From: Flavobacterium foetidum
Lineage (GTDB): Bacteria; Bacteroidota; Bacteroidia; Flavobacteriales; Flavobacteriaceae
DNA length: 64,000 nucleotides
Assembly (NCBI RefSeq): GCF_004634245.1
Contig: NZ_SJTF01000006.1
Coordinates: 1 to 64,000, forward strand
Direction of reading: 5' to 3'
Shown: positions 1 through 64,000 of the stretch, piece by piece
Layout: each line of letters begins with the position of its first letter
Position numbering within the stretch: position 1 is the first letter of the stretch
Made by a program: the position numbers and the translations under genes
Notes under the pieces: model-generated
The model's database searches: none
The model's input: only the letters and a program-made list of their open reading frames with translations
Told to the model about the DNA's origin: nothing

Positions 1-36
1 ATCCCATCTTTCTTTCACGTCTTTTATACGCATTAG

Positions 37-52
37 ACGCACTGCGGTGCGT
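37..52. repeat. Short palindrome (REP-like)
   Basis: ACGCAC and GTGCGT pair around a TGCG loop. Palindromes of this kind recur in flavobacterial spacers. No gene is visible between the left window edge and base 101, so this may be the tail of a spacer that starts outside the window. Confidence 0.4.
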
Positions 53-101
53 ATCTGCCGAAAAATTGGAATTACACCATTATATATGTATAAAAAAAAC
101 A

Positions 102-131
102 AACCCGACAGTTTTGGAAAACTGTCGGGTT
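102..131 (-). terminator. Rho-independent terminator of the LLM oxidoreductase gene
   Basis: A perfect 13-14 bp stem (AACCCGACAG... against ...CTGTCGGGTT) closes on a tiny loop. Read on the minus strand it is followed by TTTGTTTTTTTT. It lies 39 bp past the stop of the minus-strand gene that ends at 170. Confidence 0.9.
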
Positions 132-169
132 ATTCAGATGAGATCTACTCTTAATATTATATAGTATAC

Positions 170-1186
170 TTATATATGTATACTTTCATTTAAAATATCA
201 ATAACTTCTTTTGTTATTTGAATGCTTTTTACTTTTGCCTGATGATCATAGATTGGACTTGTTACCATTAGTTCGTCAATTCTGGCGTAGTCAATAAACT
301 TTTTTAAATCGGTTACTAATTGTTCTTTATTTCCCGTAAAAGTTCCTGCTGTCATTTGATTTACATGGAAACGCTCTGCTTCATTCATAATATCATCTAA
401 TGAAGGAACGGGTGGTTGCAACCCTTTTCGATCGTTTCTAATTAGATTTAAGAACATTTGATACAAACTTGTTGATAGCAATTCGGCTTCTTCATTGGTA
501 TCTGCGGCTATAATATTCAGACAAGCCATTGTTTTGGGTTTGTCTAAATATTCGGAAGGTTGGAAATTTTCTCTGTAAAATTCAAATGCCTGAATCATCA
601 TCTTTGGAGCAAAGTGTCCTGCGAATGCATAAGGCAATCCATAAGCTGCGGCTAAAGCTGCACTTTCCATGCTCGAACCTAGAATCCAAATTGGCACATT
701 TAATCCTTCAGCTGGAAATGCCCTAACTTTTCCATTTTCGTTTTGTGACGAAAAATACTCTTGAAGTTTTGACACGTTTTGAGGAAATCGCTGTGCCTGT
801 TCGAAAAAGTCTTTTCGGATTGCCTCGGCTGTCGGCTGATCGGTTCCCGGAGCGCGCCCTAAACCAAGATCGATTCGGTTTGGGTAAAGTGTTTCTAATG
901 TTCCGAATTGCTCGGCTACTACCAACGGAGAATGGTTTGGCAGCATGATGCCACCCGACCCTACTCTTATATCTTTTGTGTTTTCTGCAATATAGCCAAT
1001 TAAAACTACAGTAGCAGTACTGGCAACGTGAGCCATATTATGATGCTCTGCTAGCCAAATACGTTTGTATCCTAATTGATCTGCTGTTTGGGCAATGTCT
1101 TTTGTTTTCTGAAATGTTTCGGCCGCATTACTATCCTGAGTGATAATCGCCAGCTCTAATATGGATACTGAAATTGTTTTTTTCAT
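170..1186 (-). CDS. LLM-class flavin-dependent oxidoreductase (luciferase-like)
   Basis: A 338-residue single-domain protein of the bacterial luciferase-like monooxygenase family. These enzymes use reduced flavin, usually FMNH2, to oxidise an organic substrate in the cytoplasm. Family signatures are RIWLAEHHN near residues 42-50, VGSGGIMLPNHSPL near 76-89 and RIDLGLGRAPGTD near 104-116, the usual order for the short LLM group (YhbW/MsnO8-like). Length is normal. The gene stands alone, with its own -7 box 20 bp upstream of the ATG and a strong terminator behind it, so it is monocistronic. The substrate cannot be read from sequence. Family assignment is secure; specific function is unknown. Confidence 0.9.
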   Translation of the reverse strand: MKKTISVSILELAIITQDSNAAETFQKTKDIAQTADQLGYKRIWLAEHHNMAHVASTATVVLIGYIAENTKDIRVGSGGIMLPNHSPLVVAEQFGTLETLYPNRIDLGLGRAPGTDQPTAEAIRKDFFEQAQRFPQNVSKLQEYFSSQNENGKVRAFPAEGLNVPIWILGSSMESAALAAAYGLPYAFAGHFAPKMMIQAFEFYRENFQPSEYLDKPKTMACLNIIAADTNEEAELLSTSLYQMFLNLIRNDRKGLQPPVPSLDDIMNEAERFHVNQMTAGTFTGNKEQLVTDLKKFIDYARIDELMVTSPIYDHQAKVKSIQITKEVIDILNESIHI

Positions 1187-1205
1187 ATAAAATTAAGCTA
1201 AAGTG

Positions 1206-1213
1206 CAAAATTA
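1206..1213 (-). promoter_or_regulatory. -7 box TAATTTTG for the LLM gene
   Basis: CAAAATTA on the plus strand reads TAATTTTG on the minus strand, an exact match to the Bacteroidetes TAnnTTTG element. It lies 20 bp before the ATG at 1186. I did not find a clear -33 TTG at the ideal spacing. Confidence 0.55.
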
Positions 1214-1462
1214 ACTCATTTATATGAATGCCTTTTCTTTTCGAATGTTAATTGAATTATAATATTTGTAGCTACAAATATTGTAGAGGATTTATTCTTT
1301 TAAAAGCTATTTGGAAATGATATTTCACTAAATATTTTTCTTGTTTAACGAAATATAATAATTCTAGCAAATCCTAAATCTCACAAAGCCCATTTTTAAA
1401 GAATTAAACATACAGGCATGTCATTTGTTTACTAAAATCAGTAACAAGCAAAATCATTAACT

Positions 1463-2245
1463 ATGTATTCATCAAATGCCAAAACAATTTTATTTATAAC
1501 GGGAGCATTTGTGAGTCATTCCTGTTGGGAAGAATGGATTGTTTTTTTTGAAAACAGAGGTTACAAAACCACTGCTCCGCCTTGGCCGTACAGAAATGAA
1601 ACTGCGGCTATCCTCCAAAATGAAAAGCAAACAAAAACGGCAGCAATTCGTTTAAAAGATTTGTTGGATTATTATACCGGAATAATTGAGAAATTATCTG
1701 AAAAACCTATTTTAATTGGTCATTCTTATGGCGGCCTTCTAGTGCAACTGCTTGTTCAAAAAGATTTGGCTGTGTGTGGCGTGTGTATTCATTCTTTTGC
1801 GCCTAAAAACATTTGGGACGGAAAGTTTGATTTTTACAAAAAAATGTGGAACGTTTTTAGCATATTTAAATCATCTCAAAAAAACTATCTTATTACTTTT
1901 AAGGAGTGGCAAGAACTTTTTACCAACTGCCTACTAATGGAGAATCAAAAAAGTTCGTATAAAAAATTTGTGGTTCCTGAATCAAAAGCATTAATAAGTG
2001 ATTTACATTCGGCTCAGGCCATAATTAATTTTAGGAAACAACATGTGCCTCTTTTGTTTTTGGCTGGTTCTGATGACCGATTGATTCCTCAAAAACTGGC
2101 GTATTCCAATTTTAAAAAATATAGAAATCTTTACTCCATTACTTGTTATAAAGAATGCAAAAACACCAATCATTTTGTTCTGATCCAGTCCAACTGGAAA
2201 GAAATTGCTGATTGTGCTGCCAACTGGATCAGTAAAATTGTTTAG
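1463..2245 (+). CDS. Alpha/beta hydrolase
   Basis: A 260-residue alpha/beta-hydrolase fold protein with no signal peptide, so probably cytoplasmic. The nucleophile elbow is GHSYGG with Ser88. The acid lies in [10 protein letters not shown] near residue 197, and the His in NTNHFV near 235. The N-terminus ([15 protein letters not shown]) matches the oxyanion/first-strand region of esterase-like hydrolases. The nearest general type is the AB-hydrolase-1/6 group; the substrate is unknown. The gene is divergent from the LLM oxidoreductase across a 276-bp spacer. Its 3' end overlaps the convergent sigma-54 regulator gene by 4 bp, so no separate terminator fits between them. Confidence 0.85.
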
Positions 2246-4224
2246 TTGATTTCTCGTTTTATTTCGAGTTTTTTGATTTTTGAATTCAAAGTCGAAGGAT
2301 GAATATCTAAAATTTCGGCTGCACCGCCTGCTCCAGATATTTTTCCGTTGCATTTTTTTAGGATATACAAAATATAATCCCGTTCGTTTTCGAGTATTGT
2401 TTTGATTGAAAATGATTCACTTGTTTGTTCAGGATGCATTTTGGCAGACATTGAAAGCTCAATATTTTTTATTGTATTTCCATCAGTCAACAAAAGAGCA
2501 CGCTGTATTACATGTTCTAATTCTCTAATATTTCCAGGCCAATGGTAATCTAAAATAGTTTGAAGCGCGTTTTCTGAAAGTACAGGAGCTTTTCTGCTCA
2601 TTTTTTCGCTATACAAATTTACAAAATGCTCTGCCAAAAGCGGAATATCCTCTTTTCTCTTTCTTAATGGCGGTACCATGATCGGAAAAACATGGAGACG
2701 ATAGTACAAATCCATTCTGAATCTGCCTGCCGCAACCTCTTCTTCAAGATTTTTGTTGGTGGCTGCAATAATCCTCACGTCGATTTTTATGGGAGAACGA
2801 CCGCCGATTCGCTCAATTTCTCTTTCTTGAAGCACCCTAAGCAATTTTACCTGAAGCTCCATTGGCATTTCTCCTATTTCATCCAAAAAAATAGTTCCGC
2901 CATCAGCCAATTCAAATTTACCAATACGTTTGTCTAATGCTCCTGTAAAAGCACCTTTTTCGTGGCCAAACAGTAAAGATTCTGCAAGATTTTCGGGAAT
3001 CGCTCCACAATTTATAATGACCAACGGCTGTTCTTTTCTAGGCGATAATGCATGAATATTTTGTGCTATCTTTTCTTTTCCTGTTCCGCTTTCGCCTAAA
3101 ACCAAAACTGAAGTATCTGAAGGAGCAACTTTTCGAATGTAATTAAAAACCGTCATCATATGTGTGCTGTTTCCAATAATTCCTTCACAATTTAAAACTG
3201 TCTTCTCAGATTTTACACTTTTAGTAATGGCTGGCGCTGTATTTTTTTCATCTGATTTTAATAGCTCGCCTGAATATAATTTGGCAACAAACTGCGTTAG
3301 ACTATTTTCGAGACCTGATAAAAGTTTTAGGCTCTCATCAGAATACATATTAAAATTCCGACTATAAAACGTAAAATAAAATCTTTGGATTGAAGCAATA
3401 GTAATCGGAAAAACGAGATACGATTTGATTCCGAAGTTATGGGCAATAATGCTTTTAATTGGTGCCTTTTGGAAATTGTTAATGAGATTTTCTTCACTGT
3501 ATATAATAGGTATAAGATCTATTTCTGATTTCTTATAAACCTCATCAAGTTCTTTTTGTGGAACATCGGCAATTTTTGAAAGCTTGTCTGTGCTGATAAT
3601 TTGATAATCATCTCTGTTTCTACGCATAATACCGAGATTATCATAATGAGTTGTATTTGCGAAACCAACTTCTAAATAATCAAAAGGTATAAAAGTCTGT
3701 ATTTTTTTGGCAAACAACAAAAGAGCTTCCTCCCATTTTATCCCCAAACTTATTATTTCTGCAATCTCATTTTGCAGTAGTTGCTGTTGTCGTAACTGAG
3801 ATTCTAAACTATACTGTTGGCGATAAAATGCAATTTCGAGCGTAGTCAGCACGTCTTGCTCGCGAAAAGGTTTCACAATAAACCCGTATGGTTCTGTAGT
3901 TTTGGCCTGGTCTAGGATTTTTTTACTCGAATTAGCCGACACGAAAATAAAAGCTATATGTTTTTCGCGCAAAATATGCGCCAAATCAATTCCGTTTCCT
4001 GCACCACGAAGCATAATGTCTAAAAAGACCAAATCGGGTTTTTCTGTTTCTAACTGTTCTAAAGCCTGATCTAAGGACCGCGCAATTCCGGTTACTTCAT
4101 AATTTGCCTTTTCGAGAATAAGCTGCAAATCATGCGCTTCTATAAATTGATCTTCGACAATCAAAATTCGTTTTTTAGATTTAGATTCAGGTGAGTTATC
4201 ACCGTAAGCAGAAGCCGTTCTCAT
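2242..4224 (-). CDS. Sigma-54-dependent response regulator (REC-middle domain-AAA+-HTH)
   Basis: A 660-residue NtrC-type enhancer-binding protein. The receiver domain comes first (acceptor Asp69 in LVFLDIML). A roughly 150-residue GAF-like stretch follows, then the AAA+ domain with Walker A GESGTGKE (377-384), the sigma-54 contact loop GAFTGA (424-429) and Walker B IFLDEIGE (about 445-452), and finally a Fis-type helix-turn-helix. The receiver and a free sensory domain suggest two inputs. I chose the ATG at 4224. The frame stays open upstream to a TTG at 4311, but that codon lies inside the -7 box at 4309-4316, and the added residues imitate a lipoprotein signal, which makes no sense for a DNA-binding protein. 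It is divergent from the TPR kinase gene, a plausible partner. The target genes are not visible. Confidence 0.9.
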
Positions 4225-4308
4225 GTTTGTGGTATTTTTATTGTTAGAGCAACTGTAAAATATTGATATAAAATTACTTAATAAAACGTACGAAATTAAC
4301 TTTTTCCC

Positions 4309-4316
4309 CAAATATA
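4309..4316 (-). promoter_or_regulatory. -7 box TATATTTG for the divergent sigma-54 regulator
   Basis: CAAATATA on the plus strand is TATATTTG on the minus strand, an exact TAnnTTTG match. It gives a leader of about 80 nt to the ATG at 4224 and rules out the TTG at 4309-4311 as the start. Confidence 0.55.
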
Positions 4317-4384
4317 AATCATAAAAAACAGATTTAATGTGAATTTTCTTGATATTTTTTCAAGCAATCAGTTGCGTTTATTTT

Positions 4385-4392
4385 TATATTTG
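4385..4392 (+). promoter_or_regulatory. -7 box TATATTTG for the TPR kinase
   Basis: An exact TAnnTTTG match 28 bp before the ATG at 4421. Together with the minus-strand box at 4309-4316 it makes a compact divergent promoter pair in the 196 bp between the two start codons. No well-spaced TTG (-33) was found. Confidence 0.5.
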
Positions 4393-4420
4393 TTTGTCCA
4401 AAAACTAATCTTTACCTAAT

Positions 4421-6859
4421 ATGAAACGAATCATTTTCTATTTGATTTTGCTTGTAAGTTATGCTTCATTTGGCCAGTTAGCCCCAAGCGTTGCCAAGTA
4501 TAATCTTACCAAAAAAAGATTGCTTATTCAAGCTTGCTCCATGTATTTATTTAACGCCAACCAAGGCGCTATCGATGCAGACAGTTCGGTTGTTGTGGCC
4601 TGCAAAGCTTACAAACTTCCTGTTGCCCTCGCTTACGACGAAGGTTTTAATGACGGCTCTTATCTTATTGGAAAAGATTTGATAGAAAAAGGAGATATAA
4701 ACTCGGTCAAAAAACTGCTGACAAAAACCAAAGCAGAAGAAAGAATCAAGCTATTGCTTCAGTTAGGAAATTTTTATCTTTTTAAACCTGGAACAAAACC
4801 AGAAGACCTTCAAAACGCCAAAACCTATATTGACGATGCTGTGCGTACTAGCAATCAGTTTAAAAATAAAAAATGGCATCAACAAAGCTTACTGCTTTTG
4901 GGCAAATATAATTTTCAGGCCAATAATCAGCCTGAAGCGAAAAAAATATTTTTAAAGCTAATAGCCGAATGCCGAAAACAAAATGACAAAAAAGCTCTTG
5001 CTGAAGCTTTGGATGCTTATGGAACACTCCTATTCAATTTAGACCCCGAAAAAGAAAAGATTCTTCAGGAGGCAGTTTCGCTATTTGCTTCTTTGGGAAT
5101 GGAAGAAAAAAGAATAGAGAACTACATGAAAATTACGACCATTTATTTTTGGGGCGGAAAAATAAATGATGCCAAAAAAAGACTGTATCAAAATCTGGCC
5201 GACTTACGAAAAATCAATTTTAAGCATCAGCAGTTTGCTGAAACCACGATTACATTTATAGAAATTGCGCAGCACAACTTAGAGACAGCTTTATATTATG
5301 CGCTAAAAAGCGTAAAAAGAATGGAAGCCGAAAAAGACTTTACGTTTGGTGATATTTTTTATATGCGTTTGGGCGATGTTTACAATAATATTGGTCATTA
5401 TCAAGAGGCGCTTGAAATGTATCAAAGGAGTATTGAAATTGGACGAAGCACTATCGATTCTGGCACTTGGTATAAAAGCTTTTTTAGCGCCGTTGCCTCA
5501 TTATCTTTAAAAGGAAAAAATCAGCAAGCTATTGATTATATTAATTCTGTAACTACAAAATATCCGCCTAAAAATGATTTCGATAAAATGTCTGTAGCCT
5601 ACATCAGGGCCAATTGTTATGAAGCCTTGAAAAATTATACTTTGGCCGAAAAGTATTTTAAAGAAATGGACTTTTATGCGCAAAAAATAACGAGTCCAGA
5701 AACTTTTAGGGAAATTGTTCACGAATATACATTGATGGCCTTGTTTTATGCGAATCAAAAACAACCTGAAAAAGCACAGTTTTACACTGACAAGGTTACG
5801 GCGCTCTGTAAAAAATACGGAAAAAAATACAATTCCGAGGTTCTTCAGATTTTACTTTTTAGAATGGATTCCATAAAAGGAAATTATAAAGGTGCGTTGA
5901 GACATTTTCAAAACTATAAAATAATAAGTGATTCTACGATTAAAAACACCAAAAGAAAAGAAATTGAAGAACTTAAAATTGATTACGAAACCAAAAATAA
6001 AGAACAGAAAATCAAACTTTTAAATCAGGAATCTAATTTAAAGGAAGTGGCTTTAAGGAAATCTAAAATGCTGAACAGCGTTTCTATTTGGAGTTTGGTT
6101 CTGCTTTTAATTACCATTGGCTTGTTGTACAACCGATATCGTTTAAAACAGCGTAATCATGCCAAACTTGAAATCAAGGAAAAGGAAATCAATCAGAAAA
6201 ACATCAATCTTAAACATCTTTTAGACGAAAAAGAATGGCTGTTGAAAGAAATTCATCATCGTGTAAAAAACAATTTGCAGACCGTAATCAGTCTTTTGAA
6301 CTCGCAATCGGCTTATTTGGACAACGATATGGCTTTGTCCGCCATCAAAAACAGCCAGCACAGGATTCATTCGATGTCGCTGATTCATCAAAAATTGTAT
6401 AATTCTGAAAATATTTCGACCATTAATATGCCGAATTATATTAGAGAATTGGCTGAATATTTACGAGAATCTTTTTCGCTTGGGCAACGAATTCGTTTTG
6501 AAATAAAAGTCGACCCAATAGAATTGGATGTGGCGCAGGCCGTTCCGCTTGGATTGATTTTAAATGAAGCGATTACCAATTCTATCAAATATGCTTTTCC
6601 AGACGACCGAACGGGTATGATTTATATTACGCTTGAAGCGAAAGGCGAAAAACAATATGAATTGACGATTTCTGATAACGGAACTGGCTTTAATCTAAAT
6701 GGGAGCGATAAAAAAGCAAACTCCTTCGGAATGAGTTTAATAAGAGGTTTAAGCGATGATATTGAAGGAAAACTAACTATAGAAAACAATAACGGAACGG
6801 TTCTGAAAATTGAATTTGCTCAAGAATTTCCGCTGAATCCAAAAAGGAAATCGATTTAA
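4421..6859 (+). CDS. TPR-containing sensor histidine kinase (HisKA_2 type)
   Basis: An 812-residue membrane kinase. A signal-like segment (residues 1-18, ending SFGQ) leads into a long periplasmic region of helical tetratricopeptide-like repeats to about residue 530. A coiled-coil stretch and one membrane helix (about 548-568) follow. The cytoplasmic part has the HisKA_2 dimerisation motif KEIHHRVKNNLQ (His612/His613), then a HATPase_c domain with NEAITNSIKYAF and SDNGTGF. The HisKA_2 family works in phosphorelays and two-component pairs. The next gene, an NtrC-type regulator, starts 50 bp downstream and is the likely partner; the divergent regulator at 2242-4224 is another candidate. The signal sensed by the TPR region is unknown. 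Confidence 0.92.
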   Translation: MKRIIFYLILLVSYASFGQLAPSVAKYNLTKKRLLIQACSMYLFNANQGAIDADSSVVVACKAYKLPVALAYDEGFNDGSYLIGKDLIEKGDINSVKKLLTKTKAEERIKLLLQLGNFYLFKPGTKPEDLQNAKTYIDDAVRTSNQFKNKKWHQQSLLLLGKYNFQANNQPEAKKIFLKLIAECRKQNDKKALAEALDAYGTLLFNLDPEKEKILQEAVSLFASLGMEEKRIENYMKITTIYFWGGKINDAKKRLYQNLADLRKINFKHQQFAETTITFIEIAQHNLETALYYALKSVKRMEAEKDFTFGDIFYMRLGDVYNNIGHYQEALEMYQRSIEIGRSTIDSGTWYKSFFSAVASLSLKGKNQQAIDYINSVTTKYPPKNDFDKMSVAYIRANCYEALKNYTLAEKYFKEMDFYAQKITSPETFREIVHEYTLMALFYANQKQPEKAQFYTDKVTALCKKYGKKYNSEVLQILLFRMDSIKGNYKGALRHFQNYKIISDSTIKNTKRKEIEELKIDYETKNKEQKIKLLNQESNLKEVALRKSKMLNSVSIWSLVLLLITIGLLYNRYRLKQRNHAKLEIKEKEINQKNINLKHLLDEKEWLLKEIHHRVKNNLQTVISLLNSQSAYLDNDMALSAIKNSQHRIHSMSLIHQKLYNSENISTINMPNYIRELAEYLRESFSLGQRIRFEIKVDPIELDVAQAVPLGLILNEAITNSIKYAFPDDRTGMIYITLEAKGEKQYELTISDNGTGFNLNGSDKKANSFGMSLIRGLSDDIEGKLTIENNNGTVLKIEFAQEFPLNPKRKSI

Positions 6860-6909
6860 ACCTAAATTTGTGCATCAAAACACCAATTCGGTTTTATCTT
6901 ATCTGCAAA

Positions 6910-8265
6910 ATGACACACAAAATTTTAATTATAGACGACGAAGAAAAACTGAGAAGTCTGCTGGCGCGAATTATAAAATCGGAGGGATTTGAAGTTATCG
7001 AAGCCAAAGATTTAAAATCGGGATTCAAAAAACTGGAACAAAACGAAATTGATGTTGTTTTGTGTGATGTAAAACTGCCTGACGGAAATGGCGTTGATTT
7101 TCTTCAAAACATAAAAAACAGTTTTCCTTTAACAGAAGTGATTTTGCTGACGGCTTTCGGGAATATTCCCGATGGTGTTCAAGCAATGAAAAACGGTGCT
7201 TTCGATTATATTGTAAAAGGCGACGACAACGATAAAATTATTCCGCTTCTGTATAAGGCGGTCGAAAAAGTGCATTTGCAGAAAAAAGTCCAACAGTTAG
7301 AAAAACGCATTAACGATAAATATTCGTTCAATACTATTATAGGTAAATCAAAAGGAATCGAACAAGTAATTGACCTTGCCCAAAAAGTAGCGAAAACCGA
7401 TTCGACTGTTTTATTAACTGGCGAAACTGGAACCGGAAAAGAAGTTTTTGCACAGGCCATTCATGAAAACAGCAACCGTGCAGGAAAATCTTTTGTCGCT
7501 TTGAACTGCAGTACTTTCACTAAAGAAATTTTAGAAAGCGAACTTTTCGGACATAAACAAGGAGCTTTTACAGGAGCTGTAAAAGATAAAAAAGGTTTTA
7601 TTGAAGAAGCAAATGGCGGAACATTATTTCTGGATGAAATTGGTGAAATGCCAATTGACCTGCAAGCCAAATTATTACGTGTTTTGGAAACTTCCGAATA
7701 TATTCCCGTTGGTGACACGACTCCCAAAAAATCAAATTTCAGATTAATTGCCGCGACAAACCGAGATTTAAAAACAGAAAGCGACGAACATCGTTTCCGC
7801 TCTGATTTGTATTTCCGTTTGAATATCTTCGAAATCAAATTGCCTTCTTTACGAGAAAGAGTGAAAGATATTCCGCTTTTGGCGAATTATTACGTGAAAC
7901 AATTTTCAGAAAAAACAAATAAAAAAGCCTTGCAGATTGGTGATGATTTTCTTCAGAAATTAGAAAATTATTCTTGGCCAGGAAATATCCGTGAACTTAA
8001 AAATGTTATCGAAAGGTCGGTTATTTTAAATAGTGGGGATATTTTAACTGCGGATGTTCTTCCTTATGAATTACAGCATCAAACTGAAAATAATTCGAAA
8101 CCAATGTCGGCTTTCTCCATGCAGAGTGTTGAGAAACTGCATATTCAAAAGGTTTTAAATTATACGAAAGGTAATAAAGCGGAAACGGCTAGATTGTTGG
8201 AAATTGGGATTGCGACTTTGTATCGAAAAATTGAAGAATATGGAATAGAAAATTCCAAAAATTAA
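6910..8265 (+). CDS. Sigma-54-dependent response regulator (NtrC type)
   Basis: A 451-residue regulator. The receiver domain (about 1-115) has acceptor Asp53 in LCDVKLPDGNG. The AAA+ domain has Walker A TGETGTGKE, the sigma-54 loop GAFTGA (218-223) and Walker B LFLDEIGE. The C-terminus is a Fis-like helix-turn-helix (KAETARLLEIGIATLYRKIE). The ATG at 6910 is preferred over an in-frame TTG at 6868, because the receiver fold begins directly after it (HKILIIDDE). It follows the TPR kinase gene by 50 bp and so is probably co-transcribed with it. It also lies just upstream of kdp, and flavobacterial kdp loci lack a KdpE-type regulator here, so it may control kdp. A terminator at 8548-8575 separates it from the next gene. 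Confidence 0.92.
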   Translation: MTHKILIIDDEEKLRSLLARIIKSEGFEVIEAKDLKSGFKKLEQNEIDVVLCDVKLPDGNGVDFLQNIKNSFPLTEVILLTAFGNIPDGVQAMKNGAFDYIVKGDDNDKIIPLLYKAVEKVHLQKKVQQLEKRINDKYSFNTIIGKSKGIEQVIDLAQKVAKTDSTVLLTGETGTGKEVFAQAIHENSNRAGKSFVALNCSTFTKEILESELFGHKQGAFTGAVKDKKGFIEEANGGTLFLDEIGEMPIDLQAKLLRVLETSEYIPVGDTTPKKSNFRLIAATNRDLKTESDEHRFRSDLYFRLNIFEIKLPSLRERVKDIPLLANYYVKQFSEKTNKKALQIGDDFLQKLENYSWPGNIRELKNVIERSVILNSGDILTADVLPYELQHQTENNSKPMSAFSMQSVEKLHIQKVLNYTKGNKAETARLLEIGIATLYRKIEEYGIENSKN

Positions 8266-8360
8266 ATTCCAAATTCCAATGGCAATATCAATGACAAATT
8301 TCAAATTTCAAATTCAATTATAAAATTTCACAGAAGCGTTACATTTATTCATTGACATAA

Positions 8361-8524
8361 AAAGCTTCGGAGAAGCGATATATCTATAGAATAATTTAAT
8401 CCTATTGATAAAAAGCTCCAGAGGAGCGACACCTACACAATCTAAAAAAATATGTCACCCCGCTGGGGTTCTGATAAATGTGCATGCACTATTTTCTATA
8501 AATATATCGCTTCTCTGAAGCTTT
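8361..8524. repeat. 164-bp inverted-repeat element (MITE/REP-like)
   Basis: Arms of 30 bp (8361-8390 and 8495-8524) are reverse complements with two mismatches. They start AAAGCTTCGGAGAAGCGATA on the left. The 104-bp interior contains a related motif, AAAGCTCCAGAGGAGCGACA, near 8412-8431 and a CCCCGCTGGGG palindrome near 8458-8468. No coding potential is visible. It fills most of the 403-bp spacer between the regulator and the DUF7674-like gene. Confidence 0.75.
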
Positions 8525-8547
8525 GAAATAACATATCAAAACGAGAA

Positions 8548-8575
8548 AAGCTTATCATTTTGATAGGCTTTTTTT
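8548..8575 (+). terminator. Rho-independent terminator after the NtrC-type regulator
   Basis: AAGCTTATCA pairs with TGATAGGCTT (one G-T pair) around TTT and runs into an uninterrupted T tract. An in-frame ATG at 8576 sits immediately after the T tract, which argues that it is not the true start of the next gene. Confidence 0.8.
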
Positions 8576-8668
8576 ATGCCTAATTTTTGGCACAAAAACA
8601 TATTTCTTTTATTTACAACACTTTACATTCAACTCGACTTTTTCGGAACATCTTTTGGCATAAAGAGG

Positions 8669-8974
8669 ATGAACATTAAAAATTCATTCCAAATGAAAAA
8701 TCAAGTTACCTCAATCTATAAACAAGCAGAACGTTTTGCTGAGATTACTAAAAAATCAATTATCTGTGGCAATATCGTTCGGGCAAAAAAATGTTTAGCT
8801 CTTGCTGAACGGTTATTTATTACTGGAAGCATCGAAACTAAAAATGCTATTTCAAATGTATACGTTTTCTCAGTTTCGTCTTTCATGGAAATGCGTCACT
8901 GCAATATTTCACATCTTTTTCCACAGACACTTAAAGCAGAATATATCAAACAGGTTAATGCTTCGGGTGTTTAA
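8669..8974 (+). CDS. Small DUF7674-like protein at the head of the kdp locus
   Basis: A 101-residue soluble alpha-helical protein with no membrane segment. Central features are AERFAEITKKSI, RAKKCLALAERLF and a conserved-looking MRHCNI. From memory it resembles the DUF7674 family often found before kdpF in Flavobacteriia; no function is known to me. The start is uncertain. An ATG at 8576 abuts the T tract of the preceding terminator and adds a hydrophobic tail, so I prefer 8669; 8693 is equally possible. It is followed by a 27-codon membrane peptide and kdpF, so it is probably in the same transcript and may serve K+ homeostasis by context only. Confidence 0.6.
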   Translation: MNIKNSFQMKNQVTSIYKQAERFAEITKKSIICGNIVRAKKCLALAERLFITGSIETKNAISNVYVFSVSSFMEMRHCNISHLFPQTLKAEYIKQVNASGV

Positions 8975-9016
8975 TCTAAAATCTATCCCGAGGCTTCGGG
9001 ACTAAAATCTAAAATT

Positions 9017-9100
9017 ATGATTACCATTCTTCTTCTCGCTTTGGCAGTTTTACTGTTTGCGATTTGTTATTTGTCAGTTGAATTTTTTGAAAAAATCTAA
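9017..9100 (+). CDS. 27-residue hydrophobic membrane peptide upstream of kdpF
   Basis: The reading frame runs ATG to TAA with a hydrophobic helix over residues 2-20 (ITILLLALAVLLFAICYLSV) and a polar tail with Glu22, Glu25 and Lys26. It ends three bases before the kdpF ATG, which is typical of a translated operon member. It resembles a KdpF-like single helix but has a different tail. I do not recognise a named family. Very small frames can occur by chance, but the hydrophobic composition and tight spacing support it. Confidence 0.55.
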   Translation: MITILLLALAVLLFAICYLSVEFFEKI

Positions 9101-9103
9101 ATC

Positions 9104-9181
9104 ATGACTGCACTATTTATTATTTCAATCGCCGTTTTCGTGTATTTGGTTTACGTATTAATCAAACCTGAAAAATTCTAA
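9104..9181 (+). CDS. kdpF: KdpF, small subunit of the K+-transporting ATPase
   Basis: A 25-residue single-helix peptide (hydrophobic residues 2-20) ending KPEKF. This matches the KdpF pattern of a short membrane helix, a Tyr-Leu-Val-Tyr-like stretch (YLVYVLIKPEKF) and an acidic/aromatic C-terminus. KdpF stabilises the KdpFABC complex in the inner membrane. Its position just upstream of kdpA, in the same direction, is the standard one. Confidence 0.85.
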   Translation: MTALFIISIAVFVYLVYVLIKPEKF

Positions 9182-9281
9182 ATGAGAGGTTAAGGGTTAT
9201 AAGTTAGAGGTTAAACGTTTCTTCTTTAACCATATCAATTTTCAATCTCATTCAAATCTTAAAAAAAATAATCTCAAAATT

Positions 9282-11003
9282 ATGAATACAGAACTAATAG
9301 GCGTCGTAGGTATTTTTATCCTCATTATTATTTTAGCCATTCCGATAGGAAAATATATTGCTAAAGTATTTTTAGGAAATAAAACGCTTCTTGACCCGAT
9401 TTTCAATCCAATTGAAAAACTTATTTTTAAAATCAGCGGAATCAATCCAGCTGAAGAAATGAACTGGAAACAACATCTAAAAGCGCTTTTGAGCATCAAT
9501 ATGGTTTGGTTCTTTCTCTGCTTTTTTGTTTTACTGTTTCAGGGTTCTTTACCGCTAAATCCAGATAACAACCCATCCATGACTCCCGATTTGGCTTTTA
9601 ATACTGCCATTTCATTTTTAGTCAATTGCGATTTACAGCATTATTCAGGCGAAAGCGGTGTTTCTTATTTGTCACAGCTCGTTTTAATGTTCCTGCAATT
9701 CGTTTCGGCTGGTGTTGGAATCGCTGCAGCTTTAATGGTTTTTACCGCTATGCGCGAAAGAACCACAGACAAATTGGGGAATTTCTATAACTATTTCGTG
9801 AAAAGCTGTACACGTATTTTATTACCACTTTCAGTAATCGTAGCTATTGCCTTAGTTTTCAGTGGAACTCCTATGACTTTTGAAGGAAAAGATGCCATCA
9901 CAACTTTACAAGGCGATAATGTTGAAGTTTCTCGCGGGCCTGCTGCTGCCTTTATTGCGATTAAACATATTGGTACAAACGGAGGCGGATTCTTTGGAGC
10001 GAACTCAGCGCATCCGTTAGAAAATCCAACTTATTTTACCAATGCAGTTGAGCTTTGGGCGCAAATGATTGTTCCGTTTGCGATGATTTTTGCACTTGGT
10101 TTTTTCTTAAACAAAAGAAAGTTATCTTATATCATTTTTGGTGTGATGACTGTTGGATTCTTACTGTTGGTAATTCCGACAATCTCAAGCGAAATCAACG
10201 GAAATCCTGCTATTGCAAAAATGGGAATCGCTCAGACGACTGGAGCGATGGAAGGAAAAGAAGTTCGGTTTGGTCCAGCTATTTCAGGTTTCTGGAGTAT
10301 TGCTACAACGGTAATTTCTACAGGGTCTGTAAATAGTATGCACGATAGTTCAATGCCAGTTTCTGGAGCGATGCAGTTATTAGCCATGATGGTCAATGCC
10401 TTTTATGGCGGATGCGGTGTGGGTTACCTCAACTTTTACATCTTTATTATTCTGGCCGTGTTTATTTCTGGTTTAATGGTGGGCCGAACTCCTGAATTTT
10501 TAGGAAAGAAAATCGAAGCTCGGGAAGTTAAGATTGCTGCTTTTATTGCCATCATTCACCCATTATTGATTTTAGCAGGAACTGCTTTAGCTTCTTATTT
10601 TGCTGCTCATGATACCGAAATGGGTTATTGGTTTAGCGGAAATGCCACAGGATGGTTGAATAATCCAGGAAATCACGGATTCTCTGAAATGTTATATGAA
10701 TATACTTCGAGTGCTGCCAACAATGGTTCTGGTTTTGAAGGTTTGGGAGATAATAATCCGTTTTGGAATATCACAACTGGAATTGTTTTATTGTTGAGTC
10801 GTTTCATTCCTATTATCGGGCCTCTTGCAATTGCAGGTTTGTTAGCTAATAAAAAATACATTCCTGAAAGTGCCGGAACTTTAAAAACCGATACTTCAAT
10901 TTTTGGAATTATGATTTTTGCTGTCATTGCGATTATTGCTGCCTTATCGTTCTTTCCTGCATTGGCACTTGGGCCTTTGGCTGAATACTTTACACTAAAA
11001 TAA
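9282..11003 (+). CDS. kdpA: KdpA, K+-binding channel subunit
   Basis: A 573-residue polytopic membrane protein with about ten helices. KdpA carries the four-fold selectivity filter and captures external K+ for KdpFABC, the high-affinity ATP-driven pump. Diagnostic stretches are NCDLQHYSGE near residues 114-123, GTNGGGFFGANSAHP near 232-246, and a third filter-like GGCGVGYLNF near 376-385. Length is normal (E. coli 557). The 100-bp gap after kdpF holds only degenerate repeat sequence (GGTTAAGGGTTATAAG-like, about 9186-9212). The 303-bp gap to kdpB holds an inverted repeat. Confidence 0.98.
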   Translation: MNTELIGVVGIFILIIILAIPIGKYIAKVFLGNKTLLDPIFNPIEKLIFKISGINPAEEMNWKQHLKALLSINMVWFFLCFFVLLFQGSLPLNPDNNPSMTPDLAFNTAISFLVNCDLQHYSGESGVSYLSQLVLMFLQFVSAGVGIAAALMVFTAMRERTTDKLGNFYNYFVKSCTRILLPLSVIVAIALVFSGTPMTFEGKDAITTLQGDNVEVSRGPAAAFIAIKHIGTNGGGFFGANSAHPLENPTYFTNAVELWAQMIVPFAMIFALGFFLNKRKLSYIIFGVMTVGFLLLVIPTISSEINGNPAIAKMGIAQTTGAMEGKEVRFGPAISGFWSIATTVISTGSVNSMHDSSMPVSGAMQLLAMMVNAFYGGCGVGYLNFYIFIILAVFISGLMVGRTPEFLGKKIEAREVKIAAFIAIIHPLLILAGTALASYFAAHDTEMGYWFSGNATGWLNNPGNHGFSEMLYEYTSSAANNGSGFEGLGDNNPFWNITTGIVLLLSRFIPIIGPLAIAGLLANKKYIPESAGTLKTDTSIFGIMIFAVIAIIAALSFFPALALGPLAEYFTLK

Positions 11004-11138
11004 TAACTCATTTTCCAATGCTTAAAATATTTTAAACACATAGAAACATAGATTTTTTCTTTCTCTAAAAAAGATGAATGAAAGAAACTAGTTTCTAACA
11101 CATAGCTGGAATAAAGATTTTAACATTCGTATTTCAAT

Positions 11139-11241
11139 ATAGCCCGTGGTTTCAACCACGGGGAACGGATTGTGAGGACGCCGATTACGAGACACAGATT
11201 GTGATATACGTTGCGTTCCAGTGGTTGAAACCACTGGCTAT
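11139..11241. repeat. Inverted repeat in the kdpA-kdpB spacer
   Basis: Left arm 11139-11167 (ATAGCCCGTGGTTTCAACCA start) is the reverse complement of 11214-11241 with few mismatches. Each arm is itself a small palindrome (GTGGTTTCAACCAC). This is a typical REP-like flavobacterial element. The rest of the spacer (11004-11306) shows nothing else. Confidence 0.75.
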
Positions 11242-11306
11242 GTTTACAATTTGATGAATTATTCCACATAACCTATAACAAATAACATTTAACTTTTTAC
11301 AAGAAA

Positions 11307-13364
11307 ATGACAACTAATAAATCCACATCATTATTTGAGAGCCAGCAGGTAAAAGAAGCCTTAGTGCAGTCTTTTGTGAAGCTGAATCCAAAAATGATGG
11401 TTAAAAATCCGGTAATGTTTACCGTAGAAATCGGAACTGCAATTATGTTTGTCGTTTGCATTTCGATATTAATGGGCGCAAATGACCAAGGAAGTTTTGC
11501 TTACAATTTGATTGTTTTCCTAATATTACTGGCAACACTTTTATTTGCCAATTTCGCCGAAGCTATTGCCGAAGCCCGAGGAAAAGCACAAGCCGACAGT
11601 TTAAGAAAAACCCGCGAGGAAACTCCTGCAAGACAGATTCTGCCAAACGGAGAAATTAAAAACGTAAGTTCTTCAACATTAAAAAAAGACGATATTTTCA
11701 TTTGCGAAACAGGCGATTTAATTGCTGCCGATGGTGAAATTATCGAAGGACTGGCAACAATCGACGAAAGTGCCATTACTGGAGAAAGTGCTCCCGTGAT
11801 TCGTGAAGCTGGAGGAGATAAATCTTCGGTTACGGGAGGTACAAAAGTTTTGTCTGACAAAATTAAAGTAAAGGTAACTTCTGAACCTGGTGAAAGTTTC
11901 TTAGATAAAATGATTGCTTTGGTTGAAGGTGCGAGCCGTCAGAAAACACCAAACGAAATTGCTTTGACTATTTTATTGGCCGCTTTTACCTTAATATTTA
12001 TCATTGTCTGCGTAACCTTAAAACCTTTTGCAGATTATGCCAATGCTCCTATTACTATTGCTGCTTTTATTTCGCTTTTTGTTTGTTTAATTCCAACTAC
12101 AATTGGAGGTTTATTATCAGCTATCGGAATTGCGGGAATGGACAGGGCTTTGCGTGCCAACGTAATTACAAAATCGGGTAAAGCGGTTGAAACTGCTGGA
12201 GATATTGACGTATTGCTTTTGGATAAAACGGGAACAATCACAATCGGAAACCGAAAAGCAACAAATTTTTATCCAACAAAAGGAATTTCTTTTGATGATT
12301 TTGTGAAATCGGCTCTTTTGAGTTCGCTTGCAGATGATACGCCTGAAGGGAAGAGTATTCTCGAATTAAGTGAAGCAATTGATGTAAAAAATGAGACGAA
12401 AGCCAGTGCTTTAAAAAACACCTCTGAAATTTCACATACCATCAAATTTACTGCTGAAACCAGAACATCAGGAGTGATTTTGAAAGATGGAACGAACATT
12501 AGAAAAGGTGCGCAGGACGCAGCTAAGAAAATCGCAGAACAAGCCGGAAATGCTTTTCCTGATGATACTGCGCAACAAGTAATTTCTATTTCTTCTAACG
12601 GAGGAACGCCTTTGGTAGTAATTAAAAACAACGAAATTCAAGGTGTAATCGAACTTCAGGATATTATTAAAACCGGAATGAAAGAACGTTTTGAACGCTT
12701 ACGCCGAATGGGAATCAAAACGGTTATGGTTACAGGAGATAATCCGCTTACGGCTAAGTTTATTGCCGAAAAAGCGGGTGTTGATGATTTTATCGCTGAG
12801 GCAAAACCTGAGGATAAAATGAACTATATCCGAAAAGAACAAGCTGAAGGTCGCCTGGTTGCCATGATGGGTGACGGAACAAACGATGCCCCTGCCCTTG
12901 CCCAAGCCAACGTTGGTGTTGCGATGAACAGCGGAACTCAGGCTGCTAAAGAAGCCGGAAATATGGTCGATTTAGACAATGACCCAACCAAATTAATCGA
13001 GATTGTTGAAATTGGAAAACAGCTTTTAATGACTCGAGGAACGCTGACTACTTTCTCCATTGCGAATGACGTTGCCAAATATTTCGCTATTGTTCCCGCT
13101 TTGTTTATTACAGCAATTCCGGCGCTTCAAGGTTTAAATATTATGCATTTGCACAGTCCTGAAAGCGCTATTTTATCAGCAGTAATTTTCAATGCGATTA
13201 TCATTCCGATATTGATTCCGCTTGCGCTGAAAGGTGTTGAATACCGTCCGATTGGTGCTAGTGCCATTTTAAAACGAAATCTTATGATTTATGGTTTGGG
13301 TGGAATTATTGTTCCTTTTATTGGGATAAAAATCATTGACGTGATTGTTGCACTATTTATGTAA
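11307..13364 (+). CDS. kdpB: KdpB, P-type ATPase catalytic subunit
   Basis: A 685-residue P-type ATPase, the energy-coupling subunit of KdpFABC in the inner membrane. The phosphorylation motif DKTGTIT is near residues 307-313. The actuator motif TGES (ITGESAPV) is near 157, and the hinge motif GDGTNDAPA is near 524. Membrane helices flank the cytoplasmic domains in the usual order. Length matches the family (E. coli 682). It lies between kdpA and kdpC, separated from each by repeat-bearing spacers. Confidence 0.98.
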
Positions 13365-13370
13365 AAAAAA

Positions 13371-13443
13371 AGGTGCTAAGATTCTGAGATGCTAAGGCGC
13401 TAAGTTTTTCTTAGTCCCTCAGAACCTTAGTCCCTTAGAACCT
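13371..13443. repeat. Imperfect hairpin of CTAAG-type units between kdpB and kdpC
   Basis: Units like GGTGCTAAG, TTCTGAGATGCTAAG and GGCGCTAAG read forward, then the same family reads backward (CTTAGTCCCTCAGAACCTTAG) after a TTTTT loop. The same CTAAG family occurs inverted at 15711-15742 and direct at 18813-18840. It fills the whole kdpB-kdpC spacer and would fold in the transcript. Confidence 0.65.
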
Positions 13444-13458
13444 CTAAAATAAAAAAAA

Positions 13459-14010
13459 ATGAAAAACATATTCTCACTCTTAAAACTTACAGTAGTTCTT
13501 ATCGTACTATTCATAGTTATTTATCCTTTAGCGATTTACGGAATCGCACAAATGGCTCCCAATCAAGGAAAAGGAGAAACTATTTCGGTTAACGGAAAAG
13601 TAGTTGGTTATCAAAAAATCGGGCAAAAGTTCGACAAATCAAATTATTTCTGGGGAAGACCTTCGGCTGTTGATTACAACGCTTCGGGAAGTGCCGGAAG
13701 CAATAAAGGTCCAAGTAATGCTGATTATTTAACTCTAGTTCAAAAAAGAATTGATACACTTTTACTGGTTCATCCGTACTTGAAAAAATCTGATATTCCG
13801 TCAGATATGGTTACGGCTTCGGGAAGCGGTTTAGACCCGAATATTTCTCCACAAGGCGCTTTGATTCAGGTGAAACGTGTGGCTAAAGAGCGACATTTAG
13901 CTGAAGCTAAAGTAAAAGCTTTGGTGGAATCTAAAATTAATACGGCTGTCGTTGGCCCTGAAACGGTGAATGTTTTGGAGTTGAATGTGGCGCTTGATGC
14001 TTTGAAATAA
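13459..14010 (+). CDS. kdpC: KdpC, assembly subunit of the K+-transporting ATPase
   Basis: A 183-residue protein with one N-terminal membrane helix (about 9-31) and a periplasmic domain. KdpC assists K+ binding and complex stability in KdpFABC. Family features are FWGRPSAVDYNASGSAGSN near 66-84, SDMVTASGSGLDPNISP near 116-132 and GPETVNVLELN near the C-terminus. Length is normal. It completes kdpFABC and is followed by a 415-bp spacer packed with repeats. Confidence 0.97.
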   Translation: MKNIFSLLKLTVVLIVLFIVIYPLAIYGIAQMAPNQGKGETISVNGKVVGYQKIGQKFDKSNYFWGRPSAVDYNASGSAGSNKGPSNADYLTLVQKRIDTLLLVHPYLKKSDIPSDMVTASGSGLDPNISPQGALIQVKRVAKERHLAEAKVKALVESKINTAVVGPETVNVLELNVALDALK

Positions 14011-14060
14011 GGTTCAAAGATTCAAAGTAACAAAGGTTCAGAGGTTTTACTCGCGTATTC

Positions 14061-14164
14061 TTGTCATTTCGACGGAGGAGAAATCACACAAGAAACTCGA
14101 CAAAGATTACTGACTTACTGGACGGAAATACTAGTGTGATTTCTCCTTTCAGTCGAAATGACAA
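14061..14164. repeat. 104-bp inverted-repeat element after kdpC
   Basis: Left arm 14061-14089 (starting TTGTCATTTCGACGGAGGAG) is the reverse complement of 14134-14164 with a 2-nt insertion and one or two mismatches. The unpaired centre is about 44 nt. Elements with TCATTTCGAC...GAGAAATC arms are widespread in flavobacterial spacers. Confidence 0.8.
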
Positions 14165-14210
14165 ACTTGGTCGAGAATTGGAATCGAAAAACTTAAACTT
14201 AAAATAAATA

Positions 14211-14237
14211 CCTAACAGGTTTTTAAAACCTGTTAGG
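14211..14237. repeat. Perfect 13-bp palindrome (CCTAACAGG...CCTGTTAGG)
   Basis: CCTAACAGGTTTT pairs with AAAACCTGTTAGG with no internal mismatch. It could act as a terminator for kdpC, but no T tract follows on the plus strand, so I class it as a repeat. Confidence 0.7.
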
Positions 14238-14280
14238 ATATGAACCTATTAAAATACAAAAACGCCTTTTTACCCCAAAT

Positions 14281-14394
14281 GCCCTAGCCCCGATAGTAGT
14301 GAAAATCCTTTTGTGCCGGGGTTCGGCACAAAAGATTACTTCGTCAGTTCGCTGTCGCTCGTGTGAAACGGATAGCTGGATTAGCTCCTAAAAA
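14281..14394 (+). ncRNA. Structured element resembling the Flavo-1 RNA motif
   Basis: Starts GCCCTAGCCCCGATAG and ends CGGATAGCTGGATTAGCTCC, the recurrent flavobacterial element with flanks of that kind around a strong hairpin. Here the hairpin is CTTTTGTGCCG (14308-14318) with CGGCACAAAAG (14324-14334), 11 bp. About 40 extra bases sit between the hairpin and the 3' flank. I recall such elements as the Flavo-1 motif but cannot confirm it without a covariance search. Strand is assumed from the 5'-3' order of the conserved flanks. Confidence 0.4.
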
Positions 14395-14425
14395 ATCTAC
14401 TAAATAAATAATTGAATACCACAAA

Positions 14426-15502
14426 ATGAAAAAATTAATACTTACCGCTTTAATCGCTTTTGGTTATGGCAATTTACATGCACAGTCAGCATCTAAAAGT
14501 CCGTTTACCTTTTCTGGATATGTAGACGTTTATTACAGTTATGATTTTGGGAAACCGGAGAATCATACTCGGCCAAACTTTTTTTACAGTTATAATAAAA
14601 GCAATGAAGTGAACCTGAATTTGGGAATAGCAAAAGTAAATTATTCGACAGAAAATGTCCGTGGAAATTTTGCCTTGATGGCAGGAACTTATGCACAATA
14701 TAATATGTCGGCTGAGCAGGATTTACTGCAGAATGTTTATGAAGCGAATGTTGGAGTTAAAATCTCCAAAAACCATAATTTATGGATTGATGCGGGAATT
14801 ATGCCTTCGCACATTGGTTTTGAAAGTGCGATTGGAAAAGACTGTGCCAATTTAACCCGAAGCATTCTGGCGGAAAATTCTCCTTATTATGAAGCAGGAG
14901 TGAAAATTGGTTACACTTCTGAATCTGGAAAATGGTATTTGGCCGGAATGTATTTAAACGGCTGGCAGAGAATTCAGAAAATAGAGGGCAACCAAACGCC
15001 TGCTTTTGGAACGCAGGTTACTTTTAAACCATCAAATAATGTGACTTTGAACTGGAGTACTTATGTTGGAAACGAACAGCCGGATATTGATAAAAAATGG
15101 CGTTATTTCAATAACTTTTACGGACAATTTAAAGTGGCTGAAAAAGTAAACTTAACGACTGGTTTTGATATTGGTTCACAGCAATCGGCTAAAGGAAGCG
15201 ACAAATATGATGTTTGGTTTTCGCCTGTTGTAATTCTGCAATACAAACCTGCGGATAAAATTCAGTTATCGGCAAGAGGAGAATATTACAGCGACGAAAA
15301 AGGCGTAATTATCGCAACTGAAACTCCAAACGGTTTTAAAACGTACGGATTTTCAGCTAACTTTGATTACTTAATTACTGATAATGTTATGTTTAGAATT
15401 GAAGCGAGAAATCTTTCGAGCAAAGACGAAATTTTTACCAAAAACAATCAGCCAACGGATACAAATACGTTTGTAACAACTTCGTTGGCGATTAGTTTCT
15501 AG
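14426..15502 (+). CDS. Outer-membrane beta-barrel porin-like protein of the kdp locus
   Basis: A 358-residue protein with a Sec signal peptide (cleavage after HAQ near residue 20), alternating aromatic beta strands throughout, and a C-terminal strand ending in Phe (TSLAISF). These mark an outer-membrane barrel. It resembles the OmpL-like/BBP2 porin group. Position after kdpFABC and before the KdpD sensor suggests it passes K+ or other solutes across the outer membrane under K+ limitation; that role is inferred from context. A long repeat-rich spacer separates it from kdpC, so co-transcription is uncertain. Confidence 0.8.
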   Translation: MKKLILTALIAFGYGNLHAQSASKSPFTFSGYVDVYYSYDFGKPENHTRPNFFYSYNKSNEVNLNLGIAKVNYSTENVRGNFALMAGTYAQYNMSAEQDLLQNVYEANVGVKISKNHNLWIDAGIMPSHIGFESAIGKDCANLTRSILAENSPYYEAGVKIGYTSESGKWYLAGMYLNGWQRIQKIEGNQTPAFGTQVTFKPSNNVTLNWSTYVGNEQPDIDKKWRYFNNFYGQFKVAEKVNLTTGFDIGSQQSAKGSDKYDVWFSPVVILQYKPADKIQLSARGEYYSDEKGVIIATETPNGFKTYGFSANFDYLITDNVMFRIEARNLSSKDEIFTKNNQPTDTNTFVTTSLAISF

Positions 15503-15531
15503 AACAGTTTTCGCCACAGATTTGCTTCGCC

Positions 15532-15742
15532 TATTCGCTATCGCTCGGGTCACAGATTAAAATGATTTTTTTTCGCCACAAATTGCACTAATTTTCACTA
15601 ATTTTTATTCAATAGAATTCGTGGAGATTTGTGTAATTCGTGGCAAATAAATCAGCACAAAACAATTTAATAATTCTTTTAATCCTTTTAATCTGTGGCG
15701 AAAAAAAACAAAACCTTAGCGTCTTAGAGCCTTCGTGGCAAA
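15532..15742. repeat. Nested inverted repeats between the porin and kdpD
   Basis: The inner pair is 15575-15609 against 15611-15644 (GCCACAAATTGCACTAATTT type). It sits inside an outer pair, CACAGATTAAAATGATTTT near 15551 against TTTTAATCTGTGGCG near 15690-15705. An inverted copy of the CTAAG family (CTTAGCGTCTTAGAGCC) follows at 15716-15732. The same sequences recur at 18813-18880. No gene fits in this spacer. Confidence 0.65.
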
Positions 15743-15751
15743 ACAAAAAAC

Positions 15752-16873
15752 ATGGAAAACGAAAATAACGCACAGCATTTTCTGGATTTGATTCAGAAAT
15801 CACGGAAAGGAAAGTTTAAAATCTACATTGGGATGAGCGCCGGTGTGGGGAAAACTTTTCGTATGCTTCAGGAAGCGCATTCGTTATTGAAAAACGGAAT
15901 TGATGTAAAAATCGGCTACATCGAAACGCATATGCGGAAGGAAACGCATGAACTTTTGGCTGGTCTTCCTATTATTCCTAGACGGACCATTTTTTATAAA
16001 GGAAAACAGCTTGAAGAACTCGATGTTCAAGCAATCATCAACCTTAGACCAGAAGTTGTTATTGTAGATGAATTGGCGCATACAAACGTTGAAGGAAGCA
16101 AAAACGAGAAACGCTGGCAGGATGTTTTGGAGATTTTGGATGCGGGAATTAATGTGATTTCAGCCGTAAATATTCAGCATATTGAAAGCTTAAATGAAGA
16201 CGTAAAACGAATTACGAATATCGATGTTCAGGAACGGATTCCCGACAATGTTTTACGATTGGCAGACGAAGTCGTGAATATCGATTTGACTTCGGAAGAT
16301 TTGATTGCGCGATTGAAAGAAGGAAAAATTTATACGCCAGATAAAATTCAGACTGCTTTAGCGAACTTTTTTAAATCGGAACAAATTCTGCAATTGCGTG
16401 AATTGGCTTTGAAAGAAGTGGCAAGTCAGGTGGTTCGAAAAGTTGAAAATGAAGTTCCGAATCTTCATGCTTTACGACATGAAAAATTACTGGCGTGTAT
16501 TAGCAGTAATGAAAAAACGGCTAAAATTATAATTAGAAAAGCCGCTCGATTAGCAAGCTATTACAACGGATCGTGGTATGTTTTATATGTCGAAACACCA
16601 AAAGAAAGTAGCACAAGAATTGCACTCGACAAACAACGACATTTAATTAATAACTTTAAACTCGCTGTGCAATTGGGTGCAGAAGTTATTAAACTGGAAA
16701 ATTCAAATATTACGGATGCTATTTTGAAAACAGTAGAAGAAAAACAAATTACAACGGTATGCATCGGAAAACCGCATTTGAATTTATTTAAAGTAATTTT
16801 GTCTACAACAATTTTCAGACGTTTGCTAAACAAATTGTCTTTATCAAATGTCGACCTTGTTATTCTGTCGTGA
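15752..16873 (+). CDS. kdpD: KdpD sensor domain protein without kinase domain
   Basis: A 373-residue cytoplasmic protein matching only the N-terminal half of classical KdpD. The KdpD domain (about 17-225) has the Walker A-like GMSAGVGKTFRML and Walker B-like VVIVDELAHTN. A universal-stress-protein-like domain (about 245-373) follows. The DUF4118 membrane helices, GAF and histidine kinase parts of E. coli KdpD (894 residues) are absent. The stop at 16873 is clean, so this is a normal short form rather than a broken gene. A complete histidine kinase is encoded 201 bp downstream and probably supplies the missing output. Confidence 0.92.
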   Translation: MENENNAQHFLDLIQKSRKGKFKIYIGMSAGVGKTFRMLQEAHSLLKNGIDVKIGYIETHMRKETHELLAGLPIIPRRTIFYKGKQLEELDVQAIINLRPEVVIVDELAHTNVEGSKNEKRWQDVLEILDAGINVISAVNIQHIESLNEDVKRITNIDVQERIPDNVLRLADEVVNIDLTSEDLIARLKEGKIYTPDKIQTALANFFKSEQILQLRELALKEVASQVVRKVENEVPNLHALRHEKLLACISSNEKTAKIIIRKAARLASYYNGSWYVLYVETPKESSTRIALDKQRHLINNFKLAVQLGAEVIKLENSNITDAILKTVEEKQITTVCIGKPHLNLFKVILSTTIFRRLLNKLSLSNVDLVILS

Positions 16874-16878
16874 AAAAT

Positions 16879-17066
16879 TTTTTAAACCATGTAAGTTATA
16901 TAAGCTCATTTTAATTCGGGACGTTGAAATTTAACCGCAGAGAGCGCAAAGTTTTACGCAAAGGTCGCTAGAGTTTTTGCTCGCAAAGTTTTTAATCTAA
17001 GCTTTGCGCTCATTGCGGTTAAAAAAACTTCTAATATTTCCTTATATCACTTATATGGTTTAAAAA
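16879..17066. repeat. Double nested inverted repeat between kdpD and the kinase gene
   Basis: The outer arms, 16879-16904 and 17041-17066 (TTTTTAAACCATGTAAGTTA start), are 26 bp with two mismatches. The inner arms, 16930-16951 and 17002-17023 (TTTAACCGCAGAGAGCGCAA start), are 22 bp with two mismatches. Together they occupy almost the entire 201-bp spacer and could fold into one long hairpin in the kdpD-kinase transcript. Confidence 0.8.
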
Positions 17067-17074
17067 AAAATTAA

Positions 17075-18802
17075 ATGTTTTATAAAATGAGAATTAAAAC
17101 CAAATTGAATCTGGGTGTTGGATTGTTATTTTTAATGATTATCATTCTCTCGTTAGTGAGTGCTTATTCTGTTTTTCTGATTAAGCAGGACACCGAGAAT
17201 ATTCTGAAATCCAATTACAATACGCTGGAATATTCGCGAAATATGATTTTTGCTTTGGATGGAATGAAATCGGGTTCGAAGGAAACGATTCAGAATTTTG
17301 AGGAAAATCTCGAAAAGCAAACTCGCAATATTACAGAACCAGGCGAAAAACAAGCTACTGAAAAACTGAAAGAAAGTTTCGCTCTTTTAGCCAAAAATAA
17401 TAATGATGAAAGTGTAAAAGCACAAATCCGTCAGGACATTTTTGCGATTATGAAACTGAATCTCGATGCCATAAAACAGAAAAGCGACATTGCCAAACAT
17501 TCAGCTGAAACGGCTAATCTGTCAATTGCCATTGTTGGGACTTTGTGTTTTCTGATTGCTTTTAATTTATTGGTTAATCTTCCGAACAATATTGCGAATC
17601 CAATTAGAGAACTAACCCTGAGCATTAAGGAAATTGCGAATAAAAATTATTCCGAACGTGTTCATTTTACGAGTCATAGCGAATTTGGAGATTTGGCAAA
17701 ATCTTTCAATACAATGGCGCAAAAACTCGAAGAATATCATGACAGCAATGTTTATAAACTTCTCTTTGAGAAAAAAAGACTGGAAACACTCATCAATAAT
17801 ATGAACGACCCGATTATTGGTTTGGATAATGAAGGAATTGTTCTGTTTGTCAATGATGAAGCGCTGAAAATTATCGGTCTGAAATCGGAAGATATTATTG
17901 GAAAAACCGCATCTGAATTAGCAGTTTCAAATGATTTAATTCGTTCTTTGATTTTAAAAGAAAGTGAAACTCCCAAAAAACAGCCACTCAAAATTTTCGC
18001 TCACGGAAAAGAAAGTTATTTCGAAAAAGAAATTCACAGCATAACCATAACGCCAACCGGCGAAGAAAAAGAAATCAATATTGGCGATGTGATTATTCTG
18101 CGAAATATTACGCTTTTTAAAGAGCTTGATTTTGCTAAAACGAATTTTATTGCCACCGTTTCACACGAATTAAAAACGCCTATTGCTTCTATAAAATTAA
18201 GTCTCCAATTACTTGAAAATGAAAAAACGGGCGATATGAATGACGACCAGAAACAATTGGTTGAAAGCATAAAAGATGATAGTCAGCGGTTACTGAAAAT
18301 TACCGGAGAATTACTCAATTTATCGCAATTGGAAACCGGAAACATTCAGCTGAATATCGGAAAAAGCAATCCGCACGAAATTGTACAATATGCTGTAGAA
18401 GCCGTAAAAGTTCAAGCTGACCAAAAACAGATTCAGTTGGTTATTGATGCCGATGAAAATCTCAAAAGTGTAAAAGCCGATGCCGAAAAAACAGGTTGGG
18501 TTTTGATTAATTATTTATCGAATGCCATCAGATATTCGTCTGAAAAAAGTACGATTCTCATTAAATTAAAAGAGGAAAACAATCAGATGGTTTTTCAGGT
18601 TATCGATACTGGAAAAGGAATTGATACCAGATACAAAGACCGGGTTTTTGATAAATATTTCCAAGTTCCAGGAAGTCAGAAATCTGGCACGGGACTGGGT
18701 TTAGCCATTAGTAAAGAGTTTATTGAAGCGCAGAACGGAACTGTTGGTGTAGAGAGTAATTTAGGATTGGGAAGTACATTTTGGTTTTCGTTGAAAGCTT
18801 AG
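17075..18802 (+). CDS. HAMP-PAS sensor histidine kinase of the kdp locus
   Basis: A 575-residue inner-membrane kinase. Helix 1 (about 12-33) and helix 2 (about 148-168) bracket a short periplasmic region. HAMP follows (about 170-225), then PAS (about 235-340), then HisKA with TVSHELKTPIASIK (phospho-acceptor His364), then HATPase_c with LINYLSNAIRYS, DTGKGID and GTGLGLAISK. All catalytic boxes are present. It follows the kinase-less KdpD and is its likely partner. No response regulator gene follows; the NtrC-type regulator at 6910-8265 is the nearest candidate. An in-frame ATG at 17087 is an alternative start. Confidence 0.93.
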   Translation: MFYKMRIKTKLNLGVGLLFLMIIILSLVSAYSVFLIKQDTENILKSNYNTLEYSRNMIFALDGMKSGSKETIQNFEENLEKQTRNITEPGEKQATEKLKESFALLAKNNNDESVKAQIRQDIFAIMKLNLDAIKQKSDIAKHSAETANLSIAIVGTLCFLIAFNLLVNLPNNIANPIRELTLSIKEIANKNYSERVHFTSHSEFGDLAKSFNTMAQKLEEYHDSNVYKLLFEKKRLETLINNMNDPIIGLDNEGIVLFVNDEALKIIGLKSEDIIGKTASELAVSNDLIRSLILKESETPKKQPLKIFAHGKESYFEKEIHSITITPTGEEKEINIGDVIILRNITLFKELDFAKTNFIATVSHELKTPIASIKLSLQLLENEKTGDMNDDQKQLVESIKDDSQRLLKITGELLNLSQLETGNIQLNIGKSNPHEIVQYAVEAVKVQADQKQIQLVIDADENLKSVKADAEKTGWVLINYLSNAIRYSSEKSTILIKLKEENNQMVFQVIDTGKGIDTRYKDRVFDKYFQVPGSQKSGTGLGLAISKEFIEAQNGTVGVESNLGLGSTFWFSLKA

Positions 18803-18812
18803 ATTTTTTGCT

Positions 18813-18880
18813 TTGCCACGAAGGCACTAAGACGCTAAGTTTTATTTTTTTAGCCACAGATTAAAAGGATTAAACAGATT
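18813..18880. repeat. CTAAG-family and CACAGATTAAAAGG-family repeat copies
   Basis: GCCACGAAGGCACTAAGACG (about 18815-18834) is the reverse complement, with small differences, of a stretch at 15711-15742. CCACAGATTAAAAGGATTAA (about 18854-18873) is the reverse complement of 15675-15700 and of 19266-19287. These are dispersed spacer repeats, not coding. Confidence 0.6.
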
Positions 18881-18904
18881 TTGAATGACTTTGTGTTTTT
18901 TTCG

Positions 18905-19232
18905 CCACAACCCGAGCTAAAGCGAACAGGTGAAGCAATTACACAAATTATATTTTAATAAAATTTATCAAAAGAGCCGTAGGCTCGGTACATTTGTAGG
19001 GCCGGATTTCAATCCGATTGACAAAGAAATTCCGCAATACAAAAGAGCCGTAGGTTCGGCACATTTAGCGCGAATATGAATCGTCCCTATGGGACTTTTA
19101 GCTATCTACATCTAATTTTTCAATGGATTGAAATCCGTTGCTACAAATATCCATTCCTACGAATTTTTATTAAATATAATTTGTGGAAATTTGTGTAATT
19201 GCTTCGTCTATTCCCTATCGCTCGGGTTGTGG
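18905..19232. repeat. 328-bp composite inverted-repeat element with nested repeats
   Basis: The outer arms begin CCACAACCCGAGC and run about 60-70 bp (18905-18968 against 19160-19232) with some mismatches and an indel. Inside are two direct copies of a 22-mer (18974-18995 and 19045-19066, GAGCCGTAGGCTCGGTACAT type, two differences). There is also an inverted pair GGATTTCAATCC / GGATTGAAATCC near 19003-19014 and 19124-19135. No reading frame of note. It lies between the kdp kinase and the convergent S24 repressor gene. Confidence 0.7.
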
Positions 19233-19293
19233 TAAATAAATCAAAACAAAGCCATTCAAAATCTTTTTAATCCGTGAAATCTGTGGCTATAAA

Positions 19294-20067
19294 CTACGTA
19301 TTCGAAGTATTATTCTTAATCTCTCGAACTTCACGCTTTAATTCTAAAAGTAAATCTTTCATTGCTCCGGTTTCTGTAGTTTCTTGCTTTTTATCAGATC
19401 GGCCGATGTTACATTCGTATTCCCAAATCTCTAAAATTTCAGAAGCCTTCACTTCATAATTAGGATAAAAACTGTTATCAGATTCCAAAACCAAAGCGTT
19501 CTTTTTGTTTTTGTTGAGTCGCTTATATACTATTCCTTCATTCTTAGTAATCAAAATATAAGTTTTTCCGTCCATCACCTCTCCCAGCTTTTCCACATAA
19601 CGGCCAATAATAATAGAACCGTCTTCATGTGGAGGCATTGAATCGCCTTCAACGGGAAATCCGCGATGTTTTCCAGGTCCTAAAAACGGAAGCGTAATCT
19701 GTTGCAAACTTTCAATATATTCTGGATCCGCATATCCGTTTAAATACCCTGCTTTTGCTTTTTGAGAAACAATTTCAATAAAATTTTCTCCAAAACTATC
19801 TACTTGAATGGGTAAAATAAGTCGGTTGCCTTCTAATTTTATCAAATTTTGCACATCAATTTTGCGTATATCGACAGATAATATCAAGTCAATACTCATA
19901 TGAAAATATAATGCAATCTTCTTTAAAATGTCATACGGTGCTTCCGAAGTTCCGTCTTCGTATTTCACGTATCTTCCTCTGGTAATGCTAAGGTTTTCAG
20001 CTAATTTCTCCTGTGATATTTTATGCTTCACCCTTAATGCTCTGATGTTGTCTGAAAATAAGGACAT
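19294..20067 (-). CDS. XRE-family repressor with S24 self-cleavage domain (LexA-like)
   Basis: A 257-residue cytoplasmic regulator. An N-terminal XRE helix-turn-helix (about 5-62, KISQEKLAENLSITRGRYVK) is followed by a LexA/UmuD-like S24 peptidase domain. Its catalytic Ser143 is in VEGDSMPP and Lys182 in IVYKRL. The scissile Ala106-Gly107 lies in QKAKAGYLN. A charged, probably coiled tail (about 215-257) follows. Family knowledge says RecA filaments trigger self-cleavage and derepression. It is divergent from dinB-dnaE2 and very likely controls both directions. The ATG at 20067 begins the HTH directly; the frame stays open upstream, but that extension would overlap the dinB start. Confidence 0.93.
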   Translation of the reverse strand: MSLFSDNIRALRVKHKISQEKLAENLSITRGRYVKYEDGTSEAPYDILKKIALYFHMSIDLILSVDIRKIDVQNLIKLEGNRLILPIQVDSFGENFIEIVSQKAKAGYLNGYADPEYIESLQQITLPFLGPGKHRGFPVEGDSMPPHEDGSIIIGRYVEKLGEVMDGKTYILITKNEGIVYKRLNKNKKNALVLESDNSFYPNYEVKASEILEIWEYECNIGRSDKKQETTETGAMKDLLLELKREVREIKNNTSNT

Positions 20068-20093
20068 AATTAATTTGTTATAATTTGGAACAG

Positions 20094-20101
20094 CAAATAT
20101 A
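20094..20101 (-). promoter_or_regulatory. -7 box TATATTTG for the S24 repressor gene
   Basis: CAAATATA on the plus strand is TATATTTG on the minus strand, 27 bp before the ATG at 20067. The upstream promoter part would overlap the palindrome at 20119-20139. Confidence 0.5.
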
Positions 20102-20118
20102 TAAAAAATGTTATTATC

Positions 20119-20139
20119 TGTACTAATTTTGTCCGTACA
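20119..20139. promoter_or_regulatory. Putative repressor operator TGTAC-N11-GTACA
   Basis: A 21-bp dyad in the 90-bp gap between the repressor and dinB start codons. It covers the dinB -7 box (20124-20131) and sits upstream of the repressor's own -7 box. Operators of LexA/XRE-S24 proteins are dyads placed like this. The assignment is inferred from position and symmetry. Confidence 0.5.
20124..20131 (+). promoter_or_regulatory. -7 box TAATTTTG for dinB-dnaE2
   Basis: An exact TAnnTTTG match 26 bp before the dinB ATG, lying between the two half-sites of the palindrome. Binding there would block transcription. Confidence 0.55.
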
Positions 20140-20157
20140 AAAAACAAAAAAAGGCAA

Positions 20158-21339
20158 ATGGCAAGGGCAATTGTACATATGGATTTGGATACTTTTTTTG
20201 TATCCTGCGAGCGACTCACCAATTCTGAACTCAATGATATTCCGCTTATTATAGGCGGAGGAGAACGAGGCGTGGTGGCATCTTGTTCGTATGAAGCCCG
20301 TAAATATGGAGTCCGTTCTGCCATGCCAATCGCAATGGCGATGAAACTTTGCCCGCAAGCGAAAATCATGAAAGGCGACATGGAATTGTATTCACGATTA
20401 TCGCATGACGTGACCGAAATTCTTCAGGAAAAAGCACCGGTTTTAGAAAAAGCCAGTGTCGACGAATTTTATCTTGATATTACCGGAATGGATAAATTTC
20501 ACGGAAGTTATAAATGGACAAACGAACTGGCGCAAAAAGTAATTAAGGAAACCGGACTACCAATCAGTTTTTCGTTATCCATCAATAAAACGGTTTCTAA
20601 AATCGCTACAGGAGAAGGCAAGCCTGTAGGAAATCTTGAAATTCCAGAACAAGGCGTACAAGCCTTTTTAAATCCGCTTTCGATTCAGAAAATTCCAATG
20701 GTCGGAACGGTGACTTTTCAGCTTTTGTCTCGAATCGGCGTTCGTAAAATTCAGACTTTGGCCGAAATGCCTGCCGAGGTTTTGCAACAGATGATCGGCA
20801 AAAACGGCCTAGAACTCTGGAAAAAAGCCAACGGAATCGATCATACGCCCGTAGAACCTTATAGCGAAAGAAAATCAATTTCGACCGAACATACTTTTTC
20901 CCAAGATACTATTGATATTGCGAAACTCAAAAGAGTTCTTTTGGGAATGGTCGAAAAACTGGCTTTTCAATTACGTTCAGAACAATGGCTGACTTCTACC
21001 GTTACGGTTAAAATTCGTTACGCCAATTTTGATACCGAAACCAAACAATGTCGTGTAGCCTACACCTCTGCCGATCATGTTTTGACCAAAAACGTAATAG
21101 AACTTTTTGAAAAATTGTATCAGCGTCGCATGCGCCTACGTTTGATTGGTGTTCGCTTCAGCGGATTGGTACGCGGAACCTATCAAATTGACCTTTTTGA
21201 AGATACTCAGGAAATGCTGGCGCTTTATGCCGCTATGGATAAAATGAAAAGCCGTTATGGTTTTGATGCCGTAATGCGTTGTGCTGGAGCTAAATTCAAA
21301 CCCAATACTAAAGATGAGATTTTAAAACGAAATAAATAA
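20158..21339 (+). CDS. dinB: DNA polymerase IV (Y-family translesion polymerase)
   Basis: A 393-residue Y-family polymerase that copies past damaged bases with low fidelity. Catalytic acids are in HMDLDTFF (Asp8) and KASVDEFYLD (about 100-109). The steric and fingers region has SCSYEARKYGVRSAMP. The little-finger domain follows. A beta-clamp binding motif, QIDLF, sits near residue 343. Length is standard. The dnaE2-type gene starts 4 bp after the stop, so the two are translationally linked. It is divergent from the S24 repressor and shares its control region, so damage induction is likely. Confidence 0.95.
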   Translation: MARAIVHMDLDTFFVSCERLTNSELNDIPLIIGGGERGVVASCSYEARKYGVRSAMPIAMAMKLCPQAKIMKGDMELYSRLSHDVTEILQEKAPVLEKASVDEFYLDITGMDKFHGSYKWTNELAQKVIKETGLPISFSLSINKTVSKIATGEGKPVGNLEIPEQGVQAFLNPLSIQKIPMVGTVTFQLLSRIGVRKIQTLAEMPAEVLQQMIGKNGLELWKKANGIDHTPVEPYSERKSISTEHTFSQDTIDIAKLKRVLLGMVEKLAFQLRSEQWLTSTVTVKIRYANFDTETKQCRVAYTSADHVLTKNVIELFEKLYQRRMRLRLIGVRFSGLVRGTYQIDLFEDTQEMLALYAAMDKMKSRYGFDAVMRCAGAKFKPNTKDEILKRNK

Positions 21340-21342
21340 ATC

Positions 21343-24300
21343 ATGTATCTCAATTGTCATTCTTATCATTCGTTACGTTACGGCACAATTCCGCTTAAGG
21401 GATTGATAGGTCAAGCTGTTTTGCATAATATTAAAGCAATGGCATTAACAGATATTAATACCGTTACTGGAATTTATGATTTTATAAAAGCGTGTCAGGA
21501 AAAAGAAATAAAACCTTTGGTGGGAATGGAATTTCGCTGCAAGCACAAATTCCGATATATTGGCCTGGCAAAGAATGCAGAAGGTTTGGCAGAAATGAAT
21601 CGTTTTTTAACGAAATATAATTTCAGCGGAGAAGCTTTGCCTTTGCAAGCACCCGAATTTAAATCGGCTTTTGTGATTTATACTTTAAAAAATGCTCCAG
21701 AAACGCTTTATGAAAATGAATTTATCGGAGTTCGTCCAGAAGAAGTTTCGAGTCTTCTGACATCCAAACATAAAAATAAAATGGCTAAAATGGTGGTTTT
21801 ACAGCCGGTGACTTTTAGCTGTAAAAAAGAATACAATCTGCATAAAGTGCTTCGTGCAATTGACACCAATGTCATTTTATCAAAACTTACCGAAGCAGAT
21901 TATTGCAAAACTTCTGATTTCATAAAACCATTAGAAGCACTTTTGCCTTTTTATGAAAAATATCCTGAAATTTTGTTGAATACAGAACGAATCATTGACG
22001 AATGCAATTTTCAATATGATTTTTCATCTAAAAAAAATAAAAAATTCTTTACTGGAAGTCGTGAAGAAGATATAAAGATGCTTACTGTCTTAGCGATGGA
22101 AGGTTTTGAACGTCGTTATGAAAAAGATAATATAATAGCGAAAAAACGTGTTGAAAAGGAACTAAAAGTTGTTCATGAATTAAAATTTAGTGCCTATTTT
22201 TTAATTACTTGGGATATTGTTCAATACAGCAACAGTCAAGGATTTATGCACATCGGACGCGGAAGCGGTGCCAATAGTATTATCGCTTATTGTCTCGGAA
22301 TTACGGATATCTGTCCAATCGAACTTGATTTGTATTTTGAACGTTTTTTAAATCTTAACCGCAAAAGCCCTCCTGATTTTGATATCGATTGGAGCTGGCA
22401 GGAACGGAATGTAATTTTAGAATATATTTTCGAAAAATATGGAAGCGACCATGTTGCTTTCTGTGGTACGAATGTCGAATTCAAATACCGTTCTATTTTC
22501 AGGGAAGTCGGAAAAGTTTTTGGTCTACCTAAAGAAGAATTGGATGTTTTAGCAAAGAATCCAGAAGAACTTCATCCGACAAACAAAATTGTGAGATTGG
22601 TTCAGGAATACGGACAAATGATGGAAAAATATCCCAATCAGCGTAGTATGCATGCCTGTGGAATTTTGATTTCTGAAGAACCTATTACCAATTACACACC
22701 GCTCGAAATGCCTCCAAAAGGTTTTCCTATCGTGCTTTTTGATATGCACATTGCCGAAGAAATTGGTTTTGACAAATTTGATATCCTAAGCCAGCGCGGT
22801 ATCGGTCATATTGACGACAGCGTAAAACTGATTGCCAAAAATCGAGGCATAAAAGTCAACATTCGCGATACTTCTATTTCTAAAGACGAAGCAGTTTGCA
22901 ATTCTTATTTAGCAAAAGGAGACACGATTGGCTGTTTTTATATCGAAAGTCCAGCCATGCGCGGCTTATTACGCCGACTGAAATGTGACAATTACAAAAT
23001 TCTTGTCGCCGCTTCGTCTATTATTCGTCCAGGCGTTGCCCAATCGGGAATGATGAAAGAGTATATTTTTCGTCATAACAATCCAAACCAGTTCGAATAT
23101 TTTCATGAGGTTTTCAAGGAACATCTTGGAGAAACTTACGGCATCATGGTATATCAGGAAGATGTGATTAAAATCGCCCAACATTACGGCGGACTTCCCG
23201 CGCCAGACGGAGATATTCTGCGTCGTGCCATGTCGGGAAAAGGACGTTCGCTCGAAGCTTTGCAGAAAGTAAAAGACAACTTTTTTGCAAGCTGCGCTCA
23301 AAAAGGACATCCGTTGGCATTGAGTCAGGAAATTTACCGCCAGATTGAGTCGTTTGCGGGCTATTCTTTCTGTAAAGCGCATTCGGCTTCGTATGCGGTT
23401 GAAAGTTATCAGAGCTTGTATCTGAAAGTCAATTATCCTGTCGAATTCATGACGGCCGTAATCAACAATCAAGGTGGTTTTTACAGAACTGAGGTTTATG
23501 TGCACGAAGCCAGAATGTCGGGCGGAACCGTTCATAATCCGTGTGTGAATAAAAGCGAATATCAAACAACTTTATACGGAACTGATATTTACTTAGGCTT
23601 TATGCATTTGCAGAGTCTGGAATCTAAAATTGCTAATTTAATTGTATCTGAAAGAGAGCAAAATGGCGAATATCTTTCTTTAGAAGATTTCATCAATCGG
23701 ATTCCAATCGGAATTGAAGGCATCAAAATTCTGATTTTCATTGGAGCTTTTCGTTTTACAGGAAAAACAAAAAATCAGCTCTTGGTTGTCGCTAGCTTGC
23801 TTTTAAACAATTATAAACCAGAAAATAGGAATTTGAAATTATTACAAGAACCTGCAAAAGAATTTAAACTGCCCGTTTTGGAGCGTTCTGTTTTTGAAGA
23901 TGCTTTTGATGAAATCGAATTACTGAGCTTTCCTGTTTCCTGTACCGTTTTCGATATTTTACAGACTAAATATCGTGGTAATGTAATGGCAAAAGATTTA
24001 GTAAAACATCATAAAAAACAAGTAAAAATGCTGGCGTATCTGATTTCCAGAAAACACGTTCCGACCAAAAAAGGCGCAATGTATTTTGGAACTTGGATAG
24101 ATCATGAAGGGGCTTATTTTGATACAGCGCACTTTCCTGATAGCCTAGCACAAAATCCTTTTCAGGGCGGAGGCTGTTATTTATTGCTAGGAAATGTCGA
24201 AGTCGATTATCATTTCCCGACCATTACGATTCTCAGAATGGCAAAAATGCCTTTTATTCCGGATCCAAGATATATGGATGCCAAAGACCAGTACAAAACA

Positions 24301-24399
24301 CAAAGCCAGATTAAAGAAGATGTGAGTATGACCAACAGAAAACCATATCCGCAGGAACATGAGATTAATATGCCGAGACATCGCATGAAGTTTAATTGA
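21343..24399 (+). CDS. dnaE2: Error-prone DNA polymerase III alpha subunit (DnaE2/ImuC-like)
   Basis: A 1018-residue C-family polymerase. An N-terminal PHP domain starts at once (HSYHSLRYG). The polymerase palm follows with GRGSGANSI and PPDFDIDW (about 343-350), then FDKFDILSQRGIGHID (about 475-490). The tudor/OB-like end is short. The length is below replicative DnaE (about 1160 in E. coli, about 1500 in flavobacteria) and fits the error-prone DnaE2/ImuC class. Pairing with dinB, in place of imuA-imuB, under an S24 repressor gives a damage-inducible mutagenesis cassette. Activity is inferred from the family. Confidence 0.9.
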   Translation: MYLNCHSYHSLRYGTIPLKGLIGQAVLHNIKAMALTDINTVTGIYDFIKACQEKEIKPLVGMEFRCKHKFRYIGLAKNAEGLAEMNRFLTKYNFSGEALPLQAPEFKSAFVIYTLKNAPETLYENEFIGVRPEEVSSLLTSKHKNKMAKMVVLQPVTFSCKKEYNLHKVLRAIDTNVILSKLTEADYCKTSDFIKPLEALLPFYEKYPEILLNTERIIDECNFQYDFSSKKNKKFFTGSREEDIKMLTVLAMEGFERRYEKDNIIAKKRVEKELKVVHELKFSAYFLITWDIVQYSNSQGFMHIGRGSGANSIIAYCLGITDICPIELDLYFERFLNLNRKSPPDFDIDWSWQERNVILEYIFEKYGSDHVAFCGTNVEFKYRSIFREVGKVFGLPKEELDVLAKNPEELHPTNKIVRLVQEYGQMMEKYPNQRSMHACGILISEEPITNYTPLEMPPKGFPIVLFDMHIAEEIGFDKFDILSQRGIGHIDDSVKLIAKNRGIKVNIRDTSISKDEAVCNSYLAKGDTIGCFYIESPAMRGLLRRLKCDNYKILVAASSIIRPGVAQSGMMKEYIFRHNNPNQFEYFHEVFKEHLGETYGIMVYQEDVIKIAQHYGGLPAPDGDILRRAMSGKGRSLEALQKVKDNFFASCAQKGHPLALSQEIYRQIESFAGYSFCKAHSASYAVESYQSLYLKVNYPVEFMTAVINNQGGFYRTEVYVHEARMSGGTVHNPCVNKSEYQTTLYGTDIYLGFMHLQSLESKIANLIVSEREQNGEYLSLEDFINRIPIGIEGIKILIFIGAFRFTGKTKNQLLVVASLLLNNYKPENRNLKLLQEPAKEFKLPVLERSVFEDAFDEIELLSFPVSCTVFDILQTKYRGNVMAKDLVKHHKKQVKMLAYLISRKHVPTKKGAMYFGTWIDHEGAYFDTAHFPDSLAQNPFQGGGCYLLLGNVEVDYHFPTITILRMAKMPFIPDPRYMDAKDQYKTQSQIKEDVSMTNRKPYPQEHEINMPRHRMKFN

Positions 24400-24540
24400 C
24401 AGGAATTATTTTGCAAGACAGAATAGAAACACATCAAAAACACTATATAACAATACCTTACAACCAACAATTGTGATTTTGTTTGGAGATAAAATTTTTA
24501 AAAAGCTGTAAATTTAATATTAGAACTAATTAAATCTACT

Positions 24541-25317
24541 ATGAAAATAGCTACCTATAACGTAAACGGAGTCAACGGACGATTGAATGTTTTATTACAA
24601 TGGCTTGAAGAAGCCGCACCAGACGTTGTCTGCCTTCAGGAATTAAAAGCCCCTCAGGAAAAATTTCCTGTCAAAGCAATTAACGATGCTGGATACAATG
24701 TTATCTGGCACGGCCAAAAACAATGGAATGGCGTTGCAATACTGGCTAAAAACATGCAGATTGAAGAAATAACTCGCTCGCTTCCAGGAGACGAAGATGA
24801 TGTGCAGAGCCGCTATGTAGAAGCTTTGATTAACGGAATTGTAATTGCCTGTCTTTATCTCCCAAATGGGAATCCTGCTCCGGGGCCAAAATTTGAGTAT
24901 AAACTAAAATGGTTTGAGCGGTTGGCAGATCGTGCAGAAACATTATTAGACTTAAAAGTTCCTGTAATACTCATTGGCGATTTTAATGTTATGCCAACTG
25001 AATTAGATGTTTACAAACCTGAAAAATGGGTAAACGACGCGCTTTTTAGACCCGAAGTTCGAGAAGCCTTCAAGAATCTTGTCGCTCAAGGATGGACAGA
25101 TGCGATTCGTAAATTACATCCCGGCGAAAAAATCTACACTTTTTGGGATTATTTCCGAAATGCTTATCAGCGAAATGCAGGACTGCGAATTGACCATTTT
25201 TTACTGAGTCCGCAAATTGCTAAAGTTTTACGCTCTGGCGGTGTTGACCGTCATGTACGAGGCTGGGAAAAAACAAGCGACCACGCTCCTGTATGGATTG
25301 AAATTGACACAATATAA
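24541..25317 (+). CDS. xth: Exodeoxyribonuclease III / AP endonuclease
   Basis: A 258-residue Mg2+-dependent EEP-fold nuclease that cuts at abasic sites in base excision repair. Motifs are TYNVNGVNGR (Asn7), CLQELKAP (Glu34), LYLPNGNP, GDFNVMPTELDVY and the terminal SDHAPVW (Asp-His pair). Length matches ExoIII (E. coli 268). It is 141 bp after dnaE2 and 9 bp before alkB, so it forms an operon with alkB and extends the damage-repair block. Confidence 0.93.
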   Translation: MKIATYNVNGVNGRLNVLLQWLEEAAPDVVCLQELKAPQEKFPVKAINDAGYNVIWHGQKQWNGVAILAKNMQIEEITRSLPGDEDDVQSRYVEALINGIVIACLYLPNGNPAPGPKFEYKLKWFERLADRAETLLDLKVPVILIGDFNVMPTELDVYKPEKWVNDALFRPEVREAFKNLVAQGWTDAIRKLHPGEKIYTFWDYFRNAYQRNAGLRIDHFLLSPQIAKVLRSGGVDRHVRGWEKTSDHAPVWIEIDTI

Positions 25318-25326
25318 CTGGAAAAA

Positions 25327-25953
25327 ATGACACTATTTAACGACACCGAATTATTTACTGCAGGTTTGGGAGGAAAAAAAGTATTTGACATTCCTGATTC
25401 TGAATTGGTTTTGATCGACAATTTCTTCACTAAAGAAGAATCTGATTGTTTTTATGAAAGGCTACTCCGTAAAACCAAATGGAGAGAGCATCAAATGGAA
25501 ATTTACGATAAAACCTATACCGTTCCGAGAATGATTGCTTGGTATGAAGATAAAGATAATGCAGGAGCAGATCCGAAAGGACCAGACTGGACATATGAAT
25601 TACTAAAAATCAGAGGGCGTGTTGAAAAAGAAACGCAGCTAGACTTTAATACCGTACTGCTTAATTTGTACCGAGACGGAAATGATGGCGTAGGCTGGCA
25701 TAGCGACAAAGAGCATAACACGGGGCCGAATCCGATTATTGCTTCGGTTACTTTTGGAGAAACCAGAATGTTCAGGCTTCGTCATAAATACAGCAAGGAA
25801 ATTCCGCAAGTCGAGATTCCGCTGCACCATGGATCGTTTCTGTTGATGGCTGGAACAACCAATAGTTTTTGGCAACATCAGGTTCCGAAAACGGCGCGAG
25901 ATGTTTTGCCGAGAATCAATCTTACCTTTAGAAGAACCAATCGAAATCTTTGA
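25327..25953 (+). CDS. alkB: AlkB-like alpha-ketoglutarate-dependent DNA repair dioxygenase
   Basis: A 208-residue Fe(II)/2-oxoglutarate dioxygenase that removes alkyl groups from DNA bases by oxidation. The iron ligands are seen as GWHSDKE (HxD) and WQHQVPK (distal His). The 2-oxoglutarate arginines are in PRINLTFRRT. GETRMFRLRHK is typical of the ALKBH2/3-like group common in bacteria. It follows xth by 9 bp. Family is secure; the preferred lesion is not readable. Confidence 0.92.
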   Translation: MTLFNDTELFTAGLGGKKVFDIPDSELVLIDNFFTKEESDCFYERLLRKTKWREHQMEIYDKTYTVPRMIAWYEDKDNAGADPKGPDWTYELLKIRGRVEKETQLDFNTVLLNLYRDGNDGVGWHSDKEHNTGPNPIIASVTFGETRMFRLRHKYSKEIPQVEIPLHHGSFLLMAGTTNSFWQHQVPKTARDVLPRINLTFRRTNRNL

Positions 25954-26078
25954 TTTTTATCGAATTAAAGAGCTAAAAAATGCTTTTTTTCTTTAAAAAA
26001 AACATAAGATATTCCTTCTTTAAAAAGTTAAAACCTGCACGGTATGAACCTTTTACTAGGTAAAACCGTTTTTTTTAC

Positions 26079-26086
26079 TAATTTTG
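26079..26086 (+). promoter_or_regulatory. -7 box TAATTTTG before the DUF1810 gene
   Basis: An exact TAnnTTTG match 27 bp before the ATG at 26113. It lies inside an upstream in-frame extension (ATG at 26044), which supports the shorter protein. Confidence 0.55.
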
Positions 26087-26112
26087 CAACCCTTTTTTTA
26101 TATATAATACCA

Positions 26113-26574
26113 ATGGCTTATTCAAACAATGATTTAATGCGTTTTTTAGATGCACAGAACAAACTTTATCTTACGGCTCTTTCTGAAATTGGAAAAGGGA
26201 AGAAAGAAACACACTGGATGTGGTTCATTTTTCCGCAGATAAAAGGATTAGGAAAAAGCGATACAGCAAATTTGTATGCCATTAACGATTTAAGAGAAGC
26301 AGCCGATTTTCTAGAACATCCAATCCTCGGAAAACATCTTGTTGAAATTTCGGAGCTTTTATTAACCTTCAGAATGAAATCTGCCGACGGAATTTTTGGT
26401 GATTTAGATGCCCGAAAACTTCGTTCGAGCATGACTTTATTTTCTATGGTCGAAAATGCGAATCCGGTATTCCAAGAAGTATTAAATGCATTTTTCTCTG
26501 GAGAAACAGATCCGCTTACTTTGTCTATTATTAATTCAACAATAAAATCTTCTGTTGAACCAGAGGTGATTTAA
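26113..26574 (+). CDS. DUF1810 family protein
   Basis: A 153-residue cytoplasmic protein. The DUF1810 signature is clear: MRFLDAQNKLYLTALSEI, THWMWFIFPQIKGLG and LEHPILGKHLVEI, then FGDLDARKLRSSMTLF. The biochemical role of this widespread small family is not known to me. The start at 26113 is chosen because the longer frame would run through the promoter element and add a hydrophobic tail absent from the family. It is followed by a terminator, so it is its own unit. Confidence 0.88.
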   Translation: MAYSNNDLMRFLDAQNKLYLTALSEIGKGKKETHWMWFIFPQIKGLGKSDTANLYAINDLREAADFLEHPILGKHLVEISELLLTFRMKSADGIFGDLDARKLRSSMTLFSMVENANPVFQEVLNAFFSGETDPLTLSIINSTIKSSVEPEVI

Positions 26575-26598
26575 GCTTCATTTTCAATAGAAAAACAT

Positions 26599-26622
26599 AA
26601 GACACTTTCGGGTGTCTTTTTT
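26599..26622 (+). terminator. Terminator after the DUF1810 gene
   Basis: AAGACAC pairs with GTGTCTT around TTTCGG and runs into a T tract. Confidence 0.85.
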
Positions 26623-26733
26623 TATTGTTTTTATTGAGATTAGAAATTCTGCTGCTCACAAATTAATTTTTTGTAAGGATAATAGTCCTATATTAGTATC
26701 CACAAAAAAAACCTCAAACTAAAACTAAACAAA

Positions 26734-27141
26734 ATGACCGAAAAAATCAAAACCCTTAAAATTATTCATCTTGCTGTCTGTGCTGGTGTATTGCTAGTTT
26801 ATTTTATGGTGGGAAATATTTCAATAGAACATTTGAAAAAAATTCCGGCCATTAATTCTTCATCAGTTGTCTATGTGCTGATTCCAATTTTAGCCGTAGT
26901 TCTTGGCAATTTTTTATTTAAGTCACAACTGAGGCAGATTGACAAAAAAAAGAGCCTCGAAGCTCAACTTCCCATTTACCAAAGCGCTTCGATTATGCGA
27001 TGGGCAGTTTTAGAAGGCGCTGCTTTTCTGATTTTGTTTTTAAAACCAGATTTTGTATTATTCGGTCTTCTTATCATTATTTACATTATTGTCCTGAGAC
27101 CTACCGAAGAACGAGTCAAAAGCGATCTTCAGGATTTATAA
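26734..27141 (+). CDS. Small four-helix membrane protein, unknown function
   Basis: A 135-residue protein with four predicted membrane helices (about 8-27, 44-64, 86-104, 106-124) and short polar loops. A basic loop, QLRQIDKKKSLEAQ, lies between helices 2 and 3. I recognise no catalytic motif and no named family. It stands alone, with a terminator at 27186-27239. Confidence 0.75.
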   Translation: MTEKIKTLKIIHLAVCAGVLLVYFMVGNISIEHLKKIPAINSSSVVYVLIPILAVVLGNFLFKSQLRQIDKKKSLEAQLPIYQSASIMRWAVLEGAAFLILFLKPDFVLFGLLIIIYIIVLRPTEERVKSDLQDL

Positions 27142-27185
27142 TCTTTAGTATCAATATATATTAAAAAACATATTCTTTTATTTTG

Positions 27186-27239
27186 ATTTGCCGTATCTAA
27201 GGAGAAAAACCGACCCGAAGATAGGGCAAATTGTTTTTT
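27186..27239 (+). terminator. Terminator after the four-helix membrane protein
   Basis: ATTTGCC-TATCT pairs with AGATA-GGCAAAT (a bulge within the stem) over a 20-nt loop, followed by TGTTTTTT. The remaining bases to 27386 hold no other clear signal. Confidence 0.7.
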
Positions 27240-27386
27240 AAATCTTAGCGAAATTTCACTAAACAAAATTCAATTAGCGATATATAATATTGAAAATTGG
27301 AGCAAACAGACCTAAATCAAGTATTTTAGGCTGTGGCATATATATTGGTTTCTAAGGGAGGATTAACCCTTAAAAAACCATTTATT

Positions 27387-28130
27387 ATGAAAAAATCAAT
27401 AATTTTTCTGCTGATCATTTTCTTCAACCATGCTGTTTCTATTGCCTGCGATAAATGCGGGAATTATAATAACAGTGATTTCAAAATAAAATCGGCATCA
27501 ATCACACACAATGATGATTTAGGCATTACAGTCTGGTCTATAAAAGTTGAAGGAACTGCAGGAAAAACGATGCCTAAACCTGTGGGACAACTCAATGGCG
27601 CCCCAGTTTTAGGTTATGTTTTTCCGACTACTTTAAAAGCTGCCGATATTGGTTTCGGTCAAGCCGAAGGAATTGTGGCTCTTGCGCTTACCTCGCATCC
27701 TGATTTTGAAGATACTCCACTATGGGATGAAAATCTGGATGGCAATTATCTTAACGATGGTTTGATCTGGCATGCCCACTGGGTCCTTTTGGTTGAAGAC
27801 AAACGTGTTGGCGGCGGACTTTCGGTTAGAGAATTTAAAAAAGGGGATCCTAATGTTGTCCTGCCTCCTACCAATCCCGGTATGGCGATGTATATGGACA
27901 GTCCTGGTTTTAATATCGTGACCAAAGGAAATTTGATAAAAGTGATTGTTCCAGATTTCAGGATCAACAATAAAACCAATTTCAAATTTGATGCTGTGAG
28001 CTGCTACATGGAGGTGAGCACTGGAGCAGGCGGCTCTCATGACGGCGAAGGAACCAAACCTATGCTGGGGGTTTACAAAGTGTATGACGTTGCCAGCGGA
28101 AACCTGTCTCTACCTTATTCTGTAAAATAA
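27387..28130 (+). CDS. Secreted protein of unknown function
   Basis: A 247-residue exported protein. The signal peptide covers about residues 1-20, followed by an early ACDKCGNYN (a CxxC pair). The mature part looks beta-rich with a striking LIWHAHWVLLVED near 135-147, whose two histidines could bind a metal. A glycine-rich SHDGEGTKPM lies near 218. I do not recognise the family. I chose the ATG at 27387 because it opens directly onto the signal peptide; an upstream in-frame ATG (27333) adds a non-signal tail. It is 7 bp before an esterase gene and is probably transcribed with it. Confidence 0.75.
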   Translation: MKKSIIFLLIIFFNHAVSIACDKCGNYNNSDFKIKSASITHNDDLGITVWSIKVEGTAGKTMPKPVGQLNGAPVLGYVFPTTLKAADIGFGQAEGIVALALTSHPDFEDTPLWDENLDGNYLNDGLIWHAHWVLLVEDKRVGGGLSVREFKKGDPNVVLPPTNPGMAMYMDSPGFNIVTKGNLIKVIVPDFRINNKTNFKFDAVSCYMEVSTGAGGSHDGEGTKPMLGVYKVYDVASGNLSLPYSVK

Positions 28131-28137
28131 TTTTAAA

Positions 28138-29184
28138 ATGATCCTAATGAAAAAATTACATTATCTTAAAAAGACCGCTTTTTTATTCATCTTATTACAA
28201 ATTGTTGTTATGAAAAGTTACGCACAAATAGATTATGCTGCTGATCCTCACTTGACCCCAGCGGTAAAAGAATTTTTGAAACCTTTAAATTCGGGAGGAG
28301 CACCTCTTGAATCGTTGCCTGTTAATGATGCTCGAAATGTATTGGTTGGCGCACAAAATGCTTTTAAAGTTGATTTATCTGGAATTGAAGAATCTGAAAA
28401 AGAAATTACTGCTGATGGCTATAAAATTAAATTGAATATCGTGCGTCCAAAAGGCGCTAAAGGCAATTTGCCTGTGTTTATGTTCATTCATGGCGGAGGC
28501 TGGGTTTTAGGAGATTATCCTACCCATAAACGAATGGTTCGCGATTTAAGCGTACTGACTGGTTTTGCTGGTGTGTTTGTGAATTACTCGCTTTCTCCTG
28601 AACACAAATATCCGCAACCTGTAAATGAAGTTTACGCCGCCGCGAAATGGATAGCCGCGCACGGAAACGAAATTAATGTTGACGGAAGCAAACTCGGAAT
28701 TGTAGGCAACAGCGCAGGCGGAAATCTCGCCACTGCGAGTGCACTGATGGCTAAAGAAAAAGGAACTCCATTGTATAAAGTACAAATCTTGTTCTGGCCG
28801 GTTACCAATGCCGACTTTGAAACCGAATCTTATAAATTATATGGCAAACAAAGGTTTTTGACCTCGTCCTTAATGCAGTGGATGTGGGATCAATATGTTG
28901 AACCTTCTAAGCGAAAAGAGATGTATGCATCTCCGCTTCAAGCAAGTTTGTCACAGCTAAAAGGCCTACCGCCAACTTTGATTCAGGTGGCAGAAAACGA
29001 TATTCTGAGAGATGAAGGAGAAGCCTACGGCAGAAAATTAAGTGATGCCGGAGTTGTAGTAACCACTGTTCGTTACAATGATGTTATTCACGATTTTGGT
29101 TTGTTGAACGGGTTGGCCGAGATTCCGCAGACAAAGGCATTGTTTCTTCAGGCAGCCGCCGAACTGAAAAAATATCTGAAATAA
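28138..29184 (+). CDS. Exported alpha/beta hydrolase (HSL-type esterase)
   Basis: A 348-residue enzyme of the hormone-sensitive-lipase-like esterase group. Motifs are the oxyanion HGGGW near 119-123, the nucleophile GNSAGG (Ser192), the acid in AENDILRDEG near 283 and His in IHDFGLLNG near 319. A Sec signal peptide (to about residue 30, ending SYAQ) places it in the periplasm. An ATG at 28147 is an equally good start and gives a cleaner signal peptide. It likely acts with the unknown secreted protein 7 bp upstream. Natural substrate unknown. Confidence 0.9.
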   Translation: MILMKKLHYLKKTAFLFILLQIVVMKSYAQIDYAADPHLTPAVKEFLKPLNSGGAPLESLPVNDARNVLVGAQNAFKVDLSGIEESEKEITADGYKIKLNIVRPKGAKGNLPVFMFIHGGGWVLGDYPTHKRMVRDLSVLTGFAGVFVNYSLSPEHKYPQPVNEVYAAAKWIAAHGNEINVDGSKLGIVGNSAGGNLATASALMAKEKGTPLYKVQILFWPVTNADFETESYKLYGKQRFLTSSLMQWMWDQYVEPSKRKEMYASPLQASLSQLKGLPPTLIQVAENDILRDEGEAYGRKLSDAGVVVTTVRYNDVIHDFGLLNGLAEIPQTKALFLQAAAELKKYLK

Positions 29185-29217
29185 TAAAAGTTAATTTTAG
29201 CAGGTTATTTTGTTGGT

Positions 29218-29264
29218 AAAGACGCTAAGACACAAAGTGGCACTCTTTGTGAATCGGCGTCTTT
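29218..29264. terminator. Hairpin between convergent genes
   Basis: AAAGACGC/GCGTCTTT and an inner CACAAAG/CTTTGTG form a long interrupted stem. It sits between a plus gene ending at 29184 and a minus gene ending at 29317, so it may serve as a terminator for both. It also resembles the CTAAG repeat family (GACGCTAAGACACAAAG). Confidence 0.5.
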
Positions 29265-29316
29265 GCTTCTTATTCTTTCTCAGAAACTTGATCAATACAT
29301 CAAAACAATATCGATT

Positions 29317-30723
29317 CTAGCTTTCTTTTGGTTTTGTCAGGTAATAAACCGGAATACCACTTAGCATTATTAAAACTCCCCAGCCGCAAGTTGATAACTT
29401 TGTAATTAATAAGGAAATACAAATCGCTGATGCAATAATGATATACAACAAAGGCAGAAACGGGTATCCAAATGCTTTATAAGGTCGATCTGCATTTGGC
29501 ATTTTTTTTCTTAAAATAAAAATTCCGCAAATCGTCAGGATATAAAAAATCAAGACTATGATCATTACAAAGTCAAGCAAGGCATTATACTTTCCTGTAA
29601 GACATAAAGCAGAAGCCCAAATGCACTGCGCCCACAATGCCCAAGCCGGAACGCTGAATTTATTTAAAGCCGTTGCTTTCTTAAAAAACAAACCGTCATT
29701 TGCCATGGTATAATAGACTCTGGCACCCGCCATAATCAATCCGTTATTGCAGGCAAAAGTCGAAATCATGATCATAATCGCAATAATTATGGCACCATAA
29801 TCTCCAAAAATGTACTGCGAAGCCACCACAGCCACACGATCAGATTTTGCTGTTGCAATTTCGTTTAACGGAATAACAGCCAAATACATTAAATTGGTCA
29901 ATACATAAATAAAGGTCACAATAGAAGTTCCAAGAAACAAACTAAGGCCTACATTTCTTTTTGGATTTTTTATTTCTCCTGCAATAAAAGTAACTCCGTT
30001 CCAAGCATCGCTCGAAAACAAAGACCCTACCATTGCAGCTGCTATTCCGGCAATTAAAGCCGATCCACCGATGGGAGCCCAACCAGTTTCTTTAACATAA
30101 GCAGAGGTTTCCCATGCATTTGCCCAGTTATCATTCCAAACTGAAGCTTTTGCCGCCAATGTCAATCCAAAAACAATAAGACCTAATAAAGACAATATTT
30201 TAATAATAGTAAGGACTGTTTGGAGGATTTTTCCGTTTTTCACTCCTCGACTATTTATGAAGGTCAGCAATATGATGGTGAAAATAGAAACAATTTGAGC
30301 AGCGTTTAACTGAAAGAATCCAATCTCGAATAATATGTTTTCGTCGCTGAAAGGTTCGTAGAGATAAGCCGCAAATTTTGAGAAGGCGACCCCGACAGCC
30401 GCAATTGTTCCGGTCTGGATAACAGCAAAAAAACTCCAGCCATACAAAAAGGCAATCAGTTTATTATACGATTCTTTTAAATAAACATACTGACCTCCTG
30501 CTTTTGGAAACATTGCACTTAATTCTCCGTAACTTACAGCGGCAATAATTGTAATTAATCCTGAAATAAGCCAGATTAGTGTGAGCCAGCCAGCAGAGCC
30601 TACCTGCCTGGCGATATCGGCACTTACAATAAATATTCCGGATCCAATCATAGAACCGACCACAAGCATCGTTCCGTCTAATAATCCGAGCTCTCTTTTA
30701 AAATTTTCCTGGTTTTCGTGCAT
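29317..30723 (-). CDS. APC-superfamily amino acid permease
   Basis: A 468-residue inner-membrane transporter with about twelve helices. The first helix carries the APC substrate-binding signature VGSMIGSGIFIV (about 23-34). SYGELSAMFPKAGGQYVYLK follows near 64-83. It resembles the LAT-like branch (YfnA/SteT type), which exchanges or imports amino acids by proton symport. Substrate cannot be fixed from sequence. No neighbour on the same strand, so it is a single-gene unit. Start at the ATG on the minus strand at 30723. Confidence 0.92.
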   Translation of the reverse strand: MHENQENFKRELGLLDGTMLVVGSMIGSGIFIVSADIARQVGSAGWLTLIWLISGLITIIAAVSYGELSAMFPKAGGQYVYLKESYNKLIAFLYGWSFFAVIQTGTIAAVGVAFSKFAAYLYEPFSDENILFEIGFFQLNAAQIVSIFTIILLTFINSRGVKNGKILQTVLTIIKILSLLGLIVFGLTLAAKASVWNDNWANAWETSAYVKETGWAPIGGSALIAGIAAAMVGSLFSSDAWNGVTFIAGEIKNPKRNVGLSLFLGTSIVTFIYVLTNLMYLAVIPLNEIATAKSDRVAVVASQYIFGDYGAIIIAIMIMISTFACNNGLIMAGARVYYTMANDGLFFKKATALNKFSVPAWALWAQCIWASALCLTGKYNALLDFVMIIVLIFYILTICGIFILRKKMPNADRPYKAFGYPFLPLLYIIIASAICISLLITKLSTCGWGVLIMLSGIPVYYLTKPKES

Positions 30724-31263
30724 TTTTCTGGTTTTGGTTTTTAGGGTTGGTTAAAGATATAGTTTTTTTGGAGATTTTAGACTTTTACATTTTAGATCAT
30801 AATTTAACTTGGTAACAACAGTTTAAATTAATACTACAAAAAATTTTGCAGTTCTTGATTACAAATCACAAATCCTACTATCAAATACCACTGTTTTTTA
30901 TTCTTAGCCATTAAAAAATTAAACAAAAACAACAAATTTGAATCAAAAGCAACAGGCTACAAGTAAGTAATATTAAAGCAAAAGAAATATAACCTCAAGA
31001 CTCAAATACAAAAATAAAATATTGAAAATCAGAATAATAAATAAAATACACAAACAAAAAATAATTTTAAGACAACCATGTTTAAGGTATTATTTTTTTA
31101 TTTAAATTTGATTCAAATGTCAATTAATCTTAAAATTTCTATTTTTTTCATTAACAATTGTTCATCAAAAACTTAAAAAAAATCTTCCCCAAAGATTATA
31201 AAAATTCATTTCGAACTATCAAGCATAAGACAGAAACCGATCATTAACCTACAAATTTGAACT
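30724..31263. other. 540-bp AT-rich divergent spacer
   Basis: Very AT-rich, no plausible gene. TATCTTTA (minus strand, near 30760) is a near match to a -7 box for the permease. TAAATTTG at 31103-31110 is an exact -7 match on the plus strand, but it lies about 150 bp upstream of the kinase ATG, which would leave a long leader. I see no repeat or strong hairpin. Confidence 0.5.
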
Positions 31264-32688
31264 ATGCGTGTATTGCAAGCTTTAAAAAAATTTCGCTTTC
31301 CAAATGTTTTCGTTCTTATCTTAATCGTTTTTATTTCGTGCGCGTTACTAATCTGCATCAATTTTTTCACAATCAAAATTCTATCTGCTACGCGGGCTTA
31401 TGTGAACGGTGAATCACATTATTCAAAAGGACAAAAAGACGCTTCACGCCATCTGATAAGCTATTTGTACACTAAAGATCCTAAGCAGTGGAAATTGTAT
31501 CTTGAGGAAATCAAAGTTCCGCAAGGAGACGGAATTGCAAGAATCACGCTTTTAAAAGCCGGAGACAATCAAATTGCACGAAAAGGTTTTCTGACTGGAC
31601 GAAATCATGAAGAAGATCTCGATGATGTTATTTGGGTATTTGAAAATTTTAAAAATGTCTCTTTTTTATCTAAAGCAATTGATGAATGGGGACAAGGAGA
31701 CGTTCTTATTTTTAAATTGTTCATAATAGGCCAACAAATTGACGCCAAGATAAAGCACAATCTCTTGACAACTTCCGATCAGCATAAATACCTAAAAGAA
31801 ATCAGCTCTATAAGCGATTTGCTGACAATAAAAGAACGGAATTTTTCGAATACATTAGGAGAAGGAACCAGAAAAATAAAAGATTTGCTGATCATCACAA
31901 ATGTTGTTTTCATTTTAATCATCATTTGCAGTGTCTGCCTCTATTATTCAATTATGGTAAAAAGACTTTTGATTTCTAAAAAAGAAACCGAAGTCAAAAA
32001 TGAAAATCTAGCTTTGGCAAATCGCGAACTCGACCGCTTTGTTTACAGCGCATCTCATGATTTACGATCACCGATTACCTCGCTTCAGGGACTCATTGAA
32101 TTAACTGCGCTCGAAGACGATGTTGACCAAGTACGCAGTTATTTAAAATTAATGCATCAAAGCCTTGCCAGACAAGACCAGTTTATAAGCGATATTATTG
32201 ACTATTCTAAAAACAAACGCAAACAAATTGTTATAGAACCTGTTAGCTTAAAAGAGCTTTTCAACGAAGCAATTTTACAATTGATGCATATTGAAAATGC
32301 CAGTAAAATTAAATTTACGCAAGAGCTTTTAATTGACAAGATCGAAAGCGACGGATTTCGCCTTCAAATAATCATCAATAATCTGCTTTCAAACGCAATA
32401 AAATATGCCGACAACAGCAAACAGGAAATGATTATTTCTATTAAAAGCTACAAAAACGAAGATGCCAATCAAATTGAAATATCAGATAACGGAATCGGAA
32501 TTAACGATGAATATAAAGATAATATTTTTGAGATGTATTTCGGCACCAACAAAAACAAAGGTTCCGGACTTGGACTTTATATCGTAAAAGAAGCTGTTGA
32601 AAATATTAAAGGAAACATTTCTGTAATTTCTGAAAGCAAAATCGGAAGCCGGTTTATCGTAACTATACCTAATCCAAATGGAATCTAA
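31264..32688 (+). CDS. Sensor histidine kinase
   Basis: A 474-residue membrane kinase. Helix 1 (about 15-37) and helix 2 (about 211-231) bracket an extracytoplasmic domain of about 170 residues that I do not recognise. A linker coiled coil follows (about 233-258), then HisKA with YSASHDLRSPITSLQ (His265). HATPase_c has NNLLSNAIKYAD, SDNGIGIND and GSGLGLYIVKE. All catalytic boxes are present. The stop overlaps the start of the downstream receiver gene by 11 nt, so the two are translationally coupled and form a two-component pair. Confidence 0.93.
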   Translation: MRVLQALKKFRFPNVFVLILIVFISCALLICINFFTIKILSATRAYVNGESHYSKGQKDASRHLISYLYTKDPKQWKLYLEEIKVPQGDGIARITLLKAGDNQIARKGFLTGRNHEEDLDDVIWVFENFKNVSFLSKAIDEWGQGDVLIFKLFIIGQQIDAKIKHNLLTTSDQHKYLKEISSISDLLTIKERNFSNTLGEGTRKIKDLLIITNVVFILIIICSVCLYYSIMVKRLLISKKETEVKNENLALANRELDRFVYSASHDLRSPITSLQGLIELTALEDDVDQVRSYLKLMHQSLARQDQFISDIIDYSKNKRKQIVIEPVSLKELFNEAILQLMHIENASKIKFTQELLIDKIESDGFRLQIIINNLLSNAIKYADNSKQEMIISIKSYKNEDANQIEISDNGIGINDEYKDNIFEMYFGTNKNKGSGLGLYIVKEAVENIKGNISVISESKIGSRFIVTIPNPNGI

Positions 32689-33067
32689 CCCTGATTTTTT
32701 ATTAGTAGAAGACAATCTTATCGATCAAATTGTGGCTCAAAAGCTTTTAAAAAAAGTGTTTGACAAGAATCCTCTTTTTATCGCAAACAATGGAAGAGAA
32801 GCACTGGATTGGCTTTTGAATCATTTAACTTCCGACTCATTGATTGTCCTTTTAGACATTCAGATGCCAATAATGAACGGATTTGATTTTCTGACCGAGT
32901 TTGACAAAATAACAGAAGAGATAAAAAAGAAAATCAAAATTTATATTCTGTCGTCAACCCTTGATTGTGACGAAATAAAAAAACTTGCAGAAGACAAAAA
33001 CGTCACTAAGTTTCTGCATAAACCTTTTCCTGCAGCGTTACTCAAAAATGAGTTTTTACAAAGCTGA
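32678..33067 (+). CDS. Single-domain response regulator
   Basis: A 129-residue stand-alone receiver domain with no output domain. Acidic pocket DFLLVEDN, acceptor Asp60 in VLLDIQMP, Ser/Thr switch in ILSST and Lys in LHKPFP. Such proteins act through protein-protein contact or pass phosphate on in a relay, as known for CheY- or Spo0F-like proteins. The gene overlaps the kinase gene by 11 nt. It ends one base before the convergent LysM gene, so no room remains for a terminator. Confidence 0.93.
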   Translation: MESNPDFLLVEDNLIDQIVAQKLLKKVFDKNPLFIANNGREALDWLLNHLTSDSLIVLLDIQMPIMNGFDFLTEFDKITEEIKKKIKIYILSSTLDCDEIKKLAEDKNVTKFLHKPFPAALLKNEFLQS

Positions 33068-34216
33068 TTAATTCAATACTCTATTGACTTGCGAAAAAGC
33101 TCTTGTATAATAAGGCTCTTTTGTAGAAGAAATAATAACCCCGCCGTGCGTGGAAGAATGCACAAATTTGATTTCGCCATCTGAAACCTCCACAATCATA
33201 CCTACATGGTTTATATGACGTCTTCCGTTGGTTTTAAAGAAAATTAGATCTCCCTTCTGAGCTTCTTCGGTGGCCACTTTTGTTCCTATTCTTGACTGCT
33301 CAATTGAGCTTCTTGGAAGTTTTATGTCAAAATTACCAAAAGTGCAGTACATTAGTCCCGAACAGTCAAAACCAGCTTTTGTGGTTCCGCCCGATCGGTA
33401 ACGTGTTCCGATATTTCCTGTAGCGTTTAAAATCAGCTGATCTATCAATTCTGTTTGATTACTGAAACGAACTGTGGAAGTGTCTATCTGCGCTGAAGAA
33501 CTAGTAGCCACTTGTACGTTTTCTTCAATTTCAGGCTTTGCCTCGCTAGCTTGAGGGGAAGTATTTAACGTCGCAACCGCATCTGCTTTTTCTTTTGTTG
33601 TTTTTATTTTGAGAATGTGGCCTATTGGAAGTTTTGCTTTGGCCGACGGATTCTGACGCTCCAGCTCTGCAACAGTAATACCGTATCTTTTGGCTATAGC
33701 ATATTTTGTTTCTTTTGGCTGTACTTGCACATCGACCTCAACTTCATTTGCTATTGCATTTTTATCCTTTTCTGTGGTATCTTTCGACGAATCGACCAGC
33801 TGCATTTCATTATTTGATGGAATAGCTAGACTTTGGTCAATTTTCAATCCCTCCGTTTCGAGTATCGGATTAGCTTTTTTTAAATCATCTACAGAGATAT
33901 TGTATTTTTTCGAAATTCCCCAAAGTGTTTCTTTTGCCGCAACTTCATGTGAGCCAGGAGTTGCCTTTAATGGTTTTTCGGTAATTTGAGGAGAACTGCT
34001 TTTTTTATTTTTATTCGGAATTAGAAGAACAGAATTAAGTTTTAAAACTTTTGGAGCATTTGGATTCGCATCTGCAATATCTTTTGCTTTTACTCCGTAC
34101 TTTTTTGCAATAACAGTAAGGTTTTCTCCTTTTGAAATTTTGTGCTTGATATAGTTTTCCTGAGAAAAAGCGCCAACACTAAAAAAAAACAATACTATTA
34201 TTATCCTATAAACCAT
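33068..34216 (-). CDS. LysM-NlpC/P60 cell-wall hydrolase
   Basis: A 382-residue exported peptidoglycan endopeptidase. Signal peptide about 1-18 (ending AFSQ), then three LysM modules (about 22-68, 86-131 and 158-205) that bind glycan strands. A low-complexity linker follows, then an NlpC/P60 domain (about 250-382) with catalytic Cys in FDCSGLMY, His in INHVGMIVE and a polar HSS. The family cleaves stem peptides or cross-links during wall growth. It is monocistronic and convergent with the receiver gene. Confidence 0.93.
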   Translation of the reverse strand: MVYRIIIVLFFFSVGAFSQENYIKHKISKGENLTVIAKKYGVKAKDIADANPNAPKVLKLNSVLLIPNKNKKSSSPQITEKPLKATPGSHEVAAKETLWGISKKYNISVDDLKKANPILETEGLKIDQSLAIPSNNEMQLVDSSKDTTEKDKNAIANEVEVDVQVQPKETKYAIAKRYGITVAELERQNPSAKAKLPIGHILKIKTTKEKADAVATLNTSPQASEAKPEIEENVQVATSSSAQIDTSTVRFSNQTELIDQLILNATGNIGTRYRSGGTTKAGFDCSGLMYCTFGNFDIKLPRSSIEQSRIGTKVATEEAQKGDLIFFKTNGRRHINHVGMIVEVSDGEIKFVHSSTHGGVIISSTKEPYYTRAFSQVNRVLN

Positions 34217-34460
34217 ACATCTTTATTTTACTTTAAGAGTTCAAAAAATTATATTTTAAACTCAAAAAAATTAATTTTATTACCTGCATGGCGAATTTAA
34301 CTTTTTAAAGTAAAAAAAACACACTTTTTAACAACTATTTTTTACAATTTAAGAATTTACGGCATAAAATTTGTGCAAATATTTTGAAAAGCAGTTTATT
34401 ACCTTAAATACCTGTTTTTAGAAATCAATACCATCTTAAACAAACCAAACCCTATTCTGT

Positions 34461-35840
34461 GTGAAAAGATTTCTATTAATAATATTTTTAATTCCATTTC
34501 TCTCAGAATCGCAAACAATAAACGGAATTGTCAGATCCAAAGCCAACAATTCTTCAATTGAAAATGCAAATCTGCTTGCAATTCAAAATCAAATCAGAAC
34601 TTTAACTAATGCTAACGGAGCGTTTGTTTTAAACCTAGATGAAAAAACAAACGACAGTCTCCAAGTTTCTCATATCGGCTACATCACGACAAAAATTGCC
34701 GTTAAGGATTTAAAAAAATCAAATTACATAATTTTTCTTCATGAGGAAATTGAAAATCTTAACGAGGTAGAAATTAAATTCCATCGAAAATTAAAACCAA
34801 AAATTCATTTTGAGAAACTTGCCCCACTAAAAGATGCTGTTTTTTCTTTTGCTTCGTTGTTGCATGACGGGAAAATTTATATTGCAGGAGGCGAGACATC
34901 CTTTAAATCTGATGCTTTTGAAATAGCAAAGACAAAAACGATTTCTAACGATTCAGAAGTTTTTATGTCTGTTTACTTTCAAGAATTGCGCCGTCAAGAA
35001 GGCAGTACGAGTTATAGTGGCAATCTTTCGATTTATGACATCAAAACCAATACTTGGGAAACCTCGAAAACAAAATTCATCAAAAGAGCCTATCATAACC
35101 TACATTTTTACGACAACTCACTGTATATATTGGGAGGCAAAAGAATTTCTGCAAATGAAAAATTTGAATACTTAGAAAATCAAATTGAAATTCTTGATAT
35201 CGTTAAAAATGAAGTTGTAACAGATAAGACCAATCCACATCAAGCAATAAATTCCCTATCATTTTTATACAAGGACAATATAATTATAATGGGAGGAGCC
35301 ATTAAAACAAACACTAAAGGCAAAAAGACTTTTACAAATAAAATCCATTTTTACAATATAACTTCAGGCTTATGGTATGAATTATCAGAAATGCCTATTG
35401 CTCAGGAAGCAAGCGGAATTTTAATACAAGACAAAATTTATCTAATTGGAGGAAACAACGGAAAAGCAATGTCTGAAATTCAAAACTTTGATTTGACAAA
35501 CGCCAAATGGCTCAACGAAGGGGAATTATTTTCTGGATTGGAGAGACCCGCAATCGCCTCACAAAATAATCTTATCTATATTTTTGACAGCCGAAAATTG
35601 TACTTATACAACATTACTACTAAAGTACTAAAAGAATTTCTTGTCGATATAGACACTACATACGCAGCAATGCACTTATTTCAAAATAAGTTATACATAG
35701 TTGGAGGAATATCACAAAACGAACTGGGCAGCAAACCAACCGGCGACCTCTACAGTATTGCTGTGGACGAATTTGAGAACACCCAACCAAGCAGAATCAA
35801 AACTTTAATCCAAAAGCCCCAGAACGTAAAGGATAATTAA
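34461..35840 (+). CDS. Exported Kelch-repeat protein with carboxypeptidase-like domain
   Basis: A 459-residue protein. A signal peptide (about 1-17) is followed by a carboxypeptidase-D regulatory-like beta-sandwich (about 18-95), then Kelch blades (GKIYIAGGE, NSLYILGGKR, DNIIIMGGA, DKIYLIGGNNG, NKLYIVGG). These predict a beta-propeller from about 125 to 440. The start is GTG at 34461, since no in-frame ATG gives the signal peptide. Such combinations occur in Bacteroidetes surface or periplasmic proteins; binding partner unknown. It is divergent from the LysM gene. Confidence 0.87.
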   Translation: MKRFLLIIFLIPFLSESQTINGIVRSKANNSSIENANLLAIQNQIRTLTNANGAFVLNLDEKTNDSLQVSHIGYITTKIAVKDLKKSNYIIFLHEEIENLNEVEIKFHRKLKPKIHFEKLAPLKDAVFSFASLLHDGKIYIAGGETSFKSDAFEIAKTKTISNDSEVFMSVYFQELRRQEGSTSYSGNLSIYDIKTNTWETSKTKFIKRAYHNLHFYDNSLYILGGKRISANEKFEYLENQIEILDIVKNEVVTDKTNPHQAINSLSFLYKDNIIIMGGAIKTNTKGKKTFTNKIHFYNITSGLWYELSEMPIAQEASGILIQDKIYLIGGNNGKAMSEIQNFDLTNAKWLNEGELFSGLERPAIASQNNLIYIFDSRKLYLYNITTKVLKEFLVDIDTTYAAMHLFQNKLYIVGGISQNELGSKPTGDLYSIAVDEFENTQPSRIKTLIQKPQNVKDN

Positions 35841-35867
35841 TATTTCAGATTTGCTTTTTTGCAATAA

Positions 35868-35895
35868 AAAATGCCCCGCAGAGACAGGGCATTTT
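35868..35895. terminator. Bidirectional terminator between Kelch gene and acnA
   Basis: AAAATGCCC pairs with GGGCATTTT across a 10-nt loop. T or A tracts flank both sides, fitting two convergent genes. Confidence 0.85.
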
Positions 35896-35919
35896 CTTTC
35901 AATATAAATTTTTAAAAAA

Positions 35920-38184
35920 TTAAGCTTTTCCAGCAGCAATCAAGTTTAAGGCAGAACCAGCGACAAACCAGCCAATCTGACCTTCATTATAAGTATGATT
36001 TGCTAGGATGATATCTTTTGTACCGTTTGCATGGACAAATTCTAATGTCAATGGTTTGCCTGGGGCGAATTCTGTCAAATCTAAGAAATTGATGGTATCA
36101 TCTTCCTGAATTTTATCATAATCAGCCTCATTAGCAAAAGTCAATCCCAACAGACCTTGTTTTTTAAGGTTAGTTTCATGGATACGAGCAAAAGATTTTA
36201 CCAATACGGCTTTAACCCCCAAGAAACGCGGCTCCATTGCGGCATGTTCGCGAGATGAACCTTCACCATAGTTGTGATCTCCAACAACAATAGAAGGAAC
36301 TCCTGCCGCTTTGTATGCACGTGCAACTGCAGGAACAGCATCATATTGCCCTGTCAATTGGTTTTTAACAGAATTCGTTTTTTGGTTGTAAGCATTTACA
36401 GCTCCAATTAGCATATTGTTTGAGATGTTATCTAAATGTCCGCGGAAACGCAGCCACGGTCCAGCCATAGATATATGGTCGGTTGTACATTTTCCGAATG
36501 CTTTGATCAATAATTTGGCACCCGTAATATTTTTACCGTCCCAAGCATCAAAAGGAGCCAGCAATTGCAAACGATCAGAAGTCGGGTTTACCACAACCTG
36601 AACTGACGAACCGTCTTCTGCAGGAGCTTGGAATCCTGGATCTTCAGCATAGAAGCCTCTAGCTGGCAATTCGTCTCCTGTCGGCTCGTCAAGCATTACT
36701 TCTTCTCCGTCTTCGTTGATCAATTTATCGGTTAAGGGATTAAATCCTAAATCACCTGCAATTGCCAATGCTGTTACCAATTCTGGAGAACCAACGAAAG
36801 CCAAAGTATTTGGATTACCGTCTGCACGTTTTGAGAAGTTACGATTAAAAGAGTGCACAATAGTGTTTCTTTCTTCTTTTTCCGCTCCTTCTCTATCCCA
36901 CATACCGATGCATGGCCCGCAGGCGTTAGCAAATACGGTAGCGTTGATTTTATTAAAAGTTTCAATAAATCCGTCTCTCTCAATTGTCGAACGTACAACC
37001 TCTGAACCTGGAGTAATGGTAAATTCTGCTTTTGTTTTTAAGTTTTTCGCCGCAACCTGTTTTGCCAACGAAGCTGCACGAGAAATATCCTCGTACGAAG
37101 AGTTGGTACAAGAACCAATCAATCCCACTTGCACTTGCAAAGGCCAGTTATTTTTAATCGCTTCCTCCTTCATTTTAGAAATAGGAGTTGCCAAATCTGG
37201 TGTAAAAGGACCGTTTAAATGCGGCTCTAATTCAGATAAATTAATTTCGATAACCTGATCAAAGTAAGTATGAGGATCAGCATAAACTTCTGGGTCTCCT
37301 GTTAAGTAAGAAGCGATTTTATCTGCTGCATCGGCAACATCTGCCCTGTTTGTAGAACGAAGGTAGCGGCTCATAGAATCGTCATAACCGAAAGTTGAAG
37401 TTGTCGCTCCAATTTCAGCTCCCATATTACAGATAGTTCCTTTACCAGTACAAGACATCGCAATTGCTCCTTCTCCAAAATACTCAACAATAGCTCCAGT
37501 ACCTCCTTTTACCGTAAGAATACCAGCAACTTTAAGGATAACATCTTTTGGAGCCGTCCATCCCGAAAGTTTCCCAGTCAATTTAACCCCAATCAATTTA
37601 GGAAATTTAAGTTCCCAAGCCATACCCGACATTACGTCTACAGCATCTGCTCCGCCGACACCAATGGCTACCATTCCTAAACCACCAGCGTTTACTGTGT
37701 GAGAATCGGTACCAATCATCATTCCGCCAGGAAATGCATAATTTTCAAGTACCACTTGGTGAATAATTCCAGCTCCTGGTTTCCAGAAACCTATTCCGTA
37801 TTTATTAGAAACCGAAGACAAGAAGTCGAAAACCTCATTACTTTGTGTTTTTGCTCTCGCCAAATCGGTTGCCGCATCTACTTTTGCCTGAATCAGGTGG
37901 TCACAGTGAACTGTTGTAGGCACTGCTACCTTTGATTTACCGGCGTGCATAAATTGCAATAATGCCATTTGCGCTGTTGCATCCTGACAAGCCACACGAT
38001 CTGGTGCAAAGTCAACATAATCTATTCCTCTTCCAAATGCCTTTGTCGGATTTCCGTCCCAAAGGTGGTTGTATAAAATCTTTTCCGTTAAAGTAAGTGG
38101 ACGACCAACAATTTCGCGCGCTTTATCAACACGGGCAGGCATGTTTTCGTACACTTTTTTTATCATTTCAATATCAAAAGCCAT
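35920..38184 (-). CDS. Aconitate hydratase (mitochondrial-type, AcnA-like)
   Basis: A 754-residue [4Fe-4S] enzyme that converts citrate to isocitrate in the TCA cycle. Cluster cysteines are in [11 protein letters not shown] near 355-365 and [10 protein letters not shown] near 421-430. The swivel domain has [13 protein letters not shown] near 641-653 with the catalytic Ser/Arg region. Length and layout fit the mitochondrial-type aconitase group. A second, AcnB-type aconitase lies just upstream on the same strand with a terminator between them, so both are probably separately expressed. Confidence 0.95.
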
Positions 38185-38255
38185 AAGTTTATAATTGTTT
38201 TTTATTATTTTATTTTCCTCACAAGATACAAAAAATACGGCAGTAATTAAAGAAA

Positions 38256-38281
38256 AAGCCCGAGTTTTACGACTCGGGCTT
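38256..38281 (-). terminator. Terminator of acnB
   Basis: AAGCCCGAG pairs with CTCGGGCTT around an 8-nt loop, followed on the minus strand by TTTTTCTTT. It separates acnB from acnA. Confidence 0.88.
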
Positions 38282-38304
38282 CTGATTTATTAGTAATCGT
38301 TGGA

Positions 38305-41076
38305 TTACATCACTAACTGTTTGTTTGAAGGCGCAAACTTAGTTAAGTTTATACCGTCTACAGCAGCTGTATATTCATCTATAGTTGGTGTTCTTCCTAA
38401 AATCGTAGATAGCACAACGACTGGCGTAGAAGAAAGCAGTGATTCTCCTTTTTTGCCTTCCTTATCTTCTACAACTCTTCCTTGGAACAAACGAGTCGAA
38501 GTTGCCATTACGGTATCTCCTTTAGCCGCTTTTTCTTGGTTACCCATACAAAGGTTACAACCTGGGCGCTCTAAATACAACATGTTTTCATATTCAGTAC
38601 GTGCCGCAGATTTTGGAGCATTATCATCAAATTCGAATCCAGAATATCTTTGTAAAACTTCCCAGTCTCCTTCAGCCTTAAGCTCATCTACAATGTTGTA
38701 AGTTGGAGGTGCAACTACAAGAGGAGCGTTAAATTCAACTTTTCCATTTTGCGCCTCTACATTTTTCAACATTTGAGCTAGGATTTTCATATCTCCTTTA
38801 TGAACCATACATGATCCGATAAATCCAAGATCTACTTTTTTCACGCCACCATAGTAAGACAAAGGTCTAATAGTATCGTGAGTATAACGCTTAGAAACAT
38901 CAGCATTGTTTACGTCTGGATCGGCAATCATTGGCTCAGCAATTTCATCAAGATCAACTACAACTTCTGCATAATATTTAGCATTTGCATCTGGAGTCAA
39001 CGCTGGTTTTTCGCCAGATTTAATTTCTGTAATTCTCTTATCTGCTTTATTGATTAACCCTTGAAGAACTTGTCTTTCGTTATCCATTCCTTTGTCGATC
39101 ATGATCTGGATTCTGCCCTTTGCAATTTCCAATGATTCGATTAAGGTATCATCTTCTGAGATACAGATTGAAGCTTTTGCTTTCATCTCTGCAGTCCAGT
39201 CTGTAAATGTAAACGCTTGGTCAGCAGTAAGTGTTCCGATATGAACCTCGATAATTCTACCTTGGAATACGTTCTCGCCGTTGAATTTTTTTAGCATTTG
39301 CGCTTGTGTAGCATGAACCACATCACGGAAATCCATATATCCTTTCATATCTCCTTTGAAAGTTACTTTTACTGATTCCGGAATTGGCATAGAAGCCTCT
39401 CCAGTAGCCAGTGCAAGCGCAACAGTTCCTGAGTCAGCACCAAAAGCAACACCTTTTGACATTCTTGTATGAGAATCACCACCAATAATGATTGCCCACT
39501 CATCGATAGTGATATCATTAAGCACTTTGTGGATAACGTCTGTCATTGAATGGTAAACCCCTTTAGGATCGCGAGCCGTAATCAAACCGAAGTTGTTCAT
39601 GAATTTCATCAATTTAGGAATGTTTGCTTGCGCTTTTTTATCCCAAACAGAAGCAGTGTGACAACCCGATTGGTACGCACCATCAACAATTGGAGAAATA
39701 ACCGTAGCCGCCATAGATTCTAATTCCTGAGCAGTCATAAGCCCTGTAGTATCCTGAGAACCTACGATGTTTACTTCTACACGAACGTCAGATCCAGCGT
39801 GCAATACTTTTCCTGGAGCAATTCCGACAGCATTTCTATTGAAGATTTTCTCAACGGCCGTCAAACCTTGTCCTTCATTAGAAATTTCTTTAGATGGAGC
39901 AAAGACAGCAGGAGCTTCAATATCTAAAACTTTAGCCGCAAAAGTCTGAAGTTTTTTACCGAATACAATTGCATAAGAACCTCCAGCTCTAATGAACTCT
40001 TTTTTCTGAGGAGTAAATGATCTAGAAATATCGATTAATTCCTGATCACCGTTATATAATTTTTTAGTCTGTGTATTAATAGTAAGAACAGTTCCTGTAG
40101 CAACAGAATACGCTTGCTCAAGAATTGGTTCATTATTTTCGTTCAATACCGGTTTTCCGTCTGCGTCTAATTTTTTAACCCAGTTTTTAAGGTCAATTCC
40201 GATGCCTCCAGTTACGTCAACTGTAGTAAGGAAAATTGGAGAAATACCATTTGTTCCTCCAACAATTGGAGCAATATTTACGAATGGAACGTATGGACTA
40301 GCTTGTTTTCCTGTCCAAAGCGCCACGTTGTTTACACCTGACATCCTAGAAGAACCCACTCCCATTGTTCCTTTTTCGGCAATTAACATCACACTTGCAT
40401 CAGGGTGTTTCGCTTGAAGCGCTTGAATTTCTGCTTGCGCCTGAGGTGTAATCATACATTTACCGTGAAGCTCACGATCTGAACGTGAGTGAGCTTGGTT
40501 TCCTGGAGAAAGTAAATCTGTAGAGATATCTCCTTCACCAGCGATATAAGTAACCACCTTAATTTCCTCAGCAATTTCAGGTAATTTAGTGAAGAATTCA
40601 GCTTTTGCATAGCTTTCAATAATCTCTTTGGCAACTGTATTACCATTTTTGAAAGCTTCTTTTAAGCGATCTGTATCAGCATCATATAGGAAAACTTGTG
40701 TTTTAAGCACTTCTCCTGCTTGTTTTGCTATAGCGGCATCATTTCCTAAAGCCAAATCTAACAATACTTCGATTGAAGGCCCACCTTTCATATGAGACAA
40801 TAACTCAAAAGCAAAAGCAGGTGTAATTTCTTTTACAACAGATTCTCCAAGAATGATTTCTTTTAAAAACTTAGCTTTTTCACCAGCAGCACTTGTTGTT
40901 CCTGGCAACGTATTGTAAATAAAAAACTTAAGAGAATCTTCGCGATACTCATTATCTAAATCTTTAATTTGTGCGATGATTTCGCTTGCTAATAATGCGT
41001 CATCGATTGGCTTCGGGTGAAGGCCTTGGCTTTTTCTTTCTTCAATTTCTTGAATGTAGTCCTTATAAGTGTTCAT
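38305..41076 (-). CDS. acnB: Bifunctional aconitate hydratase 2 / 2-methylisocitrate dehydratase
   Basis: A 923-residue AcnB-type aconitase. It starts with a HEAT-like helical domain (about 1-160) absent from AcnA. The swivel domain comes next (GSSRMSGVNN), then the catalytic domains, with cluster cysteines in GFIGSCMVHKGD near 774-785 and PGCNLCMGNQ near 844-853. Besides the TCA step, AcnB also works on 2-methylisocitrate, and apo-AcnB can bind mRNA in some bacteria; the latter is not shown here. A -7 box lies 49 bp upstream of its ATG and a strong terminator follows. Confidence 0.95.
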   Translation of the reverse strand: MNTYKDYIQEIEERKSQGLHPKPIDDALLASEIIAQIKDLDNEYREDSLKFFIYNTLPGTTSAAGEKAKFLKEIILGESVVKEITPAFAFELLSHMKGGPSIEVLLDLALGNDAAIAKQAGEVLKTQVFLYDADTDRLKEAFKNGNTVAKEIIESYAKAEFFTKLPEIAEEIKVVTYIAGEGDISTDLLSPGNQAHSRSDRELHGKCMITPQAQAEIQALQAKHPDASVMLIAEKGTMGVGSSRMSGVNNVALWTGKQASPYVPFVNIAPIVGGTNGISPIFLTTVDVTGGIGIDLKNWVKKLDADGKPVLNENNEPILEQAYSVATGTVLTINTQTKKLYNGDQELIDISRSFTPQKKEFIRAGGSYAIVFGKKLQTFAAKVLDIEAPAVFAPSKEISNEGQGLTAVEKIFNRNAVGIAPGKVLHAGSDVRVEVNIVGSQDTTGLMTAQELESMAATVISPIVDGAYQSGCHTASVWDKKAQANIPKLMKFMNNFGLITARDPKGVYHSMTDVIHKVLNDITIDEWAIIIGGDSHTRMSKGVAFGADSGTVALALATGEASMPIPESVKVTFKGDMKGYMDFRDVVHATQAQMLKKFNGENVFQGRIIEVHIGTLTADQAFTFTDWTAEMKAKASICISEDDTLIESLEIAKGRIQIMIDKGMDNERQVLQGLINKADKRITEIKSGEKPALTPDANAKYYAEVVVDLDEIAEPMIADPDVNNADVSKRYTHDTIRPLSYYGGVKKVDLGFIGSCMVHKGDMKILAQMLKNVEAQNGKVEFNAPLVVAPPTYNIVDELKAEGDWEVLQRYSGFEFDDNAPKSAARTEYENMLYLERPGCNLCMGNQEKAAKGDTVMATSTRLFQGRVVEDKEGKKGESLLSSTPVVVLSTILGRTPTIDEYTAAVDGINLTKFAPSNKQLVM

Positions 41077-41124
41077 AATTAGAGGTCTTTTCTTGTAAAA
41101 GGTATTTTTTTATTTTTTTGTACG

Positions 41125-41132
41125 CAAATTTA
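41125..41132 (-). promoter_or_regulatory. -7 box TAAATTTG for acnB
   Basis: CAAATTTA on the plus strand is TAAATTTG on the minus strand, 49 bp before the ATG at 41076. It lies in the 447-bp spacer 41077-41523 shared with the divergent XrtN operon. Confidence 0.5.
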
Positions 41133-41459
41133 TGAATTAATGCCGAAAACTAAAAGAAATATAATAGAAGGCGCCTTTTCAAAAATTATTATTGCTAAAA
41201 AACGATTTTCGATGCGAGTTTTTGTCAAAAAAATAATTTTATATTAAAAAAATGAATTATTGATATTTTAGATTCTTTTCTTTAACAAAGTCGAAATTTA
41301 TTGTTATGACAGAAGTGAGATTTTACTTCTATTTTAGACAAGAACCATTCTAAATAATAATTTACAACGTTATAGTTGTCGATTTTTCTACCGCAGTTGC
41401 CGTATTTCAATCTTTTGAATTTTTCAAAACTTTACTCTCAAAAATAAAATCTGAAATGA

Positions 41460-41488
41460 TTGCTGTTTCAATAATTCTTATAACTTTG
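41460..41488 (+). promoter_or_regulatory. Promoter of the XrtN operon (TTG-N18-TAACTTTG)
   Basis: TTG at 41460-41462 and TAACTTTG at 41481-41488 match both halves of the Bacteroidetes promoter with near-ideal spacing. The ATG follows at 41524. The remaining spacer to the acnB promoter shows nothing recognisable. Confidence 0.65.
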
Positions 41489-41523
41489 CAATTCAAAGTA
41501 CTTTTATTTAAAAACAACTTTAT

Positions 41524-44013
41524 ATGAAAACAAAACCTATTTATGCTTTTTGGAATAGCAAGATTGGAGTAAGCCTGGCTATATCTCTTTTTACTATCGT
41601 GATATTGATTTCGTCCTTAATAGGAAGCAATTTCGATAATGAAAATTTTGAAAAACTTTCTTTTCTAAATATTCTGATCCAAATTCCTTATGGCCTTATA
41701 ACCGCTTATTTAGTTTTACGAAATAGAAAAAAGTACCAGTATTTACTGGCTTTCTTATTTCTTAACTGGTTTATCGGCTGTTTTTCTTTGAACATGGGAA
41801 TGAATGTTTTTGAAAATCTCCCAATCTGGGTTTATTGCACCACTTTTCTATTCTGTTTGTCTAATTTTGCTATCTATAACGAATTCGACAACAAACACTT
41901 AAACACGATTTCCTATTTTGTAAACGGATGTTCTATTTTGCTGATTCTCTATTATGCTGTTTTTCTTATTCAGATTAGCATTATTTCATTTTTCGGAATC
42001 ATTGTTTTAGGACTCGGCTTTTATGGTTTAGTTCCAGCGGTTGTCCTTACTATTCACTCTATAATACTCTCCAAAAAGCTTTTCTATTACAAAAGCAATC
42101 TCAAGGCTTTCTGTTCTGGAATAGCCACGGTACTGATCGGAATTGCTGTTTTTATTGTATTCTTAAATATCGAAAGCAAAAAAATCAGCCAAAACAGTGT
42201 TACCAAAACATTTGAAAACGACGAAGATCTTCCAGCTTACATCCGAATTTCACAGCATTTAAGTCCTAATTTTTTCAACGAAATTCTACTTAAAAAAGAC
42301 ATCGTTTATGTTGCAACCGAAGATTTTTTCAACTTGGATGGTTTTGGCGCATTTGGAAGAAATGTGCAGTATAACGAACGAAAAACACACAATCCGATAT
42401 ACAATGTGGCGTATAAATTTACTGATGACATCAATTTAAGTAATGACGACAAAATAAATATTTTAAAATCAAACTTTGACAAGAGGCTTGAAGCCGAGGA
42501 ATATTTATGGAGCGGTAAAGATTTAATTACCAGAAACATTAAGGAAGATGTGAAAATTTATCCTAACGATAGATTGGCTTACACTGAGTTGACTATTGAT
42601 GTTGCTTCTGAAGATAAAAGCTGGAGACAAAAAGAAGCAATCTATTCTTTTCAGCTTCCCGAAGGTGCTGTTGCAACTTCGCTTTCACTGTGGGTAAACG
42701 GCATAGAACGAAAAGGAGTTTTAACAACCAAGGAAAAAGCTAAAAAAGCCTACAATCAAGTAGTGGGCGTTGAAATGCGCGACCCTTCGCTGATGCAGTG
42801 GAAAGAAGGAAACAGAGTTACTGTACGGATTTTTCCGATCACGAGCGATTTGCCGCGTACTTTTAAATGCGGATTTACGACTCCTCTAAAAACAAAAAAC
42901 AGCAAACTGGTTTACGAAAGCCTTAATATAAAAGGCCCAAACATAAACAATGCCGAAACTATTTCGAGAATTCAAGTCAGTGGCGGACAAAACTTTACAG
43001 CTTCAAAAGATTTTGATTTTGCGAATAATTATTATACAAATAAAGCTACGGGACTAGAAAAATGGCAAGCGTCATTAGAAGCAAATACAAAAAATACAAA
43101 TAGCTTCTTTACCTGGAAGAACAAAAGCTACCAAACAAAACCGTTAATCAAAGAAAAAATCGTTTTTGTGCCAAACGAAATTGTCTTAGACCTTAGCTGC
43201 AACTGGAAACTGTCGGAGATTGAAACATTCTTAAACATCAAAAACAAAAAATACATGGTTGTTTTAAATGGCGAAAAACAAGAAATCAATGACACAAATT
43301 ACAGGACAGTATTTCAAAACTTTAAAGAGCTGAATTACTCGCTTTTGCCATTATTCGATTTTAAGGAAAATACATTGATTATTACTAAATGTGGCGCTTT
43401 CTCTCCAAATTTTGAAGAGCTGGAATCATCAAATTATTTGAAAAAGATAAAAACAGAAGTTAAGTCAAAAAATATTAAGGTTATTAACATCGCAGAAAAC
43501 ACAAATCCGTTTTGGCAGACTGCAAAAGAACAGCGATATGTAAGTTATTTTCAAACCGATATCAACCAGTCTGCAAACCTTGTTGAAACTAATCGTTTTA
43601 TACAATTTAAAACTTCCGTCAACAGAATCAACTTAGAAACCGCTGGAATTTCTATCGAGGAAAGCCCTGAAATAAAAAACACAAACCAAAAAGGTTCTAA
43701 CCATTTGTACAGAATGTTTTGTTTTGGAAAGGTCTTGAATGATCAAGTTGAAATTCAAAACGATACATTGGCACAGAATCAATATGTCGAACTGGCAAAA
43801 GATGCCAATATAGTGACTCCTATTTCATCCTTAATCGTTCTGGAAACTGATCGCGACTATGAAGAAAATGGAATTGAGAAAAACATCGATACACTCGGAA
43901 ATGCTTCTATAACAAATGATGGAGCTGTTCCTGAACCACACGAATGGGCAATGATTATTGCGGCTGGATTATTGGTTTTATTTTATTACAGAAAACAAAA
44001 GCTTGCCAGTTAA
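41524..44013 (+). CDS. XrtN-system VIT domain protein with PEP-type sorting tail
   Basis: An 829-residue membrane protein. Six or more helices fill residues 15-220. An extracytoplasmic VIT (inter-alpha-trypsin-like) domain follows near 345-470 (TELTIDVA, SFQLPEGAVATSLSLWVNG, CGFTTPL). A less clear region runs to about 790. The C-terminus is a PEP-CTERM-like signal: VPEPHEW (PEP at 803-805), one helix, then Arg-Lys. That tail is the recognition site for exosortase cleavage. It overlaps the next gene (xrtN) by 1 nt (TAATG), so both are co-translated. It is the dedicated partner protein of the XrtN family; its final task is unknown. Confidence 0.88.
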   Translation: MKTKPIYAFWNSKIGVSLAISLFTIVILISSLIGSNFDNENFEKLSFLNILIQIPYGLITAYLVLRNRKKYQYLLAFLFLNWFIGCFSLNMGMNVFENLPIWVYCTTFLFCLSNFAIYNEFDNKHLNTISYFVNGCSILLILYYAVFLIQISIISFFGIIVLGLGFYGLVPAVVLTIHSIILSKKLFYYKSNLKAFCSGIATVLIGIAVFIVFLNIESKKISQNSVTKTFENDEDLPAYIRISQHLSPNFFNEILLKKDIVYVATEDFFNLDGFGAFGRNVQYNERKTHNPIYNVAYKFTDDINLSNDDKINILKSNFDKRLEAEEYLWSGKDLITRNIKEDVKIYPNDRLAYTELTIDVASEDKSWRQKEAIYSFQLPEGAVATSLSLWVNGIERKGVLTTKEKAKKAYNQVVGVEMRDPSLMQWKEGNRVTVRIFPITSDLPRTFKCGFTTPLKTKNSKLVYESLNIKGPNINNAETISRIQVSGGQNFTASKDFDFANNYYTNKATGLEKWQASLEANTKNTNSFFTWKNKSYQTKPLIKEKIVFVPNEIVLDLSCNWKLSEIETFLNIKNKKYMVVLNGEKQEINDTNYRTVFQNFKELNYSLLPLFDFKENTLIITKCGAFSPNFEELESSNYLKKIKTEVKSKNIKVINIAENTNPFWQTAKEQRYVSYFQTDINQSANLVETNRFIQFKTSVNRINLETAGISIEESPEIKNTNQKGSNHLYRMFCFGKVLNDQVEIQNDTLAQNQYVELAKDANIVTPISSLIVLETDRDYEENGIEKNIDTLGNASITNDGAVPEPHEWAMIIAAGLLVLFYYRKQKLAS

Positions 44014-45251
44014 TGAAAAATCTAATCTTGAAAAACAAACCAATTCTCGCTGTAATTCTTCTAATACTACCGCTTTTAATCCTTAACAGCGAAATATTGG
44101 CTATTGCTGTAAATAATGACTTTATTGGAATTATTGTTTCACTATTCTTATTTTTTGTTGGAGGCAGAAAAACAAATTTTAGAATCAATTACATTTTGTT
44201 TGCTTTAATTCTGGTTTTAGAATTCGTAAGTTATCGTCTCAATACCAAGTCGGTTCATTTTCTTGCTTTGGTTTTGTTATTGTGTTTGATTTTTCATTAT
44301 TTCACTCAAAGATTTTCATTTATTGCTTTTATCTGCATCATTTTATTTTCAACAATTTTTAATACTTTTTTTATTCATCTGACCTCAGAAATCAAGCAGA
44401 ATCTTTGTTACGCAGTTTATCTGACATTGAAAAACTTTATAAACATTGATAAAATCGAAGGGGTCAGTTTTTACATCAATCACTCCAAAATTACGATTGA
44501 CACGGCTTGTATGGGATTATCGATGTTTAAAACTGGCTTGTTATCTTGTGCGGTTTTGATGACTTTGGAAGAGCAAAAACAGAAACATTATTACAGTATT
44601 TTGCAGATTATCTTACTGTGCGTACTGACAGTTGTTCTCAACATCTTGTCTAATTATTTCAGAATCATCACGCTTGTTTTATTGAATTGCACACAAGAAA
44701 ACCTACTGCACCATTCAGTTGGTTTAGCGTGTTTCGTAATTTATCAGATAGTGCCTTTGCTGTTAATTGTAAGACATTTTAAACCAAAAATAACAAACAG
44801 CAATCGAAACGAAACTCATCCTAAGATATATTTCGCAGGATTATCATTTCTTCTTGTTTTGATAGTCAGTTTAAAAATTAGCCACCAAAAAACAACCGAA
44901 CCCTTAATTAAAATTCCGCAAGAATACAAAAACGAAAAAGGGAGCTGGGTTAACAACGAAGTTTATAAAATTAATCCTAAAGATTATCTTATTTACATTA
45001 AAACTCCCGGTCATAACCCGCTGATATGCTGGACAGGCAACGGCTACAAAATACTTGAAACAAAGAAAGTGAGCATAAACAACGATGATATCTGGCTTAA
45101 CAAAATGGAAAAAAACAACCAGATTTACTACTCCTATTGGTGGTACAAATGCGGTTCAAAAAAATATACTTCATTTGCAGAAGTTATGTTTATGAAGTTG
45201 CTTTACAACGAGCCAGTAATATTGATTAATCAAACTTCGAAATCACAATAA
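44013..45251 (+). CDS. xrtN: Exosortase N
   Basis: A 412-residue polytopic membrane cysteine transpeptidase-like enzyme. The exosortase triad is visible: Cys166 in DTACMGLSM, Arg217 in SNYFRII and His233/His234 in LLHHSVGL. A C-terminal extracytoplasmic domain (about 305-412) with Trp- and Tyr-rich segments (YYSYWWYKCG) follows. Exosortases cut PEP-type tails and transfer proteins to a surface carrier. The start is the ATG overlapping the upstream stop; an earlier in-frame start would lie inside the VIT gene. No second client with a PEP tail is visible in this window. Confidence 0.9.
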   Translation: MKNLILKNKPILAVILLILPLLILNSEILAIAVNNDFIGIIVSLFLFFVGGRKTNFRINYILFALILVLEFVSYRLNTKSVHFLALVLLLCLIFHYFTQRFSFIAFICIILFSTIFNTFFIHLTSEIKQNLCYAVYLTLKNFINIDKIEGVSFYINHSKITIDTACMGLSMFKTGLLSCAVLMTLEEQKQKHYYSILQIILLCVLTVVLNILSNYFRIITLVLLNCTQENLLHHSVGLACFVIYQIVPLLLIVRHFKPKITNSNRNETHPKIYFAGLSFLLVLIVSLKISHQKTTEPLIKIPQEYKNEKGSWVNNEVYKINPKDYLIYIKTPGHNPLICWTGNGYKILETKKVSINNDDIWLNKMEKNNQIYYSYWWYKCGSKKYTSFAEVMFMKLLYNEPVILINQTSKSQ

Positions 45252-45342
45252 TATGTTGCACCGCTGGAGTTTTTAGTTTGTCTGCCTAACTTTACAAATA
45301 GTATTCATTCTGTTTTACCATCAAGATTTACTTGTAATCAAA

Positions 45343-45369
45343 AAGGGCTGTCATTTTGAGACAGCCCTT
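45343..45369 (-). terminator. Terminator of moxR
   Basis: AAGGGCTGTC pairs with GACAGCCCTT. On the minus strand TTTTTG follows. It may also stop the convergent xrtN transcript. Confidence 0.88.
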
Positions 45370-45375
45370 CTAATT

Positions 45376-46329
45376 TTATAGTAATTTCTGAATTATCTTT
45401 TCTTCAGTTATCCCTTCTGCGTCAGCTTTATAGTTCTTAATAATTCTATGACGAAGAATTCCAGTCGCAACTGCTTTTACATCCTCAATATCTGGAGAAA
45501 ATTTTCCGTTGAAAGCGGCGTGCGCTTTTGCGGCCAAAATCAAATTCTGCGAAGCTCTAGGCCCTGCTCCCCAATCCAGATAGTTTTTCACAAAATCATT
45601 TGTCAATTTATTATCCGGACGGGTTTTGCTAACTAGAGTTACCGCATATTCTATCACATTATCTGCTACAGGAATTCTGCGGATTAAATGCTGAAAATCT
45701 ATAATTTCTTGTGCCGTAAATAATGGCGTGATATTAGTCTTAACATCCGAAGTCGTTCGTTTTACCACTTGAACTTCTTCTTCAAAAGTTGGATATTCTA
45801 ATTTTATGGCAAACATAAATCGGTCTAACTGTGCTTCTGGAAGCGGATAAGTCCCCTCCTGCTCAATTGGGTTTTGTGTTGCCAGTACAAAATATGGCAA
45901 ATCTAATTTATGATGCTGACCGGCGATAGTAACCGAACGTTCCTGCATCGCTTCCAATAAAGCGGCTTGAGTTTTAGGAGGCGTTCTGTTGATCTCATCG
46001 GCTAAAATAATGTTTGAGAAAATTGGGCCTTTAATGAATTTAAAATTTCGGTTTTCATCCAAAATTTCACTTCCTAAAATATCAGAAGGCATTAAATCTG
46101 GAGTAAACTGAATTCTTTTAAAATCAAGACCTAAAGCTTGAGACAGAGTATTAATCATTAAGGTTTTTGCTAAACCCGGAACCCCAATTAACAATGCATG
46201 TCCTCCGGAAAATATACAAAGCAAGATTTGATCTACAACGGCATCTTGGCCTACAATGATTTTTGCTATTTCGTTTTTTAATTCGCTTCGTTTCTGAACT
46301 AAATTGTGAATTGCTGTTACGTCAGACAT
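45376..46329 (-). CDS. MoxR-type AAA+ ATPase
   Basis: A 317-residue AAA+ ATPase with Walker A GVPGLAKT (about 39-46), Walker B ILADEIN, sensor 1 ATQNPIEQEGTYPLPEAQLDRF and a C-terminal lid. MoxR proteins remodel or activate partner proteins, often with von Willebrand A or DUF58 proteins encoded next door. Here the next gene downstream is convergent and no vWA/DUF58 gene is present. The upstream gene is SurA-like, separated by a terminator. The client is therefore unknown. Confidence 0.94.
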   Translation of the reverse strand: MSDVTAIHNLVQKRSELKNEIAKIIVGQDAVVDQILLCIFSGGHALLIGVPGLAKTLMINTLSQALGLDFKRIQFTPDLMPSDILGSEILDENRNFKFIKGPIFSNIILADEINRTPPKTQAALLEAMQERSVTIAGQHHKLDLPYFVLATQNPIEQEGTYPLPEAQLDRFMFAIKLEYPTFEEEVQVVKRTTSDVKTNITPLFTAQEIIDFQHLIRRIPVADNVIEYAVTLVSKTRPDNKLTNDFVKNYLDWGAGPRASQNLILAAKAHAAFNGKFSPDIEDVKAVATGILRHRIIKNYKADAEGITEEKIIQKLL

Positions 46330-46350
46330 TTATGAATGTATTTAAAATTA

Positions 46351-46390
46351 AAAAGAGTTAACTTTATGAATTCATAAAACTAACTCTTTT
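46351..46390 (-). terminator. Terminator of the SurA-like gene
   Basis: AAAAGAGTTA pairs with TAACTCTTTT; the interior TTTATGAATTCATAAA is palindromic too. On the minus strand TTTTTAATTTT follows. moxR begins only 22 bp later, so read-through may feed it. Confidence 0.8.
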
Positions 46391-46407
46391 TCTTTATTTA
46401 ATAAAAA

Positions 46408-47838
46408 TTATTTTTTCAACCAGTTATTAGCAAAACTACAGTCTCTGTATTCTCCAATAATTTTGATGTGAGTATCTTTAATTTTAGTATCAAACCATTT
46501 TGCGATCGCATTGATTTGTTTTTCTTTTAATGCTAATTCCTTAATTTTTGTATAGTCTTTAGCATAATCCGCTACGTGCTCGTCAATTCTGTTGGTAACT
46601 GTGATTATTTTATAGGTCTTTTTTCCTTTATCATCAGTATTTAAAAGGGGCTGCGAAATTTCAGTATCTTTTAAATTTGAAACCTGGCTGTACAAAGTCG
46701 GATCCATTTTCGTCAACTCAAAACGAGTATCCTGAGTATTTGGATTTACCAATGTTCCACCGTTTGCTCTTGTTTCTTTTTCATCAGAATCTGACCTTGC
46801 TGCATCGGCAAAAGAAACTTCTTTATTTACAATCTTATTTCTGATGTTTGTAATTCTTTCTTTGGCTTCTTTCAAAGCATCTTCAGAAACAGTTGGCGAT
46901 ATCAAAATATGACGCAACTCAACTTCCTGTCCTTTGATTTTATCTATCATAATAATATGGAAACCAAAATTAGTTTCAAAGGGAGCAGAAATTTCGCCCT
47001 CCTGAAGACTGAATGCTACATCTTTAAACTCTTTTACGAAAGGAGTCTTTCTCGTCATTTTGTAGTATCCTCCATTTGTAGAAGAACCTGGATCCTGAGA
47101 ATACAAAACCGCTTTTGTAGCAAAACTAGAACCGTCAAGCACATCTTGTCTAATAGAATTTAAACGGTCAATTACCTTTTGCTTATCTTCTTTAGAAACT
47201 TTTGGCTCAACAACAATTTGCGCCACTTCCATTTCGGCGCCAAAAGTTGGTAATTCATCCTTTGGAATTTTCTTAAAGAAATTACGAACCTCTTCTGGAG
47301 TAATTTCGACATCTTTAATAATCTTGTCTCTCATTTCTGAGGCAAGTTTCTGCTCTTTCAAAATGTCGGCAAAGTAAGTCTTAAACTCCTCAACAGAATT
47401 TTTTCTATAATACTGTACGACCTTATCTATATTTCCAACCTGTTGCACCATATAGTTCAGCCTTTCTTCCATCATGCTTCTTACTTCGGCATCACTTACG
47501 ATAATACTATCCTGAATTGCCTGGTGAGCGTAAAGTTTATCTTCAAGCAGTTTTCCAAGCATCTGACATCTTGTAATGTCTTTTACAGAACCTCCTTGAC
47601 TCGTGATTTCTAAAAATCCTTTATCAATATCAGAATCCAAAACAATATACTCTCCAACTGTAGCAATAATACCATCAATTTTAAGCTTTCCTCCTGTAGG
47701 CGCTTCAGCCGGCTTTAAGGCAACCGCATCAGGAATTATTTCCTGTGCAGAAACAATTGAAGTGAAAAAAAATGAAAAACAAAATACAAACATCAATTTG
47801 TATCCAATTGTTTTTAGCTGTAATTTTTTTAATAACAT
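46408..47838 (-). CDS. SurA-like periplasmic peptidylprolyl isomerase
   Basis: A 476-residue exported chaperone. A signal peptide at about 1-31 (ends VSAQ) is followed by a SurA N-terminal domain (DGIIATVGEYIVLDSDIDKG) and two parvulin rotamase domains (about 180-280 and 285-390: AEMEVAQIVVEP, VELRHILISP). The family helps outer-membrane proteins fold. Length is close to E. coli SurA (428). An ATG 15 codons in is an alternative start with a more typical signal peptide. Confidence 0.92.
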   Translation of the reverse strand: MLLKKLQLKTIGYKLMFVFCFSFFFTSIVSAQEIIPDAVALKPAEAPTGGKLKIDGIIATVGEYIVLDSDIDKGFLEITSQGGSVKDITRCQMLGKLLEDKLYAHQAIQDSIIVSDAEVRSMMEERLNYMVQQVGNIDKVVQYYRKNSVEEFKTYFADILKEQKLASEMRDKIIKDVEITPEEVRNFFKKIPKDELPTFGAEMEVAQIVVEPKVSKEDKQKVIDRLNSIRQDVLDGSSFATKAVLYSQDPGSSTNGGYYKMTRKTPFVKEFKDVAFSLQEGEISAPFETNFGFHIIMIDKIKGQEVELRHILISPTVSEDALKEAKERITNIRNKIVNKEVSFADAARSDSDEKETRANGGTLVNPNTQDTRFELTKMDPTLYSQVSNLKDTEISQPLLNTDDKGKKTYKIITVTNRIDEHVADYAKDYTKIKELALKEKQINAIAKWFDTKIKDTHIKIIGEYRDCSFANNWLKK

Positions 47839-47885
47839 TATTTTAAATTTAATTTGAATGTAAAGGCCTGCTTTAAAACTTTTGT

Positions 47886-47893
47886 CAAAATTA
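47886..47893 (-). promoter_or_regulatory. -7 box TAATTTTG for the SurA-like gene
   Basis: CAAAATTA on the plus strand, 48 bp before the ATG at 47838. It lies in the 353-bp divergent spacer 47839-48191, which otherwise is AT-rich and shows no gene or repeat. Confidence 0.5.
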
Positions 47894-48164
47894 CTTCAAT
47901 TTTATTTTTCAGATAAATCTAAAACATAAATAATTAAAGTCTAGTTCTTTTCTAACTTATAACGAACAAAAATAACAATTCAATTACATAATACAACTAT
48001 CAGCTATAGTATTAACAAAAAATTATGCGAGAGCCTATTAAATTCGCCAGCAGTTAGTAGATTTTAAATAGCTGCTCTAGAAAAAGCAGCTTTTAAGTAA
48101 ATTCTGCAAGCTAACCGAAAGAAAACCAAACCAAGAAATATTTTTATTACGCCGTAATTAATAG

Positions 48165-48172
48165 TACTTTTG
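48165..48172 (+). promoter_or_regulatory. -7 box TACTTTTG for prfC
   Basis: An exact TAnnTTTG match 20 bp before the prfC ATG at 48192. Confidence 0.55.
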
Positions 48173-48191
48173 CAACCTATTTATACGAAAT

Positions 48192-49784
48192 ATGAGTTTT
48201 TTAAAAGAAATACAACGCAGAAGAACATTCGGAATTATATCGCATCCCGATGCCGGTAAAACTACTTTAACTGAAAAACTATTACTTTTTGGAGGGGCTA
48301 TTCAGGAAGCTGGAGCTGTAAAGAACAACAAAATAAAAAAAGGAGCAACGAGCGACTTTATGGAAATCGAACGCCAGAGAGGTATCTCGGTTTCAACTTC
48401 TGTGCTTGCTTTTAATTATAAAGACAAAAAAATCAATATTCTTGATACTCCTGGACACAAGGATTTTGCTGAAGATACTTTTAGAACCTTAACTGCCGTT
48501 GATAGCGTAATTGTTGTAATTGACGTTGCAAAAGGGGTTGAGGAACAAACAGAAAAATTGGTTGCTGTTTGTAGAATGCGTAACATTCCGATGATTGTTT
48601 TCATCAACAAATTGGATCGTGAAGGTAAAGATGCTTTCGATTTGATGGATGAAGTTGAACAAAAACTTGGTTTGAAAGTCACACCTTTAAGTTTCCCAAT
48701 CGGTATGGGTTATGATTTTCAGGGAATTTATAATCTTTGGGAAGAAAACATCAACCTTTTTAGTGGAGACAGCCGTAAAAATATTGAAGAAACGATTGCT
48801 TTTTCTGACGTACAGAACAATCCAGAATTGGATAAAATTGTGGGAGAAAAAGCGGCAAACAAACTTCGTGAAGAATTAGAACTGATTGATGAAGTTTACC
48901 CGAAATTCGAACAGCAGGATTATTTGGATGGAAAAATTCAGCCAGTGTTCTTTGGTTCTGCTTTGAATAACTTTGGAGTTCGTGAATTATTAGACTGTTT
49001 TATTGCAATCGCGCCATCTCCAAGAGCAAAAGATTCTGAAACTAGAACAGTTGAACCGACAGAAGAAAAAATGTCTGGATTTGTTTTCAAAATCCACGCC
49101 AACATGGATCCGAAACACCGTGACCGTTTAGCATTCATCAAAATTGTTTCTGGAACTTTCGAAAGAAACAAACCTTATTATCATGTTCGTCAAAAGAAAA
49201 ATCTAAAATTCTCTAGCCCTAACGCATTCTTTGCTGAGAAAAAAGAAATTGTAGATATTTCGTATCCTGGTGATATTGTGGGTCTTCATGATACTGGAAA
49301 CTTTAAAATTGGTGATACTTTAACAGAAGGTGAAATCATGAGTTTCAAAGGAATTCCGAGTTTCTCTCCAGAACACTTTAGATACATCAACAATGCCGAT
49401 CCGATGAAAGCGAAGCAATTAGAAAAAGGTGTTGATCAGTTGATGGATGAAGGTGTTGCCCAGTTGTTTACTCTAGAAATGAACAATCGTAAAGTTATTG
49501 GAACGGTTGGAGCCCTTCAGTATGAAGTTATTCAATATCGTTTAGAGCATGAATATGGAGCAAAATGTACTTACGAAAACTTCCCTGTACATAAAGCTTG
49601 CTGGGTAAAACCTGATGATGCTAAAAATGAGGAATTCAAAGAGTTTAAGCGTATCAAACAAAAATTCTTAGCTCATGATAAATACGGACAGTTAGTATTC
49701 TTAGCTGATTCTGATTTTACTATCCAAATGACGCAAAGTAAATATCCAACTGTGAAATTATTCTTTACCTCCGAATTTGATTAA
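48192..49784 (+). CDS. prfC: Peptide chain release factor 3
   Basis: A 530-residue translational GTPase that ejects release factors 1 and 2 from the ribosome after termination. G1 is SHPDAGKTTLTEKLL (about 17-31), G2/switch I has RQRGISVSTSV, G3 is LDTPGHKDFAEDTFR and G4 is NKLDREGKD. Domains II and III of the EF-G type follow. Length fits E. coli RF3 (529). Monocistronic, with its own promoter and terminator. It is divergent from the SurA-like gene. Confidence 0.97.
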   Translation: MSFLKEIQRRRTFGIISHPDAGKTTLTEKLLLFGGAIQEAGAVKNNKIKKGATSDFMEIERQRGISVSTSVLAFNYKDKKINILDTPGHKDFAEDTFRTLTAVDSVIVVIDVAKGVEEQTEKLVAVCRMRNIPMIVFINKLDREGKDAFDLMDEVEQKLGLKVTPLSFPIGMGYDFQGIYNLWEENINLFSGDSRKNIEETIAFSDVQNNPELDKIVGEKAANKLREELELIDEVYPKFEQQDYLDGKIQPVFFGSALNNFGVRELLDCFIAIAPSPRAKDSETRTVEPTEEKMSGFVFKIHANMDPKHRDRLAFIKIVSGTFERNKPYYHVRQKKNLKFSSPNAFFAEKKEIVDISYPGDIVGLHDTGNFKIGDTLTEGEIMSFKGIPSFSPEHFRYINNADPMKAKQLEKGVDQLMDEGVAQLFTLEMNNRKVIGTVGALQYEVIQYRLEHEYGAKCTYENFPVHKACWVKPDDAKNEEFKEFKRIKQKFLAHDKYGQLVFLADSDFTIQMTQSKYPTVKLFFTSEFD

Positions 49785-49803
49785 TTCTTTTAAATAAAAA
49801 AAC

Positions 49804-49837
49804 AAAGGCTGTCCATTTTATTGCGACAGCCTTTTTT
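49804..49837 (+). terminator. Terminator of prfC
   Basis: AAAGGCTGTC pairs with GACAGCCTTT, followed by TTT(G)TT. It also lies 3' of the convergent membrane-protein gene. Confidence 0.88.
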
Positions 49838-49868
49838 GTTTACATTCCCCAAAATGTAAATTTTATTA

Positions 49869-50603
49869 TTATCGGGTATAATTAATTCCTAATCCTCCTG
49901 CGATATAAATTCTGTTAAGCTCTTCTGCATCAATAAGTATGTTTTTTACCAAAACATTATTTTTAGCTGATTTTACATCAAAAGCTATTTCTTTTGTCAG
50001 ATAATAATCATTGGCTGTAATTGTAACCATTATCGTTTTACTATCCTTTAAAAGTTTGGCTTCTGTTGAAAATTCACCTGTTTTAGGATTTACTTTCACA
50101 GGATTTTGCGAGTTATCAAAAGCAATCATTAAATTCGAATATGCTTCTTTATCAAATGGTTTATTTGTTTTTGCTTCTAACAGTTTTCCTTTTATGATTA
50201 CTGAAACTTCTTGATTTCGAGTTTGATGATAAGCTATTTTCCCTACTTTGTAAGGATTCGGTTTTGGGCAGTTTATTTCTGTTTTGGCAACTTCTTTTTC
50301 TTGAGCTGAAAGATTGGATGCCAGCAAAACCGATGCTGCGACAGCCGCATATCTTAGATTATTAATTTTTGAAGTTTCATTGTACACAAATTCTTCTTCC
50401 AGTTGAGTCGTTTTTAATCGAGCACATATGCTTTTATCCTTATTTTCTGCAATAAATTTGGCAACTTCGGCATTCGTTTTTTTGCTTAAATCAATTACAT
50501 TCTTCATACACGAACTGCAAAACGACCCCTTAGCATTGGGAATCATTTTATCAAAATTTTCAGAACAAGGATCTGCTATTTCTAGGGTGAATTTCTTTTT
50601 CAT
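49869..50603 (-). CDS. Membrane protein with N-terminal cysteine domain, unknown function
   Basis: A 244-residue protein. Residues 1-75 form a small domain with Cys13, CSSC (29-32) and Cys60 (ADPCSENFDKM, GSFCSSCMKNVIDL, KSICARL), a pattern I have seen at the N-terminus of several Bacteroidetes proteins and which could bind a metal. A hydrophobic segment ending NLSAQ (about 83-101) resembles an internal signal peptide or membrane anchor. The rest (about 120-230) looks like a beta-sandwich. I do not recognise a named family. I chose the ATG at 50603 because the domain starts there; the longer frame begins inside a terminator. Confidence 0.75.
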   Translation of the reverse strand: MKKKFTLEIADPCSENFDKMIPNAKGSFCSSCMKNVIDLSKKTNAEVAKFIAENKDKSICARLKTTQLEEEFVYNETSKINNLRYAAVAASVLLASNLSAQEKEVAKTEINCPKPNPYKVGKIAYHQTRNQEVSVIIKGKLLEAKTNKPFDKEAYSNLMIAFDNSQNPVKVNPKTGEFSTEAKLLKDSKTIMVTITANDYYLTKEIAFDVKSAKNNVLVKNILIDAEELNRIYIAGGLGINYTR

Positions 50604-50691
50604 AATTTCTATAATTTGAGTCGTACATTTAGTATAGAGAACATTTTTATACGAAAGGTTGGGAAGCCAAGAAACTTTTTTAAATTTTGAC

Positions 50692-50724
50692 ATAAAAAAA
50701 AGTGCCAAAACGAATCGGCACTTT
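50692..50724 (-). terminator. Orphan terminator upstream of the cysteine-domain gene
   Basis: AAAGTGCC pairs with GGCACTTT around a 10-nt loop; on the minus strand TTTTTTTT follows. It ends no annotated gene: the DUF3467 gene upstream has its own terminator at 50884-50914. It could end a small RNA or attenuate the gene at 49869-50603. Confidence 0.8.
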
Positions 50725-50883
50725 CTAATATTTGAATTAATTCAACCTTACTAATCTATTAATTTATCCAACAAAAAACAAACCTGTTTTTTTAGTTTTC
50801 CAAATTAAGCAATTTCACAAATACAGCTAAATTTAGTCGATGAAAGTAAGATTAATCCGTTAAAATACATGTTTGTTGAAATT

Positions 50884-50914
50884 AAAAAAGCCCCATTTAA
50901 AAAAACGGGGCTTT
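50884..50914 (-). terminator. Terminator of the rpoBC-DUF3467 transcript
   Basis: AAAGCCCC pairs with GGGGCTTT; the loop is AT-rich and extends the stem. TTTTTAATTT follows on the minus strand. Confidence 0.85.
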
Positions 50915-50920
50915 AAAAAT

Positions 50921-51232
50921 TTATGCTTGTCCCGCAGGACCAAAATTAAGCGGAATCGGCGCTTGCTCTGTCTCTTTGATTTCGCCATGAGCGGCTTCAA
51001 ATCGATGGATATTTTCACCTATTGCTCTCAATAATCTTTTAGCATGTTGTGGTGTCAAAACAATTCTTGACTTTACCTTGGCTTTAGGAATACCTGGCAT
51101 AATGCTCACAAAATCTAAAACAAACTCAGATGATGAGTGGTTGATAATCGCAAGATTAGAATAAATTCCTTCTGCGACAGTTTCGTCTAGCTCAATATTA
51201 ATTTGCTCTTGTTGTTGTTTCGGATTACTCAT
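50921..51232 (-). CDS. DUF3467 domain protein
   Basis: A 103-residue soluble protein. The DUF3467 signature is present: EGIYSNLAIINHSSSEFVLDF (about 21-41), MPGIPKAKVKSRIVLTPQHAKRLL and a Pro/Gly-rich tail. The role of this family is not known to me. It follows rpoC by 10 bp, so it is the last gene of the rpoBC transcript, an arrangement common in Flavobacteriia. That link suggests, but does not show, a tie to transcription. Confidence 0.88.
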   Translation of the reverse strand: MSNPKQQQEQINIELDETVAEGIYSNLAIINHSSSEFVLDFVSIMPGIPKAKVKSRIVLTPQHAKRLLRAIGENIHRFEAAHGEIKETEQAPIPLNFGPAGQA

Positions 51233-51242
51233 AGTTTCCTAA

Positions 51243-54200
51243 TTAATAAATGTATTCTTCTTTATTAGCCATCATTTCATTGTAATCGTCTTTAGAACCT
51301 ACGATAGTGTTATCGTATTCTCTCATACCAGTTCCCGCAGGAATTCTGTGTCCAACAATTACGTTTTCTTTTAATCCTTCTAAGTCATCTACTTTACCAG
51401 CTACTGCAGCTTCGTTAAGTACTTTCGTTGTCTCCTGGAATGAAGCCGCAGAAATGAATGATTTAGTTTGTAACGAAGCTCTTGTAATACCTTGAAGAAC
51501 TGGCGTTGCAGTTGCAGTAATTACGTCTCTTGCTACAACAAGATTTTTATCTGTACGTTTCAATAATGAATTTTCGTCACGTAGCTCACGAGGAGAAATA
51601 ATCTGACCTGGTTTTAATACTGAAGAATCTCCAGCATCTTCAACCACTTTCATTCCGTATAACTTATCATTTTGAAGGATAAAGTCTTTAGTGTGGATCA
51701 ATTGATCTTCTAAGAATAGCGTATCTCCTGGATCTTCAACTTTAACTTTACGCATCATTTGACGAATTACAACCTCAAAGTGCTTGTCATTGATTTTTAC
51801 CCCTTGTAGACGGTAAACCTCTTGAATTTCATTTACCAAGTACTGTTGAACAGCAGCTGGTCCTTGAATTCTTAAGATATCATCTGGTGTAATTGCACCA
51901 TCAGACAATGGAACTCCCGCTCTTACGAAGTCATTCTCTTGTACTAAGATTTGGCTTGAAAGTTTTACTAGATACTTTTTAACCTCGCCAAATTTAGATT
52001 CGATCACGATCTCGCGGTTACCTCTTTTGATTTTACCAAAAGATACAACACCATCAATTTCAGATACAACTGCTGGGTTTGAAGGGTTACGAGCCTCAAG
52101 CAGCTCAGTAATTCTTGGTAAACCTCCCGTGATATCGCCCGCTTTAGAAGAACGACGAGGGATTTTTACTAATACTTTACCTGCTTTAATTTTCTCACCG
52201 TTTTCAACCATTAAGTGTGCACCTACTGGTAAGTTGTAAGAACGAATCAATTCACCTTCTTTACCATAAACTAATAAAGTTGGGATTAATTTTTTGTTTC
52301 TAGCCTCAGAAATTACTTTTTCCTGGAAACCAGTCTGCTCATCGATTTCAACCATGAACGATTGTCCTTGCTCTAAATCTTCGTAAGCAATCTTACCAGT
52401 AAACTCAGAAACAATTACACCGTTATATGGATCCCATTTACAGATTACAGTTCCTTTAGTAACAACGTCACCATCATTTACAAAAATACTAGAACCGTAA
52501 GGAATGTTATGTGTATTTAAAACAATTCCGGTTTTTTCGTCAACTAATTTCAACTCAGTTGAACGTGAAACTACGATATCAACAGAATTTCCTTCTCCGT
52601 CTTCTCCTTTAACTGTTTTTAAATCTTCAATTTCAAGTCTACCTGCGAATCTTGTAACAATACTTGACTCTTCAGAAATACCTCCAGCAACCCCTCCAAC
52701 GTGGAACGTACGAAGTGTTAACTGTGTACCTGGCTCTCCAATAGACTGAGCTGCAATAACTCCGACAGCTTCACCTCTTTGTGTCATCTTACCAGTAGCT
52801 AAGTTTCTACCGTAACATTTAGCACAAATACCTTTTAAAGCTTCACAAGTCAACGGAGATCTTACTTCTACTTTTTCAACAGGAGAAGCCTCGATAGTCT
52901 TCACAATTGATTCAGTAATTTGCTCACCTGATCTAACCATAATCTCGTTGGTAAGAGGATTAATTACGTCTTGTAATGCAACACGTCCTAAAATTCTCTC
53001 TCCTAAAGATTCTACGATTTCCTCATTTTTCTTCAAGGCAGCAACTTCAACACCTCTTAAAGTTCCACAATCCTCGATGTTAACAATTACATCTTGAGAA
53101 ACGTCATGAAGCCTTCTTGTCAAGTAACCAGCATCGGCAGTTTTAAGAGCCGTATCCGCAAGACCTTTACGAGCACCGTGAGTAGAAATGAAGTACTCAA
53201 GAATCGAAAGACCTTCCTTAAAGTTAGAAAGAATCGGGTTTTCAATAATCTCACCACCACCAGCAGTAGATTTTTTAGGCTTAGCCATCAAACCACGCAT
53301 ACCAGTTAACTGACGAATCTGCTCCTTAGAACCCCTCGCCCCAGAGTCAAGCATCATATATACAGAGTTGAAACCTTGCTGGTCTTCTCTAATATTTTTC
53401 ATTGCCAACTCTGTCAACTGAGCATTTGCTGAAGTCCATACGTCAATAACTTGGTTGTAACGCTCGTTATTGGTAATAAGACCCATGTTATAGTTAGTTG
53501 AGATACCTTCAACTTGCTCTCTGGCATCTGCAATTAACTTCGTTTTTTGTTCTGGAATTCTAATATCACCTAAAGAGAATGATAAACCTCCTCTAAATGC
53601 GAATTTATACCCCATATCTTTCATATTATCCAAGAAAGCTGCCGTTGTAGGTACATCAGTCACACTTAAAATGTGTCCGATAATATCTCTAAGGTTTTTC
53701 TTAGTCAATACATCGTTGATATATCCAGCTGCTTCCGGTACTACTTCGTTAAATAATACACGTCCAGCAGTTGTCTGGATGATTTTGTACACTAATTCTC
53801 CGTTCTCATTAAAATCTTTTGCTCTGATTTTCACACGAGCATTCAATTCTAATCTTCCTTCGTTTAATGCAATATTTACTTCTTCAGCAGAATAGAAAGT
53901 CAAATCCTGACCAATAATTTTGTGATCTTCTGTAGAAATACGCTCTTTGGTCATATAGTATAGACCCAAGACCATGTCCTGAGAAGGTACAGTAATTGGA
54001 GCACCATTTGCAGGGTTCAAGATATTGTGAGAAGCCAACATTAATAATTGTGCCTCTAAAATAGCCTCTGGCCCTAATGGTAAGTGAACCGCCATCTGGT
54101 CACCATCGAAATCGGCGTTGAATGCCGTACATACTAATGGGTGTAACTGGATCGCTTTTCCTTCAATTAATTTAGGTTGGAATGCCTGAATACCAAGTCT

Positions 54201-55550
54201 GTGCAAAGTAGGAGCACGGTTCAGTAATACTGGGTGTCCTTTAATTACATTTTCAAGGATATCCCAAACTACTGGCTCTTTCTTATCAATGATTTTCTTA
54301 GCAGATTTTACTGTTTTTACAATACCTCTTTCGATCAACTTACGAATAACGAATGGTTTGTATAACTCAGATGCCATATCTTTTGGCAATCCACACTCAT
54401 ATAATTTTAATTCAGGACCAACGACAATTACCGAACGAGCAGAATAATCCACACGTTTACCAAGTAAGTTTTGACGGAAACGTCCTTGTTTACCTTTTAA
54501 TGAGTCAGATAATGATTTTAATGGTCTGTTTGATTCTGTTTTAACAGCAGAAGCTTTACGAGTGTTATCAAACAATGAATCTACAGATTCTTGCAACATA
54601 CGTTTCTCGTTTCTTAAGATAACTTCTGGAGCTTTAATCTCCATTAATCTCTTCAAACGGTTGTTACGTATGATTACACGACGGTATAAGTCGTTCAAAT
54701 CTGAAGTTGCAAAACGACCTCCATCAAGTGGCACAAGCGGACGTAACTCTGGTGGGATAACTGGAACCACTTTCATGATCATCCATTCTGGACGGTTTTC
54801 GCGGTTTTCGTTAGACTCACGGAAAGATTCCACAACTTGTAATCTTTTTAAAGCCTCAGTTTTTCTTTGTTTAGAAGTCTCATTGTTAGCGCTGTGTCTT
54901 AATTCATAAGATAAAGCATCTAGGTCAATACGAGCTAATAAATCCATAATACACTCTGCTCCCATTTTGGCAACAAATTTATTAGGATCTAAATCATCTA
55001 AATATTGGTTTTCTTGCGGAAGAGTATCTAAAATATTCAAATATTCTTCTTCAGTTAAGAAATCTAATCTTTGTAATGATTCTCCATCTGCATTTTTAGC
55101 AATACCAGCTTGGATTACTACGTATCTTTCATAGTAAATGATCATATCTAATTTCTTAGATGGAAGACCAAGGATATAACCAATTTTGTTTGGAAGAGAA
55201 CGGAAATACCAGATATGAGCAATTGGCACAACAAGGTTGATGTGTCCTACTCTATCACGACGTACTTTTTTCTCAGTAACTTCAACACCACAACGGTCGC
55301 AAATGATACCTTTGTAACGAATTCTTTTATACTTACCACAAGCACATTCGAAATCTTTTACTGGTCCGAAGATTCTTTCGCAGAAAAGTCCGTCACGCTC
55401 TGGTTTGTGAGTTCTATAGTTGATTGTTTCTGGCTTTAAAACCTCTCCTCTTGATTCTTTTAGGATAGATTCTGGTGAAGCCAATCCAATAGAGATTTTG
55501 TTAAATCTTTTTACTGGATTCTTATCTTTATTGTTTCTATTATTCATCAT
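51243..55550 (-). CDS. rpoC: RNA polymerase subunit beta-prime
   Basis: A 1435-residue catalytic subunit of RNA polymerase. The zinc-binding [20 protein letters not shown]-like cluster is near residue 68. The active-site Mg motif NADFDGDQM is near 474-482. The second zinc cluster [16 protein letters not shown] is near 900-915. Length matches Bacteroidetes orthologues. It is separated from rpoB by 284 bp, unusually long, which contains an inverted repeat. Two ATGs begin the gene; 55550 is the first. Confidence 0.99.
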
Positions 55551-55761
55551 AGTTTTTACTATTGATTTACTGCTGTTAAAAATTGATTTTAGATTTCATA
55601 ATCCTCCTCTTTAAAATAAAGAGTTAATCATTGCGCTTACCTCGGGTTACTTCTCTAAACCTCAAACTCTTATCTGAAGTGCTAGTTATAAAATGCCCTG
55701 CATTATTATAAAAAATCGGAACGGGTTACGGGTATAAATCTTTAAAAACTTTTATAAAAAA

Positions 55762-55828
55762 AGTGTTCAGTATTCAGAATTTAGTGTTCAGTTTATCACT
55801 GATTACTAAATACTGAACACTGAATACT
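55762..55828. repeat. Inverted repeat in the rpoB-rpoC spacer
   Basis: AGTGTTCAGTATTCAGAATT... pairs imperfectly with a right arm made of the same CAGTRTTCAGT units (about 31 bp per arm). The unit also repeats directly inside each arm. It starts 7 bp after the rpoB stop and would fold in the rpoBC mRNA. Confidence 0.7.
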
Positions 55829-55834
55829 AAAACA

Positions 55835-58800
55835 TTATTCTTCCAAACGAAGATCTAATCCTAGACCTTTCAATTCGTGCATTAATACATTGAATGATTC
55901 TGGCAAACCTGGTTCTGGCATAGTTTCACCCTTAACGATAGCCTCGTAAGTTTTAGCTCTACCAATAACGTCATCAGACTTAACAGTTAAGATTTCACGT
56001 AGCGTACTAGAAGCTCCATAAGCCTCAAGTGCCCAAACCTCCATCTCTCCAAAACGCTGACCTCCGAATTGAGCCTTACCTCCAAGTGGCTGCTGCGTAA
56101 TCAACGAGTATGGTCCGATAGAACGTGCGTGCATCTTATCATCAACCATGTGTCCTAATTTAAGCATGTAAATTACACCCACAGTCGCTTTTTGTGCAAA
56201 ACGCTCTCCAGTTCCACCATCATAAAGGTGAGTATGTCCGAAACGTGGCACTCCAGCTTCATCAGTCAAAGCATTGATTTCGTCTAGAGAAGCACCGTCG
56301 AAGATCGGAGTAGCAAATTTTCTACCCAAGTTCATACCTGCCCAACCTAATACAGTCTCATAAATCTGACCAATGTTCATACGTGAAGGTACCCCAAGTG
56401 GGTTCAATACGATATCAACCGGTGTTCCGTCTTCAAGGAAAGGCATATCTTCATGACGAACGATTCTAGCAACAATACCTTTGTTACCGTGACGACCCGC
56501 CATTTTATCACCTACTTTTAACTTACGCTTTTTAGCGATATAGATTTTAGCCAATTTCAATATTCCAGATGGTAATTCGTCTCCAACTGTAATAGTGAAT
56601 TTCTCTCTTCTTAAAGATCCTTGCAAGTCGTTCAGCTTAATTTTATAGTTATGAATCAAATCATTAACCATTTTATTAGTAGCGTCATCAGCAACCCATT
56701 GACCTTTGCTTAAGTGAGCGAAATCTTCTACTGCGTAAAGCATTTTTTGAGTATATTTTTTACCTTTTGGTAAAACTTCTTCACCCAAATCATTCATTAC
56801 ACCTTGAGATGTTTTTCCGTTAACAATCAAGAATAATTTCTCAACCAATCTGTCTTTTAATTCAACAAATTTAGTTTCGAACTCCATTTCTAAAGCGCCT
56901 AAAGCATCTTTATCCTGAGTACGTTTACGCTTATCTTTTACGGCTCTTGCAAATAATTTTTTGTCAAGAACTACACCATGTAAAGATGGAGAAGCTTTTA
57001 ATGAAGCATCTTTTACATCACCCGCTTTATCCCCGAAGATAGCACGAAGCAATTTCTCCTCTGGAGTAGGATCTGACTCTCCTTTTGGTGTAATTTTTCC
57101 GATCAAAATGTCGCCAGGCTTAACCTCTGCCCCAATTCTGATCATACCGTTTTCATCTAAGTCTTTAGTAGCTTCTTCAGAAACGTTAGGAATATCGTTT
57201 GTTAACTCTTCGTTTCCTAACTTAGTATCTCTAACCTCTAATGAATAATCATCAACGTGGATAGAAGTAAAAATATCATCGCGAACTACTTTTTCAGAAA
57301 TTACAATCGCATCCTCGAAGTTGTAACCTTTCCATGGCATGAACGCAACTTTTAAGTTTCTACCTAAAGCTAATTCTCCATTTTGAGTAGCGTATCCTTC
57401 AGACAATACTTGTCCAGGAACAACTCTGTCACCTCTTCTTACGATTGGTTTCAAGTTGATACTTGTACCTTGATTGGTTTTTCTAAATTTAATTAAGTTA
57501 TACGTTTTCTCATCAGCATCAAAACTTACCATTCTTTCTTCTTCCGTACGGTCGTATTTAATAGTAATGATGTTAGCATCTACATATTCAACAGTACCAT
57601 GCCCTTCAGCATTGATCAATACTCTTGAATCTGAAGCTACCTGACGCTCTAAACCTGTACCAACAATTGGTGCTTCAGGACGGATCAAAGGAACTGCCTG
57701 ACGCATCATGTTTGATCCCATCAATGCACGGTTCGCATCATCATGCTCCAAGAAAGGAATCAAAGATGCAGAAATCGATGCAATTTGGTTAGGAGCAACG
57801 TCTGTATAATGTACTGAACTTGGTTCAACAACTGGGAAGTCACCCTCTTCACGAGCAATAACGTTACTAGCTGTAATTTTACCAGAAGCATCCATATCAA
57901 TGTTTGCCTGAGCAATCATTTTACCTTCTTCTTCTTCAGCACTTAAATAGATTGGCGCGCTTTCTAAATCAACAACACCATCTGTTACTTTACGGTATGG
58001 AGTTTCGATGAATCCCATTCCGTTAACTTTTGCATAAACACCAAGAGATGAAATCAAACCAATGTTTGGTCCCTCAGGAGTTTCAATCGGACATAAACGA
58101 CCATAGTGAGTATAGTGAACGTCACGAACCTCGAAACCAGCTCTCTCTCTCGAAAGTCCACCTGGCCCAAGTGCAGAAAGTCTTCTTTTGTGTGTAATCT
58201 CCGCTAATGGATTCGTTTGATCCATAAATTGAGATAACTGGTTAGTACCAAAGAAAGAGTTGATAACTGATGATAATGTTTTAGCATTGATCAAATCAAT
58301 TGGTGTAAACACCTCGTTATCTCTAACGTTCATTCTCTCACGAATAGTTCTAGCCATACGTGCTAAACCAACACCGAATTGTTGAGACAATTGTTCACCA
58401 ACTGTTCTAACACGACGGTTTGATAAGTGGTCGATATCATCAATCTCTGCTTTAGAGTTGATCAACTCGATTAAATATTTTACGATTGTAATGATATCCT
58501 CTTTAGTAAGCACTTGCTTATCCATAGGGATATCTAAATCTAATTTTTTGTTCATTCTGTAACGACCAACTTCACCTAAGTTGTAACGTTGATCAGAGAA
58601 GAACAATTTATCTATAATACCACGAGCAGTTTCCTCATCAGGCGGTTCAGCGTTACGCAACTGACGGTAAATGTGCTCTACAGCTTCTTTTTCAGAGTTA
58701 GTTGGATCTTTTTGTAACGTGTTGTGGATAATAGCATAATCAGCTTGGTTATTATCCTCTTTGTGCAACAAAATAGATTTTACGTTAGAATCAATGATCT

Positions 58801-59650
58801 CTTCAACATTATCTTTGTCAATAATGGTATCACGATCAAGGATGATTTCGTTACGTTCGATAGAAACTACCTCTCCGGTATCCTCATCAACGAAATCCTC
58901 ATGCCATGTGTTCAAAACACGCGCAGCAAGTCTTCTTCCAATATATTTCTTAATTCCTGTTTTAGAAACTTTGATTTCTTCAGCTAAGTCGAAAATTTCA
59001 AGGATATCCTTATCTCTTTCAAAACCAATAGCACGGAATAAAGTCGTTACAGGTAATTTTTTCTTTCTATCGATATACGCGTACATCACGCTGTTGATAT
59101 CTGTAGAGAATTCTATCCAAGAACCTTTAAAAGGAATTACTCTGGCAGAATAAAGTTTAGTTCCATTTGCGTGGAATGACTGTCCAAAGAAAACCCCTGG
59201 AGAACGGTGTAATTGAGATACTACAACACGCTCGGCACCATTAATAACAAAAGTACCACTAGGAGTCATGTAAGGAATTGTTCCAAGATAAACATCTTGT
59301 ACAATAGTTTCAAAATCTTCGTGTTCCGGATCTGTACAGTAAAGTTTTAACCTTGCTTTTAAAGGCACACTATACGTAAGACCTCTCTCTATACATTCTT
59401 GAATTGTATAACGTGGCGGATCAACAAAATAATCTAGGAATTCCAATACAAAGTTATTTCTTGTATCTGTAATTGGGAAGTTTTCCATGAAGGTGTTGTA
59501 CAATCCTTCGTTGCCTCTTTCGTCAGATTTCGTTTCTAATTGAAAGAAATCCTTAAAAGATTTAACCTGAACATCTAAAAAATCCGGATAATCAGGGATA
59601 TTTTTTGTAGAGGCAAAATTCAATCTTTCAGTCTGATTTGTTATCATCAA
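55835..59650 (-). CDS. rpoB: RNA polymerase subunit beta
   Basis: A 1271-residue subunit of RNA polymerase. The rifampicin-pocket region reads [20 protein letters not shown] (near 478-497) and [12 protein letters not shown]. Later conserved blocks are [20 protein letters not shown] and [12 protein letters not shown] (near 1048-1059), then [20 protein letters not shown] close to the C-terminus. Length is typical for the phylum. It follows rplL after a hairpin at 59856-59892 that can act as attenuator. Confidence 0.99.
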
Positions 59651-59855
59651 TGGACAAAATTTTGATTAAAAAAAAGTAGATTTTTGTGTAAAAACACACT
59701 GTTTAATGTATACTTTCTTTTTGTAACCAATACATCTTTAAAAACAAAATCGATAAAATTCGATTTAAATTTTCTTTCTTCGTATTGATCAAAAACTTCT
59801 TTGTATTTTAAACTATTTGTAAATAAAATTTAATGTATTTTATTATACGAAAAAT

Positions 59856-59892
59856 GGTTTAGGCCATTGAGCGTTAACTCAAGACCTAAACC
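59856..59892 (-). terminator. Attenuator-type hairpin between rplL and rpoB
   Basis: GGTTTAGG pairs with CCTAAACC, and TTGAG with CTCAA inside. On the minus strand ATTTTTCG follows. In many bacteria a partial terminator between rplL and rpoB lowers polymerase synthesis relative to ribosomal proteins; this hairpin sits at that place. The 263-bp spacer has no other clear feature. Confidence 0.65.
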
Positions 59893-59913
59893 TAGTTCTT
59901 AAACTTAGTTTAA

Positions 59914-60285
59914 TTATTTAAGCTCAACTGAAGCTCCAGCCTCTTCTAAAGCTTTCTTAAGACCTTCAGCCTCTTCTTTAGAAACACCTTCTTTAACGTT
60001 TGCAGGAGCACCGTCAACTACATCTTTAGCTTCTTTAAGACCTAAACCAGTTAATTCTTTAACTAATTTTACAACAGCCAATTTAGAAGCTCCAGCATCT
60101 TTCAATACAACTGTAAATTCAGTTTGTGCTTCTTCAGCAGCACCTTCTCCACCACCAGCAGCAACTACTACAGCTGCAGCAGCAGGCTCGATACCATACT
60201 CGTCTTTTAATATTGTTGCTAATTCGTTAACTTCTTTAACTGTTAAGTTAACTAATTGTTCTGCGAATTGTTTCAAATCTGCCAT
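59914..60285 (-). CDS. rplL: Ribosomal protein L7/L12
   Basis: A 123-residue acidic stalk protein of the large subunit that recruits translation factors. The N-terminal dimer helix, an Ala/Gly-rich hinge ([20 protein letters not shown]) and the C-terminal domain ([20 protein letters not shown]) are all present. Length is standard. It is the last ribosomal gene before rpoB. Confidence 0.98.
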
Positions 60286-60378
60286 TTTTTCTATCGTTTA
60301 AAATGATTTGTAAAAAATATAATTTATTTATTGTGCGCTAATTAAGCAGTAAGAAAGTATTCTCTCTTACGTTGATAA

Positions 60379-60882
60379 TTACTCTGCTCCTTCTTCTTCG
60401 CTTCCTGCGAATTTGTTTTGTAAAGCAGAAATAATTCTTTGAGCTGGAGATTGTAATAATCCAATGATTTCTCCGATAAGCTCTTCTTTAGATTTAATAG
60501 TTGCTAATGTATCCAATTGGTTATCTCCAATATAGATTTCATTATTAATGAAAGCACCTTTTAAAACTGGTTTATCAGATTTCTTACGGAAATCTTTGAT
60601 AATTTTTCCAGGAGCGTTAGCAACATCAGAAATAAATATAGCACTGTTACCTGTTAAAACTGTAGGTAAATCGCCATAATCATTAGAAGAAGCCTCCATT
60701 GCTTTTGCAAGCAAAGTGTTCTTTACAACTTCTAATTTGATACCTGCTTTAAAACAAGCTCTACGTAAGTTTGAAGTTGTCTCTGCGTTTAAACCAGAAA
60801 TATCAGATACATAAATGATATTTGTACCAGCTAACTGCGCAGTTAAATTTTCAATCGCGATTGATTTTTCTTCTCTAGTCAT
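60379..60882 (-). CDS. rplJ: Ribosomal protein L10
   Basis: A 167-residue protein that anchors L7/L12 dimers to the ribosome. The start TREEKSIAIENLTAQL and the RNA-binding LRRACFKAGIKLEVVKNTL are typical. The helical C-terminal L12-binding tail ends EEEGAE. It lies 22 bp after rplA and 93 bp before rplL. Family knowledge says L10 or L10-L12 represses its own mRNA; no leader is visible because the gap upstream is so short. Confidence 0.97.
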   Translation of the reverse strand: MTREEKSIAIENLTAQLAGTNIIYVSDISGLNAETTSNLRRACFKAGIKLEVVKNTLLAKAMEASSNDYGDLPTVLTGNSAIFISDVANAPGKIIKDFRKKSDKPVLKGAFINNEIYIGDNQLDTLATIKSKEELIGEIIGLLQSPAQRIISALQNKFAGSEEEGAE

Positions 60883-60904
60883 ACTAAAAATTTTTAACTA
60901 CCAA

Positions 60905-61594
60905 TTATACTGCTTTTGGGTCTAATGCAATAGCAGGACTCATTGTGCTTGTAAGGTGAATACCTTTGATGTATGTACCTTTAGCAGCAGTTGGCTTAAG
61001 TTTTATTAATGTTTGAATAATTTCGTGTGCGTTCTCAACGATTTGCTCAGCTCCGAAAGAAACTTTACCAATACCAGCGTGAACGATACCAGTTTTATCA
61101 ACTTTAAAGTCAATTTTACCAGCTTTAACTTCTTGAACAGCTTTAGCAACATCCATAGTTACAGTACCTGTTTTAGGGTTTGGCATTAAACCTCTAGGTC
61201 CTAAAATACGACCTAACGGACCTAATTTACCCATAACAGCAGGCATAGTAATGATCACATCAACATCTGTCCAACCGTCTTTAATTTTTTGTAAGTAATC
61301 GTCAAGACCAACGTGATCTGCTCCAGCTTCTCTTGCTTCAGCTTCTTTATCTGGAGTAACCAATGCTAATACTTTAACGTCTTTTCCTGTTCCATGAGGT
61401 AAAGTAACTACACCTCTCACCATTTGATTCGCTTTTCTAGGATCTACTCCAAGACGAACTGCGATATCAACAGACTCATCAAATTTTGCAGAAGCAACAA
61501 CTTTAATTAATGCAGCAGCATCTTTTAAAGTGTATAATTTGTTCTTTTCAATTTTTGAAGCAGCCTCTTTTTGCTTTTTTGTTAATTTTGCCAT
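60905..61594 (-). CDS. rplA: Ribosomal protein L1
   Basis: A 229-residue large-subunit protein of the L1 stalk. Signatures are [20 protein letters not shown] near 38-57, and [20 protein letters not shown] near 120-139 for RNA contact. Length is standard. It follows rplK by 13 bp and acts with it in the stalk and the GTPase-associated region. Confidence 0.98.
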
Positions 61595-61607
61595 GTCTTT
61601 TTCTTAA

Positions 61608-62045
61608 TTAAAAAGGAGCATCTCCTGATACAGTTATACCCATAGATCTAGCTGTTCCAGCAACCATACTCATAGCTTTCTCGATTGTGAAAGCATTTAA
61701 GTCTGGCATTTTGTCTTCAGCGATAGTTCTAATTTGTTCCCAAGTAACGCTAGCTACTTTTTTACGATTAGGCTCACCAGAACCAGATTTTAGCTTTGCA
61801 GCTTCCATTAACTGAACTGCTGCTGGAGGAGTCTTAACAACAAAATCAAATGATTTGTCTTTGTACACAGTGATTTGCACTGGACAAATTTTGCCAGGTT
61901 TATCCTGAGTTCTAGCATTAAATTGCTTACAAAACTCCATGATATTAACCCCAGCAGCTCCTAAAGCAGGTCCAACCGGTGGCGACGGATTCGCAGCACC
62001 TCCCTTAACTTGTAGTTTAACTACCTTACTAATTTCTTTAGCCAT
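61608..62045 (-). CDS. rplK: Ribosomal protein L11
   Basis: A 145-residue protein of the GTPase-associated centre. [20 protein letters not shown] opens the N-terminal domain; the C-terminal RNA-binding part ends [12 protein letters not shown]. The start is the ATG at 62045; a frame extension upstream of it is absent from the family. It lies 65 bp after nusG. Confidence 0.98.
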
Positions 62046-62110
62046 TTTTAAAAAATTTAACACCGCAATCAATGGAAGCGACTACGATGGTTTATTATAG
62101 TGTAACAAAA

Positions 62111-62662
62111 TTATACTTTTTCAACTTGCATAAAACTTAGCTCTAATGGTGTTTTTCTTCCGAAAATCTTAACCATAACCTCAAGTTTACGCTTCTCTTC
62201 ATTGATTTTCTCAACAGAACCATTAAATCCGTTGAAAGGTCCATCAATTACTTTTACAGTTTCTCCAACACTAAATGGTATAGAACGAGTATCTGTATTA
62301 ACAGTAAGCTCGTCAACCTTACCTAGCATTCGATTAACCTCAGAAAGTCTCAAAGGAACAGGTTCTCCTCCCTTTGTTTCTCCTAAAAATCCAATAACAC
62401 TTGTAATTGACTTAATAATATGAGGTATCTCACCAACTAAGTTAGCCTCGATCATAACATATCCAGGAAAATAAACTTTATCCTTAGATGATTTTTTCCC
62501 ATCTTTTACAGTAACTACTTTTTCGGTAGGAACCAAAACCTGAGAAACATAATCTTCCATACCTAATCTCGCAATCTCAGTCTCGATATAAGCTTTTACC
62601 TTATTCTCTTGACCGCTAACCGCTCTAACTACGTACCATTTTTTCACATTATTATCTGCCAT
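62111..62662 (-). CDS. nusG: Transcription antitermination factor NusG
   Basis: A 183-residue NusG. The NGN domain begins KKWYVVRAVSGQENKVKAYI, and the C-terminal KOW motif is GPFNGFNGSVEKIN. It couples RNA polymerase to Rho or to ribosomes. An ATG at 62662 is preferred over a GTG one codon earlier. It is 9 bp after secE, the usual pair. Confidence 0.97.
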   Translation of the reverse strand: MADNNVKKWYVVRAVSGQENKVKAYIETEIARLGMEDYVSQVLVPTEKVVTVKDGKKSSKDKVYFPGYVMIEANLVGEIPHIIKSITSVIGFLGETKGGEPVPLRLSEVNRMLGKVDELTVNTDTRSIPFSVGETVKVIDGPFNGFNGSVEKINEEKRKLEVMVKIFGRKTPLELSFMQVEKV

Positions 62663-62671
62663 CACAAAAAA

Positions 62672-62869
62672 TTACCCTTTTAACCATTTAAAAAATCCAG
62701 CTAAAGCTTTTGCAAAAAATTCGTCTACTCCCCAAGTTGCCAAAGCAAATAGAACCGAAAATACAGCTACAACAATTGTCAATTTCTGAACTTCAGCCCA
62801 TGCAGGCCAAGTAACATTTGACTTTAACTCTTCGAAAGCCTCTGATAAATAATTAGTAACTTTTGTCAT
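62672..62869 (-). CDS. secE: Protein translocase subunit SecE
   Basis: A 65-residue protein with one membrane helix (about 28-52) after a short amphipathic stretch (EELKSNVTWPAWAEVQKLT). This is the short SecE form of the SecYEG channel. Its position between tRNA-Trp and nusG is the classic one. Confidence 0.95.
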   Translation of the reverse strand: MTKVTNYLSEAFEELKSNVTWPAWAEVQKLTIVVAVFSVLFALATWGVDEFFAKALAGFFKWLKG

Positions 62870-62887
62870 TTGATCTATTTTTTATTG

Positions 62888-62958
62888 CACGGGCGGAGGG
62901 ATTCGAACCCCCATCAACGGTTTTGGAGACCGCTATTCTACCCTTGAACTACGCCCGT
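62888..62958 (-). tRNA. tRNA-Trp (CCA anticodon)
   Basis: The acceptor stem ACGGGCG pairs with CGCCCGT (7 bp). The anticodon loop CTCCAAA gives CCA. The T-arm is GGGGGTTCGAATCCC-like. Discriminator G; the 3' CCA is not encoded. It lies between tuf and secE as in other Bacteroidetes. Confidence 0.97.
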
Positions 62959-62962
62959 AATT

Positions 62963-63006
62963 AAAGCCAGTGATTTCTATTAAGAAAATCATCTGGCTTT
63001 TTTTTG
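62963..63006. terminator. Hairpin between tuf and tRNA-Trp
   Basis: AAAGCCAG pairs with CTGGCTTT, with a further TGATTTC/GAAAATCA pairing inside. The strong T tract is on the plus strand, whereas the flanking genes are on the minus strand, where only TTTAATTA follows. It may therefore be a weak terminator or a processing site. Confidence 0.5.
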
Positions 63007-63018
63007 TATTTATAGAAA

Positions 63019-64000
63019 TTATTCTAAAATTTCAGTAACCTGACCAGCACCTACTGTTCTACCACCTTCACGGATAGCAAAACGTAAACCTACGTTCATC
63101 GCGATTGGGCTTAATAAAGCAACCTCGATAGTCAAGTTATCACCTGGCATTACCATCTCTACACCTGCTGGTAAAGAAATAACTCCAGTTACGTCAGTTG
63201 TACGTACGTAGAACTGTGGACGGTAGTTATTGTGGAATGGAGTGTGACGTCCACCTTCTTCTTTTTTCAAGATATAAACCTCAGCTTTGAATTTAGCGTG
63301 TGGTTTTACTGAACCTGGCTTAATAATAACCATACCTCTTTTGATATCAGCTTTATCAATACCTCTTAACAATAAACCTACGTTATCTCCAGCTTCTCCT
63401 CTGTCAAGGATTTTACGGAACATCTCAACTCCAGTGATAGTAGAAGTTAATTTCTCAGCTCCCATACCAATGATTTCAACAGGATCTCCTGTATTAGCAA
63501 TACCAGTTTCGATACGACCTGTAGCAACAGTTCCACGACCTGTAATTGTAAATACGTCCTCAACTGGCATCAAGAATGGTTTAGCTACGTCACGAACTGG
63601 CTCTTCGATCCAGTTGTCAACAGCATCCATTAATTCTAAAATTTTAGGAACCCAAGCAGCATCATTATTTAATCCTCCTAAAGCAGATCCTTGGATAACT
63701 GGACCATTATCTCCATCATATTCGTAGAAAGATAATAAATCTCTAATTTCCATTTCAACAAGCTCTAATAACTCAGCATCATCAACCATATCCACTTTGT
63801 TCATGAAAACAACGATTCTTGGAATACCAACCTGACGTCCTAAAAGGATGTGCTCACGAGTTTGTGGCATTGGACCATCTGTAGCAGCAACTACTAAGAT
63901 AGCTCCGTCCATTTGAGCAGCTCCAGTAACCATGTTCTTTACGTAATCCGCGTGACCTGGACAGTCAACGTGAGCGTAGTGACGGTTAGCTGTTTCATAC
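63019..64000 (-). CDS. tuf: Elongation factor Tu (partial, runs off the right edge)
   Basis: The C-terminal 326 residues are present; the N-terminal part lies outside the window. At the edge the frame reads [20 protein letters not shown], containing G3 (DCPGH), so the gene continues beyond base 64000. G4 NKVDMVDD follows. Domains II and III have [34 protein letters not shown] and [15 protein letters not shown]. It delivers aminoacyl-tRNA to the ribosome. Nothing about it is odd. Confidence 0.98.

Follow-up and report, generated by a model that had tools for sequence, protein, structure and literature searches.

Within the 64,000-nucleotide stretch of Flavobacterium foetidum DNA that was analysed (the window), a gene for a large XrtN-system VIT-domain protein (the client; 41524..44013, forward strand, 829 residues) is followed on the same strand by the gene for exosortase N (XrtN; 44013..45251, 412 residues), and the pair sits between aconitase and moxR genes. 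The two genes overlap by one base at 44013, the final A of the client TAA being the A of the xrtN ATG. Re-reading of the sequence reproduced the open reading frames, strand, coordinates and overlap given by an earlier reading made from the letters alone (the sequence-only reading), and the names used there are those of NCBIfam, with both scores far over the curated cut-offs: the client scores 838.6 bits against TIGR04477 (cut-off 250) over nearly its full length, and XrtN scores 363.1 bits against TIGR04476 (cut-off 200), with residues 14–404 aligned to positions 7–406 of a model of 406. The pair is a member of the already named pair TIGR04476/TIGR04477, from which it differs in nothing essential. 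A literature search found no paper on the XrtN/XrtN-system VIT protein pair, which is apparently catalogued yet unstudied; the present analysis adds the tail searches, the co-occurrence data with the L126 case, the residue invariance, the EpsI-like domain and the parallel with XrtK/MSEP-CTERM. A contig search returned Flavobacterium sp. H122 as the sole named relative.

A candidate promoter upstream of the client (41460..41488, forward strand) consists of TTG at 41460–41462, an 18-nucleotide spacer and TAACTTTG at 41481–41488, in agreement with the Bacteroidota −33/−7 consensus. In 35 of the 37 client upstream regions a TAnnTTTG box occurs 25 to 45 bases ahead of the start, and the full TTG-N16-22-TAnnTTTG arrangement is present in 22 of them against about one expected from first-order Markov resampling. 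This conservation across homologous upstream regions supports the −33/−7 promoter that had been proposed for the client.

Architecture of the client and its C-terminal tail

The client comprises seven predicted N-terminal helices, a large soluble region with a VIT domain and a PEP-CTERM-type tail. The seven helices precede the VIT region, and the loops predicted to be cytoplasmic are richer in basic residues (family-averaged hydropathy and charge pattern); a simple hydropathy scan also caught these helices, the short C-terminal helix falling under its threshold. The VIT domain (residues 345–441, encoded by 42556..42846, forward strand; PF08487, 52.2 bits, E = 8.3e-14) is present in all 20 client-family members scanned of the 37. 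Sequence searches against solved structures gave no match better than E = 0.14, with inter-alpha-trypsin inhibitor heavy chain H4 at E = 0.15 over client residues 348–415. AlphaFold2 models built from two-sequence alignments are of low confidence (mean pLDDT 49.9 for XrtN and 33.6 for the client). Residues 552–656 alternate between strand and helix in the poor client model, which by eye might suggest a VWA-like domain C-terminal to the VIT domain; Pfam VWA, however, matched 0 of the 20 members scanned.

The protein ends in ...NDGAVPEPHEWAMIIAAGLLVLFYYRKQKLAS, a tail (43927..44010, forward strand) made up of VPEPHEW (residues 802–808), a helix and RKQKLAS. It thus has the PEP motif, helix and basic C-terminal residues of a PEP-CTERM substrate, but where such substrates have an N-terminal signal peptide and are otherwise soluble, the client has its seven predicted helices; on these predictions it is a PEP-tailed polytopic protein, like the MSEP-CTERM proteins. 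The Pfam PEP-CTERM model matched one of 20 client-family members, at E = 0.11. GAVPEPHEW is unchanged in a pair found in a different family within the phylum, where the client is 34% and XrtN 31% identical. Differences at fourfold sites amount to 0.55 within the motif versus 0.58 across the client gene, and four codons are used at each of the motif Gly, Val and both Pro positions; because fourfold sites vary here as they do elsewhere, the motif is evidently under selection at the protein level.

The sequence-only reading had named many unlinked PEP tails in the genome as the observation that would count against a single client, and two genome-wide searches did not reveal them. A DNA pattern for PEPxxW gave 12 matches versus 3 for the reversed pattern, among which only the client continues with a helix, basic residues and a stop ending a long frame; the other 11 were inspected and dismissed as tails. 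A 14-sequence tail profile, which alone covers PEP tails without Trp at +3, retrieved the client at E = 1.8e-20; the 11 sequences ranked next all had E values of 0.95 or higher and proved on inspection to have no PEP. Neither search found a second tail of the client's type, the targets of XrtF (a second exosortase of this genome, discussed below) lying outside both. On checking, two other VIT proteins of the same genome, L128 and L129, differ in architecture and have no PEP tail.

Catalytic residues and EpsI-like domain of XrtN

Cys, Arg and His/Arg in membrane helices are the catalytic residues of exosortases and archaeosortases. Cys166, Arg217 and His233 of XrtN match this superfamily pattern, each being invariant in the 36 aligned XrtN sequences, and form a putative catalytic triad. 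Position 234, which had been offered as an alternative to His233, is His in 28 sequences, Tyr in 7 and Glu in 1, so that the proposed triad holds with His233 but not with His234. The general exosortase model TIGR04178 is matched at 25.0 bits (cut-off 23); PF09721 scores the window's XrtN at 24.7, just below its cut-off of 25.7, and is matched by all 21 aligned members (best E = 2.6e-13).

Profile comparison indicates that XrtN carries an EpsI-like (DUF3485) C-terminal domain, with its core at residues 330–389 (HNPLICWTGNGY ... SYWWY; 45000..45179, forward strand). Against a profile of 18 DUF3485 sequences the C-terminal domain gave E = 1.4e-5 with a probability of 80 and a score of 39.9, where 100 column shuffles scored no higher than 21.6, and XrtN model positions 329–398 match four stand-alone DUF3485 open reading frames at E of about 2e-6. 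Single-sequence Pfam searches matched DUF3485 weakly in four of 21 XrtN members (best 0.069) and gave no match for the window's own XrtN. At one locus, L125, XrtN is without 45 residues of this domain, corresponding to positions 319–363, and the client retains its PEP tail; the domain may therefore be dispensable there, or the L125 gene may be decaying.

Co-occurrence and proposed function

In a draw of 299 genomes from the genus, XrtN was above cut-off in 33, the client in 34 and both in 33, while in a phylum draw of 345 genomes the two were above cut-off in the same five. A PEP-tailed client lies immediately upstream of XrtN at all 36 loci with the enzyme (32, a further three and that of the window). 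At the 25 loci where both flanks are complete (L125 excluded), client and XrtN distances correlate at 0.79, with a partial correlation of 0.72 once two flanking genes are controlled for (0 of 2000 permutations), a correlation that may stem from the shared history of linked genes alone. The only client found without XrtN, at L126, has lost the PEP motif: seven of nine otherwise invariant residues at 798–808, a region picked after seeing it, are changed, versus 17 of 218 elsewhere (Fisher 1.9e-6). The L126 tail still contains a run of hydrophobic residues and ends in basic ones. This is a single case, and its genome is 90% complete and split into 320 contigs; the DNA read on both sides of the client is without XrtN. 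Since the L126 client retains 203 of 227 invariant residues, it may work uncut.

The reading preferred here, and probable as a whole, is that of a dedicated enzyme–substrate pair in which XrtN cuts and joins one client. Cleavage at the PEP motif is likely, and the chances that the new C-terminus is then joined to an acceptor are about even. The client would insert in the inner membrane via its seven helices with the N-terminus inside, placing the VIT region in the periplasm, and the last helix would bring the basic tail back to the cytoplasm. Cys166 would attack the chain at or near VPEPHEW on the periplasmic face; the last helix and basic tail would be dropped and the client held as a thioester on XrtN. 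The EpsI-like domain could help to present or choose a lipid or glycan acceptor for attachment of the new C-terminus, so that the C-terminal helix would be swapped for another attachment and an inner-membrane VIT protein tied at both ends. Because seven predicted helices hold the client in the inner membrane, the cut should not release it, and the pair suggests that release is not a necessary purpose of exosortase cleavage.

XrtN could instead only trim, with water resolving the thioester and nothing attached; with the last helix gone, the VIT region would be free at its C-terminal end to move, to fold or to interact with a partner. The predicted retention of the product by its seven helices is compatible with this, attachment not being needed to keep it in the membrane, as is the persistence of the L126 client without enzyme or motif. 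In addition, no acceptor-making gene is seen beside the pair among the neighbours annotated in the window and at L093 and L149–L151, the other loci having been checked just for the window's flanking genes. However, HxPxxCWxGxGY of the EpsI-like core is kept in 35 of 36 XrtN sequences, which suggests more than hydrolysis, and archaeosortase A, the best-studied relative, is linked to C-terminal lipid attachment (PMC7157517); trimming alone is considered unlikely. A non-cutting XrtN, whose part would be to bind the PEP helix as a partner in the membrane and maintain the client in a folded or inactive state, would agree with the literature search, which found no biochemistry or enzymology on the family, and an obligate complex would likewise look like a one-to-one, overlapping pair, but the invariance of the triad in 36 of 36 sequences despite a mean divergence of 34% among 25 of the loci makes it very unlikely. 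Conservation of the tail as a nucleotide-level signal for translation coupling of xrtN before the overlap, rather than as a cutting site, could draw on the possible xrtN start codon at the client stop (offset 0, 1, 4 or −7 in 32 loci), on the last Glu codon being GAA in 36 of 36 and on the joint loss of motif and enzyme in L126, but is disfavoured by the codon variation in the motif and extremely improbable.

If XrtN and its client are a dedicated pair, the fact that a single enzyme has a single client, with no further tail of this kind found, would narrow the acceptor question to one protein, and a single likely substrate is a simple setting for asking what exosortases do. One paper describes the moiety attached to the new C-termini of exosortase clients as unidentified (PMC7468200). 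The locus is sporadically present and therefore probably dispensable, and in-frame deletions have been made in the genus, in F. johnsoniae (PMC10936215).

Relation to known sorting systems

The PEP–helix–basic tail and the exosortase core are shared with the classical PEP-CTERM/EpsH (XrtA-type) systems. PMC1569441 describes some EpsH proteins with a C-terminal region homologous to EpsI, and its table rows give many clients per system (27 to 65); classical clients carry signal peptides, according to PMC12188702. Classical systems usually adjoin exopolysaccharide genes, whereas the XrtN pair has one polytopic client and aconitase and moxR neighbours.

The description of the locus as self-contained is apt for the pair, but a further exosortase, XrtF (TIGR04128, 183 residues), is present in the same genome with its usual partner (TIGR04127). 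XrtF is, like XrtN, an exosortase-family protein beside a dedicated partner, in this case a small membrane protein, but it belongs to another subfamily, and a 3.3 kb region around it yielded no PEP client. In F. johnsoniae the XrtF and partner genes both matter for surface colonisation and biofilm (PMC10936215), and XrtF targets are described as not yet known (PMC12188702).

By model name, VIT-type regions are also found in C-terminally sorted proteins of TIGR03788 (marine proteobacterial sortase target) and TIGR02921 (PEP-CTERM integral protein). TIGR03788, which belongs to a sortase, an enzyme unrelated to exosortase, matches the client weakly (E = 0.0028) and just in the VIT region; L128 matches it at 1.9e-14 and TIGR02921, which does not match the client directly, at 9.1e-6. 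VIT-region similarity, direct or via L128, extends across four families named as sorting-enzyme clients (XrtN client, MSEP-CTERM, TIGR02921 and TIGR03788). The animal inter-alpha-trypsin heavy chains are VIT proteins that are trimmed and esterified at the C-terminus to a glycan. VIT domains could then be a recurrent scaffold for C-terminal conjugation, XrtN, with its EpsI-like domain, linking the C-terminus of this seven-helix inner-membrane protein to an envelope lipid or glycan and so tethering it covalently along or across the membrane, a speculative extension that is distinctly improbable. The curators of these family models may have had sorting systems in view, so that the VIT overlap may reflect their selection.

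In the exosortase K/MSEP-CTERM system (TIGR04287/TIGR04286), as in the XrtN pair, a dedicated exosortase adjoins one large polytopic VIT protein that ends in a C-terminal motif, a helix and a basic end. The two clients are homologous over the helices and VIT domain (386 columns, E = 3e-17); the polytopic nature of the XrtN client, which the sequence-only reading had called unusual, is borne out by the predictions but is not unique. The exosortase K system differs in having MSEP in place of PEP, in the exosortase gene lying upstream of the client, in a longer N-terminal membrane part of the client and in a short exosortase (173–176 residues in the three scanned) with no room for an EpsI-like domain. 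With 64 bits against TIGR04286, below the cut-off of 150, the window client is a relative of the MSEP-CTERM proteins and not a member of that family.

Gene pair, promoter and genomic position

The XrtN-system VIT protein (the client; 829 residues, 41524–44013) and exosortase N (XrtN; 412 residues, 44013–45251), which is presumed to cut its tail, are encoded on the plus strand by genes that overlap by one base. The client scores 838.6 bits with TIGR04477 (cut-off 250) and has a Pfam VIT domain over residues 345–441, while XrtN scores 363.1 bits with TIGR04476 (cut-off 200). Since these NCBIfam models match both genes, the names in the sequence-only reading were correct, and the system has been catalogued before; the reading's observation of the pair is confirmed by the genes, their overlap and the family scores, and its interpretation proves essentially right. 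No paper naming the pair was found in the open-licence literature, and as far as could be found it is an unstudied member of a catalogued kind.

The proposed −33/−7 promoter upstream of the client is supported by conservation. The element TTG-N18-TAACTTTG lies 64 to 36 bases 5′ of the client start, and 35 of 37 homologous upstream regions have a TAnnTTTG box 25 to 45 bases ahead of the start; the full motif is present in 22 of the 37 (about one expected). The two regions with no box near the start belong to a client without XrtN (L126) and to a distant pair from another family (L149).

Above the cut-offs, XrtN was found in 33 and the client in 34 of 299 genomes drawn from the genus, with both in 33. 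In a family draw (199 genomes over 198 genera) the window's own genome alone has either protein above the cut-offs; admitting weaker matches (E up to 0.001) raises the totals to three genomes for XrtN and 22 for the client, own included, and the weaker matches inspected are XrtK/MSEP-CTERM loci (exosortase K with its polytopic VIT client) or other VIT proteins. Both occur above the cut-offs in the same five of 345 genomes of a phylum draw, one of which (G595) belongs to another family, and sub-threshold matches to the XrtN model come from 22 further genomes, which all belong to a single family (f17).

Of 36 other loci, 29 share with the window one or more of the genes that flank its pair (aconitases, moxR, surA) within the stretch fetched, and seven share none. 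Among the best 30 moxR loci from 101 sampled genomes, 89 of which gave a match, the pair is present in eight, moxR and acnB are adjacent without it in 19, moxR is beside acnA in two and neither aconitase gene lies within the flank in one. Five such empty sites were compared with the window, and its acnB-side spacer aligns with them at about 76–83% over 270–285 bases; the pair thus behaves as one unit that is gained or lost between acnB and moxR (about 41387–45375 in the window).

The mean interspecies difference at the same site is 34% for the client and XrtN, 8% for AcnB and 5% for MoxR (25 loci), a divergence of the pair (41524–45251) about four to seven times that of its housekeeping neighbours (38305–41076 and 45376–46329).

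The PEP motif and the search for other clients

The motif [AS]VPEP[HY]EW (VPEPHEW, residues 802–808, in the window) is kept in all 36 clients that have XrtN, and GAVPEPHEW survives in the distant pair L149, whose client shows 34% identity. L126 (genome G358, 7657–10158, minus strand), the sole client without XrtN, provides a natural loss experiment: it has lost both the PEP motif and the promoter box, reads GSPLNYQW at the motif position, still has a hydrophobic stretch and ends in a longer basic segment, and no XrtN was found within the surrounding 14 kb. It retains 203 of the 227 residues that do not vary among the other 33 clients of the alignment used, its losses taking 7 of 9 invariant residues in 798–808 versus 17 of 218 elsewhere, in a single species and for a region picked post hoc. 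Fourfold sites inside the motif are as variable as elsewhere, although its final Glu codon is always GAA, which places the selection at the protein level.

Searches of the entire 5.1-Mb genome (28 contigs) agree with the earlier claim of a single linked client. As a DNA pattern, PEPxxW gave 12 matches (three in the reversed control), of which only that of the client leads into a helix, basic residues and a stop codon at the close of a long frame. A profile of 14 tails recovered the client (E 1.8 × 10−20) and no second PEP tail genome-wide, the other 11 matches having E values of 0.95 or worse and no PEP. One more clear exosortase is present, XrtF (TIGR04128, 214 bits), which adjoins its known partner (TIGR04127, 138 bits) on contig C23 (locus L001, 1041–2013). 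The targets of XrtF are described as not known in one account (PMC12188702), and the Flavobacterium johnsoniae counterparts of XrtF and its partner are reported to play a part in colonisation and biofilm (PMC10936215). A third match, below the cut-off and with internal stops, was set aside.

The exosortase and its EpsI-like region

The sequence-only reading had singled out Cys166, Arg217 and His233/234 of XrtN; the first three positions are invariant in 36 of 36 sequences and position 234 is variable. The C-terminal part carries HxPxxCWxGxGY (35 of 36) and then SxWWY, and its profile scores 39.9 against 18 DUF3485 sequences (E 1.4 × 10−5, probability 80), compared with at most 21.6 for 100 column shuffles, 14.2 for the reversed profile and 18.7 for the membrane core of XrtN. 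Independently, XrtN model positions 329–398 matched four stand-alone DUF3485 frames (E about 2 × 10−6); Pfam itself detects DUF3485 weakly, in 4 of 21 XrtN members. By these profile matches the C-terminal part is EpsI-like (DUF3485), a placement rather than a discovery, since exosortases fused to EpsI-like regions were described in 2006 (PMC1569441). In one XrtN (L125, genome G299, 4500–5600, minus strand) an in-frame loss of 45 residues (319–363 in window numbering) removes the EpsI-like core and leaves the exosortase triad and the client PEP tail, which argues against an essential EpsI-like domain unless this gene is decaying.

Client topology, proposed reaction and related systems

Seven N-terminal helices are predicted in the client from family-averaged hydropathy, the short C-terminal helix falling under the threshold of the scan. 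Family means of Lys plus Arg are 2.3, 3.1, 1.6 and 2.6 in the predicted cytoplasmic loops and 1.4, 0 and 0 in the short outer loops, which would put the VIT region in the periplasm and the end of the tail in the cytoplasm.

For archaeosortase A, a model that its authors present as speculative involves a thioester on cysteine and a lipid amine as acceptor (PMC7157517). By analogy, XrtN would be expected to cut the client near PEP and to hand it on to an acceptor; comparative evidence supports the cutting, and we infer the joining. As the cut client would keep its seven helices and stay in the inner membrane, the reaction would re-anchor it instead of releasing it. What makes the pair valuable is that it offers a minimal system in which to test exosortase chemistry.

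The VIT region shows similarity among TIGR04477, TIGR04286, TIGR02921 and TIGR03788, directly or via another VIT protein of this genome; the names of all four families describe clients of enzymes that carry out C-terminal sorting. At two XrtK/MSEP-CTERM loci (L127 and L131) the genes lie within an extended series of genes for small membrane proteins, which by eye looks similar in two genera.

The polytopic client had been called unusual, and it does belong to a small class but is not unique, since the MSEP-CTERM proteins share its layout of motif (MSEP), helix and basic end and are homologous to it over 386 columns. A short exosortase-sized gene lies directly upstream of the MSEP-CTERM client in the four loci examined, confirmed as XrtK in the three that were scanned; MSEP-CTERM and VIT were confirmed together in the one protein scanned, to which the other three are 40–61% identical.
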